From Sphingobium herbicidovorans (GTDB lineage Bacteria > Pseudomonadota > Alphaproteobacteria > Sphingomonadales > Sphingomonadaceae): a stretch of 64,000 nt of DNA. Positions 1 to 64,000 of this stretch are shown in pieces. The position numbers and the translations under genes were made by a program. Position 1 is the stretch's first letter; the number at the start of each line of letters is the position of its first letter. The notes under the pieces were generated by a model. The model was not told the origin of the DNA. It searched no databases and was given only the letters and a program-made list of their open reading frames with translations. Location of the stretch: the NCBI RefSeq assembly GCF_002080435.1, contig NZ_CP020539.1:434001-498000 (forward strand). The letters run 5' to 3'.

Positions 1-14
1 AACGATGCTGTCGT

Positions 15-458
15 TCAGTAGCTGCCGTTGGTGACAACCACTGTGGCCCCCAGCATGGTGGAGGGCAGGGGGATGAAGCCGCCATAGCGCACCATGGGCG
101 ACCCGCTCATGTCATAGCGCACCTGCACCTTGAATTGCCCGGTCCCGTCTGCCTGCGCCTGTATGTCCGGCGTGCCGCCAGACGACAGCAGCGCGCCATA
201 GCCATCGATCACCGCCTGCGCCCGCGCTTGGGCAAGGGTCGTCCGCTCCGTCGCCGACAGACCAGCCATGGCGGCGCGCGCGCCTTCGGCTGCGGCATGG
301 CGGACGCCCAGTAGCGCCGAAAACCAGAAGGAATAGATGATGATCGCGAAAACGAGCATCAGCAGCGCCGGAGCGATCAGGGCGAACTCCAGCGCCGCCA
401 TGCCCCGATCGCAGGCAAGGACCCGGCGGGTGCAAATCCTTGGTCGAAGGGCAGCCAT
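15..458 (-). CDS. tadE: TadE-family minor pilin (Flp pilus assembly)
   Basis: The product of about 147 residues has the TadE layout: a short basic N-terminus (RRVLACDRG), the conserved MAALEFALIAPALLML membrane segment with its Glu, and then a periplasmic domain. TadE-like proteins are pseudopilins of the Flp/Tad machine. I chose the ATG at 458 because the longer in-frame start at 500 would overlap the upstream flp stop at 463; the Shine-Dalgarno signal is weak either way. It is the last gene of the pilus operon visible before the window edge. Family confident, exact start uncertain. Confidence 0.85.
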   Translation of the reverse strand: MAALRPRICTRRVLACDRGMAALEFALIAPALLMLVFAIIIYSFWFSALLGVRHAAAEGARAAMAGLSATERTTLAQARAQAVIDGYGALLSSGGTPDIQAQADGTGQFKVQVRYDMSGSPMVRYGGFIPLPSTMLGATVVVTNGSY

Positions 459-462
459 CCGT

Positions 463-645
463 TCAGCTGGAAACGCTGTTGAACAGCGCGGTGAACGCAC
501 CGCTCAGGCTATCCTCGAAAGTCCCCGCCAGGGCGGTGATCCCGGCCACGATCACACCGCCCAGCACGGCATATTCCACGGCGGTCAGCCCTTGCTCATC
601 GCGCGCCAGACGCTTGATGAATTTACGTGCAGCATCAATAATCAT
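463..645 (-). CDS. flp: Flp/Fap-type pilin
   Basis: This encodes a pilin of about 60 residues. It has a short basic leader (KFIKRLARDEQG) followed by the hallmark TAVEYAVLGGVIVAG hydrophobic segment with the conserved Glu and Tyr after the prepilin-peptidase Gly site. It should be the major structural subunit of the Flp pilus. Three in-frame ATGs exist (660, 651, 645). The GAGGAG motif lies about 7 nt before the 645 ATG and almost touches the other two, so 645 is preferred. The gene sits between tadG and tadE at the 3' side of the operon, whereas flp is commonly first in tad loci. Confidence 0.9.
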   Translation of the reverse strand: MIIDAARKFIKRLARDEQGLTAVEYAVLGGVIVAGITALAGTFEDSLSGAFTALFNSVSS

Positions 646-711
646 CGTCATTCTCCTCATCCCTCCGGTCGAAATGGACGGCGCGTGGAGGGTGTTTGCG
701 CCGCCTGTCTA

Positions 712-2469
712 CTAAATCAGCACAGGCACGCCGCACCGCGCGCCCGTCACCCGGACGGTCGCATGGCCAAGCTGGATGCCGAGCGCCGCGAGCAGATTAT
801 CGAGCAGCGGATCGACCGCCGTTCCCGCAAGGCCCGCGAGCGGAGCCACGATCCCGCCCAGCAGTTGGGAGCGCACGGCGCTGGCGTCGCATAGTGGCCA
901 GACGCAAAGGTTCAGCGGCTTCACCTGAAGCCCGTCCGATGCCGTCAGGCTGCCAATCAGCGAGGACAGCAGCGGCCCGGTCTGCGATCCGTTGCCGATG
1001 CTGGCGGGGCTGCCGGGCGCTCCTGGCCTGCCGATCGCGCCCTGCCCACCGGGCCCGAAGATCAGCGTTCCGCTATTCCCCGTCACCGGCTGCGCTACGG
1101 CGCGCGCGTCTGCGGTGACGAGGTTCAGGACGTTCAGGATGCGCGCGGGCGCGATGTCATTCGCGGACAGCGGCGGCATCGGGCGGCTCATGGCATTGGC
1201 GGGCGCATTGCCGACATAGGCGTTGACCAGCCCGGAACTGGCCAACACGCTTACCCGGCTGTCGCGCGCCTGTTCCGCCGTGCTGGCGCACTCTATGGCA
1301 GTGATGTCCGCGCGTGCGGCTGCGATGTCGATCAGGACCGGCACGGAGTCGACGGTGATGCCAAGGATGGAAAGGTTCAGCCCCAGGTTCAGCTGTAGCC
1401 GCAACGCCGATGTGCTGGCGCTCGTCTCGCCCGCCGGGCCAAAGGAAAAGCGCGGCCTGTCCACCGGGCCGGTGGCGACCGCCGCGATCCTGACGGTGCT
1501 GCCCGCTGCAACCCGGCTGACGGCGTCGGACAGGTCGATGGCGCCATTGCCCGCCTGCACGGCGAATGCGAAAAGCTGATAGGCGTTCAGCCCCGCGCGC
1601 AGGCCCGGCTGCTCGTCCGCTTCCCCGACCGGCATGTTCTTCCACACGCCCAGGCCGAACAGGCCGTTCAACGGCACGGAATAGCCATTGCTCACCTGCC
1701 CCGCGACAAGGGTCAGCGTCGTCGCGGTGGCCGGTTGGTCAGCCGCGCTCGCCGCCGCGATCAGCATGTCGCGCAATCCCACGCTGCGGCTGGTCAGGTC
1801 GTCATAGGTGCCGCTTTCTCCAACCCGGCTCGCCAGCGCGTCGAAGAAGCGGCCCGCATCGACATGGCCGTCCATCAGCGTCTGGATGTCGCCGCTATTC
1901 AGCCGCAACTGAATGCCGAGCAGCGCGCCCAGCAGGTCGTTCACGCTGTTCACCAGCGAATTGGTGACGGTCAGCACGCCTGAACTCACGCCCACGCCTG
2001 CCTCATCGATACGCGCCGCCGTCGCCGTGGCGGCAAGGTCGGGAATGGGGCTGGCCGCGCCCAGAACGCGAGTGAGGAACTGGCGGCTGGGCTTGCCCGT
2101 GCGGATGCGAACGGCGTTCATCATGCCGTTACCGGGGCAACGGGCAAGGCTGGGGTCGAACCGCTGCTCGCTCGTCAGTCGGGCGTCGGGACAATAGCGT
2201 CCCAGTTCGACCGATTGCAGAATGGCCGGATCATAGCCATTACGGCCAAGGCTTTGCTGCGCGCGCGCCGTCGCCTGCGCCGGATACATGGCGGCCGCCA
2301 GCGCCGCCGCTTCGGTTGCCGCCCGGAGGTCGCGGCTCGACGTATAATAAAGCCCCGCGTCCAGCGCCAAACCCGCCGCGCCGACAAGCGAAGCGCCCAG
2401 CACGGCGATCATCGGCGCGACCACGCCCTGCCTGTCGCGCCACAGCGAAGGAAGCCGCCTGTGCGTCAT
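712..2469 (-). CDS. tadG: TadG-like pilus assembly protein
   Basis: The 585-residue protein has one N-terminal membrane segment (about residues 17-40, VVAPMIAVLGASLVGAAGLALDAG) followed by YYTSSRDLRAATEAAALAAA, the typical start of TadG/TadE-like proteins. A long Ala/Gly-rich periplasmic part rich in predicted beta structure follows. TadG anchors or stabilises the Flp pilus in the envelope. The ATG overlaps the stop of the upstream small gene by 4 bp, so the two are translationally coupled. The C-terminal region has no motif I can name. The family call rests on the N-terminus and the position in the operon. Confidence 0.82.
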   Translation of the reverse strand: MTHRRLPSLWRDRQGVVAPMIAVLGASLVGAAGLALDAGLYYTSSRDLRAATEAAALAAAMYPAQATARAQQSLGRNGYDPAILQSVELGRYCPDARLTSEQRFDPSLARCPGNGMMNAVRIRTGKPSRQFLTRVLGAASPIPDLAATATAARIDEAGVGVSSGVLTVTNSLVNSVNDLLGALLGIQLRLNSGDIQTLMDGHVDAGRFFDALASRVGESGTYDDLTSRSVGLRDMLIAAASAADQPATATTLTLVAGQVSNGYSVPLNGLFGLGVWKNMPVGEADEQPGLRAGLNAYQLFAFAVQAGNGAIDLSDAVSRVAAGSTVRIAAVATGPVDRPRFSFGPAGETSASTSALRLQLNLGLNLSILGITVDSVPVLIDIAAARADITAIECASTAEQARDSRVSVLASSGLVNAYVGNAPANAMSRPMPPLSANDIAPARILNVLNLVTADARAVAQPVTGNSGTLIFGPGGQGAIGRPGAPGSPASIGNGSQTGPLLSSLIGSLTASDGLQVKPLNLCVWPLCDASAVRSQLLGGIVAPLAGLAGTAVDPLLDNLLAALGIQLGHATVRVTGARCGVPVLI

Positions 2470-2684
2470 TGCCCCGCCACGCCGTCCTGATCCGATGGCC
2501 GGGGTGGCCGCTGCCCGATGGATTGCAGATAGCGGGTGCGGACAATCGCCGCCTCTTCGGCGCTAAGGCCAGTGCTCCCCGGTTCACGCGGCGGCGAACG
2601 CAGCTGCGCCTCCACGACGCGGCGGGCCTCATCCTGCATTGGCGGCAGGGGGGCGGAGGCGAGGAGGAAAAGGCAAAGCATCAA
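2466..2684 (-). CDS. Small exported protein of the tad operon, function unknown
   Basis: This 72-residue product has a short hydrophobic N-terminus (MMLCLFLLASAPLPP) that resembles a signal peptide and includes a Cys at position 4. A charged mature part follows (QDEARRVVEAQL, then an Arg/Pro-rich tail). It is coupled at both ends, overlapping the tadD stop and the tadG start by 4 bp each, which supports it being a real gene. I do not recognise a family. A small periplasmic accessory protein of pilus assembly is an inference from position only. Confidence 0.65.
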   Translation of the reverse strand: MMLCLFLLASAPLPPMQDEARRVVEAQLRSPPREPGSTGLSAEEAAIVRTRYLQSIGQRPPRPSDQDGVAGQ

Positions 2685-3298
2685 CGGTCCTTCCTGATGG
2701 ACAGGCGGGTGGCTTCGGCAGCGATCTGGCGGCGGATCATGTCGCGCTCGCGCCCATCGCGAACATGGTTCAGCAAGGCTTCGGCCTGTGCCCCCTTGCC
2801 GCCGGTCATGAGCGCGAGGATCAGATTGTTGCGAACGACCGGTGCGGCAGGCGCCAGGTCCAGCGCGCCGCGCAGGCTTTCGATGGCATCGTCGGCAAAG
2901 CCCGCGCGCATCTGTGCATAGCCCAGCGCATTGCGCAGCATGGGATCGGCGGGACTGCCCGCCACCGCCTGCCGGTAAAAGCCGATGGCTTCGGGCCAGC
3001 GTTCGCGCGCCGCCAGCAGGTGCCCGCGCACCGCACTGCCGCCGCCGTTGGCCAGTGTTGCAGCTGCCGTCTCCGCCCCGTCCAGATCGCCAAGGTCGAG
3101 CAGCGCGTTGACCCGCAGCACGCGCGCATCGACATCGCCCGGATAACGGCGGTCAAAATCGTCTAGATAGGCAATGGCGGCGCGCGGGCGGCCATCGGCC
3201 CGCGCCTGATGGATCAGTTGCAGGTAAAGGCTGCGCGTCGACCCCGGCATGTCGGCGGTCGGCGCGGCGGCCAGCATCAGGGGGATGAGCCAGATCAT
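2681..3298 (-). CDS. tadD: TadD-like TPR protein
   Basis: The 205-residue protein starts with a hydrophobic signal-like segment (MIWLIPLMLAAAP). At least three helix-turn-helix units of TPR type follow, with typical spacings such as WPEAIGFYRQAV...NALGYAQMRAGFADDAIESLRGALDLAP. TadD is a TPR lipoprotein or periplasmic protein needed for secretin assembly or pilus biogenesis. No lipobox Cys is visible, so this copy is probably periplasmic or membrane-tethered rather than a lipoprotein. The start overlaps the tadC stop by 4 bp. Confidence 0.82.
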   Translation of the reverse strand: MIWLIPLMLAAAPTADMPGSTRSLYLQLIHQARADGRPRAAIAYLDDFDRRYPGDVDARVLRVNALLDLGDLDGAETAAATLANGGGSAVRGHLLAARERWPEAIGFYRQAVAGSPADPMLRNALGYAQMRAGFADDAIESLRGALDLAPAAPVVRNNLILALMTGGKGAQAEALLNHVRDGRERDMIRRQIAAEATRLSIRKDR

Positions 3299-4191
3299 TG
3301 CGCGCTCGCCCGCAGCGTGTCGATGATCGCGACCACCGGCGGGCCGCCCAGCACGATGAACAGCGCGGGCATGAAGAACAGGATCATCAACACGACCATG
3401 CGCACCGTGATGCCGCCCATCGCCTCGCGCGCGCGCGCCACGCGCCGCTGGGTAAATTCGCGGGCGAACTCGCGCAGCGCGGGGGCCAGCTCGATCCCCT
3501 GGAACATCGCCTGACGGAACAGTGCGGCCAGTTCCTTCGCCCCGCTCACCGCCACCCGCGCCGCCCAGCGATCAAGCGCCAGTTCATAGCGCATGCCCCG
3601 ATCGAGATCGGCGACGAGCAGGCCGATCAACGCACCATGATGCGGCACCGCAATCTGCTCGTCGCGGGCGATGGATCGGAAACATTGATCCAGCGACACG
3701 CCGCTTTCCAGCATCATCAGCATCAGGTCGATCAGGAACGGAAATTCCGCCGTGACCTTCCGCGCCCGCGCCGAAGCCATCATCGTCAACGCCTGCCGCG
3801 CGCCGATGAATACCAGGCCCGCAGCGATCAACACCAGCAACGGTCGCGCCAGCCATTCGCCCCAGACAAGGCGGCTGACCAGCATCATGGCCAGCGCCGC
3901 CGCGCCTGTCGCGCCGAGCCGCAGCCACAGGAAATGATTGACCGCCCGTGCATCCTGAAAGCCTGCCAGTTGCAGCTGCCGTTCAAGCGTGGTCCGGTCG
4001 CGTCCATCCGCACCCAACAGCCGGGGCAGGCGGATTCCCGTCCTGTCGGGTTCGGCGGCGGTGGGCGCCAGTCGTGTAAGCCGCGCTTCCAGCCGCCGGT
4101 CGGCCACCAGCATGCGCGCGCCCGCCATGGCGATGCCGACGCCAACCAGGGCCATGATCAGGCAGGAAAGAAAGATGACCGGGGGCATCAA
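3295..4191 (-). CDS. tadC: TadC, type II secretion F-domain inner-membrane platform protein
   Basis: The protein has 298 residues with an N-terminal membrane helix, a second membrane region around residues 88-125, a cytoplasmic T2SF domain (VTAEFPFLIDLMLMMLESGVSLDQCFRSIA) and C-terminal membrane helices ending in VVLMILFFMPALFIVLGGP. TadB and TadC together form the GspF-like platform that couples the ATPase to pilus polymerisation. The start and stop overlap the neighbouring tad genes by 4 bp each. Length and topology match the family. Confidence 0.9.
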   Translation of the reverse strand: MMPPVIFLSCLIMALVGVGIAMAGARMLVADRRLEARLTRLAPTAAEPDRTGIRLPRLLGADGRDRTTLERQLQLAGFQDARAVNHFLWLRLGATGAAALAMMLVSRLVWGEWLARPLLVLIAAGLVFIGARQALTMMASARARKVTAEFPFLIDLMLMMLESGVSLDQCFRSIARDEQIAVPHHGALIGLLVADLDRGMRYELALDRWAARVAVSGAKELAALFRQAMFQGIELAPALREFAREFTQRRVARAREAMGGITVRMVVLMILFFMPALFIVLGGPPVVAIIDTLRASAQ

Positions 4192-5090
4192 AAGGCCAGC
4201 CGCATGACACGGCGCATGACCAGCATGCCAACCGCCTGCAGAACGACCGCAATGATCGCCATCCGATGGCCGCGCGCGTCGGACAGGAAGAAATCGACAT
4301 AGGTTGGATTGGACGCCATCAGCAGCGCCATCGCCACCAGCGGCATGGCGATCAGCACGCGGGAACTGACCTTCGCCTCCGATGTCGCCGCCTTCAGCTC
4401 GCGCGCGATGCGCATTCGTTCCCGCAATATGGCCGACAGGTTCGACAGGACCGCACTGATCGAACCGCCATAGCGTATATTGGTGCGTATCGCCGCTGCC
4501 AGCATCGACATTTCGGGAACGCGCAGCCGGTCGGCAAGCTGCTGCATCGCCTCGCTGACCGGCGCGCCGAGTTCAAGGCGGCGGGCGGCAGGAGCCAGAT
4601 AGCTGCGTACGATGCCGGGCGCTTCGGGCAGGGACCGCTCCAGCGCCTGCGACAGCGAACTGCCGACCGCCTGCATCTGGCGCACCGCGTCGATATAGAA
4701 GGGCAGCGCCTCCACCAGCGCATCGATCCGCCGTTGCGCCCGCCGCCTGATCCACCAGAGCAGGGCCAGCGGCGGCAGCGGTAGCAGCAAAATCGTCATC
4801 ACTGGCCCGCCCAGCAGCAGCAGGAACAGCATGTAGAGCGCCATCGCCCCGGCGAAGATGCCGATCGCGCGGGTGGTGATGTCAACCTGCGCCCGGGCGA
4901 GCAGCGGCGCGGCAAGGCCGGGCGCGGACAGCCGCTTGCCATATTGAACCAAAGGCGCGCTGCCAGGCGCGAGCGCCGCCAGCCGACGGTTGAGCCGCGC
5001 CCGCTCGCGCGCCCGCAGCACCAGCAAAGGCGTCGCCGCCGCAATTATCGTCAACAGCGCGAGCAGCAGGAACGCCACGCCCTTCAGCAT
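4188..5090 (-). CDS. tadB: TadB, type II secretion F-domain inner-membrane platform protein
   Basis: The 300-residue protein has an N-terminal membrane helix, a central double hydrophobic region (IGIFAGAMALYMLFLLLLGGPVMTILLLPLPP, given in parts of the 74-115 region), a T2SF cytoplasmic domain (DALVEALPFYIDAVRQMQAVGSSL and the NIRYGGSISAVLSNL stretch) and C-terminal helices. It is the paralogue and partner of TadC. It overlaps the end of cpaF by 7 bp and the start of tadC by 4 bp. Gene order cpaF-tadB-tadC is the standard tad core. Confidence 0.9.
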   Translation of the reverse strand: MLKGVAFLLLALLTIIAAATPLLVLRARERARLNRRLAALAPGSAPLVQYGKRLSAPGLAAPLLARAQVDITTRAIGIFAGAMALYMLFLLLLGGPVMTILLLPLPPLALLWWIRRRAQRRIDALVEALPFYIDAVRQMQAVGSSLSQALERSLPEAPGIVRSYLAPAARRLELGAPVSEAMQQLADRLRVPEMSMLAAAIRTNIRYGGSISAVLSNLSAILRERMRIARELKAATSEAKVSSRVLIAMPLVAMALLMASNPTYVDFFLSDARGHRMAIIAVVLQAVGMLVMRRVMRLAF

Positions 5091-6418
5091 GATGCCCGCC
5101 CTATGACGCCCGGCACATAATCGCGCAGGCGCGCCGTGAAATGGGGGCGGGGGGAAAAGGTGCGAAACTCGCCCAGGCCCGACATGGCGGGCTGTTCCTG
5201 AAAGCTGAAAAGCTCGTTGAAGCTATAGGCTTCCCCTTCGATGCCGGTGACTTCGGTGACGCCGACGATGCGGCGGCTGCCGTTGGACAGGCGCTGGATA
5301 TGCACCACCAGATGGACGCTGCTGGCGATGAAGCGCCGGATGGCGCGGATGTCATTCTGCAACCCCGCAAAGCCGAGCAGCATTTCCAGGCGAGCAAAGG
5401 CGTCACGCGGGGAATTGCCGTGCAGCGTCGCCATCGAACCGTCATGGCCGGTGGACATGGCCTGCAACATCTCCACCACTTCCACCCCGCGCACTTCGCC
5501 CAGGATGATGCGGTCGGGCCGCATGCGCAGCGCATTGCGCACCAGTTCGCGCGCGCTGATCTCGCGGCTGCCATCGACATTGGGCGGGCGTGTTTCCAGC
5601 CGCACGACGTGGTCCTGCCGCAATTGCAATTCGGCGGCGTCCTCTATGGTGATCAGCCTTTCGCGGTCGCTGATGAAATGGGACAGCATGTTGAGCAGCG
5701 TCGATTTGCCCGCGCCCGTGCCGCCGCAGATCAGGATGTTGAGCCGCGACCGCACGGCGGCGGCGAGATAGGCGGCCATGTCGGCGCTCATCACCTGCCG
5801 GTTGACGAAATCCTCTATGCCCAGCGCCTGCATGCGGAACTTGCGGATCGACAGCATCGGGCCGTCCAGCGCGACCGGCGGGATGACGATGTTGACCCGA
5901 GATCCGTCCGCCAGCCGGGCGTCCACATAGGGGCTGGCTTCATCGACACGGCGGCCGATCGGCCCGACGATGCGTTGGATGATGTTCATGAGGTGGGCGT
6001 CGTCGCGAAAGCGCCGGTCAGCCTTTTCCAGCAGCCCGCCGCGCTCGACATAGATGGTGCCGGGGCCGTTGACGATGATGTCGTCCACGCCGGGGTCGCG
6101 CAGCAACGGCGCGAGCGGGCCAAGCCCTGCGACCTCATCTTCCACATCTTCGATCAGCAGCAGACGTTCCGCCGCATTGAGCGCCAGTTGACCCCGCCTG
6201 CTGCGGCTGGCGATCACCTGTTCTATCTCCGCGCGCAATGCCCGCGCGCCCATCTTTTCCGCCGTGCTGCCGCGTGCTTCCAGCTGTTCGATCACCTGGG
6301 CGCAAGTCTGGGCCTTCACCGCCTGATAGCTGTCGCTCATCCGCTGCGTCGCAGGCTGGGCGACAGGCGCGGCGCGCGCGGGCGTTCGTGCCGGGCCGTC
6401 TTCGAACAGCAGGCTCAT
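5084..6418 (-). CDS. cpaF: CpaF/TadA pilus assembly ATPase
   Basis: This is a 444-residue GspE/PilT-superfamily ATPase that powers Flp pilus assembly at the inner membrane. Visible motifs are Walker A GGTGAGKSTLL at about residues 232-242, the Asp-box/Walker B region RPDRIILGEVRG, and the His box HDGSMATLHGNSPRDA. The N-terminal 80 residues are the variable linker typical of CpaF. It overlaps cpaE upstream and tadB downstream. All catalytic motifs are intact, so the motor itself is not affected by the break in cpaC. Confidence 0.95.
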   Translation of the reverse strand: MSLLFEDGPARTPARAAPVAQPATQRMSDSYQAVKAQTCAQVIEQLEARGSTAEKMGARALRAEIEQVIASRSRRGQLALNAAERLLLIEDVEDEVAGLGPLAPLLRDPGVDDIIVNGPGTIYVERGGLLEKADRRFRDDAHLMNIIQRIVGPIGRRVDEASPYVDARLADGSRVNIVIPPVALDGPMLSIRKFRMQALGIEDFVNRQVMSADMAAYLAAAVRSRLNILICGGTGAGKSTLLNMLSHFISDRERLITIEDAAELQLRQDHVVRLETRPPNVDGSREISARELVRNALRMRPDRIILGEVRGVEVVEMLQAMSTGHDGSMATLHGNSPRDAFARLEMLLGFAGLQNDIRAIRRFIASSVHLVVHIQRLSNGSRRIVGVTEVTGIEGEAYSFNELFSFQEQPAMSGLGEFRTFSPRPHFTARLRDYVPGVIGRASC

Positions 6419-7575
6419 GCCGTCCGCTCCAATGGCCGCTGGAGTAGTCGGCGCAGGCGGTTCAGGCTGGTGGCGGATGGCCGCGCCTCCACATCACAGG
6501 CTTGCTTGATCGCGCGGATATAACGGTCCGCGCCCCCCTCCATGGCGAGCGGTCGGCCGGAATTGAGCGCGTTGCGCACCCGCACCTGATCGACCGGAAG
6601 GGGCAGGACGCTACCGGTCTGGAGCACATCGCCCATGCGGCGGCTGTCGAGCAAGATGCCGGGCTGGTGATCCCACACCAGCAGGCGGGTCTTGGCCAGC
6701 ACCGTTTCATCGCTGCCCATCCGTTCCAGCAGGCGGCGGCATGTCTCCATCTCGCGGATCGACTGGGCGCAGAGCAGTTCGATGCGGTCGGCCAGCCCCG
6801 CCAATGTCCGCAGCAGCCCGCTATGCCGCAGGCTTCCAGCGCACAGCACCACATCGCCGCAGCAGGCGCGGAGCAGGCGGATCAGCGCGGCGATGTCGGC
6901 AGGCGCAATTCCCGCAGGCTCGGTCCCCGAACCACCGTCCAGCGTCAGCAGCATCAACCCGCTCGGTTCATGCCGCGCCAGCGTGTTGGCCAGCAGGCTG
7001 GCGTCCAGCCGCTCTATATCGGCAATGGCCGACGCCAGCCCATATGTCACCGGCAGGTCCAGATAGGCTTCGGCGGCGCTGGTCGGCATGGTGCAGTCGA
7101 TCAGCAGGGTTGACAAACCCGCCCGCGCGCGCGTCACCGCCATGTCGGTCCCCACCATCGCCGCGCTTTCCGGGTCCGCGCCCAGCACCAGCGTCAGGCG
7201 GCCTCCACGGCCATGGTCGGCGACGGACTGGTTGAGCAGCCGGCCCAATATCGCGGCGATGTCCACGTCCACTGCGGCGCGTGGGATGACATCGTCCGCG
7301 CCGGAGCGGATGGCATGCAGTATCTGGTCCGCGCCTGTCTCGTCAGTGACAAGGACTATCGGCCGCCCGCCTGCGCTCTCCCCCACGGTGGCCAGCGCGG
7401 CGGCGAGTGAGCGTTCAGGCGGGATCGCTTCACGGTCCATGAGGATGACGCACGGGCCGTCCAGCATTTCCGGCGTGATTGACTGGACCAGATCGACAGT
7501 CGCGCGGCCCTGCATCGCATCGCGAACATGCTGGGCGAGGCTGCGGTCGATGGAAAGCAGGATGATGCGGCTCAT
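6415..7575 (-). CDS. cpaE: CpaE/TadZ-like pilus localisation protein
   Basis: The ORF can be read from 7596, but the ATG at 7575 (MSRIILLSIDRS) lies just after the cpaC stop and begins at the expected domain edge; it gives 386 residues. The N-terminal ~120 residues look like an atypical receiver domain, and the rest is a ParA/MinD-like fold (TLLIDCTMPTSAAEAYLDLP). The deviant Walker A lysine motif seen in many CpaE proteins is not visible: the loop reads VLGADPESAAMVGT. This copy may therefore be a degenerate, non-hydrolysing TadZ-type localisation factor. The family call leans on position between the secretin and cpaF. Confidence 0.82.
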   Translation of the reverse strand: MSRIILLSIDRSLAQHVRDAMQGRATVDLVQSITPEMLDGPCVILMDREAIPPERSLAAALATVGESAGGRPIVLVTDETGADQILHAIRSGADDVIPRAAVDVDIAAILGRLLNQSVADHGRGGRLTLVLGADPESAAMVGTDMAVTRARAGLSTLLIDCTMPTSAAEAYLDLPVTYGLASAIADIERLDASLLANTLARHEPSGLMLLTLDGGSGTEPAGIAPADIAALIRLLRACCGDVVLCAGSLRHSGLLRTLAGLADRIELLCAQSIREMETCRRLLERMGSDETVLAKTRLLVWDHQPGILLDSRRMGDVLQTGSVLPLPVDQVRVRNALNSGRPLAMEGGADRYIRAIKQACDVEARPSATSLNRLRRLLQRPLERTA

Positions 7576-7576
7576 G

Positions 7577-8733
7577 TCAGGGCCTCGCCACGCCAAATGG
7601 GACGACCGGGTTCTTGGTGTCCAGCAGCGATCCGGGCAGTGCGGGCAAATCCTTCGGCTGGACCGGCCCGACCAGCCTCGGCGTGGCGACGATGACCAGT
7701 TCCTGCCTTTCCTTCTGTGTCTGCTGCCGCCGGAAAAATGCGCCGATCACGGGTATGTCGCCCAGGATCGGGGTCTTGTCGCGGGTGGTCGACTGGCTCG
7801 AATAGCTAAGGCCCGCAATAACGAAACTTTGCCCGCTGCCCAGTTCCACGGTAGTCTCGGCCGAACGGCGGCGCAGCCCCGGCACGACATAGCCCTGCAA
7901 CTGCACGCCGCTGCCATAATCCAGCTCGCTTACTTCCGGCGCGATTTTCAGCACGATCTGGTCGGGCGACAGCACATAGGGCGTCACCGACAGCCGGACG
8001 CCAAATTCCTTATACTGGATCGAAATCGCGTTGCCGGTCCCCGACGCCTGCGGCACCGGCACGGGAATCTCGCCGCCCGCCAGAAAACTGGCTTGCTCCC
8101 CTGATCGCACCAGCAGCGTGGGTTGCGCCAGCAACTCGGAAAGGCCGTTGGACGACAGCGCGCTCAACACAGCGTTGATGCCGCGATTGGGCGCGGACAG
8201 GAACAGGTTGAAGGCGTTCTGGATCGGGACGCTTGCATCAATGGACGATGCGCCCGATCCAAAGCTGGCGCTGTTGAGGCTGCTGGGCGAAATGACGGCG
8301 CCCTGAATGTCGCCGCTCAGTTTCGAAAAGTTGAAGCCCAGCGCCTTGAGCGTGGAGGCGGACACGGCGGCGAACTGCACATCGACGGCCACCACCTGTT
8401 CGCCTGCGACGATGCGGGGGCCGGTCATCGCGCGGGGATCGCCGCCCACCGCATCGGTCACGCTCAAAACTGTCTCGGACATCAGCGCGCCATCACGGTC
8501 AAAGACGGCGACGGCCGCTTCGCCCGCGCCGATGCCGGTGACGCGCAGCGAGCGGGGGGTCGGGGCCGCGACGGCGATCACATGGTCGCGATCCACCTCG
8601 ATCCGCCCGAGACGGGACGGGGATAGGTGAGCGTGCGCGTCTGCCGGATCGACAGCGGCTTTTGATCCTGCGCCAGGGCCGATGGGGAAGTGGCGGCTGC
8701 GACCAACGCCACAGCGATGACAAGGGGTCTCAA
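7577..8733 (-). CDS. cpaC: CpaC/RcpA pilus secretin (frameshifted near 8606-8622)
   Basis: The secretin is the outer-membrane pore of the Flp pilus. The C-terminal ~330 residues are a clear secretin domain, with FLAGGEIPVPVPQASG, the VQLQGYVVPGLRRRSAETTVELGSGQS stretch (split here over positions) and the ILGDIPVIGAFFR signature. The signal peptide (RPLVIAVALVAAATSPSALA) is encoded in a different frame. It begins at a TTG at 8733 that overlaps the cpaB stop and has GGGAG upstream. The frames meet in a GC-rich stretch with runs at 8606-8608, 8614-8616 and 8619-8622; adding one base joins them into about 385 residues. Either a sequencing error or a true mutation that would abolish the pilus. Confidence 0.85.
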
Positions 8734-9641
8734 CGCGCGCCGCTCCCGGAATAGAGGGTTTCGCGCCTGTCGCCGACGACCAGCTCGATTGGCTGGCGTG
8801 CAGGTGCGGACACCCGCGCCTGCATTGGCCGTGGCGCGGCCCGCGGGGGTTCTGCCGACACGGCCGGCGCGGGATCGGGACCGCGCGAGGCGGCGGTCGC
8901 CACCGCAACCTGCACGCTGTCCACCGGGTTGCGAAGGGAAAGCGTGAGCGCGCCGGTGCTCTTGGCCAGCGACAGGATGGAAACCTGCTCTGGGCTGAGC
9001 GCCAGCGTCACCGTCCGTGCGGGCGGCGGCGGCGCGGACAACTGGCCCTGGCTGCCTGACGTCGGTTGCGTCCCCAGCACGGCGTCGCCGACGGCCAGCA
9101 CCTGCACCAGTTGCAACAATGTCTGGGCGCGGCTGCGGCCCGATCCCCGTGCCCCGCTGATTGCGTCGGCGCCGGGATAGACGACCTGCACATCGACACG
9201 GTCGCCGGGCCGGACCAGTCCGGCGACCGCGATCTCCGCCGTCGTGTCGATACTGATCGCCCGCATGCCGACAGGCACCCGGATGGCGAGCTTTTCCTCT
9301 CCGCCTACCGCCTCGCGCGGGATCAGCGCGCCGGCGGCGATCGTCCGGGTGGCCACCTTGCCGACCAGTTCGGCCGGGGTTGCGGCGGACGGATGCCGCG
9401 CGGGGTCGGCTGTGGCGTTGCGGATCATGGCGGCTGTGATCGTTTCGCCGGTCTGGATAGGGCGCGCGGCTGCGGCCAGTATCACCGCCTGCGCCTGCGG
9501 CTTCGCCGTCCCCGATGATGCGGGTGGCGCGGCGGCGGCGGACGACCGCTCCATCTCGCGCAGGCCAAGCAGCAGGAACAACAGGGCGGCCAGCGTCCCT
9601 CCCACCATCATGATCCTGGCTTTCCACCCCAATTGCATCAT
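8730..9641 (-). CDS. cpaB: CpaB/RcpC periplasmic pilus assembly protein
   Basis: The protein of about 303 residues has one N-terminal membrane helix (KARIMMVGGTLAALLFLLLG) and a SAF domain (AARPIQTGETITAAMI...LIPREAVGGEE), then an RcpC-type domain (GDRVDVQVVYPG) and a Pro/Ala-rich tail. CpaB associates with the secretin in the periplasm. I prefer the ATG pair at 9641/9638, preceded by AGGGGG, over the upstream GTG/ATG at 9677. It is the first gene of the visible pilus operon; the upstream 9642-9913 gap should hold the promoter. Confidence 0.88.
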   Translation of the reverse strand: MMQLGWKARIMMVGGTLAALLFLLLGLREMERSSAAAAPPASSGTAKPQAQAVILAAAARPIQTGETITAAMIRNATADPARHPSAATPAELVGKVATRTIAAGALIPREAVGGEEKLAIRVPVGMRAISIDTTAEIAVAGLVRPGDRVDVQVVYPGADAISGARGSGRSRAQTLLQLVQVLAVGDAVLGTQPTSGSQGQLSAPPPPARTVTLALSPEQVSILSLAKSTGALTLSLRNPVDSVQVAVATAASRGPDPAPAVSAEPPRAAPRPMQARVSAPARQPIELVVGDRRETLYSGSGAR

Positions 9642-9769
9642 TCCCCCTGGTCTTGCGTCCACGCAAAGCCGTCCCACTTCCGAGGCGGATGAGACCCGTT
9701 CGACCGAAATTCCTATATGTTCCGGGCGGATGAGGGGATCGAAGATGAAACCGAAATGACGGGATCGGC

Positions 9770-9784
9770 CGGCAAATATTGCCG
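9770..9784. promoter_or_regulatory. Operator-like palindrome upstream of the tad/cpa operon
   Basis: CGGCAAATATTGCCG is a perfect 6-3-6 palindrome about 130 bp upstream of the cpaB start, in the 272-bp gap between the usp stop and cpaB. It could be a regulator site for the pilus operon or a small hairpin in its leader. No -35/-10 pair could be assigned with confidence in this gap, and I see no gene in it. Confidence 0.4.
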
Positions 9785-9913
9785 ACCATTAACCTGTTGG
9801 CCGGGGCTTTGCGTGCAAGTCCATCCGCAACGGCTTTTTCTGCGCGTCGCCGATCAGGTTTGAATGTTCAAAATGGTGCGAAATCTTCGCGCGGGGGCTT
9901 TGAATCTGCCCAG

Positions 9914-10729
9914 TCAATGCGCCAGCAGCAACGGAATATGAACATCGCGCAGCATGGAACGGGTGACGCCGCCAAATACCAGTTCACGCAGGCGGCTGTG
10001 GCCAAAAGCGCCCATCACCATCCAATCCGGCTTTATCGCGCCTATGGCCGCCTTCAGCGTCGCTTCCACCGTGCGCCCGTCCTGCGGCCAGCTGTGAAAT
10101 TCCGTCTTGATGCCATGGCGGGCCAGATATTCCGGCGCGCCGGTCGCGGGGAAGGGGAATTTCCCGGCTTCCTCGACCGTCACCACATGCACCTCTTCCG
10201 CCTGCTTCAACAGCGGGACCGACAAGCGCAGCGCCGTCGATGCTTCCTGCGACCCGTCCCACGCGACCATCGCCCGGCCCGTAATCATCATGCCGCGCGC
10301 GTCCTGCGGGACCGCCAGTACCGGGGTGCGGCCGCCCATCGCCAGATCGGCGGCGATATGCGGCGGATCGCTCATTTCGCGGCGCGGGCCGGCGGGCAGG
10401 GTCACGACCATGAAGTCGCACAGCCCCGAAGCCGACAGCAGCCCGTTGACGAGGTCGCCGTCCACCTGCCGCCAGTCCCAACTGACGTCCTCGCGTTGCA
10501 ATCGCTGCTCCATCCGCGTGCGCATCCGCGCATCTATTTCGTGCAGTTCGGCCATCAGCGTGGGGGCCATCGACATTCCGCCATAAACCTCGCCCGTCAT
10601 CAGGTTGGGCATGGCCGTCACCTGGACGCAATGGATGTGGGCAGGCGCGGAACGGGCAATGTCGCAGGCGGCCTGCAACCGGCTTTCCATGCCGCTATCG
10701 TCGTGGATGTGGAGCAGAATGGATGTCAT
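9914..10729 (-). CDS. Universal stress protein (UspA) family, tandem-domain length
   Basis: The product has about 271 residues from the ATG at 10729 (MTSILLHIHDDSG), which has GGAG 7 nt upstream; a longer in-frame extension to 10852 has no ribosome site. The C-terminal half shows a Usp domain with the nucleotide-binding pattern GAFGHSRLRELVFGGVTRSML. The N-terminal half is a second, degenerate Usp fold. Usp proteins bind ATP or ligands during stress and act in the cytoplasm. It diverges from the prkA stress-kinase module, which fits a shared stress-related role (inference). Confidence 0.85.
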   Translation of the reverse strand: MTSILLHIHDDSGMESRLQAACDIARSAPAHIHCVQVTAMPNLMTGEVYGGMSMAPTLMAELHEIDARMRTRMEQRLQREDVSWDWRQVDGDLVNGLLSASGLCDFMVVTLPAGPRREMSDPPHIAADLAMGGRTPVLAVPQDARGMMITGRAMVAWDGSQEASTALRLSVPLLKQAEEVHVVTVEEAGKFPFPATGAPEYLARHGIKTEFHSWPQDGRTVEATLKAAIGAIKPDWMVMGAFGHSRLRELVFGGVTRSMLRDVHIPLLLAH

Positions 10730-10920
10730 CGCGCTTCTCCATGACCTGTTGCTTACCCATCCCTTATATCGCATTTCGGGTGAAGGCGGGACATGCCATT
10801 TATGTCCAAGGCAGCGGCGTCGGGACCGGGATCGGCCCAAATATCCTGCCATCGAGCGGCTTGTTGCGCGCTAATCCAAAAGTGCTGCGATAAAAATTTT
10901 GTAATTGTCCAATAAGATGG

Positions 10921-10936
10921 GCCTGTTTTTGCAGGC
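10921..10936 (+). other. Short hairpin in the prkA upstream region
   Basis: GCCTG-TTTTTG-CAGGC forms a 5-bp stem with a 6-nt loop about 50 bp before the preferred prkA GTG start, in the 254-bp divergent gap between usp and prkA. It is too weak to call a terminator. It could be an element of the prkA 5' UTR. Confidence 0.3.
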
Positions 10937-10983
10937 TCGTGCGTATTATATTCGGATCATGGCTACTGCGGCGGGAGTCGTCA

Positions 10984-12927
10984 GTGACGAAAAGCGAACT
11001 GTTTTCGAGCTTCACGCGGAATTATGACGAACGGCGACAAGCCGAGATGTCAGTCGAGGATTATTTGCTGGGATGCCGCAATGATCCCTTGATGCACGCA
11101 TCGGCGCCGGAACGCCTGCTGGCGGCAATCGGCGAACCTGAAATCATAGACACGTCCCGTGACCAGCGGCTTGGGCGGATCTTCATGAACCGCACCATTC
11201 GCCGGTACAAAAGTTTCGCCAATTTCTACGGCATGGAATCGACGATCGAACATATCGTCAGCTTCCTGCGCCACGCCAGCCAGGGGCTGGAGGAACGCAA
11301 GCAGATCCTCTACCTGCTCGGCCCGGTCGGCGGCGGCAAATCCTCGCTTGCCGAACGGCTCAAGGCGTTGATGGAAACCCATCCCATCTATGCGTTGAAG
11401 GCAGGCGATGAAATCAGCCCGATCTTCGAAAGCCCGCTCGCGCTGTTCGACGCCGAAACGCACGGGGCCATCATCGAGGACAGCTATGGCATCCCCCGCC
11501 GCCGCCTGACCGGCATGATAAGCCCATGGGCGCGCAAGCGGATGGACGAGTTTTCCGGCGACATTTCCCGGTTCAAGGTTGTTCGCCTGATGCCCTCGCG
11601 CATGCGGCAGATCGCCATCGCCAAGACCGAGCCGGGCGACGAAAACAATCAGGACATCAGTTCGCTGGTCGGCAAGGTCGATATCCGCAAGCTGGAAATG
11701 CTCTCGCAAAATGATCCCGACGCCTACAGCTATTCGGGCGGGCTGAACCGGGCGAACCAGGGCATGCTTGAGTTCGTCGAGATGTTCAAGGCGCCGATCA
11801 AGATGCTCCACCCGTTGCTGACGGCGACGCAGGAGGGCAATTATATCGGCACCGAAAATATCGGCGCGATCCCCTTCAACGGCATCATCATGGCGCATTC
11901 CAATGAATCGGAATGGTCGAATTTCAAGAACAACAAGAATAACGAAGCCTTCATCGACCGTATCTACGTGATCAAGGTGCCCTATGCCCTGCAGGCGACG
12001 GAGGAACGGCATGTCTATGAAAAGCTGCTGCGGGAATCGGACCTGAGCAAGGCGCCCTGCGCGCCCGGAACACTGGACATGCTGGCCCGCTTTTCCGTGC
12101 TGACGCGGCTGCGCGAGCATGAGAACAGCAATCTCTATTCCAAGATGCGCGTCTATGACGGCGAAATGCTGCGGGAAATCGATCCGCGCGCCAAGAGCCT
12201 TCAGGAATATCGTGATGCCGCGGGCGTGGATGAAGGCATGTCGGGCACCTCGACCCGCTTCGCCTTCAAGGCGCTGTCCGCGACCTTCAACCATGACGGC
12301 GTCGAGATCGCGGCGGACCCCGTCCACCTCATGTATGTGCTGGAAGGCATGGTGCGGCAGGAACAGTTCCCGGCCGAAACGGAAGCCAAGTATCTTGAGT
12401 TCATCAAGGGCGAACTGGCCCCCCGCTATGCCGAGTTCATCGGTAATGAAATTCAGAAGGCCTATCTGGAATCCTACCATGACTATGGCCAGAACCTGTT
12501 CGACCGTTATGTCGCCTATGCCGATGCGTGGATAGAGGATCTGGACTTCAAGGATCCCGATACCGGCCAGTTGCTGGACCGCGAAGTCATCAACCAGGAA
12601 CTGACGAAGACCGAAAAGCCCGCGGGTATCGCCAATCCCAAGGATTTCCGCAACGAAGTCGTCAAGTTCGCCCTGCGCATGCGGGCGAGCAATGATGGGC
12701 GCAACCCCAGCTGGACAAGTTACGAAAAGATCCGTGAGGTCATTGAAAAGCGGATGTTCAGCCAGGTTGAGGACTTGCTGCCGGTCATCAGCTTCGGGTC
12801 CAAGAAGGACGGCGACACCGCCAGCAAGCATGACGAATTCGTCGCGCGCATGATCGAGCGGGGTTATACCGAACGGCAGGTCAGGCGTCTGGTCGAATGG
12901 TATATCCGCGTCAAGCAGGCCGGATAA
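10984..12927 (+). CDS. prkA: PrkA family serine protein kinase (YeaG-like)
   Basis: The protein has about 647 residues, matching E. coli YeaG (644). It carries the AAA-type Walker A GPVGGGKSSLAERLK near residue 113, preceded by the family signature QGLEERKQILYLL, and a C-terminal PrkA kinase domain. PrkA kinases are AAA+-like ATPases linked to nutrient and stationary-phase stress. I prefer the GTG at 10984 (VTKSELF) because GGGAG lies 6-7 nt before it; the GTG at 10939 has no such site. It is followed 28 bp later by yeaH and then spoVR, the conserved three-gene module. Confidence 0.95.
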   Translation: MTKSELFSSFTRNYDERRQAEMSVEDYLLGCRNDPLMHASAPERLLAAIGEPEIIDTSRDQRLGRIFMNRTIRRYKSFANFYGMESTIEHIVSFLRHASQGLEERKQILYLLGPVGGGKSSLAERLKALMETHPIYALKAGDEISPIFESPLALFDAETHGAIIEDSYGIPRRRLTGMISPWARKRMDEFSGDISRFKVVRLMPSRMRQIAIAKTEPGDENNQDISSLVGKVDIRKLEMLSQNDPDAYSYSGGLNRANQGMLEFVEMFKAPIKMLHPLLTATQEGNYIGTENIGAIPFNGIIMAHSNESEWSNFKNNKNNEAFIDRIYVIKVPYALQATEERHVYEKLLRESDLSKAPCAPGTLDMLARFSVLTRLREHENSNLYSKMRVYDGEMLREIDPRAKSLQEYRDAAGVDEGMSGTSTRFAFKALSATFNHDGVEIAADPVHLMYVLEGMVRQEQFPAETEAKYLEFIKGELAPRYAEFIGNEIQKAYLESYHDYGQNLFDRYVAYADAWIEDLDFKDPDTGQLLDREVINQELTKTEKPAGIANPKDFRNEVVKFALRMRASNDGRNPSWTSYEKIREVIEKRMFSQVEDLLPVISFGSKKDGDTASKHDEFVARMIERGYTERQVRRLVEWYIRVKQAG

Positions 12928-12954
12928 GGGAGGCGCGCTCTTTTTGGAGGTGTT

Positions 12955-14274
12955 TTGGCCGCAATGCACATAGTCGACAGACGGCTGAACCCCGGTGGCA
13001 AGAGCCTGGTAAACCGGCAACGGTTCCTCAGAAGGGCGAAAGCCTATGTCAGCCAGGCGGTCCGCGACAGCCTGAAGGACCGCAGCATCAAGGATCTCGC
13101 CGGGGAAGGGGAAATCACCATCCGGCGCGACGCGATCCACGAACCGACGCTCCATCGCGCAGCCCAGGGCGGCAATCGCGAACGGGTGTTGCCGGGCAAT
13201 CGCGAATTTCTGGAAGGCGACCGGATCAAGCGCCCGGACGGCGGCTCTGGCGCCGGATCGCAGGCGGGGGAGGGCGAGGATCAGGATGATTTCCGCTTCG
13301 CGCTCAGCCGCGAGGAATTTCTGGATCTTTTCCTGGAAGATCTGGAACTGCCCGACATGGCCAAGAAGAAGCTGGTCGCGGGCAAGATCGAAGGGGTCAG
13401 GCGGGCGGGCTATTCCACCATCGGCAACCCGTCCAACCTATCCGTCCCCCGCACGATGCAAAAGGCGATGTCCCGCCGCATCGCGCTGCGCCGTCCCAGC
13501 GGCGCGGACCTTGACCGCATCGACGAAGCCATCGCCGAGATAGAGGCGCGGGCGACGCCGCTGCCCGACGATGCTGTGGCGCTGGAAAAGCTGCGGGAAG
13601 AGCGGGCGCATATCATCCGCCGCCGTAACGTCATCGCTTATATCGACCCGGTCGATCTGCGCTTTCGCCGTTTCGAACCCGTGCCACGGCCGGTGGCGCA
13701 GGCGGTGATGTTCTGCCTGATGGACGTGTCCGGTTCCATGACCGCGCATATGAAGGATCTGGCGAAACGCTTTTTCGCGCTGCTCCACCTCTTTCTGTCG
13801 CGCTGCTACGAACATGTTGATGTCGTGTTCATCCACCATACCGACCGCGCGGCAGAGGTGGATGAGGAAACCTTCTTCTACAGCACTGTGACCGGCGGCA
13901 CATTGGTATCCAGCGCGCTCGACAAGCTGCTGGAGGTGGTGAAGGATCGATACAGCCCCGCCGACTGGAATATCTATGTCGCGCAGGCGTCGGACGGCGA
14001 CACGCTGGCGTCCGACAATGCGCGCGTCGTCAGCCTGATGCAGGACCAGATCCTGCCCTTCTGCCAATATTTCGCCTATCTTGAGGTCGGGCGGGAGGAA
14101 TTCATCTCGATCGAAACGACAACCTCCGGCACGGGCCTGTGGGAAGCCTATGCGCCCGTAAGTGAAAGCCACCGCCATTTCGCCATGCGCAAGGTGTCGC
14201 ACCGCCGCGAAATCTATCCCGTCTTCCGCGAACTGTTCCAGCGGCGCGGCGTCGGCGAAAGGGCCGGCGCTTGA
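12955..14274 (+). CDS. yeaH: YeaH/UPF0229 (DUF444) protein with von Willebrand A-like domain
   Basis: The 439-residue protein aligns by eye to E. coli YeaH throughout: DRRLNPGGKSLVNRQRFLRR at the N-terminus, then AVMFCLMDVSGSM (a MIDAS-like DxSGS motif of a vWA fold) near residue 260, and DIYPVFREL-like KVSHRREIYPVFRELF at the end. The likely start is the TTG at 12955, since GGAGG lies 6 nt upstream; the next ATG at 12964 is too far from it. It is the partner of PrkA in stress physiology, with unknown biochemistry. A TTGA overlap links it to spoVR. Confidence 0.93.
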   Translation: MAAMHIVDRRLNPGGKSLVNRQRFLRRAKAYVSQAVRDSLKDRSIKDLAGEGEITIRRDAIHEPTLHRAAQGGNRERVLPGNREFLEGDRIKRPDGGSGAGSQAGEGEDQDDFRFALSREEFLDLFLEDLELPDMAKKKLVAGKIEGVRRAGYSTIGNPSNLSVPRTMQKAMSRRIALRRPSGADLDRIDEAIAEIEARATPLPDDAVALEKLREERAHIIRRRNVIAYIDPVDLRFRRFEPVPRPVAQAVMFCLMDVSGSMTAHMKDLAKRFFALLHLFLSRCYEHVDVVFIHHTDRAAEVDEETFFYSTVTGGTLVSSALDKLLEVVKDRYSPADWNIYVAQASDGDTLASDNARVVSLMQDQILPFCQYFAYLEVGREEFISIETTTSGTGLWEAYAPVSESHRHFAMRKVSHRREIYPVFRELFQRRGVGERAGA

Positions 14275-15811
14275 CCGGTGCGCTCGCCCCGGCCCCGCTG
14301 TTCACGGGCAGCGACTGGGACTTTTCCCTGATCAACCGCATCTACGAAACGGTGGAACCGATCGCGCTTCAGGAAATGAAGCTCAACATCTATCCCAACC
14401 AGATAGAGATTATCAGCGCCGAACAGATGCTGGACGCCTATTCGTCCATCGGCATGCCGCTCTTTTACAAACATTGGTCTTTCGGCAAACAGTTCGTCAC
14501 CAACGAAATGCTGTATCGCAAGGGGCTGCGCGGCCTTGCCTATGAACTGGTGATCAACAGCGATCCCTGCATCAACTATCTGATGCAGGAAAACAGCGCG
14601 ACCATGCAAACGCTGGTCATTGCCCATGCCGCCTTCGGCCATAATCACTTCTTCAAGAATAATTATGTCTTCAAGCAATGGACCGATGCCGAGGGCATTC
14701 TGGATTATCTGGAGTTTGCCAAACGCTACATCGCGCAATGCGAGGAACGTCATGGCCAGCTTGCGGTAGAGCGGGTGCTGGACGCCGCCCACGCGCTGAT
14801 GAACCAGGGGTCCATCGCTATCCCCGCGTCCGCCCCCGCGACATGAAGGAAGAGGCCGAGCGCGAGGCCGAGCGGCAGGCCTATCGCGACCGCATATATG
14901 ACGACTTGTGGCGCACCGTGCCGGTCGGGGCAAAGGCTGCGTCCGTGCCCAGCGACCAGCGCCGCGCCGCACTCGGCCTGCCCCAGGAAAACATCCTCTA
15001 TTTCCTGGAAAAGACCGGTCCACGACTGGAAAGCTGGCAGCGTGAGATATTGCGCATCGTCCGCCTGATCGCCCAATATTTCTATCCGCAGCGTCAGACA
15101 AAGGCGATGAACGAAGGCTGCGCCACCTACACCCACTACCGCATCATGACGATCCTGCATGATCGCGGCTGGCTGACCGATGGCGCGTTCATGGAATTCA
15201 TCCAGTCGCACACCAATGTCGTTTATCAGCCGACATTCGATTCCGGGCATTTTGGCGGCTTCAACCCCTATGCGCTCGGTTTCGGCATAATGTCCGACAT
15301 AGAGCGCATCTGCATGGACCCGACGGACGAGGACCGCGACTGGTTCGGCGACATTGCCGGGGCCCGCGATCCGGTCGAGGTGTTGAAGGACATCTGGGCC
15401 AATTATCGCGACGAAAGTTTCGTGTCGCAGTTCCTCAGCCCGCATCTGATCCGGCAATGGCGCCTGTTCCAGCTGCTCGACCGGGAAAGCGAGCCGGACC
15501 TGCGGGTGGAGGCGATCCATGACGAACGCGGCTACCGACGCATCCGCCGCGCGCTGGCGCGCGAACATGACATAGCGCGTCAGGAACCGGATATTCAGGT
15601 GGTCGATGTCGATCTGGCGGGCGACCGCACCTTGATGCTGGAGCATGCCGTCACCGACGGCGTGGTTCTGGACGCCTCCGATGCTGCGATGGTGTTGCAA
15701 AGTCTCGCCAACCTGTGGGGCTATGAAGTCGCGCTGAGCGAGGTGGATGTGGAAAGCCGCAAGGAGCTGAAAAACCATCGTTGCCACCCGCAACCGGAAT
15801 GGATCGGCTGA
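14271..15811 (+). CDS. spoVR: SpoVR/YcgB family protein (frameshifted at 14807-14810)
   Basis: The N-terminal part (from the TTG at 14271 to ALMNQG) and the C-terminal part (from VHRYPRVRPRDM, in the +1 frame) each match YcgB. They meet at a run of four Gs at 14807-14810; a fifth G makes one continuous ORF of about 513 residues (E. coli YcgB: 510). Recognisable segments are PLFYKHWSFGK, HAAFGHNHFFKNNY, LESWQREILRIVR and NPYALGFGIM. It is the third gene of the prkA-yeaH-spoVR module. Read literally the gene is truncated at 14846, but a sequencing error is more likely. Confidence 0.88.
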
Positions 15812-15975
15812 ACCGGTGCGCCTCGGCGGCAGACCATCGGGCGCGGTGAAGATTCCATTTCCAAAGTGGTTGTGAAAAGCGTAAATTCTGCCCGGTTTTC
15901 GTGAGCGGTTCCGTGCCTGGTCGCAGCTGATGCGCTCGGACGGGAAAGCTCGCTTGAGAGCAGGAGAGCATTTTC

Positions 15976-16182
15976 ATGACGCATGCCCTCAATGCACAGG
16001 AATGTCTGGAACGCGCGCGGATGCATGAACAGCTTGCGGCAACGACCGCCGATGCGTCGGCGCGGATGATGCACCAGGCCATGGCCGCCGAATTCCGCCG
16101 TCGCGCGGCGATGGGCGGGATGGACATGACGCGTCAGGTGGTGAACAAACCGATCATCGAACTCTGCCCGCCGGTGGCGTGA
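15976..16182 (+). CDS. Small hypothetical protein
   Basis: This 68-residue product is largely helical and Ala/Met-rich (ECLERARMHEQLAATTADASARM), with a Pro-containing C-terminus (KPIIELCPPVA). AGGAGA lies about 9 nt before the ATG. It stands alone 165 bp downstream of spoVR and is convergent with cobF, 8 bp away. I do not recognise a family. The amphipathic helix with regularly spaced Ala and Met suggests a small soluble or oligomeric protein, but no function is assigned. Confidence 0.6.
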   Translation: MTHALNAQECLERARMHEQLAATTADASARMMHQAMAAEFRRRAAMGGMDMTRQVVNKPIIELCPPVA

Positions 16183-16189
16183 CGGCGTT

Positions 16190-16951
16190 TCAGGCTGGCG
16201 GCGAAAGCGTTTCGCTCAGCCGCATCAGATAGACGTCCATGATCCACCCATGACGCTCGCGCAGCAGCGCGCGGCGCTCGATTATGTCAGGCCCCACCGT
16301 CTCCAGCGGACCGTGGGCAAGCGCCTGATGCTCCATCCCCAGATATGCGCCCCACCAGATGTCGATCCCTTCGGCAGCCAATGTCTGGAACGCGCAATGC
16401 CCGTCCAGCATAACGACAATGTCACGCACGCCCTTGGGCCAGCCCTTCTCGCGCAATTGCCTGCCCGTCGTGATCAGCACCGGGTCGGCCAGGCGGTTGA
16501 GGCAGATGCCGTGCGCGGCGGTCAGCGCCTGGATGCTCGTTATCCCCGGAACGACGCTGACCTCGACGGCAGGTCCCAGCCGCTGTGCGATCCGCAGGCT
16601 GCTGTCATAAAGCGAAGGGTCGCCCCACACGAGAAGCGCCAGCGTACCGCCATCCGGCAAATGAAGCGCGATTTGCTCCATCCAGATCGCGGCAATGGCG
16701 TCATGCCAATCGACCACTGCTTCTAGATAGGCGGGCTGATCCGCGCGCTTGGGCATGTCGAATTCAACGATGCGCGTCTCGCCCGTCAGCACATCGGCGC
16801 AGATCGTCCGGCGCAGGTCGATCAGGTCGGATTTCGCATCCCCCTTGCGCGGCAGCAGGATCAGGTCCGCCTCGTTCATCGCCCGAATGGCGGCGCGGGT
16901 CAGATGATCGGAGTTGCCCGTGCCGATGCCGATCAGCGACAGCGCGATCAT
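16190..16951 (-). CDS. cobF: CobF, precorrin-6A synthase (deacetylating)
   Basis: A 253-residue member of the tetrapyrrole (corrin/porphyrin) methylase family. It starts with LIGIGTGNSDHLTRAAIRAMNEADLIL and has the WGDPSLYDSSLRIAQRL and VSVVPGITSIQALTAAHGI motifs that bind S-adenosylmethionine and substrate. CobF methylates C-1 and removes the acetyl group of precorrin-5 in the aerobic B12 pathway, which marks the pathway as the oxygen-dependent route. It overlaps the cobB stop by 4 bp and is the last gene of the cobG-cobF block. Confidence 0.94.
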   Translation of the reverse strand: MIALSLIGIGTGNSDHLTRAAIRAMNEADLILLPRKGDAKSDLIDLRRTICADVLTGETRIVEFDMPKRADQPAYLEAVVDWHDAIAAIWMEQIALHLPDGGTLALLVWGDPSLYDSSLRIAQRLGPAVEVSVVPGITSIQALTAAHGICLNRLADPVLITTGRQLREKGWPKGVRDIVVMLDGHCAFQTLAAEGIDIWWGAYLGMEHQALAHGPLETVGPDIIERRALLRERHGWIMDVYLMRLSETLSPPA

Positions 16952-18255
16952 GCCGCACCCGCGACGAGGTGGAAGAAGCTGCCTGTCACCAGCCCCCGGC
17001 GCGATCCCGTGGAGGCGACGGCGTCTCCTGCCGCGTCCGTCACATGGGCGAGCGGCTGATCGGGCTGTTCGACCACCGTTGAATAATGAAATTCATGACC
17101 GCGCAGCTCCGCCCCTTCGTCATAGCCGCCCATCGGGGCCAGCAGCCGCGCACGGCGATAGCCCAAATGCAACCGGCGCTCGGCAAAGCTGCTGACGAGG
17201 CCCAGCAGCCCCGCCATTGCGTGCGCCTGTCCCTGCGCGTCGATGATCGCCTGCCCCAGCACCATATAGCCGCCGCACTCGCCATGAACCGGGCGATCCT
17301 GTGCGTGACGCCGCAGCCCGTCGATAAAGCGCGTCGCTTGTGCAAGGCGCGGCGCATGCAATTCGGGATAGCCGCCGGGCAGCCAGACGGCGTCCGCATG
17401 CGGATCGGGCGCTTCGTCGGCCAGCGGCGAAAAGGGCAGGATTTCCGCGCCCGCCGATCGCCAGCCCGCCAGCATGTGCGCGTAGGTGAAGGAGAAGGCG
17501 GCATCCTGCGCCAGGGCGACGCGTTGTCCCGGCGGCCGCCACCCCGTGCCAGGCGATGCAGCGCTGGGAAGGGCGCCCGCGCATGCCGGCAGCGCGGACA
17601 GGTCCACATGCGCCTCCACCACATCGGCAATGGCATCGATCATCTCGTCCGCGCGTTCCTGCTCGCCCGCCTGCACCAGACCCAGATGACGCTCCGGCAG
17701 CGCCAGCGCGGCGGAACGGGGAACCGCGCCCAGCACGGGCAGCGCTATCTGCTCCATCGCGCGGCGGATCATGGCGTCATGACGGGGACTGGCGACGCGA
17801 TTGAGGATGACGCCCGCGACGCGCAGGTCAGGCCGCATGGTGCGAAAGCCATGCGCCAGCGCCGCCGCCGACTGGCTCTGCCCCGACACGTCTATGACCA
17901 GGATGACCGGCCATCCCAGCGCGGCGGCTATATCGGCGCTGCTGCCATTGCCGCTTGCGCCCGTCGCCGCTGCGCCGTCGAACAGCCCCATCACCCCTTC
18001 GGCAAGCGCCAGATCGGCGGTCTTGGCTTGCGCGGCGAGGTTCCGGATCATCGCTTCATCCATCGCCCAGCTATCGAGGTTGAAGGCCGCCCGCCCGCTC
18101 GCCAGCCGATGATAGGCGGTGTCGATATAGTCTGGCCCACATTTATAGGGCTGCACCCGCACGCCCCGTCGCGCCAGCGCGCGCAGCAGGCCCAGTGTGA
18201 TGACCGTCTTGCCCGATCCTGACCGGGGTGCGGCGACAAGGATTCCCGGCGTCAT
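16948..18255 (-). CDS. cobB: CobB, cobyrinic acid a,c-diamide synthase
   Basis: The 435-residue protein has an N-terminal dethiobiotin-synthetase-like ATPase with P-loop [18 protein letters not shown] and [14 protein letters not shown]-terminal type 1 glutamine amidotransferase domain follows, with the nucleophile Cys in [12 protein letters not shown] and a late HEFHYS motif. It amidates the a and c side chains of hydrogenobyrinic acid using Gln and ATP. In the aerobic pathway this step precedes cobalt insertion by CobN. It is coupled by ATGA overlaps to cobM upstream and cobF downstream. Confidence 0.95.
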
Positions 18256-19037
18256 TCTTCCGGCCCGGCGAAGCGCGACTGCGTGGACGCGGGGCGGTAA
18301 CGCCGGTCATAACCGGGCGCGTAAAGCTGGCTTTCGGCAAAATCCCCGTCGCCCAGCACCGGGCCGACGAGTATCAACGCCGTGCGCTCCGGCCCATCCT
18401 TTGCCTGCGCCGCGATCGTCGATAGCGTGCCCCGTTCGATCCGCTCGTCCGGCCAGCTTGCGCGCCAGATGATCGCAGCGGGACAATCGGGACCGTAAAG
18501 CGGCGACAGGTCGGCCACGACCTGCTCGATATTGTGGATCGACAGATGGATGGCCAGCGTCGCGCCGGTAGCGCCAAAAGCCGCCAATGTTTCGCCCGGC
18601 GGCATCGCGCTCGCCCGCCCTGGCGTGCGGGTGAGGACAAGCGATTGGCCCATGCCCGGCAGCGTCAGCTCCGTCCCCAGCGCCGCCGCCGCCGCCGCAA
18701 AGGATGGCACCCCCGGCGTCACCGTATAGCCGATCCCCAGCGCTTCCAGCCGCCGGATCTGCTCGCCCATCGCCGACCAGACCGACAGGTCGCCCGAATG
18801 AAGCCGCGCGACATCCTGCCCCGTGGCGTCCGCCTCCGCGATAATGGCGATGATCTCGTCCAGCGTCAGCGGCGCGCTGTTCACGATGCGCGCGCCAGGC
18901 GGGCAATGATCCAGCACCGCGCGCGGCACCAATGATCCAGCGTAGAGGCAGACAGGCGATGCGGCGATCAGGTCGCGCCCCCGCAGGGTCAGCAGGTCGG
19001 GCGCGCCCGGTCCCGCGCCGATGAAATGAACGGTCAT
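18252..19037 (-). CDS. cobM: CobM, precorrin-4 C11-methyltransferase
   Basis: A 261-residue corrin methylase that starts with [22 protein letters not shown] and has [23 protein letters not shown] and [20 protein letters not shown], the CobM/CbiF pattern (TxTRxxGRxSxMP appears as [13 protein letters not shown]). It transfers a methyl group from SAM to C-11 of precorrin-4. The start overlaps the cobE stop by 4 bp and the stop overlaps the cobB start by 4 bp. Confidence 0.95.
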
Positions 19038-19390
19038 GCCAAAATCCCCTCGGCCAGCGCGCAGGTCGCCCGCCCATCGGATGAAATGATGCGTGCCGCG
19101 ATCAGCCGCGCGCCACGGCCCGCAGCGGTGAGCGCAACCGCTTCGGCAACGCTGCCGGTTCCGTAGGCTATCAGGCTGGCGGCGGATTGCGTGGGCGTCG
19201 CGACGCCTCTTATCGCGGCAGGATCTATCAGGATCAGCGGCAGCGCCAATGCATTGGCGAGCGGTTCGACCAATCGCGCCTTGTGGGTCAGCGTCGCGAG
19301 CGCCGACACGGTCCGGCCATGCGCTGCCAGCGCCGCCCGCATCGCCGCATCATCCGCCCCGCTACGGCATCCAAAGCCTGCCACGATCAT
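19034..19390 (-). CDS. cobE: CobE/CbiG C-terminal-like cobalamin biosynthesis protein
   Basis: The 118-residue protein begins [21 protein letters not shown] and includes [20 protein letters not shown] and [26 protein letters not shown], the CobE/CbiG-C pattern. CobE is needed for efficient aerobic corrin synthesis; its exact chemical role is poorly defined, and it may bind and protect an intermediate. The ATG at 19390 overlaps the cobL stop. A longer reading to 19684 runs antisense-like through cobL and is not credible. Confidence 0.88.
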
Positions 19391-20588
19391 AGCGTCACGC
19401 TCCACTGGACCAGCGGATAGGCAGCCTTCCATCCGCGCCGCCGCCCTATCGGCGCGACGCTCGCCATCTCGATCCGCAGCAACTCGCCGCCCATCCGCGC
19501 GTGGAACTGCGCCAGCAGCGCCTCGGACTCCAGCGTCACCGCATTGGCGACCAGCCGGGTCCGCCCGCCCGGCAGGCGCAGGATCGCATCCAGCAACCCC
19601 TCGCTCAAACCCCCGCCGATGAAGATGGCGTCTGGACGCATGCGGTCTTCCAGCACGGCGGGCGCACGCCCTTCGACCACGCACAACCGATCAGCCCCCA
19701 GCCGCGCAGCATTGGTGCGGACGCGCGCGGCGCGTAGGGGATCAGCCTCGAAAGCGACGGCCTGGGTCGAAGGATGGCTTAGCAACCATTCGATCCCGAC
19801 CGATCCCGACCCAGCGCCGATATCCCACAAAATCTCCCCCGGACGCGGGGCGAGCGCGGACAGGGTCAGCGCGCGCACCGGCCGTTTCGTGATCTGGCCA
19901 TCATGTTCGAACCAGCTGTCGGCCATGCCGCTGGCGCGTGGCATTACCGCGCCGTCGCCTGCCATCTCGATCCCCACCGCCACAGGATGTGCGATGTCAT
20001 CCAGTTCAAAGCCTTCGGCGCGCACCGCCCTGATCCGCTCGCGCGGCCCGCCTAGTGCCTCCATCACATGCAGCGACGATGCACCGAAACCGGACTCCTC
20101 CAGATAGGCGGCCAGATCCCACACTGCCTTTCCGTCCCTCATCAGAAGGATCGCCCGCTGACCGGGCGCAAGGTCTTGCCTCAATCGGGCCATGGGCGCG
20201 GCATGCAGGCCATGGCAGGCGACATGCTGCAACGCCCAGCCCAACCGCGCTGCGGCGATCGAGAAGGTGGACGGGGCCGGGTGGGCGATCCACTCGCCCG
20301 GCGCAAGATGCCGGGTGATGCTCGCCCCCGCGCCGAACCAGAAGGGATCGCCCGACGCCAGCAGCACCACCGGCTCCCCGCGCCGGGCGAGCAGCGGGGC
20401 GACGCCATCATCGAAGGGTGCTGGCCACGCCAGATGTTCGGCCTTAAGGGGGGCAGCAACGCCAGCTGGCGCGGCGCGCCGGTGACGATGCGCGCATGAT
20501 CCAGCGCGGCGCGTGCGGCGCTGGACAGGCCGTCGGCTCCATCCTCGCCAATGCCGATGATCGTCAGCCAGGGACCGTCAACCGCCAT
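19387..20588 (-). CDS. cobL: CobL, precorrin-6B C5,15-methyltransferase/decarboxylase (frameshifted at 20448-20453)
   Basis: The N-terminal methylase start ([20 protein letters not shown]) lies in one frame. The remainder ([27 protein letters not shown], and the SAM-binding [20 protein letters not shown] of the C-terminal decarboxylase half) lies in another. The frames join at a run of six C on the coding strand (20448-20453); a seventh C gives a continuous protein of about 400 residues, the normal CobL size. It methylates C-5 and C-15 and decarboxylates the C-12 acetate. The ATG at 20588 shares bases with the divergent cobK ATG. Confidence 0.88.
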
Positions 20589-21336
20589 GCGCAACATCCT
20601 GATCCTTGGCGGCACCACGCAAGCGAGCGCGCTTGCCAAGACATTGGCCGAGCGGGGCGAGCGCGCGGTGCTGAGCTATGCCGGGCGCACCGACAACCCG
20701 CGCGCCCAACCGGTTCCTGTGCGTGTCGGCGGCTTTGGCGGCGTCGCTGGCCTTGCCGCCTATCTGGCGCGCGAGGGCGTCACGCATCTCATCGACGCGA
20801 CCCACCCCTTCGCCGCCACCATGAGCGCCCATGCGGTGGACGCCGCGCGACTGGCGAACGTCCCCCATGCCATGCTGACCCGCCCCGCATGGCAAGCGGG
20901 GGAGGGCGACCGCTGGAGCCATGTCCGCGACATTGCGGGCGCCGTGCAGGCGCTGGAGGGGCCGCCCCGTCGCGTCATGCTGGCGCTTGGCCGGATGCAT
21001 GTCGCGGCCTTTGCCGCCCAGCCGCAGCATCATTATCTGCTGCGCTTCGTCGATGCGCCGAACGCACCGCCGGCGCTGCCCAGTCACCATCTGGTCGTTG
21101 ATCGCGGCCCCTTCACGCTGGAGGGCGATCTTGCACTGATGCGCGCGCACGGCATCGATCTGATCGTCGCGAAAAATGCCGGTGGAGACGGCGCGCGGGC
21201 AAAGCTGGACGCCGCGCGCGCGCTGGGCCTGCCGGTCGTCATGATCGACCGCCCGCCGCTGCCGCACGCGCATGTGCTGGAGCAGGTGGGTGACGTGCTG
21301 GCGTGGATCGGTCATGCCGCCCAACGCGGGGTGTAG
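20587..21336 (+). CDS. cobK: CobK, precorrin-6A reductase (inverted within the cob operon)
   Basis: The 249-residue protein begins [21 protein letters not shown], a Rossmann GGT start, and has [22 protein letters not shown] and [32 protein letters not shown], typical of CobK. It reduces precorrin-6A to 6B with NADPH. Unlike its neighbours it is on the plus strand. Its ATG overlaps that of cobL in a shared CATG, and its 3' end overlaps the cobJ 3' end by 25 bp. Its promoter must lie inside the cobL coding region. No strong Shine-Dalgarno is visible. Confidence 0.93.
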
Positions 21337-22061
21337 AGAATTGGGGAGCCTGATCGTTCGATCAGGCGCGTGCGGCTTGACCCGACAATGACCATGGTGC
21401 GCATGTCGGCCATGTCCGGGGCAGCGTCCTCCAGCCGCACGACGCGCAATTCCTCGTCATCCGTCGATACGGCGCGCGCGAACAGGATCAGCCGGTCAGG
21501 CCCGCATTCCTGGCGCAATATGTCCAGCGTGCGGGCAAAACCCTCTGGCCGGGCCCTGGACCGGGGATTGTAGAATGCCATGGCGAAATCCGCCTGCGCC
21601 GCCAGCCGCAGCCGCCGTTCGATCATCGCCCAGGGCTTCAGATTGTCCGACAGGTTAATGGCGCAAAAATCATGGCCCAGCGGCGCGCCAGCCCGCGCGG
21701 CGGCGGCCAGCATGGCGGTGATGCCGGGCAGGACGCGAATGTCGATGCAGCGCCACGCCTGCGGCCCAGCCTCCAGCGCCTCGAACAGGGCCGACGCCAT
21801 GGCGAACACGCCCGGATCGCCCGATGACGCGACGACCACCCGCTTTCCCGCCGCCGCCAGTTCCAGCGCATGCGCCGCGCGTTCCAGCTCGACCCTGTTG
21901 TCGGACGCATGACGGGTCAGGCCATCGCGATCCGGCACGCGGGCGACATAGGGGATATAGCCGACCAGATCGGTGGCTTGACCCAGCGCCTCCGTCACTT
22001 CGGGCGTGACCAGCGCGTCCGCGCCCGGCCCCAGTCCCGCCACCGCGACCCATCCACTCAT
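21312..22061 (-). CDS. cobJ: CobJ, precorrin-3B C17-methyltransferase
   Basis: A 249-residue corrin methylase beginning VAVAGLGPGADALVTPEVTEAL. It has the CobJ-specific LVGYIPYVARV, RVVVASSGDPGVFAMAS and DFCAINLSDNLKPW motifs and the NPRSRARPEG and VIVGSSRTR segments near the end. It methylates C-17 and drives ring contraction. The start overlaps the cobI stop by 4 bp. The 3' end overlaps the convergent cobK. Confidence 0.95.
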   Translation of the reverse strand: MSGWVAVAGLGPGADALVTPEVTEALGQATDLVGYIPYVARVPDRDGLTRHASDNRVELERAAHALELAAAGKRVVVASSGDPGVFAMASALFEALEAGPQAWRCIDIRVLPGITAMLAAAARAGAPLGHDFCAINLSDNLKPWAMIERRLRLAAQADFAMAFYNPRSRARPEGFARTLDILRQECGPDRLILFARAVSTDDEELRVVRLEDAAPDMADMRTMVIVGSSRTRLIERSGSPILYTPRWAA

Positions 22062-22780
22062 GGCCGCCGCCCCTGTCCATGGACCAGCAGGATCGAAAAA
22101 TAGCCGGTTACCGCCTGCGCCTGCGCCAGCGGCGTGATCTTCTGGTCGGCCATGGTCGCATATTCGACCAGCCATGCGCAGTCCTGCTTTCCCGCCGCCT
22201 CCACCGCGCGGCGCAGCTTGGGCAGGTTGCGGCCGATCTTCATGACGACCAGCGCGTTGGTGTCGTGGATGCGCCGGCTCAGTTCCTCTTCGGGCAGCGT
22301 CGCCATCAGCACGGTCAGCACATCGTCGCCCCAGCTGATCGGCGTTCCGCTGGCGGTCCAGGCGCCAGACATGCCGGTGATGCCCGGCACAATCCGCACC
22401 GGCGTCAGCGGGGCCAGGCGGCTGTGCAGGTGCATGAAGCTGCCGTAGAAAAACGGATCGCCCTCGCACAGAACGACCACATCCTCTCCCGCGGCGGCAA
22501 GGGCATGGAGATGCGCGGTGCAATCGGCGTAGAATGCCGACAGCATCTCATTATAGCGTGGATCGCTGACCGGGATTTCGGTCGTCACCGGATATTCCAT
22601 CGGAAATTCGATGGCGTCGGGGCTGATCAGGCCATCGACGATGCGCCGGGCATGGCCGTGACGGCCGGGCTTGCGGAAATAGGCGATGTGGCGCGCTGTG
22701 CGTATCAGCCGGTCGGCGCGCACGCTCATCAGGTCCTGCGCGCCGGGGCCAAGGCCCACGCCATGAATGACGCCGCTCAT
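22058..22780 (-). CDS. cobI: CobI, precorrin-2 C20-methyltransferase
   Basis: A 240-residue corrin methylase with IHGVGLGPGAQDLMSVRADRLI at the N-terminus, the GEDVVVLCEGDPFFYGSFMHLHSRL motif and PGITGMSGAWTASGTPISWGDD. It methylates C-20 of precorrin-2, a step before oxygen-dependent ring contraction. The ATG at 22780 overlaps the cobH stop by 4 bp. The reading frame continues far upstream, but that part is out of frame with cobH and carries no start signal. Confidence 0.95.
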   Translation of the reverse strand: MSGVIHGVGLGPGAQDLMSVRADRLIRTARHIAYFRKPGRHGHARRIVDGLISPDAIEFPMEYPVTTEIPVSDPRYNEMLSAFYADCTAHLHALAAAGEDVVVLCEGDPFFYGSFMHLHSRLAPLTPVRIVPGITGMSGAWTASGTPISWGDDVLTVLMATLPEEELSRRIHDTNALVVMKIGRNLPKLRRAVEAAGKQDCAWLVEYATMADQKITPLAQAQAVTGYFSILLVHGQGRRP

Positions 22781-23409
22781 TCTGCGGCGCTCGCCAGCGC
22801 GTTGACGGCGGCGACGGTGATCGCGCTGCCGCCCAACCGGCCTTCGACGATGCAGCAGGGCACCGGCTGCGCCTTCCACAAGGCGTCCTTGGACTCCGCT
22901 GCGCCGACGAAACCGACCGGGCAGCCGATGATGGCCGCAGGGCGGGGGCAGGCCGGATCCTCCAGCATGTTGAGCAGATGAAAGAGCGCTGTCGGCGCAT
23001 TGCCGATGGCGACGACCGCGCCCGCCAGATGGGGCCGCCACAGTTCCAGCGCGGCGGCCGACCGGGTGTTGGCCATGTATCGCGCCCGTTCGGGCACGGT
23101 CGCGTCGTGCAGCGTGCAAAGGACCGGATTGGCGGCGGGCAGGCGGGCGCGGGTGATCCCTTCCGACACCATGCGCGCGTCGCACAGGATCGGCGCGCCT
23201 TTTTGGAGCGCGGCGACGGCCGTGAGCGCAAAGCCGGGCGAAAATCGGATATGCGGGGACAGGCCGACCATGCCCGCCGCATGGATCATCCGTACAGCCA
23301 CACGTTCCTCTGCGCGGGAAAAGCGGCCAAGCTCCGCCTCCTCACGGATCATGCGGAAGGACTGGCGATAGATTTCCGCCCCGTCGGTTTCATAGACATG
23401 CGGCATCAT
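22777..23409 (-). CDS. cobH: CobH, precorrin-8X methylmutase
   Basis: The 210-residue protein matches CobH: EIYRQSFRMIREEAELGRF, then RMIHAAGMVGL with the catalytic His region, ILCDARMVSEGI, AVVAIGNAPTALFHLL and IGCPVGFVGAAESKDAL. It moves the C-11 methyl to C-12 to give hydrogenobyrinic acid. The start is the ATG at 23409 (overlapping the cobG stop) or the next ATG at 23406. Confidence 0.95.
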   Translation of the reverse strand: MMPHVYETDGAEIYRQSFRMIREEAELGRFSRAEERVAVRMIHAAGMVGLSPHIRFSPGFALTAVAALQKGAPILCDARMVSEGITRARLPAANPVLCTLHDATVPERARYMANTRSAAALELWRPHLAGAVVAIGNAPTALFHLLNMLEDPACPRPAAIIGCPVGFVGAAESKDALWKAQPVPCCIVEGRLGGSAITVAAVNALASAAE

Positions 23410-24518
23410 TCGGCTCCGAAAAGGGCGAGTATCTGGGTAGGGGACAGGTCGGTGCGTTCGGGCTGGCCGCCCGCGCGGGCGTTCCGCGCAAGGTCGAAGC
23501 GGCCATCGCGTCCCGTCAGCACGACCGCAGCCTGCTTCGGCCGCGCGCAGCCCTTGGCGCATCCCGATATGTGCAGCCCCCCAACATGGGGCGCGAGCCG
23601 GGCGGCAAGGTCGCGCGTGACGACGCTCGCCTGCGGGCAGGCTGGCGCGCCGGGGCAGGCGTCCACGCCGATGCGCGGGTCAGCCGGATCATCGGATCGC
23701 GCGCTGCTGCCCTCCACTATCAGGCCACGCCACGGGGTCAGGCGGATCGCGCGGGTCTCGTCATCCATCGCCGCCAGCAGCGCCTCCGCCTCGATCCGGC
23801 CAAAGGGCGCGGCATGGTAGCGCCCCGGCACGGCGGCCAGGCAGTCGGCGCGCGAACGTGGCGGGGCGGGGGCCTCGGATGGCGTGACGGGAGGCGGTGT
23901 GTCGTGCCGCGCCATCCGCCCGGCGATCGCGCCCCCGCTGGCGATGAACCATTGTGCAAGCGCAATGATTTCACTGACGGCCTCGCTCACGTTCATCGGC
24001 ACGCCTCGCTCGCGTCCGTCGCCGCGCAGGATCAGGCCGCCGTTCATCCCCCGTTCGATCCGAAAATCGGCGGGGGCGTCGGTCAGCACCGGCGCAGGAC
24101 CGGCATCGACGGCAAAGCCGATCTTTCCGGGCATGTCCGGCAATTCACCGGCGCGCGCGATCAGTTCGCTTGTGATGCTGTCCGTCGCGTCGCCGGGCGT
24201 CCAGTCGGGATTGACGATCAGCGGCGCGGCCATGTCCCCGTTGCGCCTTGCCAGCCCCAGCGCGACCAGCCTCTCCATCAGCGCGTCATGCTCATCCGCG
24301 CGCACGCCCCTTATTTGCAGCGCCGCGCGATTGGTGACGTCGATATGCCCATTGCCATGGCGCAGCGCCGCATCGCACAGACCTTCCGCCTGCGCCCTGC
24401 TCAAGCGCCCGAGCAATGGCCGCACCCTTACCAACAGCCCGTCGCCCGCCATCATCGGCCGCCACGCGGTGGGGCACCAACCGCGCACGGCGGCTGCGCC
24501 TTGCGCCTGCTCCTGCAT
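23406..24518 (-). CDS. cobG: CobG, precorrin-3B synthase
   Basis: A protein of about 370 residues of the nitrite/sulfite reductase ferredoxin-like superfamily with the Cys set for a 4Fe-4S cluster: DACPGAPACPQA and SGCAKGCARPKQA. CobG hydroxylates precorrin-3A at C-20 with O2, forming the gamma-lactone; it is the oxygen-requiring step of the aerobic route. The ATG at 24518 has GGAGG five nt upstream; the longer ORF to 24623 has no comparable site. It is the first gene after the cobalamin riboswitch at 24675-24878. Confidence 0.92.
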   Translation of the reverse strand: MQEQAQGAAAVRGWCPTAWRPMMAGDGLLVRVRPLLGRLSRAQAEGLCDAALRHGNGHIDVTNRAALQIRGVRADEHDALMERLVALGLARRNGDMAAPLIVNPDWTPGDATDSITSELIARAGELPDMPGKIGFAVDAGPAPVLTDAPADFRIERGMNGGLILRGDGRERGVPMNVSEAVSEIIALAQWFIASGGAIAGRMARHDTPPPVTPSEAPAPPRSRADCLAAVPGRYHAAPFGRIEAEALLAAMDDETRAIRLTPWRGLIVEGSSARSDDPADPRIGVDACPGAPACPQASVVTRDLAARLAPHVGGLHISGCAKGCARPKQAAVVLTGRDGRFDLARNARAGGQPERTDLSPTQILALFGAE

Positions 24519-24674
24519 TCCGTCCTCCACGCCCGCGCCACGACAAACGGCCGGGACGCGCGCCAGGCGAACGACGGGCGCACGCCAGCGCGGCCAGGAC
24601 CGCACCCAAAATTCGTCGCTCAAACGGAGAACCGAGCCGTGACCATCCCCTGGATCATGGCAAGAGCGACCTTT

Positions 24675-24878
24675 GCTCCGGCAGGTCTCCTGGCTTGCGG
24701 GTCATAGCGTTGGCATGGGCCTTCCCGGATCGCTCCAGTGGCTTGACCGTCCCTTGGCAAAGGTCCGGCCTGTCCATGCCTTGCTCGCCGCTCACAGTTG
24801 CAGGGACAGCCACGGATTAGGGAGGATAGCCTCCCGCACCGCGTTCCCATTTAAGTCCCTTGCGGGACACCGGCGCGA
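24675..24878 (-). promoter_or_regulatory. Cobalamin (AdoCbl) riboswitch upstream of cobG
   Basis: On the minus strand the order of conserved elements is typical: a GCCGGTG start, AATGGGAA, the core CCCTGCAACTGTGAGCGG, GCCACTGG, and the B12-box CCCGCAAGCCAGGAGACCTGCC at its 3' end (given here in overlapping parts). It lies about 155 bp before cobG and should shut off cobGHIJ when adenosylcobalamin is plentiful. The expression platform between 24519 and 24675 is GC-rich and probably acts on translation or termination; I could not resolve which. Confidence 0.93.
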
Positions 24879-25019
24879 TCGTTGAACCGGGCATGACCCG
24901 GCTCGCCGCGCTTCATAGGGCGGATGCAGGCGGAAGGGAAGTGGGCAGCGACGGCTTGCTTGCCCCTGCCATTACCGAAGGCTAATCCCTTCGCAGAATA
25001 ACAACATGGAGAGAAGATA

Positions 25020-25886
25020 GTGAGCGATCTCAGCTTCGACGCGACCAGCCGTTTCCTCGAAACCTCCAACGGCCGCCTTCATTATCATGAGGCTGGATCG
25101 GGCCCCGCGCTGCTGTTGCTCCATGGTTCTGGTCCCGGCGTGACGGGCTGGGCCAATTTTCAGGGCAATCTGCCGCTCTTCTCCCGGCATTTCCGCACGA
25201 TCATCCTCGATGCGCCCGGCTATGGCAAAAGCGACCCGGTGGACGGCGATCCGGTTGCGGTGGCCCGCGATGCTGTGGTCGCGCTGATGGATGGCCTGGG
25301 CATTGATCGCGCCCACATTCTTGGCAACAGCTATGGCGGCATCGTCGGTGGCCATCTCGCCGCCTCGCATCCGCAGCGCGTGCTGCGCTACATCACCATT
25401 GGCGGCATCGGCTTCAACATCACCTCCACCTTCCCCAATGAAGGGCTGACCCGACTGGTCGACTTCATCGAGAATCCTACGCGTGAGAACATCATCGCCT
25501 GGCTCGAATCGATGGTTTACGACAAGTCGATCATCACCGACGAACTCATCGACATGCGCTACAAGGCCGCGCTGGAGCCGGTGACGATGGAGAGCAGCCG
25601 CAAGATGTACACGCGCGCCGCTCTCGGTTTCATCGCGCAGTCGATGAGCGGGCCGGGCGTGTCGCAGCGGATCGACTATCTGGGCAGGATCGAGGCGCCG
25701 ACCCTGATCGCATGGGGCCGCGATGACAAGGTGAGCCCGCTCGACGGCGCGTTCCTGCCGATGCGGGTGATCCCCAATGCGGAACTGCATGTGTTCCCCA
25801 AATGCGGCCATTGGGCGATGATCGAATGCAAGGATCGGTTCGAAGAACTGGCGCTGGCGTTCTTGCTGGGCGGGCAGGCTGCCTGA
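25020..25886 (+). CDS. Alpha/beta hydrolase, meta-cleavage-product hydrolase-like
   Basis: The 288-residue protein has the alpha/beta fold with the oxyanion loop LLLHGSGPGVTGWANF, nucleophile Ser in the GNSYGG elbow near residue 104, acid Asp in WGRDDKVSPLDG and His in CGHWAMIE. The HGSGPG start and these spacings resemble HsaD/BphD/TodF-type C-C bond hydrolases of aromatic degradation. The GTG start has GGAGAG 6-9 nt upstream. It diverges from the cobG riboswitch and sits alone between two B12 blocks; no ring-cleavage dioxygenase is nearby. Substrate unknown. Confidence 0.8.
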   Translation: MSDLSFDATSRFLETSNGRLHYHEAGSGPALLLLHGSGPGVTGWANFQGNLPLFSRHFRTIILDAPGYGKSDPVDGDPVAVARDAVVALMDGLGIDRAHILGNSYGGIVGGHLAASHPQRVLRYITIGGIGFNITSTFPNEGLTRLVDFIENPTRENIIAWLESMVYDKSIITDELIDMRYKAALEPVTMESSRKMYTRAALGFIAQSMSGPGVSQRIDYLGRIEAPTLIAWGRDDKVSPLDGAFLPMRVIPNAELHVFPKCGHWAMIECKDRFEELALAFLLGGQAA

Positions 25887-25898
25887 CGATTTCTCCCC

Positions 25899-25975
25899 GT
25901 TCGCCCTGAGCCTGTCGAAGGGCCTTCTTTTCTTGAAGGGAAGAGAGGGGCTTCGACAAGCTCAGCCCGAACGGT
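25899..25975. repeat. Intergenic palindromic repeat (CTGAGC-TGTCGAAG family)
   Basis: Two imperfect inverted arms, CCGTTCGCCCTGAGC...GTCGAAGG (25899-25923) and CTTCGACAAGCTCAGCCCG with AACGG (25952-25975), enclose about 28 nt. They lie between the hydrolase stop and the convergent bluB stop. A related copy is at 37678-37738. This is a REP-type element by structure; the association with sphingomonad genomes is from general knowledge. It may also work as a bidirectional terminator. Confidence 0.75.
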
Positions 25976-25989
25976 GGTGAGCGCGTGCC

Positions 25990-26628
25990 CTAACGCCGCA
26001 CCACCACCGAATGCCAATCCATCCGCTGTTCCCAGCCGCGCCGCTCCAGTTCCGGCGTGTCCTCCTCACTCTCCGGCTTCCCGAGGCATAGCAGGCCCAG
26101 GCCTTCCCAACTCGACGGGATGTCCAGCATCGCGTCCACGCCTTCGGGCTCCATGATCGACACCCAACCCATGCCGATGCCGCGCGTCCGCGCCGCCAGC
26201 CACAGCGTATGCACCGCCATGACGCAGCTGTAGCGCCGCGCCTCCGGCATAGTGACCGCGCCCAGATGATGGCCCGTTTCCGTCTCGTCATCGCAATAGA
26301 CGGCGAACAGAACCGGGGCTTCACGCAGCCCATGCAGTTTCAGGCTGCGATAGAGCCTATCCTGATCCCCTTCATAGTCCTTCCCGGCCGCCCGCACCTG
26401 CGCATCGACATGCGCCGCAAGCCGTTCCCGCAGTTCCGGCGTTTCGATCCGCACGAACCGCCATGGCTGCGACAGGCCCACCGAAGGCGCGCGATGCGCC
26501 ATGCTTAGCAGCCATTCGACGTCGCGTTCGTCGATGGGATCGGTGCGGAAATGGCGAATGTCCCGCCGGGCCCTGACCAGCGCCTCGAACTGGGCGCTGT
26601 CGATCGGGGTGATGGCGGGCGCGCTCAT
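25990..26628 (-). CDS. bluB: BluB, 5,6-dimethylbenzimidazole synthase
   Basis: A 212-residue nitroreductase-fold flavoprotein with BluB features: RRDIRHFRTDPI, MAHRAPSVGLSQPWRFV and GIGMGWVSIM. BluB splits reduced FMN with O2 to make the DMB lower ligand of cobalamin, again an oxygen-dependent step. It starts one base after the cobO stop and ends the nicoT-cobW-cobN-cobO-bluB operon. Length is close to the family norm (about 220). Confidence 0.95.
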   Translation of the reverse strand: MSAPAITPIDSAQFEALVRARRDIRHFRTDPIDERDVEWLLSMAHRAPSVGLSQPWRFVRIETPELRERLAAHVDAQVRAAGKDYEGDQDRLYRSLKLHGLREAPVLFAVYCDDETETGHHLGAVTMPEARRYSCVMAVHTLWLAARTRGIGMGWVSIMEPEGVDAMLDIPSSWEGLGLLCLGKPESEEDTPELERRGWEQRMDWHSVVVRR

Positions 26629-26629
26629 A

Positions 26630-27235
26630 TCAATATTCGATCCCCGCCTGCGCCTTCACGCCGCTGCGGAAGGGATGCTTGATCAACGTCATTTCCGTCA
26701 CCAGGTCGGCGGCTTCCATCAATGCTTCGGGCGCGTTGCGGCCAGTGATGATGACATGCTTCATCTCATCGCGATCGGTCACGGCCGCCACCACTTCGTC
26801 AACCGGCAGATAGTCGTAGCGCAGGACGATATTAAGCTCATCGGCCAGCACCATAGCATAGGCGGGGTCGGCGATCATCCGCTTTACCTCTTCCCATGCT
26901 TCGCGGGCGAGCGCGATGTCGCGGGTCTTGTCCTGCGTATTCCATGTGAAGCCTTCGCCCATGGGCTTGAACGTGACATGATCCCGGAACGCGTCAAACA
27001 CCGCTTTTTCTCCGGTGGTCATCGCGCCCTTCACGAACTGGACCACGCCTACCTTCTTGCCATGGCCGATGGCGCGCACCACCATGCCCAGCGCGGCGGT
27101 GGTCTTGCCCTTTCCCTTGCCGGTGTGGACGATCAACAGGCCCTTTTCCTGCGTCTTGGTGGCCATGATCTTGTCATGGGCGGCCTGTTTCTTCTTCATC
27201 TTTTCGGCATGTTGTTCGGGCGTGCGTTCGATCAT
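26630..27235 (-). CDS. cobO: CobO, cob(I)yrinic acid a,c-diamide adenosyltransferase
   Basis: The product has about 201 residues from the ATG at 27235 (MIERTPEQHAEKMKKKQ), which overlaps the cobN stop by 4 bp. The P-loop HTGKGKGKTTAALGM, VVQFVKGA and the ADELNIVLRYDYL block are diagnostic for the CobO/BtuR/CobA adenosyltransferases. It attaches the 5'-deoxyadenosyl ligand to Co(I) corrinoids using ATP. The longer ORF start at 27295 lies within cobN and is not used. Confidence 0.95.
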   Translation of the reverse strand: MIERTPEQHAEKMKKKQAAHDKIMATKTQEKGLLIVHTGKGKGKTTAALGMVVRAIGHGKKVGVVQFVKGAMTTGEKAVFDAFRDHVTFKPMGEGFTWNTQDKTRDIALAREAWEEVKRMIADPAYAMVLADELNIVLRYDYLPVDEVVAAVTDRDEMKHVIITGRNAPEALMEAADLVTEMTLIKHPFRSGVKAQAGIEY

Positions 27236-30200
27236 GGTTGAGCGTCCTTTATTTGAGCGAGGAGCATGGCGGCGCTGTTGGACTTGGGTTTCCACATCCC
27301 CCGGTCCAGCGCTTCGATCAGGCGGGCGGCGGTTTCGCGCAGGGCGGCGGGGTTCGCCTCCGCCATGAAGGCGCGGACGGCTTCATCCTCGATGAAGGCG
27401 GCGTGGACGGCGTCGAAATGATGGTCGCGCACGGCATGGGTGGTGGCGGCGAAGGCAAAGAGATAATCCACCGACGCGGCGATCTCGAACGCCCCCTTGT
27501 AGCCGTGGCGCATCATGCCCGCGATCCATTTGGGATTGGTGACGCGCGCGCGGACGACGCGGCCGATCTCATCTTCCAGCGTGCGGATGACGGGGCGTTC
27601 GGGGCGGCTATGATCATTGTGATAGCTGAGCGGCTTCTTGCCGGACAGATGCTCCACCGCCGCCGCGATGCCGCCTTCGAACTGATAATAATCGTCGCTG
27701 TCGAGCAGGTCATGCTCGCGATTGTCCTGATTCTGGACCAGCGCGTCGGCCTCCGCCAGCCGCCGTGCAAAGAGGCCGCGCTCGGCGTCCCCCTCCACCC
27801 CGCCGCCATAGGCATGGCCGCCCCAGTCGAGATAGACGTTCGCCAGGTCGGCGCGATTGTGCCACAGCCGCTCGTCGATCATCGCCTGAAGCCCCGCGCC
27901 ATAGGCGCCGGGCCGGGAACCGAAGACGCGGCTTCCCGCACGGCGCTCCGCCGCCTTTCGGGATGCGCCCTCGGCGATCAGGGCGGCGGACTCGGTGCGA
28001 TGGCGGGCGGCGGCGGGATTGTCCTCTTCCGGTTCATCCAGCGCCATGACGGCGCGCGCGGCGCTGTCGATCAGGTCGATCTGTTCGGGGAAAGCATCCC
28101 GGAAGAAACCCGAAACGCGAAAGGTCACGTCAACGCGCGGGCGATTGAGTTTCGCGATCTTCATGACTTCAAAGCCGATGACGCGCCCCGATGCCCAGTC
28201 CCAGCGGGGGCGCACACCCATCAACGCCAGCGCCTGCGCAATGTCGTCGCCGCCCGTGCGCATATTGGCCGTGCCCCATGCGGACAGGGCGATGGCGCGG
28301 GGATAGTCGCCCTCGCGCTGAAGATAATCCTGCACGATTAGTTCGGCGGATTGCTGGCCCAAGTTCCAGGCGGCGACCGTCGGCACGGCGCGGGTGTCCA
28401 CGGAATAGAAATTGCGCCCGGTCGGCAGCACATCGGGGCGGCCACGGGTCGGCGCACCGGAAGGGCCGGGCAGGACGAAATGGCCGTCCAGCGCGTTCAG
28501 CAGCGCGGCCTTTTCCGCCTCTCCGCAGGCGTCGATGCGGGGGCCTAGATCCTGGGCCATCGTTTGCAGCACGGCTGAACTTCGGGGACCGGGCGCTTCG
28601 GCTTCGCCGTCGATCAGGTGAATGGCGTACAGCTCAAGCCGCTCCACCGTGTCGCCGGTCGTCCGCCATGGCGCAGGGTCCAGGGGGCGCAGCGGCGCGG
28701 GGCGCGGCCCTGCCCAGGGCGCGCCCATCGTGCAGTCCAGCGGATCAAAGCCCAGCGCCAGATCGTCCGCCAGCGCGCGCAGCAGCGACAGCTGGCCGTC
28801 CTGCTCCATGCCCCGTGGACAGCGGGCCAGCGCGATCAACAGGTCACGGCGCAGCGGCCCCTCGGGCGATCGCGTAAAGACATGCAGGCCATCCCTGATC
28901 TGCATTTCCTTCAATTCGCACAAATAGTTATCAATCGCTGCTAAGGCATCGTCTCCGCTGCCCTGCGCCCCGGCATCCTTGTCCAGTCCCTGTGATGCGG
29001 CCAGCGCCAATATGTCGCGGCGCAGCGTTTCCAGACGGCGCGGGTCCATCCCCGCCGCCAGATAATATTCATCGACCAGCGCCTCCAGTTCCTTGAGCGG
29101 CCCATAGGTTTCGGCGCGGGTCAGCGGCGGGGTCAGATGGTCGATGATACAGGCCCCGATGCGCCGCTTCGCCTGCGTCCCTTCGCCCGGATCATTGACG
29201 ATAAACGGATAGATTTGCGGAACGGGACCGGCGCAGATTTCGGGAAAGCAATCGGCAGACAGCGCGATGGCCTTGCCCGGCAGCCATTCCAGATTGCCGT
29301 GCTTTCCCACATGGATCACGGCATGGGCGCGAAATTCCTGCGCCAGCCAGATGTGGAAGGCCAGATAGCCGTGCGGCGGCGGCAGGGCGGGGTCGTGATA
29401 GCTGCTTTTGGGATCGATATTATAGCCGCGAGAGGGCTGGACCGCGACCGCGATCTTGCCAAAGCGATGGACCGGCAGGTGGAATGCCTCGTCCCGCACG
29501 AAGGGATCGGACGCCGGATCCCCCAGCGATCGGTCACGGCCTGCCGCGCTGCCTCCGGCAATCGCATGAACGCGGCCTCATATTGCTCAAGCGGCAGCAT
29601 GACCTCCGCCGCGCGACCGGGGCAGGCATTGGTGACGCCACGGGTCATCACGTCCATCAGCGCAGCGCCGTCACGCGGCGCGTCGCCCGTCACATAGCCC
29701 GCGTCCGTCAGCGCGCTCAGGATAGCGGCGGCGCTTTCCGGCGTGTCCAACCCAACGCCGTTGCCGATCCGGCCATCCTTGTTGGGATAGTTGGCAAGGA
29801 TCAGCGCGATGCGGCGGTCATTGACAGGCGCGCGCCGTAATTTTGCCCATGATGCAGCCAGTTGTGCGGCAAAGTTTACACGGTTCGGCAGAACCTGCGG
29901 CACGACGATGCTGCATTCCGTCCGGGCATCGAACCGGGCGGCGGCCTTGAACGCCACCGCGCGCGTGAACAGCCGCCCGTCCACCTCAGGCAGCGCAATG
30001 TGCATGGCGAGATCGCGCGGTCCAAGTCCGCGTGCGCTCGCCGCCCACGCGCTCTGCTCCGCGCTGGCGAACAGCGTCTGGAGGATGGGGCAGTCCGCCC
30101 GCTCCAGGATGGAAGGCGTGCGCGGTTCGCCCGGCGCCGACGCGGCAAAGGCCGTGGCGTTCAGGATGACATCCGGCTGCGCGGCGTCCATCAGCGTCTG

Positions 30201-30953
30201 CAAAAAATCCCGGACGAACGGCTCGCGCAGCGCCCGGACATGGACAGGCAGGACGTTCAGCCCCGCCTGCTCCAGCCCATCGATCATCGCGTTCACCGCC
30301 TCCAGCGTGCCGGCGATCAACAGGGCGCGGTAGAAGAGGAAGAGGGCGGTGGGCCGACCGGCGACCCAGCCTGCCTTCACCTGATCCAGCATGGGCCGCT
30401 CGACGCCCGGCAGATACAGGCCCGCGTCTGCCACCGGGACCGGTGCGTCGGGCATTCCGGCATCGAAGCCCGCTACCTGCGCGGCTGTCTTGAGGAAGGA
30501 TGTCGCATTGGCAATGCCGCCCTGCCGCAGATAGTCGCGCAGCCGGTCGCATATGTCGGGCGGCAGGGTGGATGCACAGCGCAGGTCGGGATCATCCTCC
30601 CGACCATCGGCTATGGCGGCAAAGGCGATGCCCCTTTCCCGCGCAATATTGGCAATTTCGTCAATGCCATAGGGCCAATAGCTCTTACCGCCCAACAGGA
30701 CCACGCAGACGAATTTGGCGTGGGCAATCACCTTTTCGACATAGAGATCGACCGAATAGGGATGTTTCAGCTGCAACAGGTTCGCCAGACGCACGGTGGG
30801 TCCGCCATCTCCCAGCGCCGCGGCGGCGCTGGCGAAACAGGCAAGGTCGCTGTCCGCCACGGTCAGCAGCACGATGTCGCCCGGACTCTGGCCAAGGTCG
30901 ATCGCTTCATCGCCGTTGGAAACGGCCCCGGGCGTGGCGGTCAGCAGGTGCAT
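27232..30953 (-). CDS. cobN: CobN, cobaltochelatase large subunit (frameshifted at 29520-29524)
   Basis: The N-terminal half (MHLLTATPGAVS to AVTDRWG) and C-terminal half (DPASDPFVRDEAF, GYNIDPKSSYHDPALPPPHGYLAF, HVGKHGNLEWLPGKA and on to the end) are in different frames. They join at a run of five G on the coding strand (29520-29524), where a sixth G restores TGG GGG GAT and a product of about 1240 residues, normal for CobN. CobN inserts cobalt into hydrogenobyrinic acid a,c-diamide together with CobS and CobT, neither of which is in this window. The ATG shares one base with the cobW stop. Confidence 0.92.
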
Positions 30954-31993
30954 CAGGCGGCGACCGGCTGCTGCCTGAGCATGGCCTCGATCGCGGCGCG
31001 GTCCATCCCGGCCTGACCGATCACCACCAGGCGGGACGCGCGCTGTTCCTCCGCCTGCCAATGACGATCATAATGATGCTGTATGCGGGGGCCGACTGCC
31101 TGGATCAGCAGCCGGGCCGGGCGTCCCGTAACCGCGACGAAGCCCTTGACCCGCAATATGTCATGCGCGGCAATCGCCTGTTCCAGCGCCGCCAGCAGCG
31201 GTGCGGGATTGCCCAGTTCGCCAAGGTCCAGGACGAAACTGTCGAAATCCTCATGGTCATGATCCTCCTCATCGTCATGATGCGATGGGCGGGTGTCGAT
31301 CTGATCCTCCACGCCTGCGTCCAGGCCCAGCAGGACAGCCGGGTCGATTTCCCCGCGCGCGGTGCGCAGGATGCGCACGCCGGGGCGGATCTCGGTCGCC
31401 AGAGAGGTTTCCAGCTCCGCCAGCCTGCCGGGTTCGACAAGGTCGGTCTTGTTCAGCAGCACCAGGTCCGCGCAGGCCAGCTGGTCCTCGAACAGCTCCT
31501 CGATCGGGCTGTCATGGTCCAGCGTCGGATCGGCCGCACGCGCGGCGGCCAGCGCCTCCTCGTCATGGGCGAAGCGGCCCGCCGCCAGCGCGTCCGCGTC
31601 GATCAGGGCGACGACACCGTCCACGGTCGCGCGGGTGCGGATGCCGGGCCATTGGAACGCCTTGACCAGCGGTTTTGGCAGGGCAAGGCCGGACGTTTCG
31701 ATGATGATGTGATCGGGCGGCACATCCCGGTCCAGCAGCCGCTGCATGGTGGGCAGGAAATCGTCCGCGACGGTGCAGCAGATGCAGCCATTGGCCAGTT
31801 CGATGATGTCCTCGTCCGGGCATGCATCGTCGCCGCACCCCTTGACCAGCGCGCCATCGACGCCAACGTCGCCGAACTCGTTGATGATCAGCGCCAGGCG
31901 GCGGCCGTCCGCATTTTCGATCAGGTGGCGGATCAGCGTCGTCTTTCCAGCGCCCAGAAAGCCGGTGATGACGGTGGCGGGAACCTTGCTCAT
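30953..31993 (-). CDS. cobW: CobW, G3E-family GTPase metallochaperone
   Basis: The 346-residue protein has P-loop GFLGAGKTTLIRHL near residue 10, the metal-binding motif NGCICCTV (CxCC) and NKTDL as the guanine-specificity motif. A His/Asp/Glu-rich loop (SHHDDEEDHDHEDFD) near residue 230 is a likely extra metal-binding patch. CobW proteins deliver cobalt to CobN. The ATG at 31993 overlaps the transporter stop by 4 bp and the stop overlaps the cobN ATG. Intact motifs throughout. Confidence 0.94.
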   Translation of the reverse strand: MSKVPATVITGFLGAGKTTLIRHLIENADGRRLALIINEFGDVGVDGALVKGCGDDACPDEDIIELANGCICCTVADDFLPTMQRLLDRDVPPDHIIIETSGLALPKPLVKAFQWPGIRTRATVDGVVALIDADALAAGRFAHDEEALAAARAADPTLDHDSPIEELFEDQLACADLVLLNKTDLVEPGRLAELETSLATEIRPGVRILRTARGEIDPAVLLGLDAGVEDQIDTRPSHHDDEEDHDHEDFDSFVLDLGELGNPAPLLAALEQAIAAHDILRVKGFVAVTGRPARLLIQAVGPRIQHHYDRHWQAEEQRASRLVVIGQAGMDRAAIEAMLRQQPVAA

Positions 31994-33039
31994 ATGGATT
32001 GTCCTTGTTTGGCGAGGAGCACCTCGATCTCGTCGAAGCGTTTCCAGCGGTAGATGGCCCAGCTCACCAGCCAGCAGGCGGCGAACAGGCCGATGATGAA
32101 GAAGCCCAGGCTGTTGAAATGTTCGCCCAGATTGGCGGCGACCGACCATATGCCGCCGGTCAGGCCCAGCTTGTCGCCCAGCAGCGCCGCCGCCTCGATC
32201 CCGCCGATGACGATGGCGACCAGCGCGGATACCAGCGTAATGGTGATGTTGTAGTAAAGCTTGCGGATCGGTTTCACGAAGGCCCATTGATACGCCCCCA
32301 TCATCAGCGCCCCGTCCGCCGTGTCGATCAACGCCATGCCCGCTGCGAACAGCAGGGGAAATATGAGCACCGTCGCGATTGACAGCCCGCTCGCCGCCTG
32401 CCCCGCCGACAGGCCAAGGATCGCGACTTCCGTGGCGGTGTCGAATCCCAGTCCGAACAGGAAGCCCAGCGGCGCCATGTGCCAGCTGCGCGTGACGAGG
32501 CGGAACAGCGGCTTGAAAATGCGCGCCAGGAAACCGCGATTGCCCAGCAATATGTCCATGTCCTCATCGACATAGGCGCCGCCGCTGCGAACATGGTTGA
32601 AGGTCTTGAGAACGGATTTCAGGATGATGAGGTTCATCGCCGCGATGGCGAACAGGAATGTGGCGGAAATGATCGTGGCGATGGTGCCGCCCACTTCGCC
32701 TACCGCCTCCACGCGGCTCAGCGCGCTGGCCGCCACGGCGATCAGCACCGCCGCGATCAGGACGATGCCGCTATGCCCGACCGCGAACCACAGGCCGACG
32801 GTCAGCGGCCTTTGCCCGTCCTGCATCAGCTTGCGCGTCACATTGTCGATGGCGGCGATATGGTCGGCATCGACCGCATGGCGCATCCCCAGGCTCCAGG
32901 CGAGCAGGGCCGTGCCCAGCATCATGGTGTCGTGGGCGAAGATCATCGCGGCCCACAGCCATAGCGCCAGGTTGGCGGCGATCAGGGCGGCGAACATCCA
33001 CGTGGCGCGGCCACGCAGCGTTGCAAAACTCATGTCCAT
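31990..33039 (-). CDS. NiCoT-family nickel/cobalt transporter
   Basis: The protein of about 349 residues has roughly eight membrane helices and the NiCoT signature RHAVDADHIAAIDN (HX4DH), followed by GLWFAVGHSGIVL and LFGLGFDTATEVAIL. It imports Co(II) or Ni(II); cobalt is the likely substrate because the gene is first in a riboswitch-controlled operon with cobW and cobN. The start is one of two ATGs at 33039/33033; the longer ORF to 33267 would run into the riboswitch and is rejected. Confidence 0.92.
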   Translation of the reverse strand: MDMSFATLRGRATWMFAALIAANLALWLWAAMIFAHDTMMLGTALLAWSLGMRHAVDADHIAAIDNVTRKLMQDGQRPLTVGLWFAVGHSGIVLIAAVLIAVAASALSRVEAVGEVGGTIATIISATFLFAIAAMNLIILKSVLKTFNHVRSGGAYVDEDMDILLGNRGFLARIFKPLFRLVTRSWHMAPLGFLFGLGFDTATEVAILGLSAGQAASGLSIATVLIFPLLFAAGMALIDTADGALMMGAYQWAFVKPIRKLYYNITITLVSALVAIVIGGIEAAALLGDKLGLTGGIWSVAANLGEHFNSLGFFIIGLFAACWLVSWAIYRWKRFDEIEVLLAKQGQSI

Positions 33040-33228
33040 CGGAGACCAGTCTCCCGTCGGCGTCAGCGAAACTTGACGGGAACCTCCGCATCGCGGCCGA
33101 CACGGTGCGCCGGACGGACACCCAAACGGCGCCCGGCACGCATGCCGGTGCAGCTCCCGCCGCACGCGTCGCTCAGACGGAAAACCGTGCCCCGGCCATC
33201 CCCTGGACCAAAGCAAGAGCGACCAGAC

Positions 33229-33447
33229 GCTGGCAGGTCTCCTGGCTTGCGGGTCATCGCTCGACACATGGCCTTCCCAGGCCTCGCAGGATTTAGCGTC
33301 CGGCCCAGTGGCTGACCCCCGATCGTCACGGAAGGTCGATATGCGTCTCGCTCACCGCTTACAGTTGCAGGGACAGCCGCGGATTTGGATGCCTCAAGCA
33401 CCCGCACCGCATTCCCATTTTAAGCCCCTTGCGGGGCACCGGCGCGA
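33229..33447 (-). promoter_or_regulatory. Cobalamin riboswitch upstream of the NiCoT-cobW-cobN operon
   Basis: The minus strand shows GCCGGTGCCCCGC, AATGGGAA, the core TCCCTGCAACTGTAAGCGG, GCCACTGGG and the 3' box GCAAGCCAGGAGACCTGCC. It ends about 190 nt before the transporter start. By analogy with known AdoCbl riboswitches it should repress cobalt uptake and insertion when B12 is high. It is the second of three copies in the window and its core nearly repeats the one at 24675-24878. Confidence 0.93.
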
Positions 33448-33507
33448 TCAATGCCGTGCATAGAGAGCTTGGGGGACAAAGGGAAGCGGGAAGGAATTGA
33501 AATAAAA

Positions 33508-33540
33508 GAGTCATACTTTGGTCATGTATCCGTCATCTAA
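33508..33540 (+). promoter_or_regulatory. Pho box (three PhoB half-sites) upstream of the porin
   Basis: Three GTCAT cores at 33510, 33521 and 33532 recur with an exact 11-bp period and AT-rich spacers, the layout of PhoB-binding units (consensus CTGTCAT plus 4 AT-rich bases). They lie 45-75 bp before the GTG start of a phosphate-selective-type porin, where a PhoB-activated promoter is expected. The pattern is seen directly; PhoB binding is inferred. Confidence 0.75.
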
Positions 33541-33584
33541 ATGAAATAGCGGCCCGCTGCACAGACACATGAGGGAGTAGCAAG

Positions 33585-35036
33585 GTGCAGGGTTTAAGGG
33601 CGAGTGGCGCGGCGATGATGGTGAGCTTGCTGGCGTTGATGCCCGAAGTGGCGCAGGCGCAGAGCAACGAAGCGTTGCAGCGCCAGATCGACGAACTCAA
33701 GGCGCAGGTTCAGATGCTCACGAGCGCGCTTGCCGCAAACAAGGGCGCGGCTCCTGAAACCGCCGCTGCGGCTCCCGCTCCCGTTGCGCCGGCGACACCC
33801 GCGCCTGCCACGCTCGCCACCGCCACCGCCCCCGCCCAGCCGCCCGCGGCCGCGCCAGAGGCGGCCTCTGCCCCAGCGCCCAGGTCGAAGGCCTGGTATG
33901 ATCGGCTGTCGCTGCGCGGCTACACGCAGATGCGCTACAACGCATTCCTGTCCGGGGACGATACGGCGCCCGCTGGCCAGTCCCGCCTGCGGTCGGTCCA
34001 TGACAGTTCCATATCCGATCGCGGCAGCTTCTCGCTGCGCCGCGCGCGTCTGGTGGTTCAGGGCGATATTTCCGACCGCGTCTCACTCTATCTGCAATCG
34101 GATTTCGCGACTGCCGTTAGCAATCAGGCGGGCAGCGAGCGCCGCGAAGGCTTTGGCCAGCTGCGTGACGCCTATGCCGACGTGTTCCTGGACAAGGCCA
34201 AGACCTTCCGCCTGCGCCTCGGCCAGTCCAAGGTGCCCTATGGCTGGGAAAATATGCAGTCCTCCTCCAACCGCCTGACGCTCGACCGCAGCGATGGGAT
34301 CAACAGTGGGGTTCCCGGCGAACGCGATATGGGCGTCATCGCCTATTACACGCCGCCTTCGGTCCAGAAAATCTGGGACCGGCTGGGGGATGACGGGCAA
34401 AAGCTGTTCGGGAATTACGGCGCATTTGGCTTTGGCGTTTTCAACGGTCAGGGCATCAACCGGACGGAACAGAATAAGGGCCTGATGAAGGTCGCTTTCG
34501 CCACCTGGCCCTTCGAACTCGACGGTCTGGGCGGCGCCTTCGCTGGCCAGGTGTTCGAAATCGGCGGATCGGCGATGATGAACGATTTCCAGCCTGAACT
34601 GCGTAGCGGGTCAGTCGGTGGACCCGTTGACGACAACCGCGCCGGCATCCACGCCATGCTCTATCCGCAGCCCTTCGGCATTCAGGCCGAATGGAACTGG
34701 GGCAAGGGACCGCAATACGACCCGCTCAGCCTGTCGGTGGAATCGAAAAAGCTCAGCGGCGGCTATGTCCAGATGATGTACCGCGCGCCGACGGAATCGA
34801 TCGGCTCGCTGATCCCCTATGCCCGCTGGCAACGCTATCGCGGCGGTTGGAAAGGCTCCACCAGCGCACCGCGCCTGGAAACCGACGAAATTGAACTGGG
34901 CGTCGAATGGCAGCCGTGGAAGGCGCTGGAAATCACGCTGGCCTACGCCCGCATGAAGCGCGCCGAAGCGGATGAACGCCGCGCCGGGCGCGCGGAAGGC
35001 AATCTCATCCGTACGCAGGTGCAGTGGAATTATTGA
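33585..35036 (+). CDS. Phosphate-selective porin O/P family outer-membrane protein
   Basis: The 483-residue protein has a signal peptide (about residues 1-25, ending AQA), a short coiled coil (NEALQRQIDELKAQVQMLTSAL), a ~55-residue Ala/Pro linker, then an OprP/OprO-like barrel starting SLRGYTQMRYNAF with RRARLVVQGDISDRVSLYLQ and KTFRLRLGQSKVPYGWENMQ. The C-terminus ends in an aromatic residue (VQWNY), as beta-barrel proteins usually do. The GTG start has GGGAG 7 nt upstream. The adjacent Pho box suggests phosphate or polyphosphate uptake under phosphate limitation. Confidence 0.88.
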   Translation: MQGLRASGAAMMVSLLALMPEVAQAQSNEALQRQIDELKAQVQMLTSALAANKGAAPETAAAAPAPVAPATPAPATLATATAPAQPPAAAPEAASAPAPRSKAWYDRLSLRGYTQMRYNAFLSGDDTAPAGQSRLRSVHDSSISDRGSFSLRRARLVVQGDISDRVSLYLQSDFATAVSNQAGSERREGFGQLRDAYADVFLDKAKTFRLRLGQSKVPYGWENMQSSSNRLTLDRSDGINSGVPGERDMGVIAYYTPPSVQKIWDRLGDDGQKLFGNYGAFGFGVFNGQGINRTEQNKGLMKVAFATWPFELDGLGGAFAGQVFEIGGSAMMNDFQPELRSGSVGGPVDDNRAGIHAMLYPQPFGIQAEWNWGKGPQYDPLSLSVESKKLSGGYVQMMYRAPTESIGSLIPYARWQRYRGGWKGSTSAPRLETDEIELGVEWQPWKALEITLAYARMKRAEADERRAGRAEGNLIRTQVQWNY

Positions 35037-35047
35037 TCGGGAAAGCC

Positions 35048-35082
35048 GGAACGGCGCGGCGCTTGTTCCGCCGCTCCGTTCC
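35048..35082 (+). terminator. Hairpin after the porin gene
   Basis: GGAACGG and CCGTTCC arms, with inner GGCG/CGCC pairing, form a strong GC stem 12 bp after the porin stop. No clear U-tract follows, so it may be a mRNA-stabilising hairpin or a factor-dependent stop. It separates the porin from fdhD. Confidence 0.5.
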
Positions 35083-35159
35083 GCTTGGGTGATTTGATGG
35101 CACGGGGCATGAACAGGCTGCATATTGCCGCGTGCCTCCCGCCCGCCTAGATCGGTGCC

Positions 35160-35942
35160 ATGCCCTCAAACTTCTCCTTCACCCGGATCGCATCCGGCGG
35201 CGCGTTTTCGGCGGAGGAACGGGAACTGGCCGAAGAAGTGCCGGTCGCCATTGAATTTAACGGCGTCGGCTATGCGGTGTTGATGGCGACGCCGGACGCC
35301 ATTGCCGAACTGGTGCTCGGCTTTGCCCTTTCCGAACGGCTGGTCAGTCCGGCGGACGCGCCCTTCGCCGTCGATGTTCACGCGACCGCCCAGGGGGTCG
35401 TCGCCCGCGCGACTCTGCCGCCCGACCGTGTCGAAGGGCTGCTGGGCCGGGTACGCCATCGCGTGTCGGATTCTTCCTGCGGCCTGTGCGGCATCGAAAA
35501 TCTGGAACAGGCTATCCGCCCGCTGCCGCCCGTCACCACGCAATCGCTGGCGGATCGTTCCGCAATCTTCCGCGCGCTTGCCGCTCTTTCGGGTCATCAG
35601 CCGCTCAATGCCCGGACGGGCGCCGTCCATGCGGCCGCGCTGGTCAGCGCCGATGGGTCGATTCGCCTCGTCCATGAAGATGTCGGCCGCCACAATGCGT
35701 TCGACAAGCTGATCGGGGGGATGCGGCTGAAAGGGATGGACTGGGACGGTGGCTTTGCGCTGCTGTCATCCCGTTGTTCCTACGAACTGGTGGAAAAGGC
35801 GGTGCTGGCCGATTGCCCCTTGCTCGTGACCATTTCCGCCCCGACCCGTCTGGCCGCCGAACGCGCCCAAAGCGCTGGCCTGCCGCTGGTTGTATTGGCG
35901 CGGTCGGATGCGATTCTGACGACGACAGTCATTCCCGGATGA
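35160..35942 (+). CDS. fdhD: FdhD, sulfurtransferase for formate dehydrogenase maturation
   Basis: The 260-residue protein has the diagnostic CGLCG motif (DSSCGLCGIENL), AELVLGFALSERLV, NARTGAVHAAAL and EDVGRHNAFDKLIG. FdhD passes sulfur from IscS-type desulfurases to the Mo-bis-MGD cofactor of formate dehydrogenases. No formate dehydrogenase gene is in the window. The 3' end overlaps the convergent alpha-glucosidase end by about 14 bp once that gene's frameshift is corrected. Confidence 0.94.
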   Translation: MPSNFSFTRIASGGAFSAEERELAEEVPVAIEFNGVGYAVLMATPDAIAELVLGFALSERLVSPADAPFAVDVHATAQGVVARATLPPDRVEGLLGRVRHRVSDSSCGLCGIENLEQAIRPLPPVTTQSLADRSAIFRALAALSGHQPLNARTGAVHAAALVSADGSIRLVHEDVGRHNAFDKLIGGMRLKGMDWDGGFALLSSRCSYELVEKAVLADCPLLVTISAPTRLAAERAQSAGLPLVVLARSDAILTTTVIPG

Positions 35943-37523
35943 AAATCGCGCCATAGGGGGCAACGTGCCGACCGTCGCGCCATTGGTGGCGAACAGGACG
36001 GTCCCGTCCACCGCCAGATCTTCGGGCCACCCAACCGGCGCGTCCGACAGGTTGAACAGGCACATTATATTGTCCGCCCCCGCGGTTCGTCGGAACAGCA
36101 GCCGGCTTTCATCCGCCAGCAGCACCTCCATGCTGCCGTAACGCAAAGGCGCATTCCCCTTTCGCAGGGCCAGCATCGTCCGGGTAAAGTTCAACAGCGA
36201 CCCTGCATCGGTCTCCTGTCCATCCACCGCCAGCGCCAGATTATCTTCCCCCACCGGCAGCCAGGGCGCAGCGGTGCTGAACCCCCCTTCGCTGGCCGTC
36301 ATTTCCCATGGCAAAGGCGTGCGCGCCCCGTCCCGCGACAAGGTGAGCGGCCAGTTCGCGATCGCCTCCGGGTCCTGCAACCGCTCGAACGGGATATCGA
36401 CCTGGGTGATCCCCAACTCCTCGCCCTGATACAGGATGGCATTGCCGCGCAGCGCCATCAGCAGCGCCATCTTCATCCGCGCGAAGGGCGCGCGATCCTC
36501 CGCCTTGCACCATCGCGACAAGGCGCGTGGCGCGTCATGATTTTCAAACGCCCAACTGGGCCAGCCCATGCCCGGTTCATCTGGCCAGCGCGCCGCCGTC
36601 TCCGCCACCAGCGCGGGGGTTAGCGCCGGGGCATAGAGGAAGTCGAAGCCATAGGCGCTGTTCAGCCGGTCGTCCCCGGCCGTGTAAGCCTTCATCTCCA
36701 CCTCGGCGCGGTCGCCCCCGACCTCCGCCATGGTGAAGATCGCGCCATAACGGTCGGCCAGCGCTCGGATGCGCTCGACAAAGCCAACCACATCGGGATG
36801 CGACTGATTGTAGCGGCGGATCTGATAGTCGAAGGGGCGGGTGCGGGGCTTGCCCTCGTCGGGTGCCGGCGGATTGTCGCGCAGCAACGGGTCGTGCATC
36901 GCATGGTTGAGCGCGTCGAGCCGGAAACCATCGACGCCCCGGTCCAGCCAGAAACGCATGGCGTCCAGCAACGCGTCCTGCACTGCGAGGTTGTGGACGT
37001 TGAGCTGCGGCTGGCTGGCAAGGAACTGGTGCATATAATATTGCCGCCGCCGCGCGTCCCAGGTCCAGGCCGGACCGCCGAACACCGACTGCCAGTTGCA
37101 GGGCGGCGAACCGTCCGGCTTGGGATCGGCCCATACATACCAGTCCTGCCGCGCATTGGTCCGGCTCTCGCGGCTTTCGCGGAACCAGTCATGCACATCG
37201 GAACTGTGGGCATAAACCTGATCAATCGTGACTTTCAGCCCCAACTCATGCGCCCGCGCCACCAGCGCGTCGAAATCCTCGATCGTGCCGAAAATCGGAT
37301 CGACCCCGCAATAATCGGCGATGTCATAGCCAAAGTCGCGCATGGGTGATGTGAAGAAGGGCGAAATCCAGATCGCGTCGGCGCCCAGTCGGGCGATATG
37401 GTCCAGCCGCCGCGTGATCCCGCGCAGGTCGCCGATCCCGTCGCCGTTGGAATCCTGAAAGCTGCGGGGATAGATCTGGTAGATGACGGCGCCCTTCCAC
37501 CACGGCTGGCCGGAATCGCTCAT
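35929..37523 (-). CDS. GH13 alpha-glucosidase / oligo-1,6-glucosidase (frameshifted at 35956-35960)
   Basis: The protein of about 531 residues (after correction) shows the GH13 regions: VTIDQVYAHSSDVHDWF, GVDGFRLDALNHAM with the nucleophile Asp, IFTMAEVGG with the acid/base Glu and WAFENHDAPR. It hydrolyses alpha-glucosidic bonds in short oligosaccharides, probably in the cytoplasm (no signal peptide). Near the end a run of five C on the coding strand (35956-35960) breaks the frame; a sixth C gives the normal ending LPPYGAIFIRE and a stop at 35929. Without it the frame runs 160 bp further through fdhD. Confidence 0.9.
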
Positions 37524-37677
37524 GCGCTGCTGCTCCCATTTGCTGCGGGTGCAGCATACACATGTCCGCGCCGTCATCTACCGCTTGCGGGCGGCGCGCC
37601 CGCGCTTTATCAGCAGGTCCGCGACAGGTTCCCGAGAGGGGACGAGAGCACTGCGCTTTATTGGTTGGCTCAACCTC

Positions 37678-37738
37678 CGTGCGCCCTGAGCTTGTCGAAG
37701 GGCGCGGGCGGGCTTCGAAAAGCCCCACCCGAACGGAG
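37678..37738. repeat. Second, degenerate copy of the CTGAGC-TGTCGAAG palindrome
   Basis: CCCTGAGCTTGTCGAAGGGCG on the left is matched by a partly decayed right arm (GGCTTCGAAAAGCCCCACCCG plus AACGG). It lies between the alpha-glucosidase start and the third cobalamin riboswitch. It is related to the copy at 25899-25975 but its right arm has lost the GACAAGCTCAG part. Confidence 0.65.
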
Positions 37739-37756
37739 ACGAGGGGCCATCTGAAG

Positions 37757-37915
37757 CGCGCTGCTCTAAGAGGGAAGTCGGGTGCAAAACCCGCGCTGCC
37801 CCTGCAACTGTAAGCGGTGAGCGGACCGGCCACAGCGCCATTGGGGATCAGGATTTCCCCGAGAAGGCGGCCGGAACGCATTGACCCGTGAGCCAGGAGA
37901 CCTGCCTGACGCAGT
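37757..37915 (+). promoter_or_regulatory. Cobalamin riboswitch upstream of the DUF1636-cobT operon
   Basis: The plus strand shows AAGAGGGAAGTCGGGTGCAAA, the core GCCCCTGCAACTGTAAGCGG, a GCCA-ATTGGGGA element and the 3' box GTGAGCCAGGAGACCTGCC. It should control the lower-ligand and late-assembly operon. About 145 nt separate it from the first mini-ORF. Within that stretch CAGCCCTCTG...CAGAGGCTG (37995-38030) can form a terminator-like stem with a short T run, a plausible expression platform. Confidence 0.92.
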
Positions 37916-38060
37916 CGTTCTTCGACCGGACAGGGTGTGCCGGGCGAACGGGGTTTCCCTCGCGTAGCGACAGCCATCGCCTTGCCGGTTCGGTCGCACA
38001 GCCCTCTGCGCGTCCGCGCCCAGAGGCTGTTTGCGGGTCAAGGAAGCGAGGGGGACCATC

Positions 38061-38105
38061 ATGACGGTCTTTCATGTCACTATGGTTATGGATTGGCTGC
38101 GCTGA
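38061..38105 (+). CDS. Putative 14-residue leader peptide coupled to the DUF1636-like gene
   Basis: ATG at 38061 has a strong AGGGGG site 7 nt upstream and reads MTVFHVTMVMDWLR before a TGA at 38103-38105. The stop overlaps the next ATG as TGATG. The strong ribosome site belongs to this mini-ORF, not to the downstream gene, so the latter is probably translated by reinitiation. Alternatively the mini-ORF is just a fortuitous reading of the riboswitch platform. Its function is unknown. Confidence 0.45.
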   Translation: MTVFHVTMVMDWLR

Positions 38106-38512
38106 TGCTGCGCGCCGTGGAAAACAGGGCTTCGGTCGTCGTCTGCTCGACCTGCCGCCTTTCGGCTGACGCGCGCGAGGATGGCGAAGGGCGTCGCGGC
38201 GGCGCTATGCTCGCCGACGCGATGCGCGCGCTTCAGGCCGACGATCCAGCCTATGCGGCGGTCGATGTTCAGGACATGCCATGCCTGTTCGCGTGCCAGC
38301 GCCATTGCACCGTCCATGTGCGCGGACCGGGCAAGGTCGGCTATGTGCTGGGCGACTTCCCGCCCGACGCTGACGCCGCGCGCGCGATCCTCGACTACAC
38401 GCTGCGTCACGCCGCCAGTGAAGAGGGCGTCGTGCGCTATGCCGACTGGCCGCAGGGGGTGAAGGGCCACTTCATCGTCCGCACCCCGCCCGAAGGGTTC
38501 ATCTGCACATGA
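38105..38512 (+). CDS. DUF1636-like Cys-rich (ferredoxin-like) protein of B12 clusters
   Basis: The 135-residue product carries a CxxC pair (VVVCSTCRLSAD), a CxxxCQxxC-like cluster (MPCLFACQRHCTVHVRGPGKVGY) and a C-terminal WPQGVKGHFIVRTPP. This is the pattern of DUF1636 proteins, which resemble thioredoxin-like 2Fe-2S proteins and are often found next to cobalamin genes. A role in cobalt handling or redox is inferred only. Start by the ATG at 38105 in the TGATG overlap, or a TTG at 38093. The stop overlaps cobT by 4 bp. Confidence 0.75.
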   Translation: MLRAVENRASVVVCSTCRLSADAREDGEGRRGGAMLADAMRALQADDPAYAAVDVQDMPCLFACQRHCTVHVRGPGKVGYVLGDFPPDADAARAILDYTLRHAASEEGVVRYADWPQGVKGHFIVRTPPEGFICT

Positions 38513-39525
38513 TCCATTTTCCCGATGGGGCCGCCTTCGCCCGCGCGCTGCAGGCACTGCCGGAACCGGACGAACAGGCGATCGCCGCCGCCGCCGCGCG
38601 ACAGGCGATGCTGACCAAGCCCGCCGGTTCGCTAGGCCGGCTGGAGGAAATCGCCCTGTTCATGGCGGGCTGGCAGCGGCAGGAACGGCCCCGCGCTGAT
38701 CGCATCCGCGCCGCCATCTTCGCGGGCAACCACGGCGTCGCCGCGCGCGGGGTCAGCGCCTATCCGGCAGCGGTCACCGCGCAGATGGTCGCGAATTTTC
38801 GAGGCGGCGGCGCGGCGATCAATGCGCTCGCCGCCGCATGCGGGGCGGAGCTGTCGATCGTCCCGCTGGAGCTTGACCGCCCCACCGCGGACATTTGCCA
38901 AGCCCCCGCGATGAGCGAGGCGGACTGCCTCGCCGCCCTCAATGCAGGGGCAGCGGTCGTCGACGCGGATTGCGACCTGTTGATCGTCGGCGAAATGGGC
39001 ATCGGCAACAGCACGCCCGCCGCCGCCCTGTGCGCCCAATCCTTTGGCGGCCAGCCGCAGGACTGGATCGGGCGCGGCACCGGCGTCGATGAAGCCGGTC
39101 TGGCGCGAAAGGCCGACGCGGTCGCGCGCGCCCTTCACCGCCATGCCTCCCATTGCACAAACGCCTTCGAAACGCTCCGTCGCCTGGGTGGACGAGAGAT
39201 CGCCGCCATGGCCGGGGCCGTGCTCGCCGCGCGTCTGATGCGCGTGCCGGTGCTGCTCGACGGCTTCATCTGCGGCGCGGCGGTGGCGGGCCTCGCGCGC
39301 GACAATCCCGCCATCACCGACCATTGCATCGCGGGCCATGTCTCGGCGGAGGCGGGCCATGCGCGTTTGCTCCACGCCTTCGGGCTGACGGCGCTGCTTC
39401 AACTCGACATGCGCCTTGGCGAAGGCAGCGGCGCAGCGGTTGCGGCGCAGATCGTCCGCTCGGCTCTCGCTGCGCACGATCAGATGACCACCTTTACCGA
39501 AGCCGCCGTCGCACAAGCCTTATGA
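38509..39525 (+). CDS. cobT: CobT, nicotinate-nucleotide:DMB phosphoribosyltransferase
   Basis: The 338-residue protein has the family motifs LTKPAGSLGRLEEIALFMAGW, FAGNHGVAARGVSAYP, VGEMGIGNSTPAAAL and the C-terminal GHVSAEAGHARLL plus RLGEGSGAAVA. It makes alpha-ribazole 5'-phosphate from NaMN and the DMB that BluB supplies. It is called CobU in Pseudomonas denitrificans naming and must not be confused with the cobaltochelatase CobT subunit. Overlaps by ATGA on both sides. Confidence 0.95.
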   Translation: MIHFPDGAAFARALQALPEPDEQAIAAAAARQAMLTKPAGSLGRLEEIALFMAGWQRQERPRADRIRAAIFAGNHGVAARGVSAYPAAVTAQMVANFRGGGAAINALAAACGAELSIVPLELDRPTADICQAPAMSEADCLAALNAGAAVVDADCDLLIVGEMGIGNSTPAAALCAQSFGGQPQDWIGRGTGVDEAGLARKADAVARALHRHASHCTNAFETLRRLGGREIAAMAGAVLAARLMRVPVLLDGFICGAAVAGLARDNPAITDHCIAGHVSAEAGHARLLHAFGLTALLQLDMRLGEGSGAAVAAQIVRSALAAHDQMTTFTEAAVAQAL

Positions 39526-40088
39526 ACGCCCACATGCTTCACCTGATGCGCCACGCCGCGCCGCAGACGACGGGCCTGCTGCTTGGTCAGCTGGACATGC
39601 CGCCCCATCCTGACGCCGTGCCATTATGTGTCGAACGCGCACGCGCCATCGACTTCGCGCAGGTCTTCAGCTCCGATCTTCTGCGCGCCGCCATTCCCGC
39701 CGAGCGGATCGCGGCCGCCGCCCGCGTGCCCCACCATGCCGACCCCCGCTGGCGCGAACTGCATTTCGGCGCGTGGGAGGGAGCGGACCCTTCAACCCTT
39801 CCCGCTGTTGAGACGGCCCGCTTCTGGGACGCCCCCGACGACAATCCTCCACCGGATGGAGAACGCTGGTCCGACCTGCGCCTCCGTGTCCAGAGCGCGC
39901 TCGTCCATATCGACCGGCCAACCCTGGTGCTGGGCCATGCCGGATCAATGCGTGCGGCGCTGTCACTGCTCTGCGGCTTTTCCTATCGCCAGGCGTGGGC
40001 CATCGACCTGCCTTATGCCGCTCTGCTGTCCTTGCGCGTCTGGCCGGGTGAAACCCCGACTGCGCAAATCACGGCGTTGACGACATGA
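39522..40088 (+). CDS. cobC: Histidine phosphatase, probable alpha-ribazole phosphatase
   Basis: The 188-residue protein has the histidine-phosphatase RHG-like motif LHLMRHAAPQ, the second Arg region FSSDLLRAAIPAERI, the acid WRELHFGAWEG and the late LVLGHAGSMRAAL. Position between cobT and cobS makes dephosphorylation of alpha-ribazole phosphate or of adenosylcobalamin phosphate the likely role (CobC in Salmonella naming). The ATG at 39522 overlaps the cobT stop; the stop overlaps the cobS ATG. Confidence 0.88.
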   Translation: MNAHMLHLMRHAAPQTTGLLLGQLDMPPHPDAVPLCVERARAIDFAQVFSSDLLRAAIPAERIAAAARVPHHADPRWRELHFGAWEGADPSTLPAVETARFWDAPDDNPPPDGERWSDLRLRVQSALVHIDRPTLVLGHAGSMRAALSLLCGFSYRQAWAIDLPYAALLSLRVWPGETPTAQITALTT

Positions 40089-40795
40089 AGCGGCTGATCC
40101 TCGCCCTGCAATTGATGACCAGCCTGCCGCTGCCATCCGTCAAGGCGGACGACAGCGACTTTGCCGCCTCCATCCGCTGGTTCCCCGCCGCCGGGATAGC
40201 GGTGGGCGGGGCAGCGGCGATGGCGATGATGCTCGGCATGCGCGCTGGCCCATGGGTGGCGGCGCTGCTTGCCCTGCTGGCATGGGTGGCGATGACAGGC
40301 GCGCTGCATCTCGACGGGCTTGGCGACATTGCCGATGGCGCAGGCGCGGCGCATGGCGACCGCGCGCGCCTGTCCGCCGTGCTGGCCGATCCCCATATCG
40401 GCAGCTTCGGCGTGGTCGCGATCATGCTCCAGTTGCTGACGAAATTGGTTCTGCTGCGCCTCTATGCGGAGCAGCTTGCCCCATGGGGCCTTGTCCCGCT
40501 CGCCCTGATCGCGCGGATCGGCCCGCTCGCCTGGACGCTGTGGCTGCCGTCGCTGCATGACGGGCTGGCCAGCCGCTTCCGCCAAGGGATCAAGCGCGCG
40601 CATCTTATCGCATGGTCCGCGCTCGCCCTTGCGTCATGCGTCATGCTCCCCGCCCTTGCGTCCGCCGCGCTGCTGATCCCGTTCTGGGCATGGTGGTTGC
40701 GCAGCCGGATAGGCGGCGTTTCGGGCGACGGCCATGGCGCGGGCATCGAATTGGTGGAAAGCGCGCTGCTTGCCGCGCTGGTGCTGGCGCGATGA
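40085..40795 (+). CDS. cobS: CobS, adenosylcobinamide-GDP ribazoletransferase
   Basis: The 236-residue protein has several membrane helices, with LILALQLMTSLPLPS at the start, SIRWFPAAGIAVGG, and the catalytic HLDGLGDIADG with AxHGD (AAHGDRARLSAVLADPHIGSFGV in parts). It joins AdoCbi-GDP and alpha-ribazole at the inner membrane (CobV in P. denitrificans). Coupled to both neighbours by ATGA. Length slightly under the family average but all motifs present. Confidence 0.93.
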   Translation: MKRLILALQLMTSLPLPSVKADDSDFAASIRWFPAAGIAVGGAAAMAMMLGMRAGPWVAALLALLAWVAMTGALHLDGLGDIADGAGAAHGDRARLSAVLADPHIGSFGVVAIMLQLLTKLVLLRLYAEQLAPWGLVPLALIARIGPLAWTLWLPSLHDGLASRFRQGIKRAHLIAWSALALASCVMLPALASAALLIPFWAWWLRSRIGGVSGDGHGAGIELVESALLAALVLAR

Positions 40796-41769
40796 GCGAT
40801 ATGTTCCACTGGCATGGAGGGTGCCTTGCGCAGGCCCGCGATCATTATGGCGCGGACGGTGCGCCCTGGATCGACCTGTCCACCGGCATAAACCCGCGGC
40901 CCTGGCCCGGCGCTGCCCATGTCACGCCGGATTGGCAATCCCTCCCCGATCCCGCAGCGCTCGCCGACATGGAAACTGCCGCCGCCAGTCATTTCGGCGT
41001 CGCCCCCGCCCATGTGTGCGCGCTTCCCGGCAGCGAGATCGGCCTTCGGATGCTTGGCAAGCTGCTCGACCGGCCCGGCTGTCATCTCGTCCCCTCCTAC
41101 CGCACCCATGCCGCCGCTTTCCCCGGCTCCCTGCCGCTGGATGCGCCGGAACAAGCGCCGCCGGGCACGGCATTGCTGCTCGCCAATCCCAACAATCCCG
41201 ATGGCCGCCTGTTCGCGCCAGCCTACATGCTAGCGCTGCTCGCCCGGCAGGAACGAGGCGACGGCTGGCTGATCGTCGATGAAGCCTTTGCCGACAGCGT
41301 CCCCGGCTCCAGCATCGCTGGTGAGGCGGGGCAGGGCAGGCGGCTCATCCTGTTGCGTTCCTTCGGCAAGTTCTTCGGCCTTGCGGGCGTCCGCCTCGGC
41401 TTCCTTGTCGGGCCACCCTCGATCATCGCCGCTTGCCGGGACATGCTGGGGGACTGGCCCTTGTCGGCGGCAGCCATCGACTTTGGACGCGCCGCCTATC
41501 GCGACCGGCACTGGATCAACTGGACCATCGCGGACCTGCGCGACCGCGCCGTCCATCTCGACCGGATTCTTTCCCGTCACGGCCTCGTCCCGCGCGGCGA
41601 TTGCCCGTTGTTCCGCCTGGTGGAAACGCCCGCCGCCGCTGCGTTGTTCGACCGCCTGGCGCGCCACGCTATCCTGACCCGCCCGTTCGACCATCAACCG
41701 CACTGGCTGCGCCTGGGCCTGCCTGCGGACGATGCCGCCATGGCCCGGCTGGACAAGGCGCTTGGTTGA
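40792..41769 (+). CDS. cobD: L-threonine-O-3-phosphate decarboxylase-like PLP enzyme
   Basis: The 325-residue protein is a fold-type I aminotransferase-like enzyme: WIDLSTGINPRPWPG at the start, LLLANPNNPDGRLF, WLIVDEAFAD and the PLP-lysine region LLRSFGKFFGLAGVRLGFLVG. It supplies (R)-1-aminopropan-2-ol phosphate for the nucleotide loop. It is CobD in Salmonella naming and CobC in P. denitrificans naming. The start overlaps cobS by 4 bp and the 3' end overlaps the TTG start of cbiB by 8 bp. Confidence 0.92.
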   Translation: MSDMFHWHGGCLAQARDHYGADGAPWIDLSTGINPRPWPGAAHVTPDWQSLPDPAALADMETAAASHFGVAPAHVCALPGSEIGLRMLGKLLDRPGCHLVPSYRTHAAAFPGSLPLDAPEQAPPGTALLLANPNNPDGRLFAPAYMLALLARQERGDGWLIVDEAFADSVPGSSIAGEAGQGRRLILLRSFGKFFGLAGVRLGFLVGPPSIIAACRDMLGDWPLSAAAIDFGRAAYRDRHWINWTIADLRDRAVHLDRILSRHGLVPRGDCPLFRLVETPAAAALFDRLARHAILTRPFDHQPHWLRLGLPADDAAMARLDKALG

Positions 41770-42690
41770 ACTGCTCGCCCTTATCCTTGACGCGGCGCTT
41801 GGCTGGCCGGCCTGGCTCTATGCCCGCATCGGCCATCCGGTTGGCGCTTTTGCGCGGATCATCGCCGCCTGCGAACGCCGCTGGAACCGGCGCGGCCTTG
41901 GCGACGGGCGCAGGCGGATGGGCGGCGTCGCCACGCTCCTGATCCTGTTGCTGGCCGCAACCCTTGGCGGGTGGCTCATCCAATCGGCGCTCCACCGCCT
42001 GATGGGCGCATGGGCCTGGGCAGGGATCGCGCTCGCCGCCTGGCCCGCGCTTGCCCAACGCAGCCTGTTCGATCATGTCCTGCCAGTGGTGAAGGCGCTC
42101 AAGACCGGCGATCTTCCAACGGCGCGGCAGGCGGTCGGGCATATCGTCGGCCGCGACACCGCGTCGCTTGACGAGGCTGGCGTCGCCCGCGCGGCCATCG
42201 AAAGCCTCGCCGAAAGTTTTTGCGACGGCGTCGTAGCGCCGCTCTTCTGGCTGGTCGTCGGCGGCCTTCCCGGCATCTGGGCCTACAAGGCCGTGAACAC
42301 CGCCGACAGCATGATAGGTCATCGGGAAGAACCGTTCGCCGCCTTTGGGTGGGCCGCCGCGCGTTTCGACGATCTCCTGAACCTCGCCCCGGCGCGCCTG
42401 TCTGCCATCCTCCTTTGCGTTGCGGGACCGGGGGCTGGCGCGTCCTTCGCCGCGATCATGCTCTTCACGCCTCGCCCAATGCCGGGTGGCCAGAGGCGGC
42501 GATGGCGGGCGCGCTGGGCGTCCGCCTTGCCGGGCCGGTTCAATATGATGGCGTTCGCCATGACAAGGCATGGATCGGGGGCGACGGCGGGGAAGCGACA
42601 CCCGCCGCGACCAGCGCCGCGCTCGCGCTTTATGTTCGCGCCTGCCTCCTGCTCTGGCTGGCGGCCGCGATGATCGGAGGTATCGGTTGA
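41762..42690 (+). CDS. cbiB: CbiB/CobD, adenosylcobinamide-phosphate synthase (frameshifted near 42424-42434)
   Basis: The membrane protein starts at a TTG (VELLALILDAALGWPAWLYA) and has GHPVGAFARII, VGRDTASLDEAGVARAAIESLAESF and AYKAVNTADSMIGHR, all in one frame. The conserved C-terminus (SPNAGWPEAAMAGALGVRL, AWIGG...AALALYVRACLLLWL) is in another. One extra G in GGG (42424-42426) or GGGGG (42430-42434) restores about 309 residues and a stop at 42690 that shares a base with the cobU ATG. It attaches aminopropanol phosphate to cobyric acid. Read literally the protein ends wrongly at 42673. Confidence 0.9.
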
Positions 42691-43232
42691 TGACCGCATT
42701 TCGCAGGCTTCTGGTGCTGGGCGGCGCCCGTTCGGGCAAAAGCCGCCTTGCGGAAACGCAATGTGAAGCGATACCGGGCGCGCTCACCTACATCGCCACG
42801 GCCCAGGCGTTCGATGTGGAAATGAGTGACAGGATCAGCCATCACCGCGCCCGCCGCAGCGCCCGCTGGCATACGGTGGAAGCGCCCATCGACCTGCCGG
42901 CCACCATCGCTGGCGCGCATGGGTCGGGGGCGATCCTGGTCGATTGCCTCACCCTCTGGCTATCCAATCTGCTGCTGGCGGAAGAGGATATTGCGGGCTG
43001 GACCCGCGCGCTCACCGCCGCCGTCGCGGATTGCGGCCCGCCCATCCTGTTCGTCAGTAATGAAGTCGGCCTTTCCATCGTCCCCGAAAACGCGCTGGCT
43101 CGCCGGTTCCGGGACGAATCGGGCTTGCTCAACCAGCATATGGCGAACGTCTGCGACCGGGTTCTGTTCGTCGCGGCGGGCTTGCCCTTGATCCTCAAGC
43201 AGGACGGGCAGGCCATCATATCGTCTAAATGA
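42690..43232 (+). CDS. cobU: CobU/CobP, adenosylcobinamide kinase / guanylyltransferase
   Basis: The 180-residue protein begins with the P-loop LVLGGARSGKSRLAE and has TYIATAQAFDVEM, SDRISHHRARRSARW (the guanylylation His lies in the RISHHRxxR motif), VDCLTLWLSNLL and VSNEVGLSIVPEN. It phosphorylates and guanylylates adenosylcobinamide. GGAGG lies 9 nt before the ATG. It is the last gene of the third B12 operon; 224 bp without a clear gene follow. Confidence 0.95.
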   Translation: MTAFRRLLVLGGARSGKSRLAETQCEAIPGALTYIATAQAFDVEMSDRISHHRARRSARWHTVEAPIDLPATIAGAHGSGAILVDCLTLWLSNLLLAEEDIAGWTRALTAAVADCGPPILFVSNEVGLSIVPENALARRFRDESGLLNQHMANVCDRVLFVAAGLPLILKQDGQAIISSK

Positions 43233-43456
43233 TAGATTCAGCTTTGCGTTGATCCGGTAGCTTTGCGGGCATTTTCGTTGCGACCGGGAACGCCTGCTAC
43301 GCATAGATCGGGTGAGGCGTGGGGTATAGCAGGGCTATTCGCATGGGCGGAATAAATTCATTGTGCGAATCGGCGGCGTGATATTTGGGTGCGACCGGCT
43401 TGCCTGCGGTCGATCGGATCAATATGGCACCGCCCAAGAATATGTGGAGGGGTTTT

Positions 43457-43567
43457 ATGGAAGCCATCGATCATGGCAGGGGCAATCGGCCCCGGACCGG
43501 CGGAAATGGGAAGACCGCCAAAGTCTCGACCGGATTGCGGCTTCTGGACAGGGGATATAGCAAGTGA
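43457..43567 (+). CDS. Putative 36-residue basic ORF coupled to pntAB
   Basis: The ATG at 43457 has an excellent GGAGGGG site 4 nt upstream. The ORF is basic and Gly/Arg-rich (NRPRTGGNGKTAKVSTGLRL) and ends in a TGA that overlaps the GTG start of pntAB (GTGA). pntAA is the gene expected here. The ORF does not resemble pntAA. It may be a leader ORF, a remnant, or a new small subunit. In the 224 bp upstream, ATTCGCA (43337-43343) and TGCGAAT (43364-43370) form an inverted repeat of unknown role. Confidence 0.45.
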   Translation: MEAIDHGRGNRPRTGGNGKTAKVSTGLRLLDRGYSK

Positions 43568-43854
43568 ACGCTCTTAACGCAGATTATCTGTTCGTCTTCA
43601 TATTGGCGGCTTTCGTCGGTTTTCAGCTGATCAAGAAGGTGTCGCCGCTGTTGCACTCGCCGCTGATGTCGCTGACCAATGCGATCGCGGCGGTTGTCAT
43701 TGTCGGGGCGATCGCGGTCACGGGTGAAGAAGGCGCGACGCCGCTTGCCAAGACGCTTGGCGCCATCGCGGTGTTCTGTGCGACGGTGAACCTGGTCAGC
43801 GGGTTCATGATCACGGACCGCATGCTCAAGATGTTCAAGCCGCGGGGGAAGTAA
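43564..43854 (+). CDS. pntAB: NAD(P) transhydrogenase subunit alpha part 2 (PntAB)
   Basis: The 96-residue membrane protein has three hydrophobic helices (FVFILAAFVGFQLI, ITNAIAAVVIVGAIAV-like SLTNAIAAVVIVGAIA, AVFCATVNLVSGFMITDRML) and ends in the short basic MFKPRGK typical of PntAB. It is the membrane anchor of the three-gene type proton-translocating transhydrogenase. Start GTG at 43564. pntB follows after 3 bp. Confidence 0.92.
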   Translation: MNALNADYLFVFILAAFVGFQLIKKVSPLLHSPLMSLTNAIAAVVIVGAIAVTGEEGATPLAKTLGAIAVFCATVNLVSGFMITDRMLKMFKPRGK

Positions 43855-43857
43855 CCG

Positions 43858-45249
43858 ATGGACGCCTTCGTTCCTTTCGCGGCAATTGCCGCCTCGTCCC
43901 TGTTCATCCTGTCGCTGATGTGGATGAGCCATCCTTCGACTGCCCGGCGCGGCGTGCGCGCGGGCGAGCTCGGCATGGCCATCGCGATCATCGGCGCGCT
44001 CGTTCACCATGAGGTGGTCGATTACAACCTGATCATCCTCGCCATGATTGCCGGTACGGCGGTCGGCATTCCGATGGCGTTGCTGATGCCGATGACGGCT
44101 ATTCCGCAGCGTACCGCCATCTCCCACGCGTTCGGCGCGCTCGCCGTCGGCCTGATCGGCGCCGCCGAATATTACAAGCATGCCCATGCCGAATATGCAG
44201 GCAGCTTCGTCATGTGGGCGCTGATGTTCGAAATGGCGCTGGGCTTCCTGACCTGCACCGCGTCGGTCATCGCCTTCGCCAAGTTGCAGGAATTGATGGG
44301 CAGCCGTCCGGTGTCCTTCCCCGGCCAGCGCATCGTCAACGGCGCTGTCGCGCTTGGCGCGGTCGTCGTGGCGATCGTGCTTGCGCTGGATCCGACCCAG
44401 ACCTGGCTGTTCCCGGTCTTTGCCGCTCTCGCCCTGCTGTTCGGCATCCTGCTGGTCATCCCGATCGGCGGCGCGGACATGCCGACCGTCATCGCGCTCT
44501 TGAACAGCTATGCCGGTCTTGCGGCCAGCGCCATGGGCTTTGCGCTTGGCAACAAGCTGCTGATCGTGGCGGGCGCGCTTGACGGTGCGTCGGGCTTCAT
44601 CCTGGCGGTCATCATGTGCAAGGCGATGAACCGCAGCTTCGCCAACGTCATGTTCGGCGGTTTCGGCACCGTCGCCGCGGGCGCTGCGGGTGGCAAGGAC
44701 GACCGCGTCGTCCGCTCCGCCTCGGCGGAGGAAGCCGCCATGCAGCTGGAAAACGCCAGTACCGTGGTGATCGTGCCCGGTTACGGCATGGCCGTCGCCC
44801 AGGCGCAGCACAAGGTGAGCGAACTCTACCAGGCGCTCACCAAGAAGGGCGTGGACGTGAAATTCGCGATCCACCCGGTCGCTGGCCGTATGCCCGGCCA
44901 CATGAACGTGCTGCTGGCCGAAGCCAATGTGCCCTATGAGCAGCTGGTCGACCTGGACGACATCAACCCCGAACTGCCGCAGGCGGACGTCGCGATGATC
45001 ATCGGCGCGAACGACACGGTCAACCCGTCGGCGCGCGACGATCCCAAGAGCGCGATTGCGGGCATGCCGATCATCGAAGCGGATCGCGCCAAGTCGGTGT
45101 TCATCATCAAGCGTTCGATGAACGCAGGCTTCGCCGGGATCGACAATCCGATCTATTATAACAGCAACACCCAGATGCTGTTCGGCGACGCCAAGGACAT
45201 GGTCGGCTCCATCGCCAAGGAACTGAGCGGCGGCAGCGGCCTGCACTGA
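43858..45249 (+). CDS. pntB: NAD(P) transhydrogenase subunit beta (PntB)
   Basis: The 463-residue protein has about eight or nine membrane helices, then the NADP-binding domain III with VVIVPGYGMAVAQAQHKVSEL, HPVAGRMPGHMNVLLAEA, DVAMIIGANDTVNPSARDDP and VFIIKRSMNAGFAGIDNPIYY. Together with the alpha subunit it uses the proton gradient to make NADPH from NADH. Complete; the partner pntAA (NAD-binding domain I) is not in the window. A strong terminator follows 26 bp after the stop. Confidence 0.95.
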   Translation: MDAFVPFAAIAASSLFILSLMWMSHPSTARRGVRAGELGMAIAIIGALVHHEVVDYNLIILAMIAGTAVGIPMALLMPMTAIPQRTAISHAFGALAVGLIGAAEYYKHAHAEYAGSFVMWALMFEMALGFLTCTASVIAFAKLQELMGSRPVSFPGQRIVNGAVALGAVVVAIVLALDPTQTWLFPVFAALALLFGILLVIPIGGADMPTVIALLNSYAGLAASAMGFALGNKLLIVAGALDGASGFILAVIMCKAMNRSFANVMFGGFGTVAAGAAGGKDDRVVRSASAEEAAMQLENASTVVIVPGYGMAVAQAQHKVSELYQALTKKGVDVKFAIHPVAGRMPGHMNVLLAEANVPYEQLVDLDDINPELPQADVAMIIGANDTVNPSARDDPKSAIAGMPIIEADRAKSVFIIKRSMNAGFAGIDNPIYYNSNTQMLFGDAKDMVGSIAKELSGGSGLH

Positions 45250-45275
45250 TCCGCACTCTTTCGCACTGAACAGGG

Positions 45276-45310
45276 AAAGCCCGCTGCCCCGCGCAGCGGG
45301 CTTTCTTTTT
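45276..45310 (+). terminator. Rho-independent terminator of pntAB-pntB
   Basis: AAAGCCCGCTG (45276-45286) pairs perfectly with CAGCGGGCTTT (45294-45304), followed by CTTTTT. The loop is CCCCGCG. This is a textbook intrinsic terminator right after pntB. Confidence 0.93.
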
Positions 45311-45366
45311 GCCTGTCCCATTACCCGCCGGACCCGTTTTCACCGTCCCTTTCGCCACCACATTCC

Positions 45367-45409
45367 AAAGTGCCGGCAATGACACTTTACCCTCCGGCAA
45401 AGTGTCATT
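45367..45409. promoter_or_regulatory. Operator-like inverted repeats upstream of the 45483 gene
   Basis: AATGACACTTT (45378-45388) and AAAGTGTCATT (45399-45409) are a perfect 11-bp inverted repeat with a 10-nt spacer. A further AAAGTG half-site (45367-45372) also faces the CACTTT with 10 nt between, so three half-sites alternate at 16-bp steps. The block ends 73 bp before a gene with a helix-turn-helix-like C-terminus. Autoregulation is a natural hypothesis. No T-tract follows, which argues against a terminator. Confidence 0.6.
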
Positions 45410-45482
45410 GGTGACAAAAGCGACCGGCGGCATGATCAGGGGATTCACATTGGCCTCCACCTGTGCTTGATTCATCCCCGTT

Positions 45483-46070
45483 ATGTTTCACGGTTCGATC
45501 AAGCCTCGCTCTGCTGGCAGCGGAGACCTTTCCGCCCTGCTGGACCGGCTTGCCCATGCCAGCACACGGCCGCGCTATGCGTTCATGCTGCTCACGCTGA
45601 TTGCAGAAGTGGCGCGGCCGGACGGCAGCGCCGGACCCTTCATAGCCAGGGGCGGCGCGCTGGAGCCGCTGCGCGACTGGCTTTGCGATGCGTTGACACC
45701 GATGGGCGGGCGCGATCCGCGCCGCCTTGCCCTTGCCGAGCGGGTCCGTGCGGAGCTGGCGGGGCAGGGCATGTTGCCCGCCGATCCTGACGCCGCCAGC
45801 GCTGCGGTCGAAGAACAAGTGAAGCTGCGCGTGCGCGCGTCCGGCAAGACCAATCTCAGCCGCGCCGTATCGGAAATGGTCGCCGCTGGCCTCCTGCGCC
45901 GCCATTATCAGGGCTACCGGGTCGATCATCATAATCGCGGGGCGCAGCGGCAGGCGGTCTACACGCTGACCGGCCTTGCCCGCATCCTGATCGCGCCCGT
46001 CGCGCCGCAACCAATGGGCTTGCCGCCCGCGCCAAAGCCACAGCCGCGCCAGGGCGAACTCGGTCTTTGA
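45483..46070 (+). CDS. Uncharacterised protein, likely DNA-binding (winged-helix-like C-terminal half)
   Basis: A 195-residue protein. The N-terminal half is helical and Arg/Ala-rich. Residues about 115-165 (ASGKTNLSRAVSEMVAAGLL, then YQGYRVDHHNRGAQRQAVYTLT) read like a helix-turn-helix followed by a beta-hairpin wing, as in MarR/winged-helix proteins. A Pro-rich tail ends the protein. No firm family recognised. No good Shine-Dalgarno is seen before the ATG, so the start may be elsewhere. The perfect palindrome just upstream fits an autoregulated regulator or a replication/partition-type protein. Confidence 0.65.
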   Translation: MFHGSIKPRSAGSGDLSALLDRLAHASTRPRYAFMLLTLIAEVARPDGSAGPFIARGGALEPLRDWLCDALTPMGGRDPRRLALAERVRAELAGQGMLPADPDAASAAVEEQVKLRVRASGKTNLSRAVSEMVAAGLLRRHYQGYRVDHHNRGAQRQAVYTLTGLARILIAPVAPQPMGLPPAPKPQPRQGELGL

Positions 46071-46325
46071 ACGGGGCGCTGCGCCCCCACATCCCGCCGT
46101 TCCTTCGTTAGCGTCAAAGCGCCGTTCAGGAGCGGCACGGCCGGTCACAAGCCATGCGCCAGATCATTCGTCAGCGGCTAATGGGGCGCGCGCCTCTCAG
46201 GCCAATGGTCGGCATGATGCCGCATGACGCGCGGCGCGGCTGCATCGTCAGCGCCCGCTTCGCCTTCAACACATCGATCATGTCACGGCAGGCACGACCG
46301 GAAAGGCGGCTCAGTGGCTATCAAG

Positions 46326-46365
46326 GCAAACGAGCCATCGCCTTGTGGGCAATGGCTCGTCTTGC
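46326..46365. terminator. Bidirectional terminator-like hairpin in the 46071-46384 gap
   Basis: ACGAGCCAT (46330-46338) and ATGGCTCGT (46352-46360) plus inner GCC/GGC pairs form a 12-bp stem with a 5-nt loop. Short T-rich stretches flank it on both strands. It lies between two convergent genes (the 45483 gene and the MucR-like gene). The remaining ~250 bp of this 314-bp gap contain only a low-quality 75-codon frame that I do not call. Confidence 0.55.
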
Positions 46366-46384
46366 ATCTTTCAGGAAATAACGA

Positions 46385-47062
46385 TCAGCCGACGGTTTCC
46401 GCCGGGGCCGGGGCGGCCTTGGCGCGCGGCTTGCGGGCCGCTTTTTCGGCCTTGACCGCTTTTGCCGCCTTGGGCGCTTCGACCGACTTTGCCGGAGCCT
46501 GTGCCGGAGCCTTCGCTGCGGGCTTGGCAGGCGCCTTGGCCGGCTTTGCTGCCTTGGCCTTGGCCGCAGGGGCTTTCGCTCCGCTTGCCGCCGCTGCGGC
46601 CTTGGGCGCCTTTACCGTGGCGTCGGCCGCCTTCTCTGCGCCAGCCGCAGCCGCGGGGACGGGCTTGCGGCCAAGGCCAAGGCGCGTGGCGACGGCGCGG
46701 CGGGCCTCGGAATAGCTCGGCGCGACCAGCGGATAGGATTTGGGCAGGTTATAGCGCTGGCGATAGTCGTCCGGCGACAGGCCGTGGGTCGCCAGATGCC
46801 GTTTCAGCGTCTTGTACGGCTTGCCGTCGATCATGCTCAAAATATGTTCGGGCGACGACAGGCTTTTGCGCACGGAAACTGCGGGCGTGTAAGTCGCGGC
46901 CTGTGCTTCGCCAGCATCGCTCGACAGATCATCAGTCAACGCGGCGCGCGTTGTACGGATCAGGTCGGCCAGCGTTTCGCTGGGAACCGAGTTGTTGGAG
47001 ACAAACGCGCTCAACAGCTGAACAGTGAGCGTCGTGATGTCAGGCTGCGAATTTTCAGACAT
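46385..47062 (-). CDS. MucR/Ros-family regulator with long Ala/Lys/Pro-rich C-terminal tail
   Basis: The product has about 225 residues from the ATG at 47062 (MSENSQPDITT). Residues ~60-135 match the MucR core: AVSVRKSLSSPEHILSMIDG, YKTLKRHLATHGLSPDDYRQ and LPKSYPLVAPSYSEARR plus GLGRKP. The zinc-finger Cys pair of Ros is absent (HILSMIDG), while the HxxxH-like His residues remain, as in some MucR variants. The last ~90 residues are a low-complexity AAKAPAKPAAKAPAQ tail resembling histone H1/HC-type tails. Normal MucR is about 140 residues. It is probably a nucleoid-associated or global regulator. Confidence 0.85.
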   Translation of the reverse strand: MSENSQPDITTLTVQLLSAFVSNNSVPSETLADLIRTTRAALTDDLSSDAGEAQAATYTPAVSVRKSLSSPEHILSMIDGKPYKTLKRHLATHGLSPDDYRQRYNLPKSYPLVAPSYSEARRAVATRLGLGRKPVPAAAAGAEKAADATVKAPKAAAAASGAKAPAAKAKAAKPAKAPAKPAAKAPAQAPAKSVEAPKAAKAVKAEKAARKPRAKAAPAPAETVG

Positions 47063-47346
47063 TGGCACGCTTCTCCACGCAAAATAACGACGGTGGCCTT
47101 CTGCGCGCTTTGCATTCAAATGTAAATCGCCTTCGCCGACAGCATCTTTGGCATATCTGTCCCTCTCGTGGACGTTTCTGATCTTTGGCCGACGTCCCGG
47201 TTCACACCAAATGCTCGTCTTGCCGAAATGGATCAGCGACATGTCGCGCCGACATTTCAATTGGGTTTGGCAGTGGGAAGCATTGCGGCGCTACTGATCG
47301 CGGCGACGGCAAGTCATATCATCGCATGAACATCGCGGCGTACGAC

Positions 47347-47376
47347 AAAAAAAAGGCCGGTCCCGAAGGACCAGCC
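47347..47376 (-). terminator. Rho-independent terminator with UUCG tetraloop
   Basis: Minus strand GGCTGGTCC-TTCG-GGACCGGCC is a 9-bp stem (one G-U pair) capped by the extra-stable UUCG loop, followed by eight T (47354-47347). It terminates minus-strand transcription from hup and/or the candidate sRNA. Confidence 0.92.
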
Positions 47377-47443
47377 AGCTGAGTTTTTAGGAGAGGATGC
47401 CTGAAAGGCAGGGACGCCTCTGGCCCCGCGGGCCTCTCCTGAC
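47347..47443 (-). ncRNA. Candidate small RNA (structured, own terminator)
   Basis: On the minus strand a ~97-nt stretch begins AGGAGAGG (47440-47433), which pairs with CCTCTCCT (47396-47389). Inside are two perfect short hairpins, GGCCC-GCG-GGGCC-like (47422-47434) and TGCCT-TTC-AGGCA (47398-47410). A linker then leads to an intrinsic terminator with a UUCG tetraloop and eight U. A 19-bp palindrome overlaps the expected -35 region, and GATCTA could be a -10. It lies 88 nt downstream of the hup stop on the same strand, so it might instead be a hup 3'-UTR product. No ORF is present. Rfam family unknown. Confidence 0.55.
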
Positions 47444-47464
47444 AATTGTTTAGATCGCTACTTC

Positions 47465-47483
47465 GATTGCATGTCATGCAATC
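47465..47483. promoter_or_regulatory. Perfect 19-bp palindrome between hup and the candidate sRNA
   Basis: GATTGCATG-T-CATGCAATC is a perfect 9-1-9 palindrome, better suited to a dimeric DNA-binding protein than to an RNA hairpin. It covers TTGCAT, a possible -35 element about 40 bp before the presumed sRNA 5' end. The cognate regulator is unknown. Confidence 0.6.
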
Positions 47484-47530
47484 GTAACATAGCGGCGCTC
47501 ACTCCCCTTTCAGAAAGGCGCGCGCGGCGT

Positions 47531-47806
47531 TCAGCCGTTCAGCTGGTCCTTGACCGCCTTGGCAGGCGTGAAGGTCAGCTTCTTGGAAGCAGCGATCTGG
47601 ATGGTCGCGCCGGTCGACGGATTGCGGCCTTCGCGCGCGGGCTGGTCCTTGACCTTGAACTTGCCAAAACCGCTCAACGAAACTTCTTCACCCTTGGCGG
47701 CGGCGCTGGCGATGGCGGTGAAAACCCCATCGACATATTTGCGGGCATCGGCCTTGGTCAGGCCATGCTCGGCGGCAACAGCTTCGGCGAGTTCGGTATT
47801 GTTCAT
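47531..47806 (-). CDS. hup: HU family DNA-binding protein
   Basis: The 91-residue protein has the complete HU pattern: MNNTELAEAVAAEHGLTKADA, SLSGFGKFKVKDQPAREGRNPSTG with the beta-arm RNPSTG, and IQIAASKKLTFTPAKAVKD. It is a histone-like nucleoid protein. GGGAG lies 7 nt before the ATG. The 187 bp upstream (to 47993) hold the promoter region and no gene that I can see. Confidence 0.97.
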   Translation of the reverse strand: MNNTELAEAVAAEHGLTKADARKYVDGVFTAIASAAAKGEEVSLSGFGKFKVKDQPAREGRNPSTGATIQIAASKKLTFTPAKAVKDQLNG

Positions 47807-47993
47807 CGATCGTCTCCCTTTCGTGGACGACGGGTCTTAACCTGTCTCATCGCCCGCAACTAGGGGGGTTTTTGCCCGTTAACCGATATTTTCGGGCCGG
47901 ATTCGCTATATCTGGCCTGATTTTACCTCTGATTGCCCCTGTCCGCCCTGCCGAGTCTGTCGTCGCGGGCGATTCAGGCCGGTTGAAACCACC

Positions 47994-49604
47994 TCATCCC
48001 CGGCCAAAAAGCCGCCCGCCCATCGCGCCGTCCTTCAACACCACGCGCGCCGCATTATGGCCGGGCGCTCCGCTCACCCCGCCGCCCGGATGCGTACCCG
48101 CGCCACACATATAGAGTCCCTTCACCGGCCCGCGATAGGCGCCATGCCCCAGCACCGGGCGTGCGGCCCACAATTGGTCCAGCGTCATCGCGCCATGCAT
48201 GATGTCGCCGCCGGTCATCCCGAATGTCCGCTCCAGGTCGAGCGGCGACAATATGTCCCGCGCAATCACGGACTGCGCAAAACCCGGCGCATAGGCGTCC
48301 ACCGTCGCGATCACATCATCGGCCGCCGCCTCGCGCGCGTCGTCCCAACTGCGCCCGTCAGGCAATTCGGGCGCGAACTGCTGACAGAACAGGCTCGCCA
48401 CATGCGCGCCGGGCGGGGCCAGGCTGTCGTCGACGATCGAAGGTATCAGCATTTCCACGATCGGCGCGCGCGACCATCCCCGCGCCTTCGCATCGATGAA
48501 GGCCTGATCCATATAATCCATGGTCGGCGCGATGATGATCCCGGCCTCCAGATGCTCGCCCGTCCCCGGCAGGCAGGAAAAGTCGGGCAGGGCCGACAGT
48601 GCGACATTCATCCGAAAACTGCCCGACGCGGCCCTGAACCCCCGGATGCGTTTCAGGAAATCGGGCGGCAGGTCGCCGGGCGTCATCATCCGCTCATACA
48701 ACAGCTTTGGCCCGACATTGGCGATGACCGCGCCGCCCATCACTTCCTCGCCGCTTTCCAGCCTGACGCCCACCGCGCGGTCGCCATCGACCAGCACGCG
48801 CGCAACGGGCGCGTCCAGGCTGATCTCCACGCCCATGGCTTCGACGATGCGCGCCATGATTTGCGTGATCGCGCCCATGCCGCCGACGCAATGGCCCCAT
48901 GCGCCCTTTTTCCCGTTCACCTGGCCAAAGACATGGTGCAGCAGCACATAGGCGCTGCCCGGCGTGTCGGGGGAAGCATAGTTGCCGACCATCGCGTCAA
49001 AGGCGAAGGCGGCCTTCACCGCCTCGCTCTCGAACCAGCCATCCAGGAAGGCGCGGGCCGATTTCAGGAACAGGTCCATCACGTCGCGCTTCTGCTCCAG
49101 CGACAATGACCCGACCCGCCGCCCCTGGGAAAGCGCCGCCGTCACCATGGACAGCCCGTCGCCAACATTGGGCGGCGCTTTCAGCAGCATGTCGCGCAGC
49201 AGGTCCGCCACCACTTCCAGCGCGTCCTGATAGGCGGGCAGGGCGGCGGCATCCTTCGCGCTGAACTTTGCAAATTCGGCCTGCGTCCTTTCCATGCCGC
49301 CGCCGAACTTCAGATAGCGGCCATCGGGCTGGGGCAGGAAATTGGCGATCGGCCGCTCGATCACGCGATAGCCATGGTGGGCCAGCCGCATGTCCGCGAT
49401 CACCTTGGGGTGCAGCAGGCTGACGGTATAGCTTGCCACCGAATTGCGGAAACCGGGGTGAAACTCCTCGGTCACCGCCGCGCCGCCGACGATGGGCCGC
49501 CGCTCCAATATGCGCACCTTGTACCCGGCCCGCGCCAGATAGAATGCGCAGGCCAGCCCGTTATGCCCGCCGCCGATGATGATGGCGTCGCGCGCTTTGC
49601 CCAT
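47994..49604 (-). CDS. FAD-dependent oxidoreductase, PYROXD2/phytoene desaturase-like
   Basis: The 536-residue protein starts with the dinucleotide-binding motif DAIIIGGGHNGLACAFYLARAG and the RRPIVGGAAVTEEFHPGFR segment. It has GGMGAITQIMARIVEAMG, GGAVIANVGP, and ends with YMCGAGTHPGGGVSGAPGHNAA, the FAD-binding C-terminal motif of the phytoene desaturase/PYROXD2 group. Substrate unknown; carotenoid genes are not nearby. I use the ATG at 49604; the longer ORF to 49706 has no reasonable start signal. Confidence 0.88.
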   Translation of the reverse strand: MGKARDAIIIGGGHNGLACAFYLARAGYKVRILERRPIVGGAAVTEEFHPGFRNSVASYTVSLLHPKVIADMRLAHHGYRVIERPIANFLPQPDGRYLKFGGGMERTQAEFAKFSAKDAAALPAYQDALEVVADLLRDMLLKAPPNVGDGLSMVTAALSQGRRVGSLSLEQKRDVMDLFLKSARAFLDGWFESEAVKAAFAFDAMVGNYASPDTPGSAYVLLHHVFGQVNGKKGAWGHCVGGMGAITQIMARIVEAMGVEISLDAPVARVLVDGDRAVGVRLESGEEVMGGAVIANVGPKLLYERMMTPGDLPPDFLKRIRGFRAASGSFRMNVALSALPDFSCLPGTGEHLEAGIIIAPTMDYMDQAFIDAKARGWSRAPIVEMLIPSIVDDSLAPPGAHVASLFCQQFAPELPDGRSWDDAREAAADDVIATVDAYAPGFAQSVIARDILSPLDLERTFGMTGGDIMHGAMTLDQLWAARPVLGHGAYRGPVKGLYMCGAGTHPGGGVSGAPGHNAARVVLKDGAMGGRLFGRG

Positions 49605-49713
49605 CAGGTTGCAGCCTGCCTGTCTAACCGTCCCCCGACACCCATCCCCTCGCGCCCTTCCTGTCGAACTTATACATCTGTATAACAGTCCCGGCGGGGC
49701 GCGCAAATCGCTT

Positions 49714-50694
49714 TCAATTCTCTATTTCATTCGCGACTTTGCCATAACGCCGCGCCAATATCGCGCACACCATCAACTGAATCTGGTGGAACAGCATCAC
49801 CGGCAAAAGTATCGGCCCAACCGCACTTGCCGGGAACAGCACTCCCGCCATCGGCACGCCGGTCGCCAGGCTTTTCTTCGACCCGCAAAATTGCAGCACC
49901 ACCGCGTCCTCCCGCGAGAGACCCAGCAATCGCGCCAGGCCCCAGGTGAAAAGCAGCACCACCGCCAGGATCGCGATGGACAGCAGCGCCAGCAGCAGAA
50001 GTTCCCCCCGCGACACCTTCTGCCAAAGCCCCTCGACCACCGCCGCGCTGAATGCTGAATAGACGATCAGCAGGATCGACCCGCGATCGACCCGCCCCAG
50101 CATCGCCCGGCGCCGTTCGACGATCCCGCCGATCCACGGGCGCGCCAGATGGCCAAGGATGAACGGCAGCAACAGTTGCAGCACAATGCCCTCCGCCGCC
50201 GAAAGGGAAATCAGGCCGCCCGTCCCCCCGGCGCCTTTCTGCATCAGCAGCGCGACCAGCAGCGGCGTCAGGATGATGCCTAGCAGGTTGGAAAAGGACG
50301 CGCTCACCACCGCCGCGGCGACATTGCCCCGCGCGATCGCGGTGAAGGCGATCGACGACTGCACCGTTGAAGGCAGCAACGTCAGGAACAGCAGTCCCGC
50401 CCGCATCGCGACCGGGATCGCCTCAACCTGTTGCGTCGCAAGGCCAACCAGCGGGAACAACGCAAAGGTCGTGCCCAGCGTCGCCAGATGCAGCTTCCAC
50501 GCCCGCGCCCCGCTCCAGATCGCGTCGCGCGACAGCTTCGCGCCATGCAGGAAGAACAGCAGCACGATCCCGGCATCGGCAAGGATGCCGACGATATACG
50601 CGCCCTCGCCTCGCGCTGGCAGGAAAGACGCCAGCACGACCATCGCTATCAACAACAGCAGGAATGGGTCGGCGAATTCCCGAAGTCGGCTCAT
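49714..50694 (-). CDS. Bile acid:sodium symporter-like (SBF-like, YfeH type) transporter
   Basis: The product has about 326 residues from the ATG at 50694 (MSRLREFADPFLLLL), with nine or ten membrane helices. Typical sections are GIVLLFFLHGAKLSRDAIW, LLPSTVQSSIAFTAIARGNVAAA and VLQFCGSKKSLATGVPMAGVLFP, which match the SLC10A7/YfeH branch of the BASS superfamily. Substrate unknown. It diverges from the enoyl-CoA hydratase gene. Confidence 0.88.
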   Translation of the reverse strand: MSRLREFADPFLLLLIAMVVLASFLPARGEGAYIVGILADAGIVLLFFLHGAKLSRDAIWSGARAWKLHLATLGTTFALFPLVGLATQQVEAIPVAMRAGLLFLTLLPSTVQSSIAFTAIARGNVAAAVVSASFSNLLGIILTPLLVALLMQKGAGGTGGLISLSAAEGIVLQLLLPFILGHLARPWIGGIVERRRAMLGRVDRGSILLIVYSAFSAAVVEGLWQKVSRGELLLLALLSIAILAVVLLFTWGLARLLGLSREDAVVLQFCGSKKSLATGVPMAGVLFPASAVGPILLPVMLFHQIQLMVCAILARRYGKVANEIEN

Positions 50695-50781
50695 CCGCGC
50701 GGCTGTAATCAGTCCTGAATGAAAAGGATAGACGGCAGGCAATTGGACGGCTTAGGTCGAGCAGGGCAGATGGAGAAAGTC

Positions 50782-51540
50782 ATGAGTGACGGGGTGGAAA
50801 TTGTCGAGCGGGACGGCGTGCTGGAAATCCACATCGATTGTCCGGAAAGGAAAAACGCGCTGACTGCCGCCATGTACCGGATCATGACCGCCGCGCTTGC
50901 TGATGCGTCTGCGCGGGCCGGGATCGGCGCGGTCCTGATCGCGGGCAAGGGCGACGCCTTCTGCGCGGGCAATGACCTAAAGGATTTCACTCAAGGCTCG
51001 CAAGGTGGAGAGGCCGCCTTCGCGTTCATCCGCGCCATCGCCCGTTTCGATAAACCCATTGTCGCCGCCGTGCAGGGGCTGGCCGTCGGGGTAGGCACTA
51101 CGATGTTGTTCCATTGCGACCTTGTTTATGCTGCGCCGGACGCTCGCTTCATCACCCCATTCGTTAATTTGGGCATCGTGCCGGAAGCCGGGTCCAGCCT
51201 TTTGGCGCCTGCCACTTTGGGCCATGCCAAGGCAGCAGCGATGTTGCTGCTCGGCGAACCCATGGATGCCGATACTGCCGATCGTGTGGGGTTGGTGACC
51301 GCGATCGTGCCTGCCGAACGCCTGCTCGACCATGCGCGGGGCAAGGCTGCACTGTTCATGAGCAAGCCGCCCCAGGCTCTCGCCGCGACTCGTCGCCTGC
51401 TGAAGGGAGACCAGGCCGTGCTGCTTGAACGTATCGAAGAAGAAGCCCGGCTGTTCGCGGACATGCTTGACGCAGCCGAAGCGCAGGAAGCCTTCGCCGC
51501 CTTCTTCGAAAAGCGTCCGCCGGTTTTCCGCCGCGACTGA
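50782..51540 (+). CDS. Enoyl-CoA hydratase/isomerase family protein
   Basis: The product has about 252 residues from the ATG at 50782 (MSDGVEIVERDG), with GGAG 6 nt upstream. Crotonase motifs are present: CPERKNALTAAMYRIM, AFCAGNDLKDF (oxyanion hole region) and VQGLAVGVGTTMLFHCDLVYAA. The catalytic Glu position in PFVNLGIVPEAGSSLL is consistent with hydratase or isomerase activity. It lies upstream of an MFS exporter and a TetR regulator on the same strand, so these may form one stress/detoxification unit. Confidence 0.9.
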   Translation: MSDGVEIVERDGVLEIHIDCPERKNALTAAMYRIMTAALADASARAGIGAVLIAGKGDAFCAGNDLKDFTQGSQGGEAAFAFIRAIARFDKPIVAAVQGLAVGVGTTMLFHCDLVYAAPDARFITPFVNLGIVPEAGSSLLAPATLGHAKAAAMLLLGEPMDADTADRVGLVTAIVPAERLLDHARGKAALFMSKPPQALAATRRLLKGDQAVLLERIEEEARLFADMLDAAEAQEAFAAFFEKRPPVFRRD

Positions 51541-51678
51541 AGCAGAAGCCTTGGTGGCAAGGCCATTGGATCGTTGCAAGGCGGGCATTGCCGCCTTCGT
51601 GGCGATGGACAGAAATGGGGAAGCTGCTAACTCAAGCCCGGCCATGACAGGCCCTGAAAGCAGAAGAAGGAAATGTGG

Positions 51679-53364
51679 ATGAGTGATGAGGCGCAGGCTG
51701 TATCCGAAACCGCGCCTGCGGCTGCACGCTTCACCCTGCTGGAACCGCTGCGCCAGCGGACCTTCCGCACGATCTGGATCGCAAGCCTTATTTCCAATTT
51801 CGGTCAGCTGATCCAGGGCGTGGGTGCGGCATGGCTGATGACGAAGCTGAGTTCTTCGCCGCAGATGGTGGCGCTGGTGCAGACAGCCATCATGCTGCCC
51901 CTGATGCTCGTTGCCCTGCCCGCGGGGGCGATCGCGGACATGTTCGACCGGCGCAAGGTTGCGCTGACGGGGCTGGCCTTCGCCTCCGTCATGGCGATCG
52001 GCCTGACGCTGCTGACATGGGCCGGGTTTATTACACCCTGGATATTGCTGCTTTTCTGCTTTCTGATCGGCACAGGCGTCGCGCTTTACGCGCCCGCCTG
52101 GCAGGCATCCATCGGTGAACAGGTAAAGGGTGAACATCTGCCAGCCGCGATCGCGCTGGGCACGATAAGCTATAATGTGGCGCGCAGCTTCGGACCTGCC
52201 GTCGGCGGCGTCCTGGTGGCCGCGCTGGGGGCCATGGCCGCCTTTGCCGCCAACGCATTCTTCTACCTGCCCTTGTTTCTGGCGTTCCTGTGGTGGAACC
52301 GCGACCATCAGCCCTCTCGGCTCCCGCCCGAACGGATCGATCGCGCGATCGTGTCGGGCGTTCGCTATGCATTTCATTCGCCCCCGATCCGGGTAGTGCT
52401 GATCCGCACCCATGTCGCGGCATTCGCGGGTGCATCGGTATCCGCATTGACGCCGTTGATCGCAAAGGATCTGCTGCAAGGGACGGCGAGCACTTATGGG
52501 CTTTTGCTCGGCGCCTATGGCGTCGGCGCGGTTCTTGGCGCCATGGGGCTGGACCTGGTCCGGCAAAAGCTGCGGCCGGAGCAATCCGCCCGTCTGATGG
52601 CCGTCCTGCTCGGCGCCATGATCGTCCTGACCGGCGTCAGCACGCATATAGTCATCACCTGCGCAGCTCTGCTGGTTGCGGGCGCGGCATGGATGATGCT
52701 GGCCGCGCAGTTCAACGTGGCCGTGCAGATGTCGGCGCCCCGATGGGTCACGGCGCGCGCGCTCGCCTGCTATGGCTCGGCGGTGACTGGCGGTCTGGCG
52801 ATCGGTGCGTGGTGCTGGGGCTCTGTCGCCGGTGCGTTCGGCACGGGGCAGGCTATGATCCTGTCTGGCGTAGCCATGGCGTTGAGTGCCTTGTTGGGAT
52901 TTGTCATTCCCTTGGCCCGGTCCCTGCCTGACGGGCTGGAAGAAAGCGTGCTGGCGCATCAGCCCAAGGTGTCGCTGGCGTTGACTCCCCGCAGTGGCCC
53001 CGTGGTCATCGAGATCGACTACCGGGTCGATGCGGATCAGGCCCGGGACTTCTACGTCGCGATCCAGAAATTGCGCGGCGCCCGGCTGCGCAGCGGCGCG
53101 TTTGGCTGGTCGGTGGCGCGCGACATCGCCGATCCAGAGCTATGGACGGAACATTATTACTGTCCAACCTGGGGCGATTATCTGCGCCAGCGCGATCGCA
53201 TGACGACGGGTGACCGCCAGGTGGAGGACGCCGCGAACAAATTCCATATGGGCGACAGCGAAGGGCGGGTGCGCAGAAGGCTTGAACGGCCGACCGGTTC
53301 AGTCCGGTGGCGTTCCGACACGCCCGACCGGGGGGACGAGGGCGTCGATTTTTTCTATCGGTAA
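51679..53364 (+). CDS. MFS transporter (MFS_3/EntS-like) with soluble C-terminal domain
   Basis: The 561-residue protein has twelve predicted membrane helices in residues ~20-420 (FRTIWIASLISNFGQLIQGVGAAWLM, the MFS loop DMFDRRKVALTGL) and an extra ~130-residue soluble C-terminal domain starting VVIEIDYRVDADQARDFYVAI, similar to antibiotic-biosynthesis-monooxygenase folds. Such two-part MFS_3 proteins are known exporters of unknown substrates. AAGGA lies 7 nt before the ATG at 51679; the ATG at 51673 is too close to it. A TetR gene follows. Confidence 0.88.
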   Translation: MSDEAQAVSETAPAAARFTLLEPLRQRTFRTIWIASLISNFGQLIQGVGAAWLMTKLSSSPQMVALVQTAIMLPLMLVALPAGAIADMFDRRKVALTGLAFASVMAIGLTLLTWAGFITPWILLLFCFLIGTGVALYAPAWQASIGEQVKGEHLPAAIALGTISYNVARSFGPAVGGVLVAALGAMAAFAANAFFYLPLFLAFLWWNRDHQPSRLPPERIDRAIVSGVRYAFHSPPIRVVLIRTHVAAFAGASVSALTPLIAKDLLQGTASTYGLLLGAYGVGAVLGAMGLDLVRQKLRPEQSARLMAVLLGAMIVLTGVSTHIVITCAALLVAGAAWMMLAAQFNVAVQMSAPRWVTARALACYGSAVTGGLAIGAWCWGSVAGAFGTGQAMILSGVAMALSALLGFVIPLARSLPDGLEESVLAHQPKVSLALTPRSGPVVIEIDYRVDADQARDFYVAIQKLRGARLRSGAFGWSVARDIADPELWTEHYYCPTWGDYLRQRDRMTTGDRQVEDAANKFHMGDSEGRVRRRLERPTGSVRWRSDTPDRGDEGVDFFYR

Positions 53365-53450
53365 GGCAGCCGGACAGCTGCTCCGGCAGCATGCGTTGTC
53401 AATATCGCGGGCGGCGCTAAAGTCGCCCCGGGTCGAAGGAGGAGAGCGGC

Positions 53451-54062
53451 ATGCCAAGACAGGCGAAACGAACGGTGGGGCGTCCTCGAAGGCTGACGCT
53501 GGAGGCGATCGTCGATGCCGCCTGCGAGGTGGGCATCGCGAAGCTGGAGATGAGCCTGGTGGCGGAAAGGCTGAACACCGGCGTCGCCACGCTATATGGT
53601 TATGTGCGTGGCCGCGATCACCTTCTCGAACTGGTGGCGCAGCGTCTGGTGGGGCAGGCGCTGATCAAGGACGAAGGACAAAGCTGGCAGAACATCCTTC
53701 GCGAACATGCGACGATCACCTACCGCCTGTTCCGATCGCTGCCGCACCTCATCACCAATCTGATGGGCAAGGAGCCGGAGAAGCATTCGTTCGACTATTC
53801 GCGCGCCGTACTTGCCCTGATCGAGTCGAGGGGGGTTCCCGAAACGGCTGCCGTGAACGCCTATATCGAGATCAATCAGGTCGTGATCGGCGCGGCCATC
53901 AGCATGATGCGGCGCGAGGCGCTGGAAAATGTGTCTATCGACGATGAGGGACGCCGCGTGCTGCTGCCCGAGCTTCTCGGGGATTATCGCCCGACGCTGG
54001 AACGTATCATCGCGGGCTATCAAGCGGAACTGACCACCGGCGATGGCGACGGGACCGACTAA
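53451..54062 (+). CDS. TetR/AcrR family transcriptional regulator
   Basis: The 203-residue protein has a TetR N-terminal HTH: TLEAIVDAACEVGIAKLEMSLVAERL then VATLYGYVRGRDHLLELVAQRL. The C-terminal ligand domain is divergent, as usual. GGAGG lies a few bases before the ATG (ggaggagagcggc). It probably controls the MFS exporter 86 bp upstream (inference). Confidence 0.9.
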   Translation: MPRQAKRTVGRPRRLTLEAIVDAACEVGIAKLEMSLVAERLNTGVATLYGYVRGRDHLLELVAQRLVGQALIKDEGQSWQNILREHATITYRLFRSLPHLITNLMGKEPEKHSFDYSRAVLALIESRGVPETAAVNAYIEINQVVIGAAISMMRREALENVSIDDEGRRVLLPELLGDYRPTLERIIAGYQAELTTGDGDGTD

Positions 54063-54126
54063 CGGTCCCGCAATCCTGTCCTGAAAGAACAGGCTTCAGC
54101 AGTGCAAACAACGCTTGTCGCTTTTT

Positions 54127-54196
54127 CTCCCATTTGGGAGGTTTGATGATTCGCGCCTTCTGTCATTCGAAAACTCCCGAAAGGCTGGAAAGATGA
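54127..54196 (+). CDS. Mini-ORF (16 residues, one Cys) with SD-sequestering hairpin before cysD
   Basis: CTCCCA-TT-TGGGAG (54127-54140) is a perfect 6-bp stem that contains the GGGAGG Shine-Dalgarno of an ORF starting at ATG 54146. The ORF reads [16 protein letters not shown] and stops with a TGA at 54194-54196 that overlaps the cysD ATG pair. The arrangement resembles leader-peptide control of sulfur genes, where a Cys codon senses charged tRNA-Cys. Only one Cys codon is present, so the analogy is tentative. Confidence 0.4.
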
Positions 54197-55107
54197 TGAC
54201 TGATAGCAAAACGCTTACCCACCTCGCGCGCCTGGAAGCGGAGAGCATTCATATATTGAGAGAGGTTGTCGCCGAAGCTGAAAAGCCGGTGATGCTGTAT
54301 TCCGTGGGCAAGGACAGCGCCGTGATGCTGCATCTCGCTCGCAAGGCATTCTACCCTTCGCCGCCGCCGTTCCCCCTGCTCCATGTCGATACGACGTGGA
54401 AGTTCAAGGCGATGTACGACCTGCGCGACCGCATGGCGCAAGAAAGCGGCATGGAACTTCTGGTCTATCAAAACCCTGAAGCAAAGGAGCGGGGGATCAA
54501 CCCGTTCGACCATGGTCCGCTGCACACCGACATGTGGAAGACCGAAGGGCTGAAGCAGGCGCTCGACCTCTACGGCTTTGACGCGGCCTTCGGCGGCGCG
54601 CGCCGCGACGAGGAAAAGAGCCGCGCCAAGGAGCGCATCTTTTCCTTCCGTACCGCGTCGCATGGCTGGGATCCTAAGAACCAGCGCCCGGAATTGTGGA
54701 ACCTCTACAATGCCAGGAAGAACAAGGGCGAGAGCATCCGCATCTTCCCGATCAGCAACTGGACCGAGCTGGACATCTGGCAATATATCCACCTCAACAA
54801 TGTGCCGATCGTGCCTCTCTATTTCGCCGAGGAACGCCCCACGGTCGAGCGCGACGGCATGCTGCTGATGGTCGATGACGAACGCTTCCCGCTGAAACCG
54901 GGCGAGACGCCGGTGATGCGGTCGATCCGTTTCCGCACGCTGGGCTGCTACCCGCTGACAGGCGCAGTGGAAAGCAGCGCTCAGACGCTGCCGGAAGTCA
55001 TCCAGGAAACGCTGCTGACCACCACGTCCGAACGTCAGGGCCGCGCCATCGACAAGGATGCGGGCGGCGCCGGCATGGAGAAGAAGAAGCAGGAAGGGTA
55101 TTTCTGA
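54193..55107 (+). CDS. cysD: CysD, sulfate adenylyltransferase subunit 2
   Basis: The 304-residue protein has the PP-loop [21 protein letters not shown] near residue 37, [37 protein letters not shown] and [12 protein letters not shown], all characteristic of CysD. With CysN it makes APS from sulfate and ATP. The ATG at 54193 (or the next at 54196) is preceded by a GGAAAG site. cysNC follows, separated by a palindromic repeat. Confidence 0.95.
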
Positions 55108-55113
55108 CCTGAG

Positions 55114-55198
55114 CCGTCATCCCAGCAAAAGCTGGGATCTCAGGCCCGCCAGAACCTTCCCCAGATCAACGAGATCCCAGCATTTGCTGGGATGACGG
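55114..55198. repeat. Palindromic repeat between cysD and cysNC
   Basis: CCGTCATCCCAGC-AAA-GCTGGGATCTC at 55114-55141 is followed, after about 29 nt, by its inverted copy GAGATCCCAGC-ATTT-GCTGGGATGACGG at 55171-55198. Each arm is itself a hairpin (CCCAGC/GCTGGG), and the two arms form a long inverted repeat. The GTCATCCCAGC motif is of the REP/MITE-like kind. It sits inside the operon, between cysD and cysNC, and may create an mRNA processing or partial termination site. Confidence 0.85.
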
Positions 55199-55208
55199 GA
55201 CAGATGAC

Positions 55209-57122
55209 ATGACCGACACTCTCGACGAACCCATTTACAAGACCGACGCCCTCATTGCCGAGGATATCGACGAATATCTGAAGGTGCATGAGCACAAGAC
55301 GATGCTGCGTTTCATCACCTGCGGGTCGGTGGACGATGGCAAGTCCACGCTGATCGGCCGCCTGCTCTACGACAGCAAGATGATCTTCGAGGATCAGCTT
55401 GCCGCGCTGGAGGCGGACTCCAAGCGCGTGGGCACGCAGGGGCAGGAAATCGACTTCGCTCTGCTCGTTGACGGCCTCGCAGCCGAGCGCGAGCAGGGCA
55501 TCACCATCGACGTCGCCTATCGCTTCTTCGCGACCGAAAAGCGCAAGTTCATCGTCGCCGACACGCCCGGCCATGAGCAATATACGCGCAACATGGTCAC
55601 CGGCGCATCGACCGCTGACCTCGCCGTGATCCTGATCGACGCGCGCAAGGGCGTACTGACGCAGACCAAGCGCCACAGCTATCTGGCGCATCTGATCGGC
55701 ATCAAGAATATCGTGCTGGCGGTGAACAAGATGGATCTGGTCGATTATGACCAGGCGGTCTTCGACGGCATCGTCAAGGATTACACCGAATTCGCGCGCT
55801 CGATCGGCATCGAACATTTCGTGCCGATGCCGATTTCCGGGTTCAAGGGCGACAATATCACCGGCCCGTCGGAAAACACGCCCTGGTACAAGGGCCCGGC
55901 GCTGATGGCCCATCTGGAAACGGTCGAAGTCAACAGCGCGACCGACGCGGAAAAGCCTTTCCGCATGCCGGTCCAGTGGGTGAACCGTCCGAACCTCGAC
56001 TTCCGTGGCTTTTCCGGTCTGATCGCGACCGGCACGGTGAAGCCGGGCGACGCCGTGCGCGTGCTTCCTTCGGGCAAGACCAGCACCGTCACCCGCATCG
56101 TCACGCTGGATGGCGATCTTGATGAAGCAGTGGCGGGCCAGTCCGTAACCATCTGCTTCGCTGATGAAATCGACTGCTCGCGCGGCGACGTCATCGCGCT
56201 GGCCGACAATCCGCCGCAGGCTGCCGACCAGTTCGAAGCGACCATAGTCTGGATGGCGGACGAGGAAATGCTGCCCGGCCGTCCCTATTGGCTGAAGATC
56301 GGCACGCAGACCGTCACCGCGACGGTGCAGCAGCCCAAATATCAGGTGAACGTCAACACGATGGAGCATCTGGCGGCCAAGACGCTTGACCTCAATGCCA
56401 TCGGCGTTGCGAACCTGTCCACCGACAAGCAGATCGTGTTCGAGCCCTATGAGCAGAACCGGACGCTGGGCGGCTTCATCCTGATCGACAAGATCACCAA
56501 CGCCACCGTGGCGGCGGGTATGCTGCACTTCTCCCTGCGGCGCGCGCAGAATGTCCACTGGCAGGCGACCGATGTCACCCGTGAATTCCATGCGGGCCTC
56601 AAGAACCAGAAGCCTGCGGTGCTGTGGTTCACCGGCCTTTCGGGGGCGGGCAAATCAACGATCGCCAATATCGTTGAAAAGAAGCTGGCGCGGATGAACC
56701 GCCACACCTTCCTGCTTGATGGCGACAATGTGCGGCATGGCCTCAACAAGGACCTTGGCTTCACCGATGCCGACCGCGTGGAGAACATCCGCCGCGTTGG
56801 CGAAGTCGCGAAGCTGATGACCGACGCGGGCCTTATCGTCATCACCGCCTTCATCTCGCCCTTCCGTTCGGAGCGCGAAATGGTGCGGCAGATGATGCAG
56901 CCGGGCGAGTTCGTCGAGGTGCATATCGACACCCCGCTGGCCGAGGCCGAGGCGCGCGACGTCAAGGGCCTCTACAAGAAGGCGCGGTCTGGTGAGCTGA
57001 AGAACTTCACCGGCATCGACAGCCCCTATGAGCCGCCAGAAGACCCCGAAATCCGCATCGACACCACGTCGCTGACGGCAGACGAGGCAGCCGACCTCAT
57101 CATCGCGAGGCTGATCCCATGA
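55209..57122 (+). CDS. cysNC: CysNC, bifunctional sulfate adenylyltransferase subunit 1 / APS kinase
   Basis: A 637-residue fusion. Residues 1-440 are the CysN GTPase: [20 protein letters not shown] (G1), [12 protein letters not shown] (G3), [13 protein letters not shown] (G4). From about residue 460 the APS kinase CysC follows with [39 protein letters not shown] and [13 protein letters not shown]. It couples GTP hydrolysis to APS formation and phosphorylates APS to PAPS. The stop overlaps cysQ by 4 bp. Confidence 0.97.
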
Positions 57123-57892
57123 GCGAGGCGATGAGCGATGGCGATCTTGCCGCGCACCTCGCCGAGGTCGCGGGACGGATCCTGATCAACGTGCGGGAAT
57201 CGGGGCTGTTCAGCCCCAAGGCACTGGGCAAGGCGGGCGACCAGACCGCCAACCAGTTCCTCGTCCACGCGCTGCGCGAGGTCCGTCCCGACGACGGCCT
57301 TCTTTCGGAAGAGGAGAAGGATAATCCGGAACGGCTCGCCAAGAGCCGGGTCTGGATCGTCGATCCGGTCGATGGCACGCGCGAATATGGCGAAGAGCGG
57401 TCCGACTGGGCCGTGCATGTGGGCATGGCCGTGGATGGCGAGGCGGTGCTCGGCGCGGTCGCGCTGCCGGGTCTTGACCTGACCGGCAACGGCGGCGGCA
57501 CCGTGCTCCGTTCCGATCAGCCGCGACCACTCCCGGCAGCGCCCGAAAAGCTGCGCATGGTCGTGTCGCGCACCCGTCCCGCCAAGGAAGCGGTGGCGGT
57601 GGCCGAACGGCTCGACGCTGAACTGGTGCCGATGGGTTCGGCAGGCGCGAAGGCGATGGCCGTGATCCTGGGCCAGGCGGACATCTACCTCCATTCCGGC
57701 GGTCAATATGAATGGGACAGCATGGCCCCTGTCGCGGTAGCGCAGGCGCATGGCCTGCACTGCTCGCGCATCGACGGCAGCCCGCTCGTGTATAATCAGC
57801 AGGACGTATATCTGCCCGACCTGCTGATCTGTCGGAAAGAACATGCAGAGACGGTTCTGGACCTTATAGCAGAGGTGGCAGTAAGCGTCTGA
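57119..57892 (+). CDS. cysQ: CysQ, 3'(2'),5'-bisphosphate nucleotidase
   Basis: The 257-residue inositol-monophosphatase-family protein has the metal-binding [10 protein letters not shown] and [16 protein letters not shown] motifs, and a C-terminal [20 protein letters not shown]. It recycles PAP left after PAPS use and so relieves feedback on sulfate assimilation. Start overlaps cysNC (ATGA). Function fits its place in the cys operon. Confidence 0.93.
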
Positions 57893-57906
57893 GGAAAGGG
57901 GCCGGG

Positions 57907-58629
57907 ATGAGCGTGCTTGAGCCATTCGATTACGCTCATGACGGGCTGAAGCTGTCCGGTCGCATCGCGCGGCCGGATGGACCGGGCCCCCATCCCGCCG
58001 TGCTGGTGATGCATTCCGCGCTTGGCCCCGACAGGCTGATGGGCCAGCGGGCGCTGGACCTGGCCCAGCTTGGGTTCATTGCGCTGGCTACGGACGTCTA
58101 CGGACTGGGCGCCGCAGGTCCAGACTTGGACTATATGCCGCTCTTTCAGCAGTTTCAGGAGCAGCCCGACCTTCTGCGCGGACGCATTCTTGCCGGATAT
58201 GATGTGTTGCGGGCGCTGCCCGAAGTCGATGCAGGGCGCATTTCGGCGATCGGCTACTGTTTTGGCGGCCAGTGCGTGCTGGAATTGGCGCGCAGCGGTG
58301 CCGATGTGCGATCAGTGGTTAGTTTTCACGGCCTTCTACGTACCGCCAGACCCGCGACACCGGGCATGGTCAAGGCGCAGATGCTGGTCATTACCGGCGC
58401 GAAGGATCCGTTTGTTCCGGCGGACGACGTCAGGCGCTTTCAGGAAGAAATGACTGCGGCCGAGGCTGACTGGCAGGTCACGACCTATGGCCAGGGTTAT
58501 CATTCCTTCACCGTGCCGGATGTGGCTGAGTTGAATATAGTCGGCGCCGCCTACGATCCGCTTCTGGATCGTCTTTCCTGGGCAAAGGCCACGGTCTTTC
58601 TCGATGCAACGCTGAACGACCGTCGCTGA
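57907..58629 (+). CDS. Dienelactone hydrolase family protein
   Basis: The 240-residue alpha/beta hydrolase carries the DLH elbow ISAIGYCFGGQCVLELA with a Cys nucleophile, an Asp in ITGAKDPFVPADD and a His in GQGYHSFTVPD. Substrate unknown; true dienelactone hydrolases act in chlorocatechol degradation, but many family members do not. AGGGGCCGGG precedes the ATG by a few bases. It starts 14 bp after cysQ and may be co-transcribed with the cys genes. Confidence 0.87.
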   Translation: MSVLEPFDYAHDGLKLSGRIARPDGPGPHPAVLVMHSALGPDRLMGQRALDLAQLGFIALATDVYGLGAAGPDLDYMPLFQQFQEQPDLLRGRILAGYDVLRALPEVDAGRISAIGYCFGGQCVLELARSGADVRSVVSFHGLLRTARPATPGMVKAQMLVITGAKDPFVPADDVRRFQEEMTAAEADWQVTTYGQGYHSFTVPDVAELNIVGAAYDPLLDRLSWAKATVFLDATLNDRR

Positions 58630-58768
58630 CTATTCCGTCAAGGCGGACCGCCTGTCGGCGGAACAATCCCCTCCGGCTTTGGGCGAACGTCTCTCATGAA
58701 CGGACTTGAAAAGTAGCCGCCGTTCTTGAATAGAACATTTGCGTTCATTAAAATGTCGGAGAGGCGAG

Positions 58769-59851
58769 TTGAAGCAAAATCCGAGCGCGGTCGGCCGTAG
58801 AGCCGTTATATCGGGCGCTGCGTCAGCAGCTCTGGCAACATTCGCGGCACGCGGTTCCGCTGAGGCCGCGCCTCCTCTGGCTGCGGAGCCCAAGTGCGAT
58901 ATCGCCCGCAACCTCCCTCCTCCCACGACCATCAGCAAGGCTGCCCAGGATTATCTGCGCAATGGCGCAATGCAGCCTCCAAAACCAATCCCCGCCGCAG
59001 CGGACGTCGCGGGCTGGCGGGCTTATGTCTCTGACGGTGACAAGGCTCTGCCCGTCGACATGATCCTGAAATTGCCGGGTATCGACGTTCAGACACGGCA
59101 GATCGGCAGCGCCACCTGCTATGTCGCCACGCCGCTCGGAATTTCCGATGCGGACCGACGGAAGGCCCATCTGAGCATTCATGGTGGCGGGTGGGTTTTG
59201 TTCGGTGGGCGGGCCGCTATGGCTCTGGCGAAGGTCGCGGCAATGCAGACGGGCGGCGTGACTTACGCGGTCGACTATCGGATGCCGCCGGACCATCCCT
59301 TTCCTGCGGGCCTCGACGACTGCTTCGCCGTCTACCGCCTGTTGCTGAAGGAATATGGGGCGAGGAATATCCTCGTCTCGGGCGGCTCGGCCGGCGGCAA
59401 CCTTGCCGCCGCCTTGATGCACAAGGTGAAGGATGCCGGCCTTGAAAAGCCGAGTGCGCTTGTCCTTCAGACGCCGGTCACCGACCTGACGAATGCGGGC
59501 GACAGCTGGCAGGTGCTGAAAGGCCTCGATCCCGTGCTCAGAGATCCGGACGGGGTCGCCACAACCGAGCTTTACCTGAACGGTAACGACCCGCGGCATC
59601 CCTATCTCTCGCCGCTCTTCGGGGATCTGGCAAAGGCATTTCCTCCTACTCACCTGGTAACCGGAACTCGTGACCGTCTGCTGTCGGACACCGTCAGGCT
59701 GCATGCTGCGCTGAGAGCCGCAGGTGTGGAGGCGGATCTCTATGTGGGCGAAGCCATGCCCCATGCAGGCTTCGGCGGCCTGACGCCGGAAGATGCGGCG
59801 GTGGCGAAAGACACGCAATATTGGTTGAAGACCCACTGGCCGCAATCCTAA
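58769..59851 (+). CDS. Exported alpha/beta hydrolase of the hormone-sensitive lipase (HSL) group
   Basis: The product has about 360 residues from a TTG at 58769, which has GGAGAGG upstream; the ATG-like start at 58739 lacks one. The N-terminus NPSAVGRRAVISGAASAALA looks like a Tat signal peptide. Catalytic features are HGGGWVLFGG (oxyanion), VSGGSAGGNLAAAL (Ser), a TGTRDRLLSD Asp region and AMPHAGFGGL (His). It is next to a GH106 enzyme and may remove acyl groups from a polysaccharide (inference). Confidence 0.85.
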   Translation: MKQNPSAVGRRAVISGAASAALATFAARGSAEAAPPLAAEPKCDIARNLPPPTTISKAAQDYLRNGAMQPPKPIPAAADVAGWRAYVSDGDKALPVDMILKLPGIDVQTRQIGSATCYVATPLGISDADRRKAHLSIHGGGWVLFGGRAAMALAKVAAMQTGGVTYAVDYRMPPDHPFPAGLDDCFAVYRLLLKEYGARNILVSGGSAGGNLAAALMHKVKDAGLEKPSALVLQTPVTDLTNAGDSWQVLKGLDPVLRDPDGVATTELYLNGNDPRHPYLSPLFGDLAKAFPPTHLVTGTRDRLLSDTVRLHAALRAAGVEADLYVGEAMPHAGFGGLTPEDAAVAKDTQYWLKTHWPQS

Positions 59852-59920
59852 GCATCTCAAACGTCACAAGGCACTGCCGGTGGGAATGACCGACCCGGCA
59901 TCCCCATTCGGAGCAGTGGT

Positions 59921-62900
59921 ATGACTCAACTGACGCCACAATATTGCAAGAGACACAGTTCCGCGCCGCTGAGCCGCTCCTTGGCCTGGATTATTGCGGG
60001 CAGCGGTATGCTGGCCGCCCCAGCGTCGGGGCAAATGCCGCGTCAGTCCGCGGAAGGTGGACAACAGCTTCACCAACGCCAAGCGAACACGCCCAGCACC
60101 GCCGCTGTCGCCGCGAGGGTGCCTGCGTCTTCATCGATCGATCCTCTGGAACGGGGGTTCCACGCACCGCCGGACTCGGCCAAGCCGCGGGTGTGGTGGC
60201 ATTGGATGAACGGCAACGTCAGCAAGGACGGGATCACCAAAGACCTGGCATGGATGAAGCGGGTCGGCATCGGCGGCGTGCAGAACTTCGACGCCGGCTT
60301 GACCACGCCTCAGATCGTTGATCGTCGGCTGATCTATATGACACCGGAATGGAAGGACGCCTTCCGCTACGCGGTCGACCTTGCCGAAAAGTCCGGCCTT
60401 GAATTCACCATCGCTTCATCACCGGGCTGGAGTGAGACAGGCGGACCATGGGTTGCGCCCGAAGATGGAATGAAGAAGCTCGTCTGGAGCGAGACGACGC
60501 TGAAAGGAGGTCGGCGTTTCGTCGGCAAACTTGCTACGCCGCCCAGCCAGACCGGCCCATTCCAGGCCATATCCCTGGCAAGGCCGGAGGCATCGAGCGC
60601 AGCAATCCCCACCAGCTTCTACGCCGATGCTCTGGTTCTGGCATTTCCGCTGGATACGAGCGCGGCTCTGTCGCGGCCCAAGCGCGTCACGGCCGGGGGC
60701 ATGGTCGTCGATCCCGCCGCCCTGTTCGATGCGGACATGACGACGGGGATCGACATCCCGAAGGGAAGCGCGTCCGAGCCGGCGGCGATCGTCCTGCAAT
60801 ATGACGCTCCGCAGACCATCCGCGCGGTTTCCAGCCTCGTTCGCAGCGCTGGGTTCACTGCGGTTCCTCCACAGCTGGAGGCGAGCGACGATGGCAAGAC
60901 CTGGCGGCGTGTCGCAACTCTCACGGCGGGCTCGATACCGTCGACGGCCAGCTTCGCGCCGGTAACCGGCCGGTTCTTCCGGCTGCTGTTCACGCCGAGC
61001 ACCGGTTCGGGTCGCCTCGCCGGATTTGCCCCCGCTCCTGGCTTCGACATCTCCGGTGGCATCGAAATGGGCGGCGCACCACAGCGCGCCGGTGTGTTCG
61101 ACCTTCAGCTGACGGGTGAGGCGAAAGTCAACGCGTTCGAGCGGAAGGCCGGCTTCGGGGTTGTCGACGACTATTTTGCGCTCGACAAGGATGTAGGTAG
61201 CGATTCCGCGGGCATAGCTCCGACGTCCGTAATCAACCTGACGACCCGGATGGGCGCCGACGGAAAGCTTGACTGGACACCGCCACCGGGACGCTGGAAG
61301 GTTCTTCGGCTAGGCTATTCCTTGACGGGATCGGCGAACTCGCCTGCCAGTCCGGAGGCCACCGGCCTTGAAGTCGACAAGTATGACGGAACCGCAGTAC
61401 GAGCCTATCTAAGTACATATCTCGGTATGTATCGCGACACCGTCGGGCCGGATTTGATCGGTAAGCAGGGCGTGCGCGCCCTGCTTACCGACAGCATCGA
61501 GGCAGGACCATCCAATTGGACCCCGCGCATCACCGAACAGTTCAAAGCCCTGCGCGGCTATGATCCGCTGCCCTGGCTACCGGCTTTGACGGGAACGATC
61601 ATCGGGTCTCGCAGCCAGAGCGACCGGTTCCTGTTCGATTACCGCCGTACGCTTGGCGAACTGATCGCCAGCGAACATTATGGCCAGATCGCCGACTTTG
61701 CCCATGAAAACGGACTGATCGTCTATGGTGAGTCCCTGGAAGGCACACGCCATACTTTAGGCGACGACATCGACATGCGTCGCTACGCCGACATTCCGAT
61801 GGCGGCTTTCTGGAGCTATGCAAAAGGGAAGAAGCCGGAATCGCTGTATGTGGCGGATGTCAGGGGAGCGGCATCCACGGCCAACATTTACGGCCGCAGG
61901 CTGGTGGCCGCGGAATCGCTGACGTCGATGTTTGCACCGTGGGCCCACTCTCCGGCGGATTTGAAGCCGGTGATCGATGCGGAATTTATCTATGGCGTGA
62001 ACCGGCCGGTAATCCACACATCGGTGCATCAGCCAGTGGATGACAAACTGCCTAGCCTGTCGCTGAAGATCTTCGGTCAATATTTCAACCGGCACGATAC
62101 GTGGGCAGAGATGGCGCGTCCGTGGATGGACTATATGTCACGCTCAAGCTTCATGCTGCAGCAGGGGCGGAACGTGTCGGACGTCGCCTATCTGTACGGC
62201 GAAGAAGCTCCGGTGGGCGTGATGAACAGCGAAAAGCCGCTTGCTGATCTTCCGGTCCGCTACGGCTTTGATTTTGTTAGCGCCAATTCTCTGCTTACTC
62301 AGTTTTCCGTCGACAACGGCCTCGTCCTTACCCAAGGCGGTGCTCGCTACAAGCTCCTTTATTTAGGCGGGCAATCCGATCGCATGAGCTTGCCCGTGCT
62401 ACGCAAGCTGCACGACCTGGTGCGAGCCGGCGCTACCCTGGTTGGTCACGCGCCGGTCGCTTCACTCGGCCTTGCTGCCGACCCGGCTGAGTTCGACCGC
62501 CTGGTCAAACAGATGTGGGCGGGGGGCGAGCAGACGGCCCTTGGTCTTGGACGCGTGATCGCAAGCCGCCAACCCGAGACCGTTCTCGCTTCGATGGGTG
62601 TGCTGCCTGATTTCGATTATGAGAAAGTCGATCCAGACAGCGAGTTGTTGTTCCGACACCGCAGCCTGGACGATGGCGAAGTATATTTCGTAAGCAATCG
62701 GCTCGGCCCCTCGCAGAACATAAACGCGACGTTCCGCGTCGCTGGAAAGGCCGCCGAGATCTGGCGGGCGGACACCGGCACTATCGAGCCTGTTTCGTAC
62801 CGCATCGACGGCAGCCGGACCGTCGTGCCGCTGAACATGGGTTCGCAAGAGTCGTTCTTCGTCGTGTTCCGCAAGCCTGCGGCTGTGGCGCAGCAAACCA

Positions 62901-63421
62901 TTGCGATACCCAGCCTGACGCCGGTACACACGCTAAACGGCGCCTGGAATGTCGCCTTCGAAAAGAATCGCGGGGCGCCCCCATCGATACGTCTGCCGGC
63001 GCTCGGATCGCTGGCCGAACAATCGGATGCCGGGGTCAGATATTATTCGGGCGTTTCCACCTATACGACGAGCTTCGCCTTCCCGAACGAGCTGAAGCCA
63101 ACCGCCGCGTTCACGCTCGACCTCGGCCAAGTGGGTGACGTTGCAGAGGTTCGCGTGAACGGACAACTCGTCGGCACCGCGTGGAAGGCGCCCTATCAAG
63201 TCAAGCTCGGCCACGCGCTCAAACGAGGGCGCAATGAAATCGAGGTTCGGGTTGCCAATCTCTGGGCCAATCGGCTGATCGGTGACAAGCAGCCAGGGAT
63301 GAAGAAGGTGACGTTCACGACGGTAGGAACCTACCTGCGGAACGCGCCGCTACGGCCATCCGGCTTGATCGGCCCGGTCCAGCTTCTGCGCGAGGACCGA
63401 TCTAGGGCAAGAACCCATTGA
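59921..63421 (+). CDS. GH106 alpha-L-rhamnosidase-like glycoside hydrolase
   Basis: The 1166-residue secreted protein has a signal peptide (residues ~1-37, AWIIAGSGMLAAPASG) and the GH106-type start PRVWWHWMNGNVSKDGITKD with DLAWMKRVGIGGVQNFD, then FTIASSPGWSETGGPWV and VYGESLEGTRHTLGDD. A galactose-binding-like beta-sandwich near the end (TLDLGQVGDVAEVRVNGQLVG) is typical. GH106 enzymes remove terminal L-rhamnose from polysaccharides. GGAG lies about 9 nt before the ATG. Codon use and base composition look slightly less GC-biased than the cob region, suggesting different ancestry (by eye only). Confidence 0.88.
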   Translation: MTQLTPQYCKRHSSAPLSRSLAWIIAGSGMLAAPASGQMPRQSAEGGQQLHQRQANTPSTAAVAARVPASSSIDPLERGFHAPPDSAKPRVWWHWMNGNVSKDGITKDLAWMKRVGIGGVQNFDAGLTTPQIVDRRLIYMTPEWKDAFRYAVDLAEKSGLEFTIASSPGWSETGGPWVAPEDGMKKLVWSETTLKGGRRFVGKLATPPSQTGPFQAISLARPEASSAAIPTSFYADALVLAFPLDTSAALSRPKRVTAGGMVVDPAALFDADMTTGIDIPKGSASEPAAIVLQYDAPQTIRAVSSLVRSAGFTAVPPQLEASDDGKTWRRVATLTAGSIPSTASFAPVTGRFFRLLFTPSTGSGRLAGFAPAPGFDISGGIEMGGAPQRAGVFDLQLTGEAKVNAFERKAGFGVVDDYFALDKDVGSDSAGIAPTSVINLTTRMGADGKLDWTPPPGRWKVLRLGYSLTGSANSPASPEATGLEVDKYDGTAVRAYLSTYLGMYRDTVGPDLIGKQGVRALLTDSIEAGPSNWTPRITEQFKALRGYDPLPWLPALTGTIIGSRSQSDRFLFDYRRTLGELIASEHYGQIADFAHENGLIVYGESLEGTRHTLGDDIDMRRYADIPMAAFWSYAKGKKPESLYVADVRGAASTANIYGRRLVAAESLTSMFAPWAHSPADLKPVIDAEFIYGVNRPVIHTSVHQPVDDKLPSLSLKIFGQYFNRHDTWAEMARPWMDYMSRSSFMLQQGRNVSDVAYLYGEEAPVGVMNSEKPLADLPVRYGFDFVSANSLLTQFSVDNGLVLTQGGARYKLLYLGGQSDRMSLPVLRKLHDLVRAGATLVGHAPVASLGLAADPAEFDRLVKQMWAGGEQTALGLGRVIASRQPETVLASMGVLPDFDYEKVDPDSELLFRHRSLDDGEVYFVSNRLGPSQNINATFRVAGKAAEIWRADTGTIEPVSYRIDGSRTVVPLNMGSQESFFVVFRKPAAVAQQTIAIPSLTPVHTLNGAWNVAFEKNRGAPPSIRLPALGSLAEQSDAGVRYYSGVSTYTTSFAFPNELKPTAAFTLDLGQVGDVAEVRVNGQLVGTAWKAPYQVKLGHALKRGRNEIEVRVANLWANRLIGDKQPGMKKVTFTTVGTYLRNAPLRPSGLIGPVQLLREDRSRARTH

Positions 63422-63461
63422 TGTGATGGGCATTATAATAGCCCTGTCCTAGCGGCATCAC

Positions 63462-63496
63462 CTCATTCGCGGCCGCTCTTGCGGGCCGCGAATGAG
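63462..63496. other. Perfect 13-bp inverted repeat after the GH106 gene
   Basis: CTCATTCGCGGCC (63462-63474) and GGCCGCGAATGAG (63484-63496) are perfectly complementary around a 9-nt loop, giving a very stable hairpin 41 bp after the GH106 stop. No T-tract follows, so it is not a classic terminator on either strand. The rest of the 63422-63760 gap (339 bp) shows no credible gene. Confidence 0.6.
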
Positions 63497-63760
63497 CCCG
63501 CGCGGCTGGCAACCCGATTATCAGCGGCGGCGGCGTCTGCGGTCCGCAGGTTCGCGTGCGGGACGGCGAGGCGTGGCTCTATGCCACACACGACGCTTGT
63601 CCTGCTGCCAGGGGCTTCGTTGATGCGCGACTGACGCGGCGCGTAAGGACGGGCCTTAACCTTGCGAGGGCCCAAGGATATCGGCGGGGCTGTGGCCCGA
63701 CCCGATCGGCAAGCCGCTGATCGCGTGTGAGACGGAGTTGGTAAATATGGGTCGAAATAT

Positions 63761-63835
63761 TGGCTGGGGCGGCAGGATTCGAACCTGCGCATGGCGGCAT
63801 CAAAAGCCGCTGCCTTACCGCTTGGCGACGCCCCA
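63761..63835 (-). tRNA. tRNA-Gln (anticodon TTG)
   Basis: The minus strand folds as a complete tRNA: acceptor TGGGGCG with CGCCCCA, D-arm GCCAAGCGGTAAGGC, anticodon stem GCGGC-TTTTGAT-GCCGC with anticodon TTG, T-arm GCAGGTTCGAATCCTGC and an encoded CCA end (63761-63763). It faces the partial gene upstream at 63899 on the same strand. Confidence 0.95.
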
Positions 63836-63898
63836 GCATGCGTACCGGTTTTGGCCGGTGCGGATCGCCATATAGCGTGTGTTGCGGGAAAGGAAAGC

Positions 63899-64000
63899 CT
63901 AGTCATCACTGTCTGGTTCCGCCAATATGTGGGTGATGTGACCCGCTTCCTGGATGACCGGCATGAGTGCAAATAATTCTCCCGCAACCGCATCGGCATC
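63899..64000 (-). CDS. 3' end of an unidentified gene running off the window
   Basis: From the window edge the minus strand reads 33 codons without interruption (ending AGHITHILAEPDSDD) before a TAG at 63901-63899. The composition is acidic at the end and looks protein-like, and the frame ends 64 bp before tRNA-Gln. The remainder lies outside the window, so no family can be given. It may equally be a chance open frame. Confidence 0.4.
   Translation of the reverse strand, partial: DADAVAGELFALMPVIQEAGHITHILAEPDSDD

Follow-up and report, generated by a model that had tools for sequence, protein, structure and literature searches.

LysR-type activators usually bind a 4-N7-4 repeat near -64 together with a second site over the -35. 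Such regulators can act on the promoter of a small RNA (sRNA), as GcvA does on gcvB, the two genes forming a divergent pair. In the part of the literature available, AbcR1 is activated by LsrB, whose site there spans -61 to -49 (PMC8844928). Among sphingomonads, SuhB of Sphingopyxis granuli TFA is a 61-nt RNA which acts with Hfq on the 5' UTR of thnR and whose level is high at high growth rate; under that condition it represses pollutant-degradation genes, and the accessible part of the report leaves its own transcriptional control open (PMC6563040). The presence of several suhB copies in a sphingomonad is not new, since three Rfam suhB copies are listed for Novosphingobium PP1Y in the accessible part of another report (PMC4059872). 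In a literature that was mainly open access, we found neither a common promoter motif nor a LysR-type regulator described for sphingomonad suhB-type RNAs.

The window (the whole stretch of 64,000 nucleotides of Sphingobium herbicidovorans analyzed here) carries on its minus strand, between an HU gene and a MucR-like gene, an sRNA gene that an earlier note, made from the letters alone, had presented as new. The Rfam/Infernal search which that note proposed for its candidate returned RF00519 (suhB/MmgR) at 47416-47340 of the minus strand, over the full model length and at 49.1 bits, where the gathering score is 41. Because of this match above the gathering score, the RNA is not new: it is a member of the Rfam suhB/MmgR family and one of several copies. 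Other elements of the earlier description stand. Both neighbours match the expected Pfam families, the hairpin GCCTTTCAGGC is present on the minus strand, the intrinsic terminator is strong (Table 1), and coding potential seems absent: the overlapping ORFs (two of 43 and 52 aa on the sRNA strand, one of 65 aa on the opposite strand) lack signs of being genes.

Table 1. Features of the hup-linked sRNA locus (positions in the window; -, minus strand;., no strand assigned)
Feature	Position	Strand	Basis or remark
Inferred mature sRNA of about 64 nt, made up of a 5' hairpin, a C-rich seed without pairing and a terminator	47347..47410	-	RF00519 and sibling register
Seed CATCCTCTCCTAA	47387..47399	-	Complement of a Shine-Dalgarno sequence plus ATG
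Intrinsic terminator	47347..47376	-	9-bp stem (47376-47355), UUCG loop, eight T (47354-47347)
Inferred -10, CAGAGG, weak	47417..47422	-	Sibling register
Inferred -35, TTGTCA	47440..47445	-	Sibling register; 17 nt before the -10
Box B position	47442..47452	-	TAAACAATTGT replaces TTCGCAnTTGC and is retained in hup-linked orthologs
Box A	47464..47484	.	Perfect 21-bp palindrome (10-1-10) enclosing TTGC-N7-GCAA
AGGAGAGG, seed complement in the promoter spacer	47433..47440	-	Hup-linked clade only
HU gene	47531..47806	-	PF00216; neighbour, outside the proposed mechanism
MucR-like gene	46385..47062	-	PF05443; neighbour

According to RNA fold predictions, the seed is unpaired (at least 7 of 8 nt) in all 163 distinct sequences that hold it, L098 and L127 being left out. 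In the family terminator, both sides of the stem carry changes that preserve pairing; at single positions, between 1 and 38 of the 164 sequences are unpaired. A terminator and a single-stranded core after a weak hairpin, which belong to the description of alphaR8 RNAs, are found here in the consensus fold and in the 163 unpaired seeds. The core of the window sRNA reads CAUCCUCUCCUAA and not the strict alphaR8 core UUUCCUCCCU; by this published core it is not a strict alphaR8 member.

In the whole genome, RF00519 gives seven matches on three contigs, six of them above the gathering score. The seventh (L007, 36.2 bits, below the cut-off) reads CUCCUCCCU, which is closer to the alphaR8 core. The sibling L001 adjoins a LysR-type gene in divergent orientation, and the neighbours of the three other siblings without an HU gene beside them are genes that we take to be ABC-F-like, ftsK-like and lolA-like, or phosphomannomutase-like and FadL-like. 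Two further loci carry the exact core. At L345:1501-1515 (G000:C1:2559686-2559700, minus strand), the core AGGCATCCTCTCCTA precedes a hairpin between phage-like ORFs; RF00519 does not match at this locus, which is perhaps a phage-borne copy or a mimic of the sRNA. At L364:1463-1529 (G000:C4:13947-13961, minus strand), a sibling-like RNA with a box-B-like stretch upstream stands beside a transposase-like ORF (RF00519 28.1 bits, below the cut-off), a setting that suggests mobile copies. The phage-like and transposase-like calls were read from ORF translations rather than from database matches.

A consensus sigma-70 scan gave no promoter at the window sRNA. We aligned 114 sibling upstream regions (112 distinct) from the genome of the window and 24 congeners, anchored on the RNA core; the weak L007 was excluded from the profile, the duplicate loci L008-L022 and L048 were skipped, and the loci are part of a longer list of places. 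In this profile a first element, box A (TTGC-N7-GCAA within RTTGCA-N5-TGCAAYC), begins 79-81 bases before the core. A second one, box B (TTTCGCAnTTGC), lies about 51 bases before the core, and its TTGC forms part of the -35. After 17 nt follows a -10 resembling CACATA; the inferred start falls about 9 bases before the core, with the centre of box A about 64 bp upstream of it.

As this -35/-10 register is common to the siblings, the window sRNA would start at about 47410, instead of at 47440-47450 as had been proposed, and GATCTA (47456-47451), previously read as the -10, falls outside the register. The palindrome described in the earlier note exists and is perfect, but it measures 21 bp (10-1-10) and not 19 (9-1-9), and its place is not over the -35 that the siblings use but upstream of that element. 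Only one other perfect repeat with arms of at least 10 and a spacer of 0-1 occurs in the 64-kb window, a G+C-rich one at 30812-30832. The window also contains long perfect inverted repeats at 61458-61491 (15-4-15) and 45275-45305 (13-5-13), and, within a span of 14 kb, three cobalamin riboswitches that score above the gathering threshold (24663-24889 and 33215-33458 on the minus strand, 37727-37923 on the plus strand).

The palindrome is a promoter box common to the siblings and is not local to hup. Box A with relaxed ends (TGC-N7-GCA) stands in register in 110 of the 112 distinct same-genus upstream regions (25 genomes), and box B, allowing 2 mismatches or fewer, covers the -35 in 105; the means for shuffled sequences were 0.12 and 0.36, respectively. 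The strict repeat with its 7-base spacer is present in 81/112, whereas spacers of 3-6 and 8-12 bases give at most 3. Among loci with the core in other genera of the family, box A was in register in 50/64 (14 without) and box B was found in 52/64 (12 without), against shuffled means of 0.06 and 0.18; these 64 do not include 5 of the 40 fetched family loci, which lack the core and come from regulator-less genomes (L371-L375; G045, G052, and G092). When public stretches were chosen by box B plus core (at least 120; 121 matches), box A was present in 103 of the matches listed. Most of the 80 titles listed for these stretches belong to sphingomonads (Sphingobium, Sphingomonas, Novosphingobium, Sphingopyxis, and Erythrobacter, among others), with a few metagenome bins. 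One Sphingopyxis locus (L247) has the core and box B, without box A in register and without the regulator described below in its 8 kb.

Searching the genome for the 17-base core of box A with 3 mismatches or fewer gave 14 sites. Two of these belong to L004 and L006 and stand 49 bases from the sibling RNA; at the window copy the distance is 50. Two loci that are not sRNA loci, L136 and L138 (G000:C1:2076308-2076347 and C1:2898849-2898888), show box A and then, at the same distance, TTTGCGATTGT (3 mismatches to the composite). One of them precedes a short ORF with a terminator-like hairpin and the other an ORF with a signal-peptide-like start; both are possible further targets of the regulator. 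Compared by eye, box A does not contain the LsrB/VtlR site GCAT-N3-TG-N3-T, its GCA-N5-TGC being one base wider than the consensus as given in the available part of that report (PMC8844928). The sites of NtrC, CRP, PhaR, Mur/Fur, and sigma-54 were considered and set aside, as their spacing seemed unsuitable.

The gene beside L001 encodes a LysR-type protein of 293 aa, with the HTH_1 (PF00126, 63.3 bits) and LysR_substrate (PF03466, 110.2 bits) domains both above cut-off. Its best match among 48 NCBIfam families is GcvA (PRK11139) with 196.4 bits, below the curated cut-off of 288. In the same genus, 19 of the 25 genomes show this regulator (its start or the whole gene) beside an sRNA in the fetched locus, and the pair is divergent in 19/19. 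In the loci of G006 and G008 only the first residues of the regulator are visible, at the edge, and for the other four same-genus genomes the sibling fetch was partial. Adjacent pairs are likewise all divergent among the 45 regulators of the family (18/18), in the public stretches listed (39/39), and among those picked by eye from the matches listed (17/17). In 27 of the 45 regulator-bearing family genomes, no sRNA match lies within 500 bp of the regulator.

An ortholog of the regulator (E <=1e-60) was detected in 45 of the 52 genomes of the family, once in each, and in none of 14 genomes from other families of the order; 13 of those 14 carry an RF00519 RNA above cut-off. The strict repeat TTGC-N7-GCAA is absent from the 21 sRNA loci of these other-family genomes. 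A relaxed two-box pattern gives one weak match in them (L158) and none in L371-L373; as it recovers only 26/40 and 20/29 loci of the positive sets, this pattern is not very sensitive. Within the family, the presence of the regulator agrees with that of an above-cut-off sRNA in 51/52 genomes, the exception being G059, where the sRNA scores 40.5 bits, just under the cut-off. A larger draw of 129 family genomes at least 90% complete, which overlaps the 52 and in which one regulator-less genome was taken as G240, gave agreement between regulator and exact RNA core in 127 (107 with both, 20 with neither). The discordant genomes are G177 (regulator without the exact core) and G200 (core without the regulator). 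The Fisher p value for this co-occurrence is about 3e-21, uncorrected for kinship among the 129 genomes. The exact core and box A are both missing from three weak sRNA-like loci of G045 and G052, two genomes that lack the regulator. Weak RF00519 matches (28.7-32.9 bits) in the regulator-less G045, G052, and G092 (L371, L373, and L375) have a different core, GATCCTCCCCAAGG, and two of them show a TTTGCATTGCAA-like or a TGCATTGCAA stretch at the position of box B.

Judging from position, architecture, and co-occurrence, we consider it likely that box A is the recognition site of this GcvA-like LysR-type regulator, which would control a multi-copy family of sRNAs with an anti-Shine-Dalgarno seed. 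The palindrome pointed out in the earlier note is thus probably a regulator's site. The conservation of box A shows, at the sequence level, a constrained site, and conservation does not name the protein that binds it. It is conceivable, though unlikely, that box A is bound by some other protein, such as a second LysR-type factor or one of the CRP or TetR type, the divergent GcvA-like gene being another target or an old neighbour: in many genomes the regulator lies away from the sRNA, and box A-like sites without an sRNA exist in the genome. The agreement of regulator and core in nearly all of the 129 genomes and the divergent orientation of every adjacent pair compared argue for the GcvA-like regulator itself. 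The position of the 4-N7-4 repeat, near -64, and the second site that covers the -35 also fit a LysR-type protein.

The sRNA of the window is best read as a trans-acting RNA of the SuhB/MmgR type that is present in at least six copies. By analogy with the usual LysR layout and with the site of LsrB at AbcR1, box A may serve as the recognition site and box B as the activation site. The regulator gene often stands in divergent orientation to one sibling, and its product would switch the siblings jointly. The RNAs in turn would keep target mRNAs from being translated, probably with the help of Hfq, in the way reported for Sphingopyxis SuhB and thnR. Sites complementary to the seed with at most one mismatch number 25 in the genome, corresponding to the 6 siblings, the cores of L345 and L364, and 17 others. 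After removal of the 8 RNA cores, seed targets are not in excess in the genome (17 vs 23 for the reversed pattern); the clearest match at a start codon is L354.

The hup-linked form occurs in 5 of 94 genomes of the genus. The outer arms of box A are kept in all five, and box B of the window copy differs at 4/10 positions; the -10 of this copy is weak. Since box A is retained while box B and the -35 are changed, this copy would probably be under the same regulator but respond differently to it. Its promoter spacer also holds the 8-bp complement that the earlier note had read as the closing stem of a three-way junction. The complementarity between AGGAGAGG (47440-47433) and CCTCTCCT (47397-47390) exists: of 8 possible pairs, the five hup-linked orthologs form 8, 8, 7, 8, and 7; among 173 other loci, three reach 7 pairs and none reaches 8. 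A junction that is conserved in the folding of the mature RNA is not supported, because the five loci are close relatives and their stems differ on one side only, a pair being broken by two of the changes. The covariation check found zero compensatory changes, and the junction is confined to the hup-linked clade.

The specificity of this complement for the hup-linked loci would suit an RNA that starts upstream (at about 47444, from GATCTA) or is cut from the hup mRNA, in which AGGAGAGG masks the seed and makes an inactive or switchable variant. In single-sequence fold predictions the seed of such long forms is largely paired, a simple scan of the minus strand detected no terminator-like site between hup and the sRNA, and GATCTA is kept in 4/5 hup-linked loci. 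However, the AGGAGAGG stem falls between the inferred -35 and -10, the elements of the mature form match those of siblings that lack this stem, and the relatedness and pair-breaking changes noted above also weigh against it. We regard this reading as quite improbable, more so than a different box A-binding protein.

A functional tie to nucleoid or growth-phase control, for which the earlier note had invoked the HU and MucR-like neighbours, is very improbable: HU lies within 1.5 kb of only 2 of the 6 above-cut-off siblings (L002 and the window copy L005) and of none of the other four, the MucR-like gene is that close to the window copy only, the hup-linked form is rare in the genus, and the two HU blocks look paralogous. 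The last point follows from L002 (contig C3), which adjoins an HU gene 83% identical to that of the window and a second neighbour of the same kind, 56% identical, so that the link to hup looks like that of a paralogous block.

Taken as a whole, the shared-promoter reading extends to a circuit present in much of the Sphingomonadaceae, which seems reasonably probable, if a little less so than the assignment of box A to the regulator. A single GcvA-like LysR-type regulator would act on box A/box B promoters of siblings distributed over several replicons, and the copies would have spread with their promoter attached; at the hup-linked copy, box B would have been rewired, perhaps with a seed-masked read-through form. 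Since both a candidate gene and an operator can be named, the transcriptional control of SuhB becomes directly testable.

Compared by description, the window sRNA resembles SuhB of Sphingopyxis granuli TFA, both being sphingomonad sRNAs of similar length (61 nt against 64 nt inferred here); in the available part of the report, the growth-rate control of SuhB is described without a regulator, whereas we propose both a candidate regulator and a box common to the siblings (PMC6563040). A locus of Sphingopyxis sp. H050 gives an RF00519 match of 41.4 bits. With the alphaR8 RNAs (MmgR of Sinorhizobium, SisA-D of Caulobacter), it shares a 5' hairpin, a C-rich unpaired core, a terminator, and the occurrence of several siblings in some genomes, as far as the accessible parts of the reports describe them (PMC12559287, PMC7143759). 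It differs in its core, CAUCCUCUCCUAA here versus UUUCCUCCCU there (PMC12559287, available part). In the same part of that report, SisA-D of Caulobacter have no common upstream motif, whereas the sphingomonad siblings share two boxes; if the proposed circuit is true, it would contrast with Caulobacter, where the promoters of the four related siblings are described as unrelated (PMC12559287).

A divergent regulator/sRNA gene pair is also the arrangement of GcvA-gcvB. As in GcvA-GcvB, and as described for LsrB/VtlR-AbcR1 in the accessible parts of two reports (PMC7486931, PMC8844928), a LysR-type regulator would act here on an sRNA promoter. The regulator scores below the GcvA cut-off, and box A differs from the LsrB consensus given in the available part of its report (PMC8844928). 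Unlike GcvA-GcvB and LsrB/VtlR-AbcR1, the system proposed here would place one regulator over a dispersed multi-copy sRNA family and, if true, would add a LysR-sRNA module that feeds such a family.
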